Part shown: one piece after another, positions 1 through 39,387 of the stretch
Position numbering within the stretch: the first letter of the stretch is position 1
Layout: each line of letters begins with the position of its first letter
Assembly: GCA_016209525.1 (NCBI GenBank)
Contig: JACQWK010000431.1
Coordinates: 1-39,387 of the forward strand
Reading direction: 5' to 3'
DNA: 39,387 nt
DNA from: Verrucomicrobiota bacterium
GTDB lineage: Bacteria > Verrucomicrobiota > Verrucomicrobiia > Limisphaerales > SIBE01
Notes under the pieces: generated by a model
Seen by the model: only the letters and a program-made list of their open reading frames with translations
Database searches by the model: none
What the model was told of the DNA's origin: nothing
Made by a program: the position numbers and the translations under genes

Positions 1-384
1 CGAGCGGAGTATTTCAAAACTCCGAGCGCCGAGACTTTCGACAAGCTTGTTGAAGCGGTTTCCAAAGCACAACGGTCCCGCGAGGTTTTCACGTCCAATG
101 TCGCGGTTTTGAATGTAAGGCGCACCGAGATTACCGAGCGTCCGGAAGTTCGCGATTTATTGACGCGCGCTTGCCGGATCGTCCACAAGCGCCTTTCTGA
201 TCTGGCGGCTCAGCACTTAACCGACGAACTGGCCCGCTGCGGAGCAATTGGTGTCGAATTCACCGGCTGCGCTACCGCCGATGCGCTCCGCAAGAAAGCT
301 GAGCGGCTCGATGACGAGCTAGCTTATCTGGCCAACCCCGACCGGCCTTGTTGGTCGTCTGAAGCGGTTTTAAGAAGCGTTTGA
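1..384 (+). CDS. hypothetical protein, 3' part of a gene entering from the left edge
   Basis: Frame 1 is open from base 1 (RAEYFKTPSAETFDKLVEAVSKAQRS...) to the TGA at 382-384; the listed TTG start at 109 is probably internal. No recognised domain. Confidence 0.5.
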   Translation, partial: RAEYFKTPSAETFDKLVEAVSKAQRSREVFTSNVAVLNVRRTEITERPEVRDLLTRACRIVHKRLSDLAAQHLTDELARCGAIGVEFTGCATADALRKKAERLDDELAYLANPDRPCWSSEAVLRSV

Positions 385-704
385 GAATTTTCTGCCGATC
401 CCTGGGCCGGGCGTCGGCAGTCACGCAAGGCGCCCGTTCCGGCGGTTCATTTATGGCTAGGCATGGCCATCCTCCACGGAACGGAGCGCCGAGCGTTTTC
501 TGGAACTTCTACAAATGATCGGAGAGCAATGAAGCATCCTCGACCCCATTCTGAACCCCGATGGTTGTCGCAGTTGATCGACCGACTCGACCAAGAGTCA
601 GAACCCGGGCGTCGCTTGCGCATTGCCGGGCAGACGAGGCGAGCGGGCCGGCAGCAACCGGGAAGTAAGCGACCGGAGACATCGGCACTTCTCAAGGCGA
701 AACC

Positions 705-878
705 ATGAACTACATCCCAGTGCCCGAGGCGTGGGGGCGCGAAGGCTGGTCCTACTGCAGCGAGGAAGCGGCGCGGCAGAAGTTCGACCAACTCGTCAGC
801 CGAGACGCCAGAAGCCCCGAATTGCTTCACACGGTCCGCGAGGGACGCGTCAGAACACTCCGGGTAGGGTCAAGTTAG
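705..878 (+). CDS. small hypothetical ORF (57 aa, MNYIPVPEAWGREGWSYCSEEAARQKFDQLV...)
   Basis: ATG-to-TAG read directly; protein-like composition, but no domain recognised. Confidence 0.25.
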   Translation: MNYIPVPEAWGREGWSYCSEEAARQKFDQLVSRDARSPELLHTVREGRVRTLRVGSS

Positions 879-1287
879 CGGAGCGGTCATCAAAGTGCGC
901 TAAAAGCCAAATGCGTGCGAAGTTCTGAGCCGATCCGAGCCTGAATCCGCGTCCTCGACCGATCCGAGCCGTTGAGCGTCCAGAATCAAGGAGCGAATCG
1001 CCTCTCATATCGCCAGCCAAACGGCCTGCAGGGTACGGTCCACGTCGAGGAAGGCTTGCGGCCGGTCCGATCGGAAAGAACATCCTGACAACGGCGCCGT
1101 CAAAGTCTGGATCAACCGCCAGCCGAGCGTTGAGGGGATAGGCACCTTGACGTTCTTCTGCTCCGGGCCCCGGGATCCTGGTGACGAGAAGCGCGACGGC
1201 TTCAAGACGCCCGTGTAACAGCGTTCGTGCCTGGCAGGTTCGCCCAGAACCTTTCCGCTCTTGTAGGCTGGAATTCCAAGTGGCCGC

Positions 1288-1644
1288 TCAAGACATGGCC
1301 TTCCATGCGACGAACTGCGCACGATTGGCCGGAGTGTTCGGCAGCTTGAATTCTGCCAGCCAGTCGAAAAACTCCGCCATCTCCACGCGGACTAATTGCA
1401 CACGGTAGCCGCGCTCTCTCAACTGCCGCGCGACTTCCCAGTTGACCGCGCGCCATTGGGCGAAGGTCCAACCCGGATTGACGAGCAGGAAGTCGTAGGT
1501 CTGTTCATCGGCGTAATCGGTCAGCGGAATAAGACCCGGCCGCCCGAAGCGTTGAATCCGTTCGAGAATCATTTCGAGGCGAAGGCCCGCTTCGTGTGGC
1601 ACGTCAACCGGAAGGCTCATGTTTGCCGTCATTCTCAAGACCAC
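1288..1644 (-). CDS. hypothetical protein (118 aa)
   Basis: Complete ORF with plausible composition (ILERIQRFGRPGLIPLTDYADEQTYDFLLVNPGWTFAQWRAVNWEVARQLRERGYRV); no clear domain. Confidence 0.5.
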   Translation of the reverse strand: MVLRMTANMSLPVDVPHEAGLRLEMILERIQRFGRPGLIPLTDYADEQTYDFLLVNPGWTFAQWRAVNWEVARQLRERGYRVQLVRVEMAEFFDWLAEFKLPNTPANRAQFVAWKAMS

Positions 1645-1672
1645 GTTCCCCGATCATGGGATGGAAGGTGGA

Positions 1673-2170
1673 TTACCGCATGGCCCGCAGCAGGCGTCTC
1701 GGATGCACCGGACTGACCTGGAGAAGATCGGCGTCATTGAAGGCCAGCCGCAAAGCGATCTCGTCAATGTCGAGCAGATGCTTGTCCGAAGTGACGAGCA
1801 GAGGAATGCTTGCGAGGGAAGTTTCCGCCAAGATGATACTGTCATTGAGTTCATCGCCCGGAATCAGCTTTTGATCGAGCAAGGTTTCGCCAAAGCGTTC
1901 GGCAATGGCTTGATCGAGAGAGGACAATTCGAAGGGAGTAATGCGCCAAATCGAAATCCTCTCGGCGGCACGTCCGGCGTAAGTGCGCTGCGGTTCTCCG
2001 GCAAAACTGGAGAGCCATTCCAATTCCAGGACAACCGTGGGGCCAATCCGAAGGGTGTAGCCTCGTGTCTGAAATTCCTCCCGGAAATCTTCCGCCCAGT
2101 CTTTTTCCTCCGCCAGATCGAGCAACAGGTTAGTGTCGAGGGCCAGTTGCTTCTTTGGGTTGGCCGCCAT
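1673..2170 (-). CDS. PIN-domain protein, putative type II toxin (VapC-like)
   Basis: LALDTNLLLDLAEE near the N-terminus, conserved Glu (VVLELEWL), and C-terminal acidic residues (DELNDSIILAETSL...LVTSDKHLLDID), the PIN acidic tetrad layout. Preceded by a small overlapping gene. Confidence 0.75.
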   Translation of the reverse strand: MAANPKKQLALDTNLLLDLAEEKDWAEDFREEFQTRGYTLRIGPTVVLELEWLSSFAGEPQRTYAGRAAERISIWRITPFELSSLDQAIAERFGETLLDQKLIPGDELNDSIILAETSLASIPLLVTSDKHLLDIDEIALRLAFNDADLLQVSPVHPRRLLRAMR

Positions 2171-2327
2171 AGATACGGACCATGCCTCGCCGGAATAATT
2201 CGGCGCGTTGCTCCCGCGTCATCTTACTGGTCTGCTTTCGCGCTTCCGCTGCCCAACGGGTGCCGTTCGTTTCTTCCGGGTAGTCCAGAGGCTTTTTCCG
2301 TTTGGCGGGATGCGTTCGATTCTTCAT
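2130..2327 (-). CDS. putative antitoxin of the PIN toxin (65 aa)
   Basis: Small, charged ORF directly upstream of the PIN gene and overlapping it by 41 nt; ends MTREQRAELFRRGMVRIYGG. Confidence 0.55.
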   Translation of the reverse strand: MKNRTHPAKRKKPLDYPEETNGTRWAAEARKQTSKMTREQRAELFRRGMVRIYGGQPKEATGPRH

Positions 2328-2760
2328 CGGCTTTGACCTTGATCGTTCTTCCCGGAGCCTACGCCGCAGCGGGAGAGTGGCAAGAGGGAAAACGGCGGGA
2401 ACGAAGAGCGCAGTAGGCAGTAGGCGGGACCGGAACCCGACGCGCCAGGATTCGATTTAAGGCGTCTTTGAGCGAGTGCCGCTGGCCCAGACCTTACCGG
2501 GATCGAATCGTTGACCCTACCCGGCAAAGCGGCAACGGGGCGCACGGAATTTCCCGCTTGGTTGTCGGCAACTGTAGGCAACCGGAATCAGCGGGGATTT
2601 TTGACGATTTTCTCAACCGCAATTATGCCGAAATTGCCGACAAATGCCGACAAAAAACGTGTCAAAATAGTGTCGCGACGTGCCGAATCACCCAAAAGCT
2701 GGACACGCATTAAACCCTTGCGAACATTGGTTTTTATGGGTTTTTCTCGGAAAAATCGTG

Positions 2761-2799
2761 AAGTCCAAAAAACGGGTTCGAATCCCGTTAGAGTCGCCA
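2761..2799 (+). other. 3' tRNA fragment (T-arm, acceptor 3' strand, CCA), att-like scar
   Basis: ACGGG-TTCGAAT-CCCGT forms a perfect T-arm, followed by TAGAGTC-G-CCA. The matching 5' acceptor (GACTCTA) and the D/anticodon arms are not visible upstream. Confidence 0.5.
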
Positions 2800-2986
2800 A
2801 TTCTTCCCGGTATTTCGCCAATCGGCATTCTGTCCCGACCAATTCCTGACAAGTTAGACTCCATGGCCGCAATCTTCCCAGTGCGCGCAAAGCTCCGCAT
2901 GATCAAGCCCAGACACACCGGACCTTTGACTCAAGACCTCGCGAGAGGCGTCAACCAGCGTTGCATGCAGCGATGGTTCAGCGATG

Positions 2987-3703
2987 TTATCTTTCCTCAC
3001 TCTTGGACGAAAACCTCCCATGACGCAAAAACCGAATCGTCTCCCGAATCGCTTTGTCGTCACGCACGAGGTAGGGATGAGACGCGTGGACGACCAGATG
3101 ATCCTTCATCCCTGCGACTTTCGTTCTTTGGACTGAGACCTTTCCGTCATCCGGTCCGTCGATCATCGCGCTGTTGATCCAGTTGATTGACCGGTCGCCC
3201 GCAATGACTCCGACTTCGAAGGCCACCGGACCCAGCCGATTGGGAACCGAGTCCGCCCCTGTGCCCAGTTGCCGACCCGCCGGTCCATTGATCATCTCAA
3301 AGACGGCAAGGTCGCCAAGCTTGTCCACGATTTCACTCCCTTGATTCGGTGGTCCAAGCATCACCACCCTTCCCAATCGGTCAATTTTGTTTGTCTTGAG
3401 GTACTGCCGGACGAGTATCCCGCCCATCGAGTGCGTCACGAAATGGATTTTGTTGACTTCCGCGATTTTTGCATCCTGAAGCGCATTGCTGATCGTTGTC
3501 CCCGCGAGTTCTTCGACAGACGACTTGCGCGAAGGATAGTCCACATTCAACACGACGAAGCTTTCCTGCCTGAGCGCTGTTGCCATCTTGGCCATCGAGA
3601 TCTCAGTGCGACACAGACCGTGGAGCAAAACCACACCTTCGGACGCAAATGATGCCACAGGGATGGATGCAAGCAATATCGCGAGCGTTAACGGTCGGTT
3701 CAT
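2987..3703 (-). CDS. secreted alpha/beta-hydrolase, lipase-like
   Basis: N-terminal signal peptide; GVVLLHGLCRT and THSMGG (GxSxG-type nucleophile elbow); C-terminal DHLVVHASH with a His. Confidence 0.8.
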   Translation of the reverse strand: MNRPLTLAILLASIPVASFASEGVVLLHGLCRTEISMAKMATALRQESFVVLNVDYPSRKSSVEELAGTTISNALQDAKIAEVNKIHFVTHSMGGILVRQYLKTNKIDRLGRVVMLGPPNQGSEIVDKLGDLAVFEMINGPAGRQLGTGADSVPNRLGPVAFEVGVIAGDRSINWINSAMIDGPDDGKVSVQRTKVAGMKDHLVVHASHPYLVRDDKAIRETIRFLRHGRFSSKSEER

Positions 3704-3823
3704 ACTGATAAGCTGACGGTTTTAGCCGAACGACAGAACCGCGCAACGGGGGCGGTCCGGCGTCTCCGCATTGGCAACTGACGTGGCACGCCCGCGTTCG
3801 CTCCAGTGATTCTTTGCTGTTCG

Positions 3824-4097
3824 CTATCTCCTCCATTGCAACCCGCCGCGAATCCAACGAGGATCGCGACGCATATCGAGAATTGCATAAACACACGCGG
3901 ACTCGCGCTCAAGTTCCTAGCAGACACCGAAAGGAAAGCGTTTCGACAGCATTCGGTGAATCCCTGCGCAAAGGACAAGCGAACCAAGATCGGAGAAGAT
4001 CAACGAAGTAATCACCGACTCCCGACTCGCGTGATTCGTAGAACCGCCGCCCGGCCACCATGTCCTCGGCGGGATCCTCCAGAACGACGACCGTCAT
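3824..4097 (-). pseudogene. decayed RelE/ParE-family toxin
   Basis: MTVVVLEDPAEDMVAGRRFYESRESGVGDYFVDLL, then a frame change near 3985-4000, then DLGSLVLCAGIHRMLSKRFPFGVC, an in-frame TAG at 3917-3919, then ELERESACVYAILDMRRDPRWIRGG in the same frame. Confidence 0.75.
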
Positions 4098-4310
4098 GAT
4101 TCCGAACCTCGCACGCGGGCTTGGAACTGCTCCAAGGTCAGGAATTTCGCTTCCCCGCCGCGCGCGCGCCTTCCGGTCAGCCAAAACGTCCCGATGCGAC
4201 TCCGGAGAGGCTATCTCTCCAGCGCCGCGGCAAAGTGCGTCCCAAAGCTGCCACATGACTTGGAGCCGTTCGGCTACGGACCTTCTCTCTATTTGGGCGG
4301 TCTCAAACAT
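4094..4310 (-). pseudogene. decayed addiction-module antitoxin of the putative Unstab_antitox type
   Basis: MFETAQIERRSVAERLQVMWQLWDALC...HRDVLADRKARA, then a frame change in the GC run at about 4157-4170, then AKFLTLEQFQARVRGSES* with a TGA/ATG overlap to the toxin. Confidence 0.75.
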
Positions 4311-4551
4311 GTGAGCACTTTAGGATCACGCGTTGGTTGGGGCAAGCGCGGTTAAGTATGCGGCAGAAATCGGGGAGCATGCATGCCCTCGCGTGTTCCG
4401 TCCGGCGCCTCACCGGTCGCAACCAGTGCGTGATAGCGTCATCAGATGATGACCGGTTCCAACACACCAGTGTGGTCGGCGATGGCGTCAACAGCCTCCG
4501 GCATCTGCCGATCTCAAGACAATCACGCTCCGTCAGAGCGTAAACGGGTAC

Positions 4552-4592
4552 TCGCCGACCCAGGCGCGCGAGGGCGCGTGCGCTCCAAGTTC
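4552..4592 (+). repeat. degenerate REP-like hairpin copy
   Basis: ctcgccgacccaggcgcgcgagggcgcgtgcgctcc resembles cgccgaccacggcacgcgaaggcgcgtgcgctcc at about 33104-33138. Confidence 0.4.
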
Positions 4593-4606
4593 AATCCGCA
4601 GCTTGC

Positions 4607-5395
4607 TCACTCCAACAGCAGGCTCTTGAGCGGTTCCCAAATCGCCTTTGGCGCAGCCAAGAGCTTCGGCGGTCCGACACCCGCATCGAGGTATTCAAGT
4701 CTCAGTCCGGCTTCTTTCAGAATTACGCGGCCCGCCGCCAAATCCTGAGGTTTGACGTATCCCGTCAGATCGATGTAGGCGTCAAGCGCGCCCGTCGCGA
4801 GCCAACAGGCTGAAAGGGATCCCAAGCCTAGAGCCCGAATCCGGTAAAAATTTCTGGTTAACAGAATGAGCTTTCGCTCGAACCACTCTCTCTCTGCTGC
4901 CGAAAGATTGTGCGTATTCGGGGTGTCAACATTCGCGATCACATCTGAGACCTCGGCGACATGAGGCCCGCTGAGGCGGTGCCCGTCAAGGAAGGCCCCG
5001 CTACCAGAGCAGGCATAAAAGCACTGATCGGACGTCGGAGCGTACACCACACCCAAGACGGGTTCCCCTCGGTAAAGCAACCCCACAGAGACTGAGAAAA
5101 GCGAAGATTGAGCCGCATAGTACTTGGTCCCGTCGATAGGGTCGATCAGCCATTGGTACTCGGACCCGGGGTTCTGGCCGCCAGTTTCCTCCCCGCTCAA
5201 ACCGTGGTCGGGAAACTGGGAACTCAGAGCCGATTTGATATTCGATTCAATGTCTAGATCCACTTGCGTTGCAAAGTCTCGTCGATTCTTGAAGGAAATC
5301 TCCCCCACGTTTGGCCAACGGTTGAGCAGTACCACGCCTTGGCTCCGTGCAATCTGCTTGACCAGTGCAACCGTGATTTCGAGATCAATATTCAA
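4607..5395 (-). CDS. inositol monophosphatase-family phosphatase
   Basis: Metal-site motifs: GEETGG, WLIDPIDGTKYY, and QDLAAGRVILKEAG near the C-terminus. Confidence 0.85.
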   Translation of the reverse strand: MNIDLEITVALVKQIARSQGVVLLNRWPNVGEISFKNRRDFATQVDLDIESNIKSALSSQFPDHGLSGEETGGQNPGSEYQWLIDPIDGTKYYAAQSSLFSVSVGLLYRGEPVLGVVYAPTSDQCFYACSGSGAFLDGHRLSGPHVAEVSDVIANVDTPNTHNLSAAEREWFERKLILLTRNFYRIRALGLGSLSACWLATGALDAYIDLTGYVKPQDLAAGRVILKEAGLRLEYLDAGVGPPKLLAAPKAIWEPLKSLLLE

Positions 5396-5442
5396 TTCGT
5401 AACTACAGAATCAACAGAGCCCGGTTGCGCCGAAGTGTCGGC

Positions 5443-6609
5443 TCACAGCATCTCCACGCCGGGATAAAGCTCCTCGTCGACCCTGGCTGTGGAGACTTTA
5501 TCCGTGTAGTAGGCCATATACGCGACTATTCCGTTTTGTTTATGCTCGGCTGGCCAGTAATTCCGCGGACCGGAGATGCCACTCCATACAGAGGGATCCC
5601 ACCCTCTGTACACAAGAACGAAAGCGAAGCGAACATCCAGTTTCTTGCCAAACTTCCTCCGCAGGAAACTGACAATCTCGAGTGCGCTTTTTCCGCTTTT
5701 GCATTTTCCGTCCACGACAAGCATGCGCTCCGCGTTACAGGCGTTTACTGTCGGCAACGTTTGGCCGGAGGAATTTTGCCTGGGTATACCTGGTAAGCTC
5801 ACGCAGCCAATGTCTCGTGGACGTTCCGAGTCACGGTGCGTCAGCAACTTGCGTGTGGAAATTACGCCCAGATGCGACCTTAAGAAGAATCTGCTCATCA
5901 TAGAGGCAGCAGCCATACCGCTGGCATTGACGCCCAAAATAATATCGGGGTAGAACTGACTTTGAAGGATGATACTCGAGAGCCGTCTCGCTGCCCATCT
6001 TATGTCGCCCACCTTAAGCTGCTGCCTCGTCTCGCAGAATTCTTTTGGAGGCGACTTCAAATTCAGTTCGGCGTGCTCGGTCCTGTCCAAGAGGATGCTG
6101 GCGACCATCCTGACGTGCTCGCGCCACTTTGTAGAACCTGGACGGACGCGGATGAGTTCGAGTCCCTGGAGCTGCATCAGCGACGTCCACCAAGAGCTTC
6201 TTCGGAGCGGTGGTACTTGCGGAAGCACGAGGACGCGCCTCACTTCGGAGATCCAAATCGGCAAAACGCACCGAAGCGTATCCTTAACTTCCCGTCGGTA
6301 TAGATTCCATTCATGCCAGCACCAATCACTGTCGAAATAAGCCTTTGAGACAATGGGCAGCAAAACAGGTCGCTGTCTGACAGCGTCCAAAATCTCCTTT
6401 TTCCATTTCTTGCCCTTCGGAATTTTCAAATCAAAAAAATATTCGAGCTTTCGTTTGCCTCTCTTTTCGTATTCCGCAGCAAGCGCCTCAACGAAACGCC
6501 TCACGTAACCGCGTTTGTCATCCTTTCGGGCGTAGTTTACAAACAAGGCACACCTGCCTCCTCGAGAGACTTGCGTTGCTCCCTTGAAATTTTGTGGTGC
6601 GGATTTCAT
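5443..6609 (-). CDS. TIR domain - phosphoribosyltransferase-like fusion protein
   Basis: TIR-like ALFVNYARKDD...YFFDLKIPKGKKWKKEILDAVRQRPVLLPIVSKAYFDSDWCWHEW; C-terminal PRTase-like FYPDIILGVNASGMAAASMM...ERMLVVDGKCKSGKSALEIVSFLRRK. Start chosen at Met16 of the listed ORF (listed start 6654), because the longer start overlaps the upstream gene. Confidence 0.75.
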   Translation of the reverse strand: MKSAPQNFKGATQVSRGGRCALFVNYARKDDKRGYVRRFVEALAAEYEKRGKRKLEYFFDLKIPKGKKWKKEILDAVRQRPVLLPIVSKAYFDSDWCWHEWNLYRREVKDTLRCVLPIWISEVRRVLVLPQVPPLRRSSWWTSLMQLQGLELIRVRPGSTKWREHVRMVASILLDRTEHAELNLKSPPKEFCETRQQLKVGDIRWAARRLSSIILQSQFYPDIILGVNASGMAAASMMSRFFLRSHLGVISTRKLLTHRDSERPRDIGCVSLPGIPRQNSSGQTLPTVNACNAERMLVVDGKCKSGKSALEIVSFLRRKFGKKLDVRFAFVLVYRGWDPSVWSGISGPRNYWPAEHKQNGIVAYMAYYTDKVSTARVDEELYPGVEML

Positions 6610-6641
6610 GTCCGCATTGTGGCTAATTGCGCCGTTCCTTC

Positions 6642-8837
6642 TTACTTGGCCCATTGATCCAGTTCAGCGAACCGCGACGCTGAACTCAGGTCTTTGTGCC
6701 ATTCGTCACAGAGTCGCGCCACGGGGGCCTTCAACGCCGGCAGCGCATCCGCACCGGGAGTCATGGCCGCGGCTTCACGGCGCAGCCATTGCAGGACTTC
6801 CTCCAAACTGCCGAAGGTTCCTTTGGCCAGGGCTTCGCGCAATTGCGGAACGGTCTTCTCCTGAAATCCGCGCTTTGAATCCAAATCGACGATGTCCGGT
6901 ATGAGCAGCGCGGCTTCGCTCAAAGAGAAATCGATTCTTCCCAGCAGATCATTATAGACCGAAGAGGCGATGCGGTCCGCCTTCTCCCGAACCTCCCGCA
7001 GCAGTGCCATGCCTTTGGCTTGCGACGGCGCGCCAAAAGGCAAGAGTTGGCAATAGAACTTGAGCTTCGGTTCGGTGCCGGAAGGCCGGATCGTGATGAT
7101 GAAATTGTCGGTGAAAACTTGGAGCACATTCCTGGGCAACCGGTCGGTCTCGCTGACAAACGGGCCGAAGGCCCGCTGGTCCCAGTAATCGACCACTTTG
7201 CGGACTTCTTGCCCGCCGAGGCAAGCCGGTGTGGACTGCCGCAGCGACTCCAGGATGCGGTCTTTCCTGAGAATTCCTTCCGCCCCAATCATGGTGATGG
7301 AACGGCTGACCGTGTCGTATCCGCCGAATTCCTCCAGCATGCTGACGTAATAGTCCAGGAGCGTCCGCCCTTCGCGGTGCAGCCTCTGATAGAGCGCCGC
7401 CAGATACATGCACGCCGGAGCGGCGTCTTTGTCGCGAATGGTGGGAACGACGATGACTCCGTGGCTTTCCTCCGCCGCGAGAACCAACTGGCTGGGTTTG
7501 CAGGTGATGTTGCGATATCGTCCGTTCCGTTCGAGGGACTTCAACACTTCAGCCACGTATTTGAACCCAACCAGCAAATCATCGATCAGCAGCGAACCGC
7601 CCACCCGTTCCACGATCTTGCCCAGAATCTTGGTTGTCACCAGCGTTTCGATCACGAGTCCTTTGCGGCGCGGACCTTTTGGATCCAGCATGAGATAATA
7701 GCAGAGGATCGCGGCGATTTGATTCCCATCGAAGTGATACCACGAGCCATCGCTCAACTTTCCTTCCAAGCCAACGCGGTCCGCATCGGGATCGCTGGAC
7801 AGGACGACCCCGGAGCCGTGCGCATCGGCAAAAGCTTTGGCGGGCTCGGTCGCTTGCGGGACTTCGGGGTTGGGGGCCTTGAACGGGATCACGGAGAAGG
7901 TGCCGTCCGCAGCTTCGGCGGGTGGAGTGATAAATCTGAATCCAAGTCGATTGAGCACATCGCCCACCGTCGTCAAGCCGCAGCCGCAAAGCGGAGTGTA
8001 CACAATCGGTATGTCCGGCTGCGGCACGTGAACGTTTTGGTAAACCTTTTCGTAAGTCCCGACGTACTCTTGGTGAAGGTCCTTTGGCACCTCGCGGACC
8101 AAGCCTTGACCGAGCGCATCTTTGAAAGGCAGAACGCGGACGTCGGTGGCCAGATTCATGGCTTCGACCAAAAGTTGATCGTTCGGCGCAATCGGTTGGC
8201 TGCCGAATTGGTCGTACACTTTGATGCCGTTGTCATCGGGAGGATTGTGCGACGCCGAGAGATTGATGCCGCCGACCGCCTGAAGTTTGTTAATGAGAAA
8301 CGACAGCTCCGGGGTGCTCAAGACGGCCGTGTCAGACTTGGGCTCAGCCAGATAAGCCGCGATGTCGTTGGCGGCGTAAATCTCGCACGCTAGCTTTGCC
8401 AGCGAACGTGACGAGACACCGACCAACGGATGCTCCTTGCCCAGGAAAGCATAGACGCCCGCGATGTCCCGAAAGACCCGCACATCGTTGGCGACCACCA
8501 CCCAAAGGTCTCCTTTGTCCGGGAACGCCTTTCGCAAATAGTGGCAATGCCCCTGGATGGTCATGGCGATGGTCGTGGGATTGAGCCGGTTGGCGCCGTA
8601 TCCGACCCGGCCCCGCCGGCCGCCCGTCCCGAACGGCAGCACTTGCCAGAAGGCATCGAACAACAAGCCCAGATGCGGTTCCGCCAAATGTTTTGCGATC
8701 ATTTCCGGATAGGCGTAGGGCACACCCCCCGATGACCACTGTTGCAGCCGTTCGGCGGCGGCTTGACCGAGCTGGGCGTACTTCGCGGCCAGCAATTCAC
8801 AGGTTCTTTTGAGTGCCGTCGAGTTAGACATTTTCAT
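6642..8837 (-). CDS. phosphohexomutase (phosphoglucomutase/phosphomannomutase, PGM2-like long form)
   Basis: NLSASHNPPDDNGIKVYD phosphoserine loop, SSDPDADRVG metal loop, EESHG sugar loop, RPSGTEPKLKFY phosphate loop. Confidence 0.9.
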   Translation of the reverse strand: MKMSNSTALKRTCELLAAKYAQLGQAAAERLQQWSSGGVPYAYPEMIAKHLAEPHLGLLFDAFWQVLPFGTGGRRGRVGYGANRLNPTTIAMTIQGHCHYLRKAFPDKGDLWVVVANDVRVFRDIAGVYAFLGKEHPLVGVSSRSLAKLACEIYAANDIAAYLAEPKSDTAVLSTPELSFLINKLQAVGGINLSASHNPPDDNGIKVYDQFGSQPIAPNDQLLVEAMNLATDVRVLPFKDALGQGLVREVPKDLHQEYVGTYEKVYQNVHVPQPDIPIVYTPLCGCGLTTVGDVLNRLGFRFITPPAEAADGTFSVIPFKAPNPEVPQATEPAKAFADAHGSGVVLSSDPDADRVGLEGKLSDGSWYHFDGNQIAAILCYYLMLDPKGPRRKGLVIETLVTTKILGKIVERVGGSLLIDDLLVGFKYVAEVLKSLERNGRYRNITCKPSQLVLAAEESHGVIVVPTIRDKDAAPACMYLAALYQRLHREGRTLLDYYVSMLEEFGGYDTVSRSITMIGAEGILRKDRILESLRQSTPACLGGQEVRKVVDYWDQRAFGPFVSETDRLPRNVLQVFTDNFIITIRPSGTEPKLKFYCQLLPFGAPSQAKGMALLREVREKADRIASSVYNDLLGRIDFSLSEAALLIPDIVDLDSKRGFQEKTVPQLREALAKGTFGSLEEVLQWLRREAAAMTPGADALPALKAPVARLCDEWHKDLSSASRFAELDQWAK

Positions 8838-10216
8838 GCACCGATTTGGCTCTTGATCGCATCACTAATCCGTTTGCTCCATTGCGCCAGCAGGACTTCG
8901 TCGCGGCCTTCGATCATGACCCGCGCTTTGGGTTCGGTTCCGGAATAGCGCAACAGTACCCGGCCGCCGGACGGTTTGATCTCCGCTTCGGCTTGATCGA
9001 CGAGTTGCATCACGCCCTTCAGTTGATCCAAGGGAAGTTTTTCCCGCACCCGCACATTGGTGAGCATCTGGGGGTAGCGCGTCCAGCACTGCAGCAGCTT
9101 GGACAACGGCCGGCTCTTTGCTCCCATGATATGGAGAATCTGCAGTGCGGCCACCAGCCCATCTCCGGTGGTGGAATGATCGGTGAAAATGAGATGGCCG
9201 CTTTGTTCGCCGCCAAAGTTGTAGCCTCCCCTGAGCATCCCTTCGATGACATATTTGTCGCCCACCTGCGTTCGAACCATACGGCCGCCGGCGGAACGAA
9301 GGACGGCTTCCAATCCGGCATTGCTCATTTCCGTGGTGACGATCGTTTTGTGATTGAGTGTTCCCAGTTCCAGCATGTGCAAACCGACGATGGCCATGAT
9401 GTCATCGCCGTCGAGTTTTCTTCCCGTCTCGTCGCAAAGAATCACGCGGTCGCCATCGCCGTCGTGGGCGAGACCGATGTCGGCTCTGTGATCGAAAACC
9501 TTTTGGCACATCTGCTCCGGATGCATGGAGCCGCAGTCCTTGTTGATGTTCATCCCGTCGGGCTGATTGCCGAAGACGATCACTTCGGCGCCGAGTTCCC
9601 GCAAGACGCACGGGGTCGATTTGTAGGTCGCGCCATGCGCGCAATCCACGACGATCCGCATGCCTTCCAAAGTCAGTCCCTTTGGAAATGAGGACTTCGC
9701 AAATTCAATATAACGGCCCAAGGCGTCGTCGATGCGGAACGCTTTCCCAATTTCATTGGCCGTGGGGCGGATATTCTCGATCTTGCCGCTAAACACCAAC
9801 TCCTCGATCTCACGCTCGATCTTGTCGTCCAGTTTGTAGCCGTCCGAACGGAAGAACTTGATCCCGTTGTCGTCGTAAAGATTGTGGGAAGCCGTGATGA
9901 CCATTCCGGCGTCGGCGCGCAGGCTGCGGGTCACGTAGGCCACTCCAGGCGTTGGCAGTGGTCCGATCAGAAGCACATCCACTCCCATTGAGAGAATGCC
10001 CGAAGACAAGGCGTTCTCGAGCATGTAACAGGATAGACGGGTGTCCTTCCCGATCACAATCTTGTGCTTGCCGCGGACCGACGAAGTTTGTTGGAGATTC
10101 TTGAACACATGCGCGGCCGCGCGCCCCAGCTTCAACGCCGTCTCCGCCGTCACCGGTTCGATGTTGGCTGTGCCCCGGACGCCATCCGTCCCAAAAATCT
10201 TTTTTGCGTCACTCAT
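8834..10216 (-). CDS. glmM: phosphoglucosamine mutase
   Basis: IFGTDGVRGTAN, TASHNLYDDNGIKFF, AHDGDGDRV, GGEQSGH, RYSGTEPKARVMIEG; adjacent to cdaA and ybbR. Confidence 0.93.
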   Translation of the reverse strand: MSDAKKIFGTDGVRGTANIEPVTAETALKLGRAAAHVFKNLQQTSSVRGKHKIVIGKDTRLSCYMLENALSSGILSMGVDVLLIGPLPTPGVAYVTRSLRADAGMVITASHNLYDDNGIKFFRSDGYKLDDKIEREIEELVFSGKIENIRPTANEIGKAFRIDDALGRYIEFAKSSFPKGLTLEGMRIVVDCAHGATYKSTPCVLRELGAEVIVFGNQPDGMNINKDCGSMHPEQMCQKVFDHRADIGLAHDGDGDRVILCDETGRKLDGDDIMAIVGLHMLELGTLNHKTIVTTEMSNAGLEAVLRSAGGRMVRTQVGDKYVIEGMLRGGYNFGGEQSGHLIFTDHSTTGDGLVAALQILHIMGAKSRPLSKLLQCWTRYPQMLTNVRVREKLPLDQLKGVMQLVDQAEAEIKPSGGRVLLRYSGTEPKARVMIEGRDEVLLAQWSKRISDAIKSQIGA

Positions 10217-10643
10217 TGGAAGAATTGATCACTCGTTCGGCGGTCACCGATGACGGCTTGACCTTGATCCTGGCCGCTTCGAAGCCGGTGGGAAGGCTGA
10301 CCAGCACTTCTCGGGTTTCTTTCGTGCCATTGGTTGCGTCCGCGAGATCCACAAATGCCCTTATATCAGTTTTCTCAAGCCGGCTCAAGGCGCTCGGCGT
10401 TGACCGGATTGTGACATCCACTCTGGCGGGAGTGATCGTGAATGTTTCCTTATCCCCAGGCGCGGTGAGAACCAGGACCGGCAAGTCGGGAAAAGTGTCG
10501 TCACGAGATTCGGTCAACGGATGGTCGCTGGGTCTGAATCCCTTCGAGATGGCGACTTGAATGAGAAACCAGATGAACACCGCCAAAGCAAGCGCGCCCG
10601 CCTTCCAGCGAAAATTGTGCAAAATAAAGTCCGGCAGCGACAT
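10209..10643 (-). CDS. YbbR-domain protein (CdaR-like)
   Basis: N-terminal TM (WKAGALALAVFIWFLIQVA) and YbbR-like repeat (VDVTIRSTPSALSRLEKTDIRAFVDLADAT); sits between cdaA and glmM. Confidence 0.8.
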   Translation of the reverse strand: MSLPDFILHNFRWKAGALALAVFIWFLIQVAISKGFRPSDHPLTESRDDTFPDLPVLVLTAPGDKETFTITPARVDVTIRSTPSALSRLEKTDIRAFVDLADATNGTKETREVLVSLPTGFEAARIKVKPSSVTAERVINSSNE

Positions 10644-10649
10644 GGGAGG

Positions 10650-11510
10650 TCATTTCTGAGGAACCTTCGAGGCGACCGGCGCCGGCGGAACCGCGCGGCT
10701 CGTGGCCCAAGAGCGGATGCGGTCAGCCAGACTCCGCGAACCGGGCCGCGTGACGAAGACCGAGGTTAGGAAAGCACGGAGTTCCTCAATGGAAACTCCG
10801 CGGACCAACTGGCCTTTGTAGGCATGAGAAATGGCGCCGGATTCCTCCGAGACCACCACCACCACGGCGTCGGTTTCTTCGCTCAAACCGATGGCGGCGC
10901 GGTGGCGCGTCCCCAACGACGGATTCAGGTCCTGACGCTGGGTCAGAGGGAAAATGCAGGCCGCATAAGCGATTTTGTCGCCCTTAATGATAACGCCCCC
11001 GTCGTGGATCGCATTATTTGGAAAAAAAATGGTCTCCAACATTTCCGGTGTCGCCTCGCAATCCACGAGAATTCCGGATTCCACGACATCTTGAAGTTGA
11101 ATCGCCTGTTCGATTGCGATCAAAGTCCCAATCCGAGCCTCCGACAAGCGTTCCGCAGTCTGAACAATCACTTCGATATTCTGCCGCTGCTCGTGGGCCG
11201 TGGTGAAGAGGGGCAGATTCCCGAGCTCCGCCAACAAACGCCGGAGTTCCGGCTGGAAAATGATCAGCACCGCGACCGCGGACAGCGCGAAGAAGTATTG
11301 CAGCAGGAAGCTCAGGACCTGGAGCTGAAGCAGCGTGGTCAGGAGTGTCACCGCGAGCACGACGGCGAAACCGATGGCGACCGCCCAGCCGCGCGTGCCG
11401 CGCAAGCCGCGGATGAACATGATTGCGTAGTAAATTCCTACGGTCAGAATCGCGATCTCCACGACAAAACGCCAAATCGTGTGTAAATTCCAAACCACTA
11501 GCTCTGGCAA
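10650..11510 (-). CDS. cdaA: diadenylate cyclase (c-di-AMP synthase)
   Basis: N-terminal TM helices; FFPNNAIHDGGVIIKGDKIAYAACIFPLTQ and LGTRHRAAIGLSEETDAVVVVVSEESG (DAC domain). Confidence 0.93.
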   Translation of the reverse strand: MPELVVWNLHTIWRFVVEIAILTVGIYYAIMFIRGLRGTRGWAVAIGFAVVLAVTLLTTLLQLQVLSFLLQYFFALSAVAVLIIFQPELRRLLAELGNLPLFTTAHEQRQNIEVIVQTAERLSEARIGTLIAIEQAIQLQDVVESGILVDCEATPEMLETIFFPNNAIHDGGVIIKGDKIAYAACIFPLTQRQDLNPSLGTRHRAAIGLSEETDAVVVVVSEESGAISHAYKGQLVRGVSIEELRAFLTSVFVTRPGSRSLADRIRSWATSRAVPPAPVASKVPQK

Positions 11511-12337
11511 TTAAGGATGTTCTCGGTCATGCGAACGGCCTGCAAGGTGGCCCCCACGTCATGGGTGCGGATAACCTGAACGCCCGCTCCCACAGCCCAG
11601 CAAACGCACGCCAAGCCCGCAGGCAATCGAGCCGCGACTTCGGTTCCCAGCAGTTTGCCCAGAAAAGACTTCCGCGACACACCAAGAAGCAAGGGCCGTC
11701 CGAACTTTTTAAAGCGGTTCAGACCTGCCAGCAACTCCAAATTGTGTTCCACGGTCTTTCCGAAGCCGATCCCCACGTCCAGCACGACTTGTTCCGGCTT
11801 CAAGCCTGCCGCTCCGAGCCGAGCCAGCCGGTCGGCGAAAAACAATCCCACTTCGTCAACGACATTGCCATAGGTCGGCTTGCTCTGCATCGTTTGCGGA
11901 GTCCCCTGCATATGCATGGCCACGTAGCCGGCCCCGGCTTCCGCGACGGCCTGCCACATGGCGGGATCTTCACGATTGGCCTCCACATCGTTCACCAGGC
12001 TGGCGCCCGCTTGGAGGGCGGCGCGCGCAACGCCCGGTTTGCGCGTATCGATGGAAAGAGGCACTCTCAAACACGCGGCAAGCTGCTCGATCACCGGGAT
12101 GACGCGCCGCAACTCCTCCGATTCCTCCACCGGAAGCGCCTGAGGACGAGTCGATTCACCCCCCACATCTATAATCTCCGCGCCTTCTTCGACTAATTTC
12201 ACGGCATGGGCGACCGCCGCCTTCGGATCCAGATACAAACCGCCGTCCGAGAAAGAATCCGGCGTCACATTCACAATGCCCATGATCACCGTCCGTCTTG
12301 GGAAAACGAACTCAAACTGGCGCGCACGGAGAATCAT
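11498..12337 (-). CDS. folP: dihydropteroate synthase
   Basis: MGIVNVTPDSFSDGG, DVGGESTRP, LVNDVEA, VVLDVGIGFGKT, GVSRKSF. The listed 415-aa ORF start is spurious; the ATG at 12337 overlaps the upstream stop (ATGA). Confidence 0.93.
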   Translation of the reverse strand: MILRARQFEFVFPRRTVIMGIVNVTPDSFSDGGLYLDPKAAVAHAVKLVEEGAEIIDVGGESTRPQALPVEESEELRRVIPVIEQLAACLRVPLSIDTRKPGVARAALQAGASLVNDVEANREDPAMWQAVAEAGAGYVAMHMQGTPQTMQSKPTYGNVVDEVGLFFADRLARLGAAGLKPEQVVLDVGIGFGKTVEHNLELLAGLNRFKKFGRPLLLGVSRKSFLGKLLGTEVAARLPAGLACVCWAVGAGVQVIRTHDVGATLQAVRMTENILNCQS

Positions 12338-13266
12338 GGCTTCTGATGAATCCATTGTTGCGCCCCTTGCACCAGGCAGCGCGCGATTCCGGCGACGATC
12401 TCGTCGGGCACTCCGATGGCCGGATTTGCCGACTGGGTTAACATGTGGCACTGGTCGTTCACATAATCGATCAAAACGAACTCTCCCTCCTCGGTCAAAG
12501 CGATCTCCGTGGAAAAGAAATTCATCCGCGTGACGCTGGCCAGGCGGCAGACGATCTCGCTCAAGGCTTCCAATCCGCAGGCTTTGATCTCTTCGGGCAG
12601 CAGCCGCCGATATTGGTCGGTAAAGCAATTCCACCAAGTGAACCAGAGCGTTCCAAAGGCGAAGAACACCCTGAAATAAGCCGGTTTGCCGTCGAGCAGA
12701 CGGGGCACGATGCGCTCCTGCAGCAAGTATCGAGCATCCGGCCACTCGCGCTGGGAACGCTGCAGGTCCTCAACGCTCGTGGCTTCCAAGATTACGCCCC
12801 GCTTCCCGTACCCCATGCTCGGCTTAACAACAAACGGCGCTCCAAGCTTTGCGCGGTCGGCATCCGTCAGAATGAATCCCTCGGCCTCGCCGCCAGGCAC
12901 AATCACGGTGTTCGGCAATCGGAAACCCGCGGCCAGTAGCCGGGGGTGCAACGCGGCCTTGTCAAAAGCTTCGCGAGCGATGTCCGGGGGATCGATGACC
13001 CGGGTCTTCTGATCGAAAGCGAGCCGGACCAGCCGATGGTAAATATCGTCCGGACGGTGGTGCTCGCTGTGCATGTTGATCAGGACCTTCGCCCAAACTT
13101 TGCCTTGCCGCAGCTTCTCGTAAAAGGCTTCAACCCACTCCGGATCGATCAGGAAGAAGTTCAGCCCGCGCTCGGCGCAGTGCTGTTGCACGCGGTGGAT
13201 GAAAAAATCATCCGCGTCCAACTGATGGGTCATGACCAAGTCATAAATTCGCATCGTCGGGTTCAC
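12334..13266 (-). CDS. ATP-grasp-like protein
   Basis: GAPFVVKPSMGYGKRGVILEATSVEDL..., YLLQERIVPRL, FFSTEIALTEEGEFVLIDYVND are consistent with an ATP-grasp fold. Confidence 0.7.
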   Translation of the reverse strand: MNPTMRIYDLVMTHQLDADDFFIHRVQQHCAERGLNFFLIDPEWVEAFYEKLRQGKVWAKVLINMHSEHHRPDDIYHRLVRLAFDQKTRVIDPPDIAREAFDKAALHPRLLAAGFRLPNTVIVPGGEAEGFILTDADRAKLGAPFVVKPSMGYGKRGVILEATSVEDLQRSQREWPDARYLLQERIVPRLLDGKPAYFRVFFAFGTLWFTWWNCFTDQYRRLLPEEIKACGLEALSEIVCRLASVTRMNFFSTEIALTEEGEFVLIDYVNDQCHMLTQSANPAIGVPDEIVAGIARCLVQGAQQWIHQKP

Positions 13267-13397
13267 TATTCGGCCCCATCGCTGTGGCTGTCAATCCCCG
13301 GCAGTGCAAACAAAATTGACGCTCCCAACGGCGCACGTTAGGAATCACGGCCACATTGCATTTAACAGTTCATCACCAATCCGGCGTGAGTCACCGC

Positions 13398-13450
13398 TCC
13401 TCATGCCTTCTCCCCTCATCGGATCAGGGGAGAGGGATCCAGGGCGAGGC
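13398..13450. repeat. palindromic intergenic repeat (CTCCCCT...AGGGGAG family)
   Basis: cttctcccctcatcggatcaggggagaggg; related to the palindrome at 39310-39375. Confidence 0.55.
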
Positions 13451-13480
13451 GACCTATGCCGTGAAAGTCAACGGGATCAA

Positions 13481-13945
13481 ATGTTCATGAAGCACGTCAA
13501 TTCACAGGCCGTGTCGCCGCTTTGCCAAGTTTGTGTTGCTCTGGTTCTGCTGATCGCGACTGGTTGCTCGACTTTCCATCGCGATTGGCGAAAAGCCGCG
13601 GCCGAACCAGCGCCGGCCAGCGACATCAGCGGTCGTTGGGAAGGCCGCTGGTTAAGCGACGTGAACGGCCACGCCGGCCGGCTGCGCTGCCTGATCGTCC
13701 GGCTCGAAAACGGCCGCTACGAGGCCCGGTTCCATGCGAATTATCGGAAGATATTCAGCTTTGGCTATACCGTGCCCCTGCGCGCGCAAGAAACAGCCGG
13801 AACGCTGCAATTCAAGGGAGAGGCAGACTTGGGCCGCTTGGCTGGAGGGAGGTACTCTTACGAAGGGCAAGCGAGCCCGACTAATTTTTTCTCGGTTTAT
13901 CGGGCAGCCCGCGACCACGGCACTTTCCGCATGACGCGGCCGTGA
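13481..13945 (+). CDS. putative lipoprotein
   Basis: Lipobox-like LVLLIATGCS after a hydrophobic leader; the ATG at 13481 suits a signal peptide better than the listed start 13304. Confidence 0.65.
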   Translation: MFMKHVNSQAVSPLCQVCVALVLLIATGCSTFHRDWRKAAAEPAPASDISGRWEGRWLSDVNGHAGRLRCLIVRLENGRYEARFHANYRKIFSFGYTVPLRAQETAGTLQFKGEADLGRLAGGRYSYEGQASPTNFFSVYRAARDHGTFRMTRP

Positions 13946-14077
13946 ACGGGAACGCTGCCATTACTGTGGAATGCCGAAAAGGAAGGAAGTTCTGAGGCAA
14001 CTGCCATTCACCCGGCGCGTGAGCAGTCTCCGTGGTGAAATGCCTTCGGATTCTTTCTTTGTGATCTCTATGATCTT

Positions 14078-14710
14078 TTGCGGCTAAAGTGCCGTTTTCA
14101 GGTTGAGAAGCTGGGCCGCGAACCATTATTGGGAATTGTGATCACGTTCCAGAATCTCCTTGCGGCACCGCCGGCAGCGCGTTTTTCCAACGACCGAATC
14201 TTGGTGAAGCCGAAGGATGGGATTCCCTTGCCTGCGCTCGCCGCTCAGCATGCTCGCGTCGGGAGCCGGGTACTGCGCGCATTCCCGCGCCTAGGTCATC
14301 TCCAAGTCGTCAAGCTTCCCGCAGGGGCCAGTGTGGCCAATATGATTGCCGCCTATCAGAAAAGCGGCTTGGTGGCCTTTGCGGAGCCGGATCACCTCCT
14401 GCAGCTCCTGATGGAATCGAATGATTTTCACTACGCAAACGGGGATCTATGGCATCTCAAGAACATCGGTCTTTATGGCGGCACTCCAGGCGCGGACATC
14501 CGTGCGACCGAGGACTGGGACATTCAAAAAACGGCCAGCGAGATCATCGTCGCGGTGATCGACAGCGGCACACTTTACACTCACGAAGACCTCGCGCCCA
14601 ACCTATGGATCAATCCGGGGGAGACCGGCGTCGATGCCTCCGGCAACGACAAACGCTCCAATGGCGCGACCGATGTTGGGAGCACCGAGCGTATTGGGGT
14701 GAAAACCTGA
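14078..14710 (+). pseudogene. truncated subtilase (S8) N-terminal region
   Basis: NDRILVKPKDG...LPAGASV..., then GLYGGTPGADIRATEDWDIQKTASEIIVAVIDSGTLYTHEDLAPNLWIN (catalytic Asp region). Stops soon after, with no His or Ser region. Confidence 0.7.
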
Positions 14711-15420
14711 TCGACTGGGGCGTGAGCGGGACTTCGAACCGACGTTGCATGGGCGCACTGCCGCCGCTGGGCCAGTGGGTCCGGTTGGAAGTGCGGGCCA
14801 GCCAGCTCAATTTGGAAGGCGCCAAGTTGAATGGCATGTCTTTCATGCTCGTGGACGGCCGAGCGACCTGGGATTATTGCGGAAGAATGGCGGCCCCCAG
14901 TTCACCGCCTGCCAACGCTCCACCGACGATCTCGCCGATCGCAGATCAAACCACGGAAATGAACCAGCCAGCGGGTCCGATCCACTTCACCGTGGCCGAC
15001 AATGAAACCCCTGCCGACCAATGGATCGTCTGGGGCACCTCATCCAATCAACAGTTAGTTCCCAACTCCAACATCGCTTTTTCGGGCGGAGGATCGAGCC
15101 GTTCTTTGTCCATCGTCCAATTCAAACTGGATGGAAACAATCTCGGCACCGAAGACACCTCCGAGCCTTACAGGATCATCTGGGACACAACCTCCACTGC
15201 CGAGGGCTCCCGCACGCTGACTGCGGTGGCTCGAGGTGCGGCCGGGAACCAAACCGTTTCCAATCCCGTGACGGTGTTCGTGGTGAACCTTGCCCGCACA
15301 CCGCATCTCTTTGTGTCCGACAGCGGCAGCGGCAACATTTACGAATTCGCTCCGGACGGAACGCGGACCACAGAAAATCGCTCCAGCTATCCCCCGCGAG
15401 ACAGCCTTTCTGATCCGCAG
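14711..15420 (+). pseudogene. mosaic remnants of secreted proteins (Ig-like and propeller-like fragments)
   Basis: In the frame of ORF 14449..15828: PLGQWVRLEVRASQLNLEGAKLNGMSFMLVDGRATWDYCGR; PPTISPIADQTTEMNQPAGPIHFTVADNETPADQ; LDGNNLGTEDTSEPYRIIWDTTSTAEGSRTLTAVARGAAGN; LFVSDSGSGNIYEFAPDGTRTT. Fragments do not form one intact gene. Confidence 0.55.
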
Positions 15421-15672
15421 TACCTGCACACAAGTGCTCACAGACTTCTTCCTTCGGCATTCTTCTTGAGTCGTGATGGCTTTGACGAACACGGTTCGTT
15501 CTCCGTGTTCCGCGGGCACCATTTGATGCGCGGATTCTACGTCGCGTCCAGTGGACAAATACCCCGAATAGTCGAGTGGGAGACGGCATTGGGTCCGTCC
15601 GGACGGCTGGCTTTGAAGCTTCAAATTCAGGTCTGGACCTACGTTGCCGGGATTCACCTAAATAAGGGAAGC

Positions 15673-16875
15673 TCACCTGCGCAACCGGTAGAACGTGTTC
15701 GCTGCGCCGATGCGAACGGCCGCGCGCTTGACGTTCTGTTCGGTCGTGATTGCGGGCTGCGGGTTGAGATCGGCAAAATTCGGCGGCGACAGGCTGGTGG
15801 CGCTTTGCACGGTCACATTGGCGATTGACGCGGGCCAGGACAGGATAATGTCGGCTCCAGAACGCGCGATGCTCAACCGCAGAGATTCCTCCGCCGGAAC
15901 CGCCAGTTCAAAGACCTGGCTTTGACCGCCGGCCAAGAGCAAGGCTTTCCCGTCAGTCGATACATCGAACCCCCAGTACTGGCCGGCGTAACTCGTGGCG
16001 GTATCCAAATCCTCCTTGGTGTAGGTGGTGTGCAGCGCGCCCAGCGTGGCGGCGCTGATCAGGTTGTAAACCTGAATGCCGTTGTCCGTCGTGTGCACAT
16101 AAAGCCGCCCGCCCCGCTCTACGGCCGTCCAGAGACCAAAGCTGCCCCCGCCCGTGAGTTCGCCGGCGTCACCGAGCAACGATTCGGCGCCTGTCGCAAG
16201 ATTGAGCGTGTAGAATTTCGGATGATCATTCTGTCCGGCATCCCCGTAATACGCGTAGCCTGTGTGCGTGCCGCCCACGCGCACATTGCGAATCCGCGTG
16301 CTGGCACTGGTATTGACGTAACCGTTGACGTTCCAACGCGTGTCCGCGGTCACCGAGAAAGGTTCGGCCACCACGCGCGCCAGCGAGAGGCGCCTGCGGT
16401 TGGCCGAAGGATTGTAAGTGGTGTAGATGATCGTATTCTCATCGACCCAATCGAAACTCTCCGCCGCCTGAGCCCCGCCCGGGACTTCGACATCGACGCG
16501 ATTCTGGCCGTCGAAGTTGTAGCGTGAAAAGGCCGTGGTGTTGGCGCCACTGGAGCCCAGCAGATAGACCGATTTTTTGGCGCCGCGGAAGGGCGCCATC
16601 ATGCGATGCTCGAACGGCGTGCCCGTCGTGTCCACCAGCAGGGTTGGGATGTTCGATCCGGACGGGTATCTTCCAAAGGAGGGAGTATTGATCTGGCAGA
16701 CGTAAATGTCCCCGTCGAAGTAGCGGGGATTGTACATGCTGTTACCTCCGATCCCCAAGTCGGCCCCCAAATTGATGGCGGTGCGAAGAGCGAGTTGCTT
16801 GGGCTGATTCGGCCCGGCGTGAGCGGCCAACGTTGCCAGACAAATTGTGAAGATTCGAAGAATGCGGAGTTTCAT
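15673..16875 (-). CDS. secreted beta-propeller-like protein
   Basis: Signal peptide MKLRILRIFTICLATLAAHA; repeating blade-like segments; C-terminal ...SWPASIANVTVQSATSLSPPNFADLN...NTFYRLRR segment. Start chosen at the internal Met before the signal peptide. Confidence 0.6.
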   Translation of the reverse strand: MKLRILRIFTICLATLAAHAGPNQPKQLALRTAINLGADLGIGGNSMYNPRYFDGDIYVCQINTPSFGRYPSGSNIPTLLVDTTGTPFEHRMMAPFRGAKKSVYLLGSSGANTTAFSRYNFDGQNRVDVEVPGGAQAAESFDWVDENTIIYTTYNPSANRRRLSLARVVAEPFSVTADTRWNVNGYVNTSASTRIRNVRVGGTHTGYAYYGDAGQNDHPKFYTLNLATGAESLLGDAGELTGGGSFGLWTAVERGGRLYVHTTDNGIQVYNLISAATLGALHTTYTKEDLDTATSYAGQYWGFDVSTDGKALLLAGGQSQVFELAVPAEESLRLSIARSGADIILSWPASIANVTVQSATSLSPPNFADLNPQPAITTEQNVKRAAVRIGAANTFYRLRR

Positions 16876-16982
16876 AAGGCTTTGGAAAGCGAGTGTCGTG
16901 TCCTTGAAATAGCTACGCATTCGTGAACGCTGTCAACGCGAATTTCAGCCTGCCACGTTTCCAGGTTACTCAATCCGATCGG

Positions 16983-17045
16983 AAAAGGTGTCAAAAGGTG
17001 TCAAAAGGTGTCAGTTCTTGAAAAGGAAAAGGTGTCAGTTCTTGA
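16983..17045. repeat. short tandem repeat, AAAAGGTGTC x3 plus a second AAAAGGTGTCAGTTCTTG
   Basis: Direct reading: aaaaggtgtc three times in tandem, then agttcttg, then aaaaggaaaaggtgtcagttcttg. Confidence 0.9.
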
Positions 17046-17520
17046 TTTCGTCAACTCTCAACGGCCGATGCGAAGACGGACTGTCCAAAATCAAGAATCC
17101 CCTCTCCCGCGTTCCTCACGCTCGAATGAGTTTCCCACCGAAGGCAACCCGGCGAGACAGGGCCGCGACCGAGGCTTGGCCGCAAAAAGGCGCTAAAGGC
17201 GCAAAGAGATTCCGTCTTGTTTGTGCCTCTTCGCGCCTCATTGCCGCCGACGACAACTTGTTCACGGGGCGCGAGCAAGTTGGACTGTTGGGGTGTAGTC
17301 CTCTTGTTGACCGCCGCGAAGTCATCTGGATTCACCGCGACGACGAAGTCGATGTCGCTGAATTCGTTATTCTGGCGCTCAGCCGACTTCAAGTCAGCGA
17401 TTTGGCAGATAGTTAAGATGCGCCCAGTTGCGCTAGGCAAGTCGGATCGAACTGGACAACCTGGTTGTCCTTCGGCTTACTGAGCGGACTTTGAATTGGA
17501 ACATTACGCCGGAAGTTTGA

Positions 17521-19314
17521 ATGAATCCTGATCTTCTCGCGAAGGCCAAATCACTTGGCTTCTCTGACCGCCAAATCGCCCATTTGACCGGCTTGGACGA
17601 GGACGCGATCCGGGCGGCCCGCAAACGAATGGGGCTCTTGCCGAGCTTCCGGCTGGTGGACACGTGCGCCGCTGAGTTCGAGGCCTACACGCCTTATTTT
17701 TATTCCACCTACGATCGGGGCGATGATGAAGCCAAACCCTCCGCGAAACGAAAGGTGATGATTCTGGGGGGAGGCCCCAACCGAATCGGACAAGGAATTG
17801 AATTCGACTATTGTTGCGTCCACGCCTCCTTTGCGCTGAAAGAGGACGGATTCGAAACGCTCATGGTCAATTCGAATCCCGAAACCGTTTCGACTGACTA
17901 CGACACGAGCGACAAACTCTACTTCGAGCCGCTGACACTCGAGGACGTGCTGCACATTTACGAGCGGGAGCAGTGCTGGGGAGCCATCGCCCAGTTTGGC
18001 GGCCAAACGCCGCTCAACCTGGCACTGGGACTACAGCGCAACGGCGTGAACATCCTGGGCACGTCCCCGCAGAGCATCGAGATGGCTGAGGATCGAAAGC
18101 TCTTTGCCGCGATGCTCAACAAACTGGGCATTCCGCAACCCGCGAACGGCGTGGCCGTCAACGAAACCGAAGCCCTGTCGGTCGCGCGCGAACTCCAGTA
18201 CCCCGTGCTCGTGCGCCCTTCCTTTGTCCTGGGCGGGCGGGCCATGCAGATCGTTTATTCCGACGCCGAACTCTCGCACTACATGCGCTTCGCGGTCGAA
18301 GCCTCCCCCGAACGCCCGGTGCTCGTGGATAGATTCCTGGAGGACGCCACGGAAGTGGACGTCGATTGCATCGCGGACGTTGGCCGGTATCCCGATAACA
18401 GCGAAGGCCACATCGTGATCGGAGGCATTCTTGAGCACATCGAGTTTGCCGGCGTTCACTCGGGAGACGCGGCCATGGTCTTGCCGCCCCATACTCTATC
18501 CTCGCGAGTCATTGAAACCATCCGGGAATACACCCACGCCATGGCGCGCGAACTGAAAGTGGTCGGCCTGATGAACGTGCAGTACGCTGTCAAAGGCGAA
18601 GCGGTCTATGTCCTCGAGGTAAACCCCCGGGCCTCCCGGACCGTGCCCTTTGTCAGCAAGGCGATCGGCGTGCCGCTGGCCAAGTTGGCGGCGAAAGTCA
18701 TGGCCGGGAAGACCCTCAAGGCTCTCGGATTCGCCCAAGAGATTTGGCCCAAATACTGGGCCGTCAAGGAATCGGTCTTTCCCTTCAATCGCTTCCATGG
18801 CCAGGACATTCTTCTTTCGCCCGAAATGCGTTCCACCGGGGAAGTGATGGGGCTGGACCATGATTTGGGGATCGCTTACGCGAAGTCGCAGGTGGCCGCG
18901 GGCGCTCCGCTTCCGATGGGAGGCCGCGTCTTTCTAAGCGTGAGCGATGCGGACAAACGAGAAGTCGCGAAAGTGGCCAAGCTTTTCGCCGACCTCGGGT
19001 TTGACCTGGTTTCGACGAGCGGAACAGCCGCCGTGCTCGAAAAATCCGGCTTGAAGGTCCAACGGGTTTTCAAACTCACCGAAGGCCGCCCCAATGCGGT
19101 GGACCTCCTCAAGAATCGTGAAATCCAGTTGGTGATCAATACCCCTTCCGGTCAAACACCGCGAGCGGATGAAATCAAAATCCGCACCACAGCCGTTTAT
19201 ACGAATACTCCCATCATGACCACGCTGGGTGGCGCGCGGGCCGCCGCGCTGGGCATCGCCGCCCTCAAGAAAAAGGGGTTCTCTGTGAAAACCCTTCAAG
19301 AATATCATCGCTAA
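17521..19314 (+). CDS. carB: carbamoyl-phosphate synthase large subunit, C-terminal half
   Basis: FRLVDTCAAEFEAYTPYFYSTY, KVMILGGGPNRIGQGIEFDYCCVHA, FGGQTPLNLA, second ATP-grasp and C-terminal MGS-like domain. The N-terminal carboxyphosphate half is absent. Confidence 0.93.
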   Translation: MNPDLLAKAKSLGFSDRQIAHLTGLDEDAIRAARKRMGLLPSFRLVDTCAAEFEAYTPYFYSTYDRGDDEAKPSAKRKVMILGGGPNRIGQGIEFDYCCVHASFALKEDGFETLMVNSNPETVSTDYDTSDKLYFEPLTLEDVLHIYEREQCWGAIAQFGGQTPLNLALGLQRNGVNILGTSPQSIEMAEDRKLFAAMLNKLGIPQPANGVAVNETEALSVARELQYPVLVRPSFVLGGRAMQIVYSDAELSHYMRFAVEASPERPVLVDRFLEDATEVDVDCIADVGRYPDNSEGHIVIGGILEHIEFAGVHSGDAAMVLPPHTLSSRVIETIREYTHAMARELKVVGLMNVQYAVKGEAVYVLEVNPRASRTVPFVSKAIGVPLAKLAAKVMAGKTLKALGFAQEIWPKYWAVKESVFPFNRFHGQDILLSPEMRSTGEVMGLDHDLGIAYAKSQVAAGAPLPMGGRVFLSVSDADKREVAKVAKLFADLGFDLVSTSGTAAVLEKSGLKVQRVFKLTEGRPNAVDLLKNREIQLVINTPSGQTPRADEIKIRTTAVYTNTPIMTTLGGARAAALGIAALKKKGFSVKTLQEYHR

Positions 19315-19350
19315 GGCGGCCCCGTGAGTCATTGCACAAGTCATTTCTGG

Positions 19351-20487
19351 ATGCGCATGACAAAAGCCGAAAAGCTGCTCCGTGAATTGATCGCGCTTCC
19401 GAGCGTCAACCCGGCATTTGCTCCGGCCGGCGACGCGGGAACCGGAGAGAAACTCGTCGGAGAGTTTCTCATGGCCACACTGAAGCGGTCCGGCTTGGAC
19501 GCTCAACGGCATCCAGTGTTTCCGGGCCGGGAAAACATAGTGGCTCGGTTGATTCCGCGGCAAAAGCCGACGCGGCGAATTCTGCTCGCGCCGCATCTGG
19601 ACACGGTGGGCGTGCCTGATGAGACGCTGCTCAGGCCCATCAGGAAGAATGGCCGCCTGTACGGCAGAGGCGCCTGCGACACCAAAGGCAACATCGCGGC
19701 CATGGTGACGGCCTTGCTCAGTGTCGCGCAGGCGGGCCCACGGCCAGCCCGCACGGAAATCGTCTTTGTCGGATTGGTCGATGAAGAATACGGGCAGTGC
19801 GGGTCCCGCGCCCTGGCCGCGACGGGTTTCAAAGCGGATCTGGCGATCGTCGGGGAACCGACCCAGCTTCGAGTGGTCACCGCGCACAAGGGTGATGTTT
19901 GGTTGCGCTTGGAAACGCGCGGCAAGTCGGCCCACGGAGCGCGGCCTGAGTTGGGAAGGAACGCGGTTCATGCCATGGCCAAGATCGTGCATCTGCTGGA
20001 GACGGAGTATGCCGCGCAGTTGCGCAGGAGACGCCATCCCTTGCTAGGGCATCCAACAGTCAATGTCGGTTCCATCGCGGGCGGAACTCAGCCCAACATC
20101 GTTCCCGCCCATTGTGCCGTCGGCATCGATCGCCGGACCTTGCCGGGCGAAACGGAAACCTCGGTTCGCCAAGAGGTCCGCGCCTTTCTGAAACGCCATC
20201 GTCAGTCCGCGAATCTGGGGAACGCAAAAACTGCCGAGTGCCTGCCTCTGGACACGCCGCTGGATTTGCGGCTGGTTCGGGAATTCCTGCAATGTGTCGG
20301 GCAGACAAAAGCAGCCGGAGTCGATTTTTTCTGCGATGCGGCGGTCCTCGCGGCAGCGGGAATTCCCAGCGTCGTCTTCGGCGCTGGGAATATCGCGCAG
20401 GCACATACCGCGGATGAATGGATTTCGCTGCGGTCCCTCGAAGCCGGGACCAGAATTCTGGCACGGTATCTACAATCGCTGCCGTAA
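19351..20487 (+). CDS. M20-family metallopeptidase (ArgE/DapE-like deacylase)
   Basis: APHLDTV, GRGACDTKGNIAAM, DEEYGQCGS, IVGEPTQ, HGARP dimerisation region, AQAHTADEWI. Confidence 0.9.
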   Translation: MRMTKAEKLLRELIALPSVNPAFAPAGDAGTGEKLVGEFLMATLKRSGLDAQRHPVFPGRENIVARLIPRQKPTRRILLAPHLDTVGVPDETLLRPIRKNGRLYGRGACDTKGNIAAMVTALLSVAQAGPRPARTEIVFVGLVDEEYGQCGSRALAATGFKADLAIVGEPTQLRVVTAHKGDVWLRLETRGKSAHGARPELGRNAVHAMAKIVHLLETEYAAQLRRRRHPLLGHPTVNVGSIAGGTQPNIVPAHCAVGIDRRTLPGETETSVRQEVRAFLKRHRQSANLGNAKTAECLPLDTPLDLRLVREFLQCVGQTKAAGVDFFCDAAVLAAAGIPSVVFGAGNIAQAHTADEWISLRSLEAGTRILARYLQSLP

Positions 20488-20500
20488 GCAGTTTCGCTGA

Positions 20501-20527
20501 AAGTCGTCGCGGGTCGCGACGATTTTG
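20501..20527 (+). terminator. putative intrinsic terminator after the M20 gene
   Basis: AAGTCGTCGC-GGGTC-GCGACGATTTT, 10-bp stem with one G-U pair and a short T run, 14 nt after the stop. Confidence 0.5.
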
Positions 20528-20589
20528 GACGGCAGTGACAGAGCGAAGCGGCGGCCTCAATTTTGCACAGATCTCGAGACGGGAGAATC

Positions 20590-20612
20590 CGAGAATCCCT
20601 TTGGGATTCTCG
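20590..20612. repeat. perfect hairpin CGAGAATCCC-TTT-GGGATTCTCG
   Basis: 10-bp perfect inverted repeat read directly. Confidence 0.8.
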
Positions 20613-20788
20613 AGAAAACCTTCACGACCTGTGTGTAGTGTTCAGGCGGCAACACTGTTTTTGGGACGCCGCACGACGCCAAGGTGGCGCGGCGCTGCGA
20701 TTCCCGCCGCCGTCCAAACAGTTCGGTGCCGACGCCGCCGCGCTCCGAACCGGCATTTTCTCCGGACGCAGGATCAAGAGGAATTGAC

Positions 20789-21877
20789 CTACATCGCAGA
20801 AAACTTGAACACCGTCGTGCTCTTAAAGGGATGACCAGGACTCACGATGGCGGACGGAAAATTGGGGCGATTGGGAGAATCGGGGAAATGCTGCGTCTCA
20901 AAACAGACTCCCGCGTGTTTGAGGTGGTTGCCCGTGTAAAGCTGCATCCCGGGTTGAGTCGTGCGCACTTCCATAACGCGGCCACTCTTCGGTTCCACGA
21001 CTCGGGCCGCCAGTTCCGGAGACTCGCCGCCCCCCTTCAGGACAAAATTGTGGTCGTAGCCGTTTGGCCGGGGCTTGAGTTGTCCAATCCTGGCGCCGAT
21101 GCGCGTGGGAGCCGTGAAATCGAGCGGAGTGCCCTTCACGCTTGCGATTTCACCGGTGGGGATCAATTGGTCGTCCGCGGGCGTGTGACGGTCCGCGGAT
21201 AGCCATAATTCGTGGCCAAGCACATCGCCGGAACCCGCCAGATTGAAGTAAGCGTGATTGGTCAGGTTCACCGGCGTGGCCTTATCCGTCGCGGCTTCGT
21301 AATCAAGCCGCAGTTCGTTGTCGTCCGTGAGCGTGTAAGTCACTTTCACCGTCAGATTTCCGGGATACGATTCCTCGCCATCTTTGCTCAGATACGTGAA
21401 CCGCACTGCGGATTCGTGCGGCCCGACCGGAAGCGCATTGGCCTCCCAAACCACACGCGCAAAACCCCGGCGCCCGCCGTGGATGTGGTTTGCGCCGCTG
21501 TTGGCGGCAAGTTTGTATTCCACGCCATCCAGCGTGAACCGCGCTTTCGCGATGCGATTGGCAAAGCGCCCAATCACCGAAGCAGCGCCCCCGAAGCCTT
21601 TCAGGTAGGCCTCTAAGTCGTCCGCGCCGAGGAGCACTTTGGCCATTGCTCCCGTGCGGTCCGGCGCTTGGATCTCGGTAACGGTGGCGCCGTAGCTCAT
21701 GACTTTGACGACCATGCCTTTGGCGTTGCGCAGGGTGAAAAGCTTCACCGGCGTGCCTTCGGAAGTCTTGCCAAAGTCAGACTCCTCAAGCCGCTTGAGC
21801 GTCTGAGCGCCGGCGGAACTCAGGGTCACGATGAACGCGAGCAGGACAAGAGAACCAATAAATCGAGAAGTGTGCAT
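20789..21877 (-). CDS. secreted aldose 1-epimerase
   Basis: VKVMSYGATVTEIQAPDR, GRFANRI, ANHIHGG, NLTNHAYFNLAG, NGYDHNFVL, TTQPGMQLYTGN; signal peptide after the chosen Met. Confidence 0.93.
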   Translation of the reverse strand: MHTSRFIGSLVLLAFIVTLSSAGAQTLKRLEESDFGKTSEGTPVKLFTLRNAKGMVVKVMSYGATVTEIQAPDRTGAMAKVLLGADDLEAYLKGFGGAASVIGRFANRIAKARFTLDGVEYKLAANSGANHIHGGRRGFARVVWEANALPVGPHESAVRFTYLSKDGEESYPGNLTVKVTYTLTDDNELRLDYEAATDKATPVNLTNHAYFNLAGSGDVLGHELWLSADRHTPADDQLIPTGEIASVKGTPLDFTAPTRIGARIGQLKPRPNGYDHNFVLKGGGESPELAARVVEPKSGRVMEVRTTQPGMQLYTGNHLKHAGVCFETQHFPDSPNRPNFPSAIVSPGHPFKSTTVFKFSAM

Positions 21878-21973
21878 GGATGAATAGTGTCGCAACCTTG
21901 GTCGAACGCAAACCGAATTCAATCTCCCAAGTTTTCCGTTACCCAACCTCCCAGGAACAGCGTCTATACCGGC

Positions 21974-23086
21974 ATGCAGACCAGCGCTTGCCCTATGACA
22001 CCGCCCAGGTCCCGCCGCGTCAACCTCGCCGCCGGCGGAGTCCTCTGGTGGGCGCTGGCTTCAGCAGGCTTCGGCGCGCTGGGACAGGAGATTGCGAAAG
22101 TATCAGTCGAGGAAACCAGTCTCTCCGTGGCAGCAAAGCCTTCGCCAGGAAAACTTTTCAAGCTGCCCGGAGCTTTCCGCAAGGAAACCCCGACCTCGGT
22201 CGATGACCTCAAATCGATGCAACGGCACATCCAAGATTTGGTGAGCCGTGTTTCATCGGCAGTCGTGGCTGTGCGCGTAGGCTCCGCCAGCGGCAGCGGG
22301 GTTGTGATTTCGGAAGACGGCTTGGTGCTGAGTGCGGCGCACGTCTGTGTCCGGCCCAGTTTGGACGTGACTTTCATCTTCCCGGACGGCAAAACCGCCC
22401 GAGGCAAAACCTTGGGAACAAACCACGAGATCGATGGCGGGTTGATGCAAATTACGGATGCCGGCCACTGGCCGCACATCCAGATGGGAGATCTCGATCA
22501 AGCTCGGCTGGGTGACTGGGTGCTCTCGTTTGGGCATCCGGGGGGATTCGACCCCTACCGGTCAATCGTCGTCCGCCTTGGCCGCATCATTCGCCTCGCG
22601 CGCGGTGTCGTCCAAACCGACTGCACGCTCATGGCGGGCGACTCCGGCGGACCGTTATTCGACATGCACGGCCGGGTCATTGGAATTCACAGCCGGATCA
22701 GCGATTCCACCGCCGCGAACTTCCACGTGCCGATCACCACTTACCACGAGACCTGGGAGCGGCTGGCTCGCAGTGAAAACTGGGGCGACGGAAGACCCGC
22801 TCCCCAACCCTGGGTTGGCGCTTGGGGACTGGACCATCCCGAAGGGTTTCGAGTGGAACTGGTGAACCGAAACGGACCCGCTGAGAAAGCCGGTGTGAGA
22901 GTCGGCGATATCGTCCGGTGCGTCAACGGACAGGATTGCGCCGGTTTCGAATCCTTCAAGAAGCACGTCGCCCGCACCAAACTTGGCGAACTCGTGAAAC
23001 TGGCCATCCAGCGCGACGGTTTGGACATGGCCCTACTCGTGACCATCGAGCAACGTCCCGATTGGCTGGGACCCGCCACGCCATGA
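21974..23086 (+). CDS. HtrA-like trypsin-fold serine protease with PDZ domain
   Basis: GSGVVISEDGLVLSAAHVC (His), HEIDGGLMQI (Asp), MAGDSGGPLFD (Ser); PDZ with AEKAGVRVGDIVRCVNGQ. Confidence 0.88.
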   Translation: MQTSACPMTPPRSRRVNLAAGGVLWWALASAGFGALGQEIAKVSVEETSLSVAAKPSPGKLFKLPGAFRKETPTSVDDLKSMQRHIQDLVSRVSSAVVAVRVGSASGSGVVISEDGLVLSAAHVCVRPSLDVTFIFPDGKTARGKTLGTNHEIDGGLMQITDAGHWPHIQMGDLDQARLGDWVLSFGHPGGFDPYRSIVVRLGRIIRLARGVVQTDCTLMAGDSGGPLFDMHGRVIGIHSRISDSTAANFHVPITTYHETWERLARSENWGDGRPAPQPWVGAWGLDHPEGFRVELVNRNGPAEKAGVRVGDIVRCVNGQDCAGFESFKKHVARTKLGELVKLAIQRDGLDMALLVTIEQRPDWLGPATP

Positions 23087-24654
23087 GACCTGATTCTGCC
23101 CAGGAACACACCCACCCCCTACTCCTCCCAGGAGCGGAGCCGTGTTGCGCGTCACCATGGTTCGTTCCTCGCCTTGGAAGGGTGCGGCGGTGCGTTTTGG
23201 AAAGCTGCTGGCGCCATCGTTCGGGGAAATCTCATTTCGGATTTCGGATTTCGGATTTCGGATTTGGCACTGTCCGCCTCCTCACGTCGGCGACTACAGT
23301 CCTTCTGCTTGGCGCATTCCTTCTGGCCCCAAGCGCGCTCGCCCAGTTTGGACTGAGCCGCACACCCACGTTGTCCCAGGACCGTTTCAAAAGCGGAGCC
23401 CTGACGCTGCGGGCGTTTGGTCCGACACACGAGGCGGTTCGCAAATCGGTCGTGAAACTTCTGCTGGGTGGAAAACCCATCGCGCTCGGAGCGATCATCA
23501 ACCCAAACGGGTTGATTCTGACCAAAGCCAGCGAACTCAAGACGGGCCAGTTAGCGTGCAGCCTGACCGATGGTCGTGAGGTTGAAGCCTCCTTGCTTTC
23601 GATGGACGACGAAAACGACGTCGCGTTGGTGAAAATCAGCGCTTTAGGGCTCACGCCTGTGGAATGGGCCGCTGAAGAACCCGCGGTGGGCCAATGGGTC
23701 TTGACGCCGGGCGTCGATCGGCTCCCCGAAGCCGCGGGAGTAATCAGCGTGCCGGTGCGCAAACTCCATAAGCGCGCGTTGATCGGAGTGAGTCTGGACT
23801 TCACGACCACGGCCGCCCGGGTTTCGGGAATCACGGCAGGCCTCGGCGCCGAAAAAGCGGGCTTGAAGCCCGGAGACATCATCCTCGCTGTGAATGACTC
23901 TCCCATCAAAGATGGCGAACAGTTGGTCAACACGCTGCGCCAATTCCGCGAGGGAGAAAACGTCAAGCTCCGCGTCAAGCGCAGCGAAAGCGAATTCGAA
24001 GCCGGCGTGCAAATGATGGTTCCAAAAGCGGAGCCGGCACCGGATCCGTTTCTTTTCTCCGGCAGCGATTTCAGAGACCTGTCTCAGTTTGCCGATAAGC
24101 TCAAACGCAAGTCGGATCCGGTATCGCAGTTTCTGTGGGATCGTTTGCCCAGTGCCGTGCGTCGGGAGGTATCGGACCACGATGAAACGGGCGCCGAACG
24201 CGAACGGCTCCGTCAGGTTTTGGTCAAAGAGCTAAACCGGATTCTGCAGGAGGGACCGATCTACCAAAAGCAGCGTTTCGCCGGAGTGACATTGTCCGCA
24301 CGCACCCGATCCCTCGTGAATTCAGAGCTGGCCGACGACCAACGAGTCCGGCTCAACCGGCTGCTGCTTGAGGACGCATTTCCGGAGGAGATCGCCAAGA
24401 GCCCCCCGCCGCGCCAGCTCAGCCGCCAAGACCGCATGAATCGCATGGGGGGCGAACTCAGCCAGCGAGCCGAAGGCTTTGAGCTCGCCATCCAGCACGA
24501 CACCGTACTGCAGCCGTGGCAGTGTGGCGGACCTTTGGTGAATCTCGACGGAAAGGCCGTTGGCCTAAACATCGCCCGCGCGGGCCGCGTCGCTTCTTAC
24601 GCGCTTCCCGCAGAACTGGTAAAACGGATGATCGAGGATTGGATGTCGCCTTGA
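23083..24654 (+). CDS. trypsin-fold/PDZ protein with degraded catalytic residues
   Basis: GAIINPNGLILTKASEL (His position Ser), ENDVALVKI (Asp), PDZ AEKAGLKPGDIILAVNDSPIK, then a C-terminal QCGGPLVNLDGKAVGLNI (Ser position Cys). Start uncertain because a simple repeat lies in the leader. Confidence 0.75.
   Translation: MRPDSAQEHTHPLLLPGAEPCCASPWFVPRLGRVRRCVLESCWRHRSGKSHFGFRISDFGFGTVRLLTSATTVLLLGAFLLAPSALAQFGLSRTPTLSQDRFKSGALTLRAFGPTHEAVRKSVVKLLLGGKPIALGAIINPNGLILTKASELKTGQLACSLTDGREVEASLLSMDDENDVALVKISALGLTPVEWAAEEPAVGQWVLTPGVDRLPEAAGVISVPVRKLHKRALIGVSLDFTTTAARVSGITAGLGAEKAGLKPGDIILAVNDSPIKDGEQLVNTLRQFREGENVKLRVKRSESEFEAGVQMMVPKAEPAPDPFLFSGSDFRDLSQFADKLKRKSDPVSQFLWDRLPSAVRREVSDHDETGAERERLRQVLVKELNRILQEGPIYQKQRFAGVTLSARTRSLVNSELADDQRVRLNRLLLEDAFPEEIAKSPPPRQLSRQDRMNRMGGELSQRAEGFELAIQHDTVLQPWQCGGPLVNLDGKAVGLNIARAGRVASYALPAELVKRMIEDWMSP
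23234..23265. repeat. (ATTTCGG)n simple repeat inside a CDS leader
   Basis: atttcggatttcggatttcggatttcggattt read directly. Confidence 0.85.
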
Positions 24655-24700
24655 GCGCCTAGCCGCGCTTCTGGGACTTGAAGTCTATCAGTATCCCCCG

Positions 24701-24727
24701 AAATCGTCGCATGCCGCGACGATTTTA
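24701..24727 (+). terminator. putative intrinsic terminator after the second protease
   Basis: AAATCGTCGC-ATGCC-GCGACGATTTT, 10-bp perfect stem, same sequence family as 20501-20527. Confidence 0.5.
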
Positions 24728-24742
24728 CCGGCGTGCGCCCTA

Positions 24743-24823
24743 CCAGGCCGCAGCGGCCGCACACGGAAGGCGAGGCTCGGAGATTTTCGGGCGCCTCGGT
24801 CTTTCGGAGCCGCTGCGGCCTGG
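24743..24823. repeat. 15-bp perfect inverted repeat with a 51-bp spacer
   Basis: CCAGGCCGCAGCGGC (24743-24757) and GCCGCTGCGGCCTGG (24809-24823). Confidence 0.8.
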
Positions 24824-24931
24824 AAGGCCGCGCGCCGTTTTGGTTGCGGCTTCGCCGCGCTGCGCTGTATCGCGGAACTGCATTCCGCATCCGCCGGACA
24901 AGCCGCGAGGTCCCGGAACTTACCGAACCGC

Positions 24932-24972
24932 CGCCGATAGCAAATCGGCGATACGGCAGAGTGCAACTCTGC
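24932..24972. repeat. double hairpin
   Basis: CGCCGAT-agcaa-ATCGGCG then GCAGAGT-gca-ACTCTGC. Confidence 0.8.
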
Positions 24973-25099
24973 GCTACGCCAGAAACGCCGCTAAAGACTC
25001 GACAGCTCTTGCCTCAGGTCAAAGTGTCCGCCACCAGGATGATGGAACCTTCAGCAGGTATGAGCATTGACTGCTGCCTTCTTTAGGATTCTGTCATCT

Positions 25100-26542
25100 A
25101 TGGACACCGAGCAACTTTACCAGGAACGCCTCAAACGCTACGTCACCGCTTTGCGCAATGAAAAGCCGGATCGCGTCCCAATCCGGCCCTTCGTCGCCGA
25201 GTTCACCGCCAAGTACGCCGGTTACACGTGCCAAGAAGTTGCTCACGATTACGGGAAAGCCTTCGAGGCCGCCGTCAAAACCGCGAAGGACTTCCAGTGG
25301 GACGCCATCGTGCCGAACATGGTTTATGTCTGGACCGGCCTCGCTCAAGCCGCGGGCCTCCGTTACTATGGGATACCCGGAATCCACATCCCGCACACGA
25401 CCGGTTTCAATTATATTGAGCCCGGCGAAGATCAGGCCTGGATGCGCGAGGACGAATACGATGAATTGATCAAGGACCCAACGGGCTTTCTCTACAACGT
25501 TTGGCTCCCTCGCGTCTCGACCGAGATCAGCAAGATGGGCGAGCCTTCCACCTTTCGGAACAACCTCGCGCTCGTCAAAAGCGCCATGGCCATGCTGCAA
25601 TACTTCTACGCTTTCGGCCCCCAGATCGATCGGATGCGCCGTGAAGCAGGCACCGTGTCCGCCATCGCCGGGATTTTCAAAGCGCCGTTCGACATCCTCG
25701 CGGATAAATTGCGCGGGTACGTGGGCCTCACCTTGGATATGGCCAGGCAACCGAAAAAGGTGCTCGCGGCCTGCGAAGCCCTCATGCCGCACCTCTCCCA
25801 CGTGGGCTTGACGACCGCTGACCCGGCCAGACGCGTGCCCATCGGCTTCTGGATGCATCGCGGTTGCGTGCCGTTTGTAAATCCCAAAACGTTCGCCTCC
25901 CATTACTGGCCCACGCTCAAGCCCATCATCGAGGAGTTTTGGAAGAACGGACATCAGACCCTCTTCTACGCCGAAGGCAAGTGGCATCATCACTTCGAAA
26001 CCTTCCGCGAACTGCCCGATCGCAGCATCGTGTTTCACTGCGATCAGGATGATGTCTTCGAAGTTCACCGCAGGCTTCACGACAAGTTCGCCATCAGCGG
26101 CGGCGTCCCAAACGTGCTGTTGAGCTTTGGCAAACCCGAGGAAGTGCGCGAATTCACGCTGCGAGTGATCAAGGAAGTCGCTCCGAATGGAGGTTACATC
26201 TTGGACGCGGGCGCCATCATGCAGGACGACACCTCGATCGAGAACATGCGGACGATGACGGAAGTTTGCCGACAGCACGGCGCGTACAGCGCGGGAAGCT
26301 ATGATCCGCCCACAACCACGCCACCGTGCGAAGTGCCTTCCTCCTTGCAGGCGCGCCAGTCGCTGCGGGGCATGGGTGACCATCCTTCGCCTCGGATCAA
26401 ACCCGGCATTTGCTTCCCTTGGGAGGAGAGGCTGACGGAGTTTCCGGAAATTACCGGCGACAAGGATCTCCTCCGCAAGGTGTGGGAAGACATCGAAGGC
26501 CTGGCGAACACCTACATTTGGCAAATGCTGCTGAGTTTCTGA
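25100..26542 (+). CDS. uroporphyrinogen decarboxylase (URO-D) family protein, possibly methyltransferase-like
   Basis: RYVTALRNEKPDRVPIRPF, conserved GKWHHHFETFRELPDRSIVFHCDQDDVFEVHRRL and GGYILDAGA segments; URO-D fold layout. Confidence 0.75.
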   Translation: MDTEQLYQERLKRYVTALRNEKPDRVPIRPFVAEFTAKYAGYTCQEVAHDYGKAFEAAVKTAKDFQWDAIVPNMVYVWTGLAQAAGLRYYGIPGIHIPHTTGFNYIEPGEDQAWMREDEYDELIKDPTGFLYNVWLPRVSTEISKMGEPSTFRNNLALVKSAMAMLQYFYAFGPQIDRMRREAGTVSAIAGIFKAPFDILADKLRGYVGLTLDMARQPKKVLAACEALMPHLSHVGLTTADPARRVPIGFWMHRGCVPFVNPKTFASHYWPTLKPIIEEFWKNGHQTLFYAEGKWHHHFETFRELPDRSIVFHCDQDDVFEVHRRLHDKFAISGGVPNVLLSFGKPEEVREFTLRVIKEVAPNGGYILDAGAIMQDDTSIENMRTMTEVCRQHGAYSAGSYDPPTTTPPCEVPSSLQARQSLRGMGDHPSPRIKPGICFPWEERLTEFPEITGDKDLLRKVWEDIEGLANTYIWQMLLSF

Positions 26543-26550
26543 GCAGCGCC

Positions 26551-26698
26551 GTAGCGGCGGGCGTCCCGCCTGCCGTAGAGCCGCGCGTCTCGCCCGGCGG
26601 AAGCGCGGCGTGAAATGGGAGCACGGCCGATCTTTTGGAGCCGAAGTCCGAGCGGCAAGATGCCGCCCTCTACGGCAGGCGAGGACGCCCGCCGCTCC
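26551..26698. repeat. long inverted repeat (about 30-bp arms) between convergent genes
   Basis: GTAGCGGCGGGCGTCCCGCCTGCCGTAGAG (26551-26580) and CTCTACGGCAGGCGAGGACGCCCGCCGCTCC (26668-26698), with one substitution and one indel between arms. Confidence 0.85.
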
Positions 26699-26699
26699 G

Positions 26700-29081
26700 T
26701 TACTCCAGCGTTGGCCGCACGATTTCTCCTCTCCCTTGCCCCGCCGTGTTCTCGTAGGCTCCGTAGAATTCCGAGTTGCAGTCCAACCAGAGCGCGACGC
26801 GGCGCCGGTCCTCGGGGGAAACCTTCACGCCATAATGCCGGTCGTCCAAGAACTCCATCAAAAGAGAGGCCCCGGCGCCGAACCGGCCGGCAATCGTCCG
26901 GCTGCCCCCATGAACACCGGTATTCATCGCGCCGTTGAAAACGTGAAAATAGAAGCCGTATTTCCCTGCGAGGTTTTGATAGGAACGCGTCCACCCGTGC
27001 TTTCCCTGAGTCAGTCCACTGAGATCCAGCGCTTGGCTTGCACTGTGACAACCCACGCAATTCCGATCCAACACCGGTTGCACCAACCGCACGAAGTTGA
27101 AAGGATTCGATCCGTCCGCCTCCGGTTGAATCTTCGAGGGCGCGCGACGCAAGGCCGACGGGGTTCCTTCACTGCGCCGCGGCGCTCGATGACGGGGCTC
27201 ATGACAGCCCTGACAACTAAGCTGTTCGCCGGGGTGAAGGTATGTGACCGAACGCATCGACTGCACGGCCAACCCAATTTCGTCGAGCGCCTGGAAATAG
27301 ATCGGCCTGCCCGCGGGTGCTTCGAAGTAAGCGCTCCCGTCGGCCTCCACCGGCACCGTGCCGAGCACGGCGCGCGCGTTGGTTTGTTCCGCGATGCCGA
27401 TGCGCGGCTCGTTGGGCGGGGGTGTGCTCTTGGGAATCAATTGGATGACTCGCAGCGCCACAACTCTCGTTCCAACCGGCCAGTCGAAGTCGCTGTCATA
27501 GACGTTCATCACAGCGACTGTCGCGGGACGGTCCAAAATCGGCGTGCTTTGCTTTGCGTCGCCTGCGGCCGGCGCGGCGTCAGGGATCACAGGCGGTTTC
27601 GGGCGCGCGTTGAGCGGCATCGGGCTGAGAGCAGAGATCGCCGGGTCTCGGAAAAGCAGTTCCTTGTTCCCCGCGCGATCCAGCCAATAGACGCCGCGAT
27701 TCTTGCCGGCGGGATCGTAAACACAGAGATAATCTTCCTCACTCAGCGGCCACGCCGTCCCATAGACCATGCATTGATCAATGGGCTTTAAATGCTTTTC
27801 TGCTTCGGGAAATGGGACCTCCGGCGTGAGGCGCGTCAATTGCGATTCCGCTCCGTTATCTTCCACCTGCGGGTCGATCACGACCAGCGAGCCGAAGGCA
27901 TGACCGTGGTGCGCGGCTGCGGTGGCGACGAACTTGCGCGATCCGGGAATCGCGCGGATGTCCATCTCCATCCAGGGCCGGCTCTCCCGTTGGTCTGGAT
28001 AGTTTCCGTGAATGGCCCGCGGATCGCTTCCGTCGGGCCGGCAGGTCCACGGATGATGCGCGATGTTGGTATCGCGATCCACGTAATCCCAGCGCGTGTA
28101 GATGATCAAGCCGTCGTGGGTGACACTGGGCTGCCATTCATGCGTTTCGTGATAGCTCAAGCAAATCAGGTCGCGGCCGTCCGCCGCCATCCCGAACATC
28201 GTGTAGGTCGGGCAATGCCGCCCGCAGCGCAAATATCCTCCGCGCCGTTCGCTGATGAACGCAATGCGCCCGTCCGGCAGGAAGCAGGGATCGAAGTCAT
28301 TCCACGAACCGTCGGTGAGCTGCACGAGTCCGGTGCCGTCCGCGTTCACTTTGAAGATGTGGTAGCTGGCGCTGGGAGACCATTCCAGGTCCTTGCCGTT
28401 CGCCTCCGTCCACGCAAACAGAATGATTTGGCCGTCGAACGAAACTTCCGGCGACAGGAACGCGCCGCCTTCAAGTTTGCGCCCGGCGAGGCGTCCTTGC
28501 TCGATGGTCGAGTTCGCGAGCAAGTCCGTCAATGTGGAGTCGGCGTCCAGCGGATTCGACAGCACCCACAACCGGCCGCCGGGCTTGGCGTTGAAGCCGT
28601 AGAACTGGTCCACCATGTGAAACACACCGCCGGCATCGTGCCGCGTAATGAACAGCAGTTTGTCGATCGCCCGCAACCGCGGATTGCAGAAGGCGATTTC
28701 ACGGACGAGGCAGCGCGCTTCATGCCAAAGGCCGCGTTGGACATCCTCAGCGATGTCAGCGGCCGCTTCCGACTGGGCGAGGCGAGCCTCCACTTCGCCA
28801 AGTTGGGCCACCAGGGGTTGGAGCCGATTGGGATCGGCCGTGGAGCACAGGCGTCCTGCGAGTTGTCTCCCGCGTTGAACCGTCTCCCGGGTCTCGGCCA
28901 GCGTGAAGCCGCCCTCGCGTTGGAGCCAGTCGGCTTCGATGAGCGGGCGAAGTTGCGAACCAACTGCGACAAGTTGCGGAGAGCTCGAGGCGTCTGGAGA
29001 TGCTTGAAGGAGGCCGAATGACATGATTGTCAAAACCATCGAGCCAATGCGTCCGGTGCTGGGCTTCATAGTTGTATTCAA
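26700..29081 (-). CDS. PD40/HzsA-like propeller protein with two CxxCH cytochrome motifs
   Basis: TolB/PD40-like blades (SPEVSFDGQIILFAW, FLPDGRIAFISERRGG, WQPSVTHDGLIIYTRWDYVDRD) and C-terminal CQGCH and CVGCH. Confidence 0.8.
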   Translation of the reverse strand: MNTTMKPSTGRIGSMVLTIMSFGLLQASPDASSSPQLVAVGSQLRPLIEADWLQREGGFTLAETRETVQRGRQLAGRLCSTADPNRLQPLVAQLGEVEARLAQSEAAADIAEDVQRGLWHEARCLVREIAFCNPRLRAIDKLLFITRHDAGGVFHMVDQFYGFNAKPGGRLWVLSNPLDADSTLTDLLANSTIEQGRLAGRKLEGGAFLSPEVSFDGQIILFAWTEANGKDLEWSPSASYHIFKVNADGTGLVQLTDGSWNDFDPCFLPDGRIAFISERRGGYLRCGRHCPTYTMFGMAADGRDLICLSYHETHEWQPSVTHDGLIIYTRWDYVDRDTNIAHHPWTCRPDGSDPRAIHGNYPDQRESRPWMEMDIRAIPGSRKFVATAAAHHGHAFGSLVVIDPQVEDNGAESQLTRLTPEVPFPEAEKHLKPIDQCMVYGTAWPLSEEDYLCVYDPAGKNRGVYWLDRAGNKELLFRDPAISALSPMPLNARPKPPVIPDAAPAAGDAKQSTPILDRPATVAVMNVYDSDFDWPVGTRVVALRVIQLIPKSTPPPNEPRIGIAEQTNARAVLGTVPVEADGSAYFEAPAGRPIYFQALDEIGLAVQSMRSVTYLHPGEQLSCQGCHEPRHRAPRRSEGTPSALRRAPSKIQPEADGSNPFNFVRLVQPVLDRNCVGCHSASQALDLSGLTQGKHGWTRSYQNLAGKYGFYFHVFNGAMNTGVHGGSRTIAGRFGAGASLLMEFLDDRHYGVKVSPEDRRRVALWLDCNSEFYGAYENTAGQGRGEIVRPTLE

Positions 29082-29231
29082 ACAAGCCTGAACTTCATCC
29101 CCGCCCAGCTCTATGACCTAGGTCAAGGCGCGAGCAGCACAACCCCTTTGTTGACTCAGGTGCAGCGGTGTCCGACGATGTCAGACGAAGATATGGAAAT
29201 AACTACCGGAACTCCACGATCTAGTTCTTGA

Positions 29232-29278
29232 GTACAAACGCCGATCTGTCGTTCATCCGACGGTCTCGTCAATAATCC
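29232..29278. repeat. partial copy of the MITE-like repeat
   Basis: acaaacgccgatctgtcgttcatccgacggtctcgtcaata nearly matches the minus-strand segment acaaacgccgacctgtcgttcatccaacggtctcgtcaata at about 32697-32737. Confidence 0.7.
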
Positions 29279-29550
29279 GGAGGTCACAGAGTCCGAACAG
29301 AAATTCAATGCCGAAGTGTGCCGGCTATTCGTTGAATTTGTCCTTTCGCAGAACCTTTCATTGTCATTCTCGGATTTTCGCGGTCATGTCGTCCTTCGAT
29401 GCAAGCAATGGTTTGCGGCCGAAAAACGAAGGCCATCCACGCTGCCTCCACCTTGATCGCGTCCCGACGGTGGGATAAGCGGCTCGGCACAAGGCCAGCT
29501 CACCTTTTAGTTGCGAGTCTGCGGCGCCGGATTAACCTCTCCTCGCTCTT

Positions 29551-30090
29551 ATGAAGATCGAAGCGTTGCACGTCAACATGCGGATCCGCCACCCGAAGTA
29601 CGGACTCGGCACCGTCAAACGCATCTCGGAACACGCCGCGGACATTCAGTTCGAGGACGGACTCCGAACCATTGCTCCCGAAACCGGCGGCATCGAACCC
29701 GCCGAACCTCAGGCCAGTCTCTCCGGCCTGGAGATTCCGCTGGCGCAGTTGATCGACCAGACCGTCCAGGCGGCCCTCCATGGACTTGGTTTGGAAAAGC
29801 CCGATGCGGTGGTGGAACAACTCGGGCCGCGCTGGCACAAAGGCCGCGTCGTATTGCATCCGGTGGATGCGACCTTGCAGACGAAAGAAATTCCGCTGGA
29901 AACATTCTTCCACAAAATCGTCATGATGCGGAACAATCTCCGTGTCTTGGAACAGAAAATCAACGGTCACCCCCAACTCTCCGACGGCGAGAAAGTCGAA
30001 ATCCAGCAATACATCACCCGCTGCTACGGCTCGATGACCACGTTCAACTTGCTTTTCAAAAATCGCGAGGACCAATTCACTTCCGCGTAA
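29551..30090 (+). CDS. conserved hypothetical protein with N-terminal Tudor/UvrD-C-like strand motif
   Basis: MRIRHPKYGLGTVKRISEHAADIQFEDGLRTI resembles small SH3-like/Tudor modules; remainder unassigned. Confidence 0.55.
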   Translation: MKIEALHVNMRIRHPKYGLGTVKRISEHAADIQFEDGLRTIAPETGGIEPAEPQASLSGLEIPLAQLIDQTVQAALHGLGLEKPDAVVEQLGPRWHKGRVVLHPVDATLQTKEIPLETFFHKIVMMRNNLRVLEQKINGHPQLSDGEKVEIQQYITRCYGSMTTFNLLFKNREDQFTSA

Positions 30091-30175
30091 CTCCGTCGAT
30101 GCCAGGGTCCGAGTTCGACCCCGCACGGCGACTAAGGACTAGCTTGAAAATCGAATCACCTGTCCGGGATCTCCA

Positions 30176-30330
30176 GAATCCGAAATCCGAAATCCGAAGC
30201 CCGATACAAATGCAAAATCCGAAACCTCGAAACCTCCAAACCAGAGTGACGGCGGTTTGGAATCTCGACTTTTTTGGTTTGGAATTTGTTTCGGATTTCG
30301 AGATTCGGATTTCGAATTTCGGTCGGCAGG
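30176..30330. repeat. imperfect palindrome of ATTTCGG-type repeats
   Basis: agaatccgaaatccgaaatccgaag on the left, tttcggatttcgagattcggatttcgaatttcgg on the right. Confidence 0.75.
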
Positions 30331-30403
30331 GCGACGTGCCGCGTCCATCCAAGGTTTCTCCTTCTTCGACTGCCTGATCTAGGTTGCGCCTCAGATTCAC
30401 GCC

Positions 30404-30739
30404 ATGAAAAAATCTGCGAAGCATGCCGTGGTTTTCGTCACGGCTCCGGAGATCAAGACGGCGCGGCGATTGGCCCAAGCCGCGCTGAAGGCCCGCTTGG
30501 CCGCCTGCGCCAATCTGGGCTCAAACCTCGAGTCGCATTACTGGTGGCAAGGAAAGTTGGAAACGAGCTCCGAGTGCTTGATCATCTTCAAAACACGCAC
30601 AGCCTGTCTGGCTCGGTTGGAAAAGCTGATCGTGGAAAAGCATCCTTACGACACGCCGGAGTTTGTGGTTCTGCCGCTGCAGGCCGGCAACAAGCGATAC
30701 CTGGAGTGGATCGATGAGAGTGTGCGTCCCTCAACGTAG
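30404..30739 (+). CDS. cutA: CutA-family divalent cation tolerance protein
   Basis: VVFVTAPEIKTARRLAQAALKARLAACANLGSNLESHYWWQGKLETSSECLIIFKT...HPYDTPEFVVLPL. Confidence 0.92.
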   Translation: MKKSAKHAVVFVTAPEIKTARRLAQAALKARLAACANLGSNLESHYWWQGKLETSSECLIIFKTRTACLARLEKLIVEKHPYDTPEFVVLPLQAGNKRYLEWIDESVRPST

Positions 30740-31081
30740 GGCAGGCTTCCAGCCTGCCCCAAAGGAGTGTCTCTCCATGAACCTCCACGTAGGTGCCGAC
30801 GTGAGGAGGCTCATTTCTCTTCGCCCGGAAGTCAGAGCCTGCTTCTGTCGGCTCCTACGGCTCATCGGCCCAATGCGCGCCCCATTGGCTTGGCGGCTTT
30901 CCATGAATGTCCCCGTGGGGCGAGACTCTTGTCGGGCCCTGACTTTTCCGCCGGCAAGGATTCCAGGGCTCGACGGGAGTCTCGCCCCACCGATGAACTG
31001 GCTCATCACCCCAATGCGGCAGGGGAGCACTCCGAGGCTTTCTGTCCGGCGAGTGTCAGCGACATTCCTGCAATCAATCTC

Positions 31082-31975
31082 ATGCTGAACCTCGAATACT
31101 TGGCTGATTTGTTGGAGGAGCACAAGGAGGCTGCGCAAGCCCGCGTGAAGTCGATTTCGTTGGACGGAACGCTCTTCGACTTCAACTCACGCCCTGCCAT
31201 TATGGGCGTGATCAATCTCTCGCCCGACTCCTGGTATCGGGAGAGCGTTTGCCTGACCGAGGACCATGCCATCCAGCGTGGCAAAGTCCTCCACGCGCAA
31301 GGAGCGCACCTGATCGATGTGGGAGCGGAATCGACTTTGGCCCACGCCGCGCGCGTCGGCGACAGCGGGCAAACCACGAAATTGCTGCCGGTGATTCGCG
31401 CGTTGCGGGCGGCTGGAATTCTGGTTTCGGCGGAGACTTATCATCCTGAAGTGGCGCGCGCCTGCCTTGAGGCCGGAGCCAACATCCTGAATCTAACCGG
31501 CCAGGAACTCAGCGACAGTATGTACCGCATGGCCGCCGAGCGAAAAGCCGCGGTGATTATTTGTTACGTCCAGGGGAAAAATGTTCGCGAGGCCGCAGAT
31601 TTCGACTTCGCCACTGATCCGACGGCTGCGATGTATGAATATTTCGCTCGTCAGATCGAAATCGCGGCACAGAACGGAGTCGAAAAGATCTTCCTGGATC
31701 CAGGTCTGGGCTTCTACTATCGCAATCTCCAAGACGGCGCGCGGCGCGTTCGACATCAGATGACCACATTTCTCAACACCTTCCGCCTGCGGCGGCTTGG
31801 CTTCCCCGTGTGCCATGCGCTCCCGCATGCCTTTGAATATTTCGGTGAGGAAGTCCGCTCCGCGGAAGCGTTTTTTGCCGTCCTGGCGGCATTGGGAAAG
31901 ACCGACTTGTTCCGCACCCACGAGGTCCCGCGCGTCAGGGCCGTTCTGGAGACGCTGCGAGCTTTTGGCCCGTGA
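31082..31975 (+). CDS. divergent dihydropteroate synthase-like protein
   Basis: RPAIMGVINLSPDSWYRES, LIDVGAESTL, ANILNLTG, KIFLDPGLGFYYRN; start taken from the ATG after the repeat-rich leader. Confidence 0.8.
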   Translation: MLNLEYLADLLEEHKEAAQARVKSISLDGTLFDFNSRPAIMGVINLSPDSWYRESVCLTEDHAIQRGKVLHAQGAHLIDVGAESTLAHAARVGDSGQTTKLLPVIRALRAAGILVSAETYHPEVARACLEAGANILNLTGQELSDSMYRMAAERKAAVIICYVQGKNVREAADFDFATDPTAAMYEYFARQIEIAAQNGVEKIFLDPGLGFYYRNLQDGARRVRHQMTTFLNTFRLRRLGFPVCHALPHAFEYFGEEVRSAEAFFAVLAALGKTDLFRTHEVPRVRAVLETLRAFGP

Positions 31976-32582
31976 GCCGAGCCTTCTTCTCCTTTTCGGT
32001 AATCTTCGCCGAACGGTATTGGTAAATGACCCCTATGGCGCCCAGAACGAGCCAGCACAGAATCATCACCACGCGGTGACGTCCCCCCGGCCGGAGAAGT
32101 CCTTCGAAGCTCGTGGGGGCAACAGCTCCCGTCGCGATGTGCGCGATGCCAAGGACAACGCTCCAGGCCCCGCTGAAGGCCGTCGAGACTATGATCATCA
32201 GCTTTTGGGAGATCAGCGCGATCACACCGCCGACGGCCACGAAAACCAGAAGGACGACCGGTTCAGGATGAGTTTGAGCGATCGCAAAAACGGCTCCTCC
32301 CACCACCCCGCCCAAAATGGCTCCGAAAAGAAAAATGCCGACGAAGTAAAGAGCGACCAGGAGTGCGGCGCCGATAAAGCCGGCGAGCAGGCCGGCCACA
32401 ATGGCAATGGCTGGCTCCTGGGTGTTCGCATACGCAAGCCAGCCAGCCAACCCGCCGCCAACGACAAAACCGGTCACCCCAAGCAAGACCTTGAAAATCC
32501 GGTATCCAAAGAAGCACTGGACCACGCCGACAAGGATGCCTAGGACAACCAGCAGATTAAGGACATCGGGTGGAGGTTTCAT
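31935..32582 (-). CDS. multi-pass membrane protein (DUF4203-like)
   Basis: Successive Gly-rich hydrophobic helices (VVGGGLAGWLAY, AIVAGLLAGFIGAALLVALYFVGIFLFGAILGGVVGG). Confidence 0.65.
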   Translation of the reverse strand: MKPPPDVLNLLVVLGILVGVVQCFFGYRIFKVLLGVTGFVVGGGLAGWLAYANTQEPAIAIVAGLLAGFIGAALLVALYFVGIFLFGAILGGVVGGAVFAIAQTHPEPVVLLVFVAVGGVIALISQKLMIIVSTAFSGAWSVVLGIAHIATGAVAPTSFEGLLRPGGRHRVVMILCWLVLGAIGVIYQYRSAKITEKEKKARLTGQKLAASPERP

Positions 32583-32923
32583 TAGCGCTCCGTGATATGC
32601 ACGACCCGGCCATCTTTGAATGTGTACTGAGTTCGACCGGAATCATAACGCAGTTCTTCCAATCCGCCAAGTTCTCGGGAGGACTCCGGTGGGCCGTATT
32701 GACGAGACCGTTGGATGAACGACAGGTCGGCGTTTGTAGTCCCGGCTTTAGCCGGTTCGGGCCGCCTAAAGGCGGGACTACAAACCTTCCGCGTGTAGTC
32801 CATCCCACGGTCTCCTCTGTAAGCGGACACGAGTTGCTGCCGGCTCGATTTCATCCGAATGCCCTCTTTCGTGGACCCTTTGAACGCCTCCACCAGTTTT
32901 CCTCCGCCCGTGTCGCCCATCAT
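32582..32923 (-). CDS. hypothetical protein containing a translated repeat insertion
   Basis: C-terminal LRYDSGRTQYTFKDGRVVHITER looks native; the central MDYTRKVCSPAFRRPEPAKAGTTNADLSFIQRS is encoded by the repeat. Confidence 0.4.
   Translation of the reverse strand: MMGDTGGGKLVEAFKGSTKEGIRMKSSRQQLVSAYRGDRGMDYTRKVCSPAFRRPEPAKAGTTNADLSFIQRSRQYGPPESSRELGGLEELRYDSGRTQYTFKDGRVVHITER
32698..32823. repeat. MITE-like palindromic element, copy A
   Basis: Core GTAGTCCCGGCTTTAGCCGG...CCGCCTAAAGGCGGGACTAC with flanking arm ...CATCCCACGGTCTCCTCTGTAAG, shared with 39094-39250. Confidence 0.8.
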
Positions 32924-33089
32924 AAACAGTTGTCCCGCGGCAGGAGCGCGGGCAGCCTGCCCGCGCGCTTCTCAGAATTCCCGGCAAAGTGCCGCTAGGA
33001 CGGGCCGTCCAGCGCACTGCCAGAATCAGACCTCTCGGAACTCGTGCGTGATTGAGTGACTAAAGAGTGAGTTGTTCCAAGACGCTCAT

Positions 33090-33132
33090 GTGGTCGGCGA
33101 AGGCGCCGACCACGGCACGCGAAGGCGCGTGC
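33090..33132. repeat. REP-like double hairpin with identical AAGG loops
   Basis: GTGGTCGGCG-AAGG-CGCCGACCAC, then GCACGCG-AAGG-CGCGTGC. Confidence 0.85.
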
Positions 33133-33437
33133 GCTCCCGTTCGTTGGCGCACTCCAAACGCTGGCGCTCTTTTATCGTAGTCTCAGGCAGACGATTAGTC
33201 TTGGATTCAAGTGCTGTCCCGAGTTGTTCGTAGCGCCGGATTTCGAGCGGCAAGTTGCGAGATCGCAGACTTCGTGGTGCACGGGGTAGGAATGCCTCGG
33301 AACCTGCCGACAGGAATGTCGGCGTTACGTGGCGGCCCTGAGTTGGTCACGTTGATTGTGGCGGCCACTCCGTCCGTACGCTTCCGCTTCTTCATGCCGT
33401 CTTCATCACATTCGCAAATCGGCCAGTCAATGCCTCC

Positions 33438-34712
33438 TCAATTAAAGCGGTTCTTCCGATACGCCCCCATCGCCGGCGCCTCGGGATTCACGTCGGGGCC
33501 GAAGTAGCGGAGCGTGACGAGCGGCTCCGTCTCACTTGTGTTCTCGAACGTCACGCCGGCCTTCGCGCCGTCCTCGGTGCAGAAATATTCGTCTTCGGTC
33601 AACTCGTGGAAGCGGATCAACTTCGGAGAATTGAGCGGCTGGCCGTTGATCGTGCCTTTGCCTTGGACGCAAATCAGGCCGTAAGCGCCGCGGTCCTTCA
33701 CGGTGCAGCGCACGCCGGGCTCGACCGTGAGCTCCTTGGCGGTGAAATATTGTTTGCCGTTGATGTCGCCATAGACAATCCAGCGGTCCACGAAACCTTC
33801 CTTGCGGGTATCGGCCACGGGCACGGGCTCCAGGTAATGGTGATCCTTGAACTTGGGATCGACGTTCGCGTCCCAGTCGAGCTGGTCCACGATGAAGTCG
33901 AGATCCTTGTGTTTGCTCTTGGGCATGTCTTTCACGAGCAGGCTCCACGGCACGTAGCGGCCTTCGACCATGCTTTGATACATGCCGAACACATCACTGC
34001 CCCATTGCGGCTCATACGTGCAGAGCGAGCCGGGCGCGTGGAGAATGCACGGGCCGACCAGCCAGCCGGTGCCAGGCTTGAGGCGATAGGCTTTCGAAAG
34101 ATCAAGGATGCCGTTATCGCCCTTGTTCCAATCTTCAAGGCACTTCCGCACTTGCGCTTTCGTGGTGCCTGGTTCGAGGCCGAAGAATGTGTAGGGAAAA
34201 TTGTTGCCGACGTTGTTGTGCTGCGGCGGGAAGTAATAGCTCTCCGGCTTGCCTTCCTGTTTGACGAGCCTGGCCTGTTTCTCGTTCTGGTGCATGTGGT
34301 GCGGGATCGGCCCCATGTTGTCGAAGAATTTGGAATAGACCGGCCAGCGCTTGTATTTGTTCCAAAGCCGCTTCCCGATCAGCGTCGCTCCGCAATCGGC
34401 TACGGCTTGGCGAAGCGTGAAGCGTTGTCGGCCAACCACGACATAACTCAACCCTTCGTCCGGCACGCGTCCTTCGTTGGCCGCTTCGGTCGTGGAAGCG
34501 AACCAGCGCTCGTCAATGCCGCCGCGGTTCGCGCCGTAGGCGTAGGTGTCGTCGGGGTGCAGCTTGAGGCGCAGTCCGGGCTGGAGAAATGACCGCGGCA
34601 CCCAAGTCGGCGCGAGGCGGAGCAAGCCGCCGGTCACGGACAACTCGGCTTCAACTTTCGATTGGGTATTGCCTTTGATCGTGCGTAGAGAAGTGACCGT
34701 GTTAGTACTCAT
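33438..34712 (-). CDS. cupin-like protein (phosphomannose-isomerase-like)
   Basis: GPIPHHMHQNE, GWLVGPCILHAPGSLCTYEPQWGSDVFGMYQS and a C-terminal beta-rich region (VEPGVRCTVKDRGAYGLICVQGKGTING). Confidence 0.6.
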   Translation of the reverse strand: MSTNTVTSLRTIKGNTQSKVEAELSVTGGLLRLAPTWVPRSFLQPGLRLKLHPDDTYAYGANRGGIDERWFASTTEAANEGRVPDEGLSYVVVGRQRFTLRQAVADCGATLIGKRLWNKYKRWPVYSKFFDNMGPIPHHMHQNEKQARLVKQEGKPESYYFPPQHNNVGNNFPYTFFGLEPGTTKAQVRKCLEDWNKGDNGILDLSKAYRLKPGTGWLVGPCILHAPGSLCTYEPQWGSDVFGMYQSMVEGRYVPWSLLVKDMPKSKHKDLDFIVDQLDWDANVDPKFKDHHYLEPVPVADTRKEGFVDRWIVYGDINGKQYFTAKELTVEPGVRCTVKDRGAYGLICVQGKGTINGQPLNSPKLIRFHELTEDEYFCTEDGAKAGVTFENTSETEPLVTLRYFGPDVNPEAPAMGAYRKNRFN

Positions 34713-35303
34713 GATTTGGTTTTCGGTTTCGTTCCACCCTGTTTAGTGTGGCGCTCCGGCTGCGTCAATCTTCTCCATCCGGAGGAGATTCAGCGGGTTG
34801 AAGCCGATCAGCGATCACAAAGGCGGTAGCGGCACGCCGTCGCGCCGGAATTTGTGATCGGTGCCTTTCGGCGATTTGCGTTCGATCCAGGGGATGTTGT
34901 TGAGATTGGCTTTCTTCATTGTTTGGCTTTGGAGACGGTTTGGCTTGCTGAGCGGAGACTGCTTCAACGGAGAACCTGCACGATTTTGCGATCCAGCATT
35001 GGGACCATGAACCAACTGAAATTCCGCTCATCCATCTTCCGGACACCTTCTTCCACACCGGGAGAGAAGGACGGGATGAGGGGGCGCTGTTCATGGAAAC
35101 TTCCATACCGAACCTTGTATAAAGACTGGAATTTCCTTTGGCGAGTCGATCGGTGACGGTGCCCCCACAAGGTGTCGGTAACGCCGGCTTGCAGCCTGCG
35201 CCGGCTCGAAATATCCGAACAGGCCGGAGCTTTCGCCGCCCTGCCGCGGCGTCCCTGCCTCACCTCGCGACTGAAAGATGCAGGCTCGCTGCAAAAGCGC
35301 AGC

Positions 35304-36740
35304 TCAGAGCTCCTGAAGTCGAATGTTACGGAACTTCACTTCCGAACGGTCGTCATGGGCTTGGAGACCGATGTAACCGCGCATGGATCGGTGGAGTTCG
35401 GTGTCGATGATCTTTTCCCCGTTCATCTCCACCGCGATTTTGGGTCCTATGGCGACGATGGTCGCGGTGTTCCACTGGCCCGCGGGACGGATGACGTTCT
35501 TGGTCGGCGCCACGACGGAGTAGATCGATCCGGGTCCACCCTTCGACGGAGGACGGTCCGGAGAAGCATGAATTTGGAATTCATACCCAGTGAATGCTGG
35601 ATTCTTCTCGTGCGACGATCTGAAAAACACGCCGCTGTTGCCGCCCTGGTTGATGCTGAATTGGAATTCAAGGCGGAAGTCGGCGTATTGCTTGTCCGTG
35701 CTCAACCACGAACCGGTTCTTTCCGGATTCGTGGACCAATTCTTGCCGTTCCGTCCGATCAGTAAACCCTCTTGCGCTTGCCATTCGCCGCCCTCAATCG
35801 GTGTCCAGCCATCCAGGTTCTTTCGGTTGAAGATAGGTTTCACGCGCATTTGCTCTTCTAGAACGCGCTTCAGAAGATCGCGAGTTTTTCGAATGGCCCC
35901 GGCCTCGCCCTCCTGCACCCGGTCGCCGGACTCCACACCCACGTATCCCTGGTAACCTCCATCCCGGACAATGCGCATCATGCGGAAGTAGTCTGTTTCC
36001 TGGACCAAGCCCTCCGGAGTGAAACGCATGGATTTGGCGCTGACGCCCTTGGCGTACGGCATAAACATCTCGACGGCATCGTAGCGGTTGACCGACTCCG
36101 GAAAGTTTCCGAAATCTGGAAGGATTCCGAAATTGGGCTTGTTGACTTCCTTCATCAGCGAGATCAGCCACTGCGGGTCCGAGGAAAGACCGCCATGGTT
36201 TTCGATCGCGACGCTGAGATTCCTTTGCGCGGCGTAGTCGGCCAGGCGGACGCCGCTTTCGGCGACGTGGGCGCGCAGTTCATCGGCGCTTTGCGGCCCG
36301 CGCGCGTTGATCCGCACCATCCGGCAACCGAGATAATTCGCGGCATCGATCCATTCAAAGGTCTTCTCGACGGCTTTGTCGCGCTCAGACTTTTCCCGCG
36401 CGCCGAGATCGCCGGTGGTGTCGAGCATGATCAGCCCCATCTTCACGCCCTCGCCCTCCGCGCGGCTCTTCAATTCGCGCAAATATTGGGTGTCCTTCGC
36501 TTTGTCGTGGAAGAATTGGTCCACGAATTCGATGCAATCGATCTCAAAGTCGCGTTTGGCGACGCGCGGGAAATCGAGATTGGTCATTTTTCCCGCTCGA
36601 AGGGTTTTGTTGAGAGACCACTCAGCGAGAGAGATCATGAAGAGGTTGTTGGGTTCATCGGCTTGCATAAGGCGGACAGGGAACACGGAGAAGGAGAAAC
36701 TGCTGCCGACAGTGAGTTTAAGAAAAGTTCGTCGTTTCAT
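35304..36740 (-). CDS. xylose isomerase-like TIM barrel fused to DUF1080 (3-keto-disaccharide hydrolase-like)
   Basis: Leader MKRRTFLKLTVG; TIM-barrel motifs (ENHGGLSSDP, PDFGNFPES, YVGVESG), then DGWTPIEGGEWQAQEGLLIGRNG...DFRLEFQFSINQGGNSGVFFRS...WNTATIVAIG (DUF1080). Confidence 0.87.
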   Translation of the reverse strand: MKRRTFLKLTVGSSFSFSVFPVRLMQADEPNNLFMISLAEWSLNKTLRAGKMTNLDFPRVAKRDFEIDCIEFVDQFFHDKAKDTQYLRELKSRAEGEGVKMGLIMLDTTGDLGAREKSERDKAVEKTFEWIDAANYLGCRMVRINARGPQSADELRAHVAESGVRLADYAAQRNLSVAIENHGGLSSDPQWLISLMKEVNKPNFGILPDFGNFPESVNRYDAVEMFMPYAKGVSAKSMRFTPEGLVQETDYFRMMRIVRDGGYQGYVGVESGDRVQEGEAGAIRKTRDLLKRVLEEQMRVKPIFNRKNLDGWTPIEGGEWQAQEGLLIGRNGKNWSTNPERTGSWLSTDKQYADFRLEFQFSINQGGNSGVFFRSSHEKNPAFTGYEFQIHASPDRPPSKGGPGSIYSVVAPTKNVIRPAGQWNTATIVAIGPKIAVEMNGEKIIDTELHRSMRGYIGLQAHDDRSEVKFRNIRLQEL

Positions 36741-36963
36741 AGGCGCGGGGAAATTCAGCACGAAACGAAGGAAACGGAAAGCAGAAAACGACCCTTTGGC
36801 GCGCGAGGCCCGAGTTTGTTCGGAGCGGCGGGCGGGTCGCCAGCCGGAGGGGCGGGCATCTTGCCCGACGGAACCTGGGCCCGAAACCGAGGCTGCCGCT
36901 ACGGCGCTGCCGACAATTCGGAGCTGCACGGCCGCGGTTGAGGCAGCCGGGAGCAGAATGTTC

Positions 36964-36997
36964 GGAACTCTCACACTTTGTAAAGTGTGAGAGTTCC
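36964..36997. repeat. 16-bp perfect inverted repeat
   Basis: GGAACTCTCACACTTT-GT-AAAGTGTGAGAGTTCC. Confidence 0.9.
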
Positions 36998-37079
36998 TTT
37001 ACGGACCAAAAGCTTGTCCCAGAATCCCCATCGATCGTAGCCGCCAAGTCCTGACTCAAGGTTCACAAACCTCCCAATC

Positions 37080-37113
37080 TCAAATCTGAAATCTCAAATC
37101 TGAAATCTCAGGT
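37080..37113. repeat. tandem AATCTCAAATCTGA repeat at the OGT stop codon
   Basis: aatctcaaatctgaaatctcaaatctgaaatctca. Confidence 0.8.
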
Positions 37114-39067
37114 GCCGATCCCAAAGTAACGCGAGCGTTTCTCCCAGTTCGCTGCCGTACGCGGCGTAGTCCATGAGCGGGGATTGTCGAAGCTGCTCGC
37201 GAATTTGCCGGCGCATGGGTTCGGTTTGTTTGCCGAACCGCTCGGCGGCGACGGCCTTTTCGATGAATTCGTCGATGTCCGACGCCACGTTCCCGCTCAG
37301 GCCGACATTCTCCAGGAGACCCACACCCTGCCGTGAGACGTAGCTGTTCCCGGCCAAGGTCAGCACCGGCACACCCATCCAGAGAGCGTCCCAGGTCGTG
37401 ACACCGCCGTTGTAGGGGAAGGGATCCAGCATCAGATCGATGGAATGGTGGTATTCGAGATACCCGGCCTGGGATGTTTGTGGCACGAACCAAAGCTGCT
37501 CTGGCATGACCCCGTGCGCGGCGAACTTCGCGCGGAGCCGGCGTTCATGCTCCGGATCGTTCCGCACCAGCAGCATCAGGCGCGATTTCGGACACCGCCG
37601 GAGGATGACGCTCCAGGCGCGAGCGCACGCCGCGCTGATCTTGCTCGGATTATTCAGACAGCCGAAGACGAAGTTGCCGCTCGAATCGCCGCTGGCAGCC
37701 CGCGGCTCCGCGGCGTCGCCAGGAGGCACGCACACCCACGCGGTTTTGGAAAGGCGCACGAGCTTCTCTGTGTAGAGCGGGTCCGTGACTCCGGGCGGAT
37801 CGGCGTGCGCGTCGGTAATCCGATAGTGCATGACCTCCAGACCCGTGGTGTTGGGATAGGCGAACATCGTCACTTGCATCGGCGCCGGCAGCCGCGCGAA
37901 CACGAGCAAACGATGGCCGCCGGTGTGACCCGAAAGATCGAGGAGGATGTCGATAGCGTCGTCATGGATCAGCTTGGCGGCGGCGTCATCGGAAAGATGG
38001 CCGATCCGGCGCCAGCTTGGAACGAGCGACTGCAGCTTCTGCGTGGTGGGATCGGCCAGCGATCCGTTGTCGTAGATGTAGAGCGAAAAGCGGTCGCGGC
38101 TCAAATGGCGGCAAAAAACTTCAGCCACGCGGCCCACCGGGTGCTGGCGGAAATCAGCGGACACCAATCCTAACCGCAGCGTTCGCCCTCTGGAAGGCGC
38201 GCGGGCCGTTTGCTGGCAAAGCCGGACGAGTCCTTGGCCATGGCGTTGCGCCCACTCGCGATGCGCGGCGGCAATCTTGTCCGGATCGACACCGGACTGG
38301 TAGTGCAAGGCCACGATCAAGTTGCTGTGGGTGACGGGTGAGTCGGGGTTTTGCCGCATCGCTTCTTGGTAACACGCAATGGCCTTTTCGTGTTCTCCCA
38401 GGTCCAGCCAAGTATTGCCGAGATTGCTCAAGATAGCCGGATCGTCGGGTTTCAAGGACAGCGCACGCGTGTAGGATTCGATGGCTTGGCCCGTGCGAGC
38501 GCGCTGCCGAAACAGATTCCCAAGCCCCCAAAGCGCTCGCACGTAATTGGGATTCACGTTCAGAGCTGACTGTAACGCCTCCTGCGCTTCTCCCCAACGT
38601 CCCGCCTCCATCAGAACATGTCCCAACAAGCTCAAGGTCTCGGCATCCTTGGGGCGAAGCTTCGCGGCCGCCCGCAAATGTTCACACGCCTTCTCCAGTT
38701 GTCCTAAGCCAAGGTGATAGCGAGCGAGACCCACGTGACTTTCAAAGTTTAAGCGGTCGAAGTCTAATCCGCGTTCGCAAATCGCGCGTGCTTCTTCCCT
38801 TTTCCCCAGCGCGGCCAAAATAGTTCCCTTCTCAATGAGAAACTCGGTCTTGCGTGATTGGAGATTCAATGCCGTTCCGATCAACTCCAAGGCCATGCGG
38901 GGATCGCCGGCCAAGCGGGCGATCTGGGCCATCAGGAACCAAACCTCGCCCTGGCCCGGATCGTGTTCGAGGCATTTTCTCAGTAAGGTCGAAGCCTCAA
39001 CCAATTTGCCCTCGGCAATCCACTCCTGGGCCGTGACCAGGTCTCTTGATTTCGCACGATGCTGCAT
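37094..39067 (-). CDS. TPR protein with GT41 (O-GlcNAc transferase-like) catalytic domain
   Basis: Multiple TPRs (e.g. ALWGLGNLFRQRARTGQAIESYTRALSLKPDD), then LRLGLVSADFRQHPVGR, DILLDLSGHTGGHRLLVFARLPAPMQVT, NFVFGCLNNPSKIS, LDPFPYNGGVTTWDALWMGVPVLTLAG. Confidence 0.92.
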   Translation of the reverse strand: MQHRAKSRDLVTAQEWIAEGKLVEASTLLRKCLEHDPGQGEVWFLMAQIARLAGDPRMALELIGTALNLQSRKTEFLIEKGTILAALGKREEARAICERGLDFDRLNFESHVGLARYHLGLGQLEKACEHLRAAAKLRPKDAETLSLLGHVLMEAGRWGEAQEALQSALNVNPNYVRALWGLGNLFRQRARTGQAIESYTRALSLKPDDPAILSNLGNTWLDLGEHEKAIACYQEAMRQNPDSPVTHSNLIVALHYQSGVDPDKIAAAHREWAQRHGQGLVRLCQQTARAPSRGRTLRLGLVSADFRQHPVGRVAEVFCRHLSRDRFSLYIYDNGSLADPTTQKLQSLVPSWRRIGHLSDDAAAKLIHDDAIDILLDLSGHTGGHRLLVFARLPAPMQVTMFAYPNTTGLEVMHYRITDAHADPPGVTDPLYTEKLVRLSKTAWVCVPPGDAAEPRAASGDSSGNFVFGCLNNPSKISAACARAWSVILRRCPKSRLMLLVRNDPEHERRLRAKFAAHGVMPEQLWFVPQTSQAGYLEYHHSIDLMLDPFPYNGGVTTWDALWMGVPVLTLAGNSYVSRQGVGLLENVGLSGNVASDIDEFIEKAVAAERFGKQTEPMRRQIREQLRQSPLMDYAAYGSELGETLALLWDRHLRFQI

Positions 39068-39093
39068 CGATCAAACGTTCGGGAAGGTTCCGG

Positions 39094-39250
39094 TTAGAAG
39101 CCGCCGACGTACTGAGGAGACGTTAGCATGGATTACACGATAAGAGTATGTAGTCCCGCCTTTAGGCGGCACGGACCGGCTAAAGCCGGGACTACGAGCA
39201 CCGCGCTTTAGTCTATCCCACCGTCTCCACAGTAAGGAGGCGGCTTCTAA
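39094..39250. mobile_element. MITE-like element, copy B, 157 bp
   Basis: Terminal inverted repeats TTAGAAGCCGCC / GGCGGCTTCTAA (12/12); about 75-bp arms; palindromic core; no ORF of its own. Confidence 0.65.
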
Positions 39251-39309
39251 TTTCGGGTTTCGGATTTCTGGTCTGCCAAACAGTTCGTAAACAAACTGAC
39301 ATCAAACGT

Positions 39310-39375
39310 GCCCCTCACCCCAGCCCTCTCCCCTTCAGATGGGGAGAGGGTGGCCGTAGGCCGCGTGAGGGGGGT
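39310..39375. repeat. palindromic intergenic repeat
   Basis: cccctcaccccagccctctcccc-ttcagat-ggggagaggg...cgcgtgagggg. Confidence 0.7.
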
Positions 39376-39387
39376 CTGCTTATTTTC

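Follow-up and report, generated by a model that had tools for sequence, protein, structure and literature searches.

A TIR-phosphoribosyltransferase fusion with a candidate defence role behind the cdaA-glmM operon of a Verrucomicrobiota bacterium

Most TIR effectors described so far are activated by a partner protein, a nucleic acid or a cyclic nucleotide. The protein described here is encoded in a 39,387-nt stretch of DNA (the whole of which is called the window) from one genome of a Verrucomicrobiota bacterium, available as a 764-contig assembly. It shares a TIR_2 domain and a WCxxE-type Glu with the prokaryotic and plant TIR NADases (L6, SNC1, Cat1, ThsB of Thoeris and the N-terminal domain of FxsC), and differs from them by a fused phosphoribosyltransferase (PRTase) fold. 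Its TIR domain scored below the FxsC and ThcB4 cut-offs and matched ThsB at only 0.012. Near the TIR gene, no ThsA, CRISPR or FxsA/B partner was identified, and the annotated neighbours include neither a ThsA-type NADase nor another effector beside it, as Thoeris would require. One precedent is SARM1, a TIR NADase switched on by NMN (PMC9788811).

PRTase folds have been described both as regulators and as toxins. In Bacillus subtilis, PurR has a PRTase fold without enzymatic activity and binds PRPP and (p)ppGpp (PMC8789054). PurR and GfcR resemble the window protein in carrying the fold C-terminal to another domain, with a presumed ligand-binding use, whereas their N-terminal domain is DNA-binding and that of the window protein is a TIR. 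PRTase toxins or effectors are known from RqlHI (PMC4670107), DprA-PRTase defence and type III retrons (PMC9122126, PMC12548924), and mutation of D663, a residue of the acidic motif in the PRPP pocket of RqlH, removed most of the PRTase-dependent toxicity (PMC4670107). The window protein shares with ShosTA, RqlHI and the type III retron effectors a PRTase fold in a putative conflict protein, but those are paired with a DprA-like protein, a helicase or a reverse transcriptase, while here the partner is a TIR domain and the DD motif is broken. The annotated neighbours contained neither DprA nor a reverse transcriptase with a winged-helix partner, and PADLOC returned no match for the window PRTase. 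The phage nicotinamide ADP-ribose transferase Namat of NARP1 acts on products of NAD+-depletion defences; it is a counter-defence enzyme without a TIR domain (PMC12774641). PRTase domains have also been described in phage and plasmid conflict proteins, including those of Verrucomicrobiae, with proposed roles in nucleotide production or sensing; that paper makes no mention of TIR (PMC5512222). Within the open-access subset of the literature, no TIR-PRTase fusion was found.

Domain architecture of the fusion protein

The fusion gene and its main elements are as follows:

5443..6609, minus strand: TIR-PRTase fusion gene, 388 aa from ATG 6609 (open frame, Pfam TIR_2, leave-one-out PRTase profile and fold)
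6244..6543, minus strand: TIR domain (PF13676, E 7.7e-12 in the genome search, over the cut-off; L6 TIR at 1.5e-6 in the PDB)
6310..6312, minus strand: codon of Glu115 (403-aa numbering), in DWCWHE, at the catalytic-Glu position of NAD-cleaving TIRs (PDB alignment to L6 TIR)
5446..6069, minus strand: PRTase-fold domain, aa 196-403, core aa 208-351 (alignment; AlphaFold2 pLDDT 67, pTM 0.68; Foldseek 1vdm)
5917..5946, minus strand: pyrophosphate-loop region DIILGVNASG, with ASG where the paralogue and most relatives have GG
5680..5724, minus strand: PRPP-loop region MLVVDGKCKSGKSAL, with VDG (alignment of 17 PRTases)

The frame is open over 5443-6654 on the minus strand and encodes 403 aa from ATG 6654, a start that would overlap the upstream phosphohexomutase-family gene (PGM) by 13 nt; the second in-frame ATG is at 6609. 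An earlier note on this DNA had described two co-oriented genes 47 nt apart, the first joining a TIR domain with a catalytic-type Glu to a PRTase-like half and the second an inositol-monophosphatase (IMPase) family gene with all its metal motifs. This description was borne out on every point: both genes are encoded on the minus strand, separated by 47 nt, and the motifs quoted for the first were located at aa 103-116 (SKAYFDSDWCWHEW), 237-246 (DIILGVNASG) and 311-325 (MLVVDGKCKSGKSAL).

The TIR domain was matched by PF13676 (TIR_2) over aa 38-137 with an E of 9.9e-12 and 45.9 bits, against a curated cut-off of 28. In the PDB alignment, the Glu of WCWHE (E115) falls on the WxxxE-type catalytic Glu of the flax L6 TIR (WCLMEL). 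The C-x-x-E column seen around E115 is common to most TIRs of related genomes. The TIR domain is a putative NADase that would act through Glu115.

Direct profile evidence for the PRTase half was weak (PF00156, E 0.23; NF002620, an orotate-PRTase-like model, E 2.6e-4). A leave-one-out profile of 16 PRTases, from which the window protein was excluded, recovered it at 6.1e-8, and still at 5.3e-5 when its homologue P0002 (see below) was also removed; the best of 5000 shuffles reached 0.58-0.65 with these profiles (0.58 with the 16-PRTase profile). Single-sequence AlphaFold of the whole protein gave a pLDDT of 34; the PRTase domain was folded alone. The resulting AlphaFold2 model, of moderate confidence (pLDDT 67, pTM 0.68), matched purine PRTases of the PDB in Foldseek, with 1vdm as the best match (E 1.8e-6). 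The model fold is supporting rather than independent evidence, since the alignment behind it is made of PRTases. The C-terminal half has a PRTase fold and the gene is confirmed as a true TIR-PRTase fusion: Pfam and the PDB alignment to L6 support the TIR domain, the latter also the position of the WCWHEW Glu, and the leave-one-out profile and Foldseek support the PRTase fold.

The active-site loops of the PRTase half are altered. In type I PRTases, a pair of neighbouring acidic residues marks the PRPP loop. The other 16 members of the 17-sequence alignment have VDD there, while the window protein has VDG (DD to DG), a difference missed in the earlier reading. In the same alignment, the pyrophosphate loop has changed from GG to SG. 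These alterations make a ligand-binding switch likelier than an active transferase; as features of the sequence, they favour, without proving, a binding or switch role, and they render doubtful the earlier proposal that this half converts a ribosyl phosphate. The degenerate PRTase could alternatively reflect decay or a structural role.

Genomic neighbourhood and the IMPase gene

The genes flanking the fusion comprise:

6642..8837, minus strand: PGM, a phosphohexomutase-family gene, 731 aa (Pfam PGM_PMM; 32 nt upstream of ATG 6609)
8834..10216, minus strand: glmM, the end of a conserved folP-cdaA-ybbR-glmM operon (Pfam; synteny in relatives)
10209-10643, minus strand: ybbR/cdaR (PF07949, E 2.4e-4, just under the cut-off)
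10650-11510, minus strand: cdaA, diadenylate cyclase (PF02457, E 6.5e-40)
4607..5395, minus strand: IMPase-family phosphatase gene, 262 aa, TTG start (PF00459, E 1.8e-48)
5177-5194 (GEE), 5126-5143 (DPIDGT) and 4730-4753 (KPQDLAAG), minus strand: IMPase motifs, all metal motifs intact

Upstream of the fusion, on the same strand, lie folP, cdaA, ybbR, glmM and PGM, which had been missed in the earlier reading. The folP-cdaA-(ybbR)-glmM order is kept in most relatives examined, and the genes after glmM differ in every one. The 731-aa PGM itself, of unassigned specificity, is patchy, occurring in 3 of the 97 genomes of the group (the source genome, G006 and G029) at 64-72% identity. GC3 was 0.60 for the TIR-PRTase and 0.63 for the IMPase, against 0.71 for the neighbouring core genes (Fisher p 3.5e-5 and 0.006). 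The lower GC3 and the variable position behind the conserved operon are consistent with two accessory genes acquired at the variable end of a housekeeping operon. A binning error was rejected, as cdaA and glmM are 82-83% and 80-82% identical to those of same-genus genomes.

No tRNA or flanking repeats marking an insertion were found at the locus, where promoter and terminator scans stayed at chance level. Around the TIR gene, the annotation shows PGM, glmM, IMPase and two ORFs, one antitoxin-like and one lipase-like; nothing annotated next to it was recognised as a phage gene, an integrase or a known defence gene. A link to c-di-AMP through cdaA was set aside: cdaA-glmM is conserved housekeeping synteny with varying genes after glmM, and the closeness of cdaA to the fusion is probably positional. 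At 3909-4310, an addiction-module antitoxin (PF09720) was observed whose frame runs on, possibly as a frameshifted toxin-antitoxin remnant; we take the continuation to resemble the start of a ParE/RelE-like toxin.

The IMPase is, by profile and by its GEE, DPIDGT and D-x-AAG metal motifs, an ordinary family member, with 2pcr as the best PDB match (E 2.8e-33). It scored far below all NCBIfam equivalog cut-offs (best HisN, 116 bits versus 275), and these models assign it to none of HisN, CysQ, SuhB or NADP phosphatase, so that its candidate substrates are not assignable by them. Many relatives have a homologue (39 of 58 genomes). Within about 1.5 kb of the IMPase gene, none of 29 homologous loci (L014-L042) held a TIR or PRTase ORF, the TIR part being a single-sequence search that distant TIRs could escape. 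The closest IMPase (41%), in G006, sits without a TIR between glmM and a PGM that is 64% identical to that of the window, and G029 has the PGM (72%) with no IMPase nearby. The neighbourhood comparison thus gave no conserved linkage at the 29 IMPase loci, and the searched sets of 97, 388 and 320 genomes yielded no TIR-PRTase relative that could form a recurrent pair. The IMPase was rejected as a dedicated partner on linkage (0 of 29 loci; PGM and IMPase without TIR in G006). In our reading it would at most be an accessory phosphatase that travels with the fusion, and the low GC3 of both genes leaves room for joint transfer. In G006, a different-type glmM (39% identical) adjoins PGM and IMPase (L043:7960-12761), and no glmM follows cdaA in the 7.5 kb read, which suggests replacement of the ancestral glmM.

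A second fusion in the same genome and the rarity of the architecture

A weak match of the PRTase half within its own genome led to P0002 (G000:C635:5128-6309, L078), in which an NDT/TIR-like N-terminal domain (PF05014 weak, 0.047; PADLOC 'Effector TIR', 1.3e-8) precedes a clear, canonical PRTase with a VDD loop (PF00156, 8.6e-11). Layout and length are similar to those of the window fusion, and the two PRTases are homologous (pairwise E 1e-6; z 11.8 against shuffles). Both proteins place a nucleoside-cleaving-type domain before a PRTase; P0002 differs in its N-terminal domain, in its VDD loop and in being followed, on the same strand and about 36 nt off if the start is 6345, by a uridine-kinase-like gene (PF00485, 2e-15) where the window has the IMPase. 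The PRTase of P0002 also has a weak match to ShosT (E 0.007), and the NCBIfam models nearest to it include the regulator-type PRTases GfcR and PyrR. P0002 has a low GC3 (0.57), and a nagB-like gene precedes it. No relatives of P0002 were found in the viral contigs searched.

The genome is TIR-rich, with 24 TIR_2 matches over the cut-off, several of them in long multidomain ORFs; of these loci, the one in the window alone has a PRTase too. That an N-glycosidase-type domain is joined to a PRTase twice in one genome suggests an architecture that can be reused. An exchangeable effector in front of a constant PRTase second domain fits an effector-plus-sensor design, in which the PRTase would sense and the N-terminal domain would act.

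Beyond these two proteins, the architecture is rare in the material searched: several hundred related genomes, together with plasmids and viral contigs, gave no close relative of either. In 97 relatives, the whole TIR-PRTase gave TIR-only matches. For the PRTase half, searches of 388 genomes from the phylum and 320 from the order (overlapping sets that include the source genome) gave no convincing relative except P0002; one short match, of 31% identity, occurred in G431 (1.8e-4). Neither the whole protein nor its PRTase half gave anything significant in plasmids, phages, viral contigs and GTDB contigs, where the contig scans relied on short peptide patterns and reach close relatives only.

Proposed function and alternative explanations

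Our best reading, which we hold tentatively and at somewhat under even odds, is that one polypeptide combines a TIR effector with a C-terminal PRTase fold serving as a ligand-binding switch and not as a working transferase. The gene would be an acquired accessory gene behind the conserved cdaA-glmM operon. Its PRTase pocket would take up a small ligand (PRPP, a mononucleotide or an alarmone) that becomes scarcer or more abundant during stress or phage infection; binding would alter the conformation or oligomer state of the protein, and the TIR domain would then cleave NAD+ through Glu115. In favour of this reading are the TIR_2 match with its L6-aligned Glu, the PRTase fold, its altered loops, the precedents of PurR (PMC8789054) and NMN-gated SARM1 (PMC9788811), the regulator-type models near P0002, the TIR-rich genome (24 TIR_2), the P0002 fusion and the GC3 contrast. 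NADase activity, the ligand, the gating and a plausible role in defence are inferred. Against this reading we counted the lack of an orthologue in the searches, the moderate fold confidence (pLDDT 67) and the lack of an adjacent phage, integrase or defence gene.

A wider proposal, possible though rather unlikely as it stands, is a modular family of metabolite-gated immune effectors. Here a PRTase fold in the same chain would gauge the amount of PRPP, of a mononucleotide or of an alarmone and so control an exchangeable N-glycosidase-type domain (TIR or NDT/TIR-like), as a bacterial analogue of NMN-gated SARM1.

The strongest alternative, which we consider unlikely but still worth weighing, is that the protein has no defence role. 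It would then be a regulator or metabolic protein peculiar to its lineage, or the product of a decaying gene, with the TIR domain as a protein-interaction scaffold, encoded beside housekeeping sugar-phosphate genes. Its position directly behind folP-cdaA-ybbR-glmM-PGM with no known defence gene adjoining, its altered PRTase loops and its occurrence in a single genome would all suit such a protein; however, the frame is intact, the TIR Glu is kept and the composition contrasts with the operon, and a parallel effector-like fusion (P0002) exists elsewhere in a genome with 24 TIR_2 matches.

It is improbable that a toxic or modifying activity resides in the PRTase half itself, which has been suggested for ShosT and RqlH, with the TIR domain regulating that half, assembling it or adding a second toxicity. 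RqlHI, DprA-PRTase defence and type III retrons provide precedents, and P0002 combines its weak ShosT match (E 0.007) with an intact VDD. The window PRTase, in contrast, has Gly as the second acidic residue and an altered pyrophosphate loop, and the RqlH D663 mutant lost most of its toxicity; the window PRTase also has no PADLOC match and neither DprA nor a reverse transcriptase next door.

Least probable is the three-part NAD signalling module of the earlier note, in which an ADP-ribose-type product or signal would come from the TIR domain, be bound or converted by the PRTase half, and be made or removed by the IMPase: the shared strand, the 47-nt gap, the low GC3 of both genes (0.60 and 0.63 versus 0.71), the intact IMPase metal motifs and the phosphate-metabolism (uridine-kinase-like) gene closely trailing P0002 speak for it, but it went unsupported, as 0 of 29 IMPase loci had a detected TIR or PRTase nearby, PGM and IMPase adjoin in a relative without TIR, the gene after P0002 is from another family and the catalytic loops of the window PRTase are altered.

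With a TIR and a PRTase fold joined in one small protein, direct sensing of the nucleotide pool by an NADase of immune type would be open to test. P0002 offers an internal comparison in the same genome, with a shared layout, a different effector and an intact PRTase loop.

Two further proteins were observed among the related genomes. In G096, a 328-aa protein (L089:922-1908) appears by eye to have a TIR fused directly to an NDT/TIR-like domain, linking both N-terminal domain types of the PRTase fusions. In G434, another unusual PRTase fusion joins a PHP-type N-terminal domain (by eye) to a PRTase with a VDD loop (L103:1384-2658), adjoining a polysaccharide-exporter-like membrane gene.
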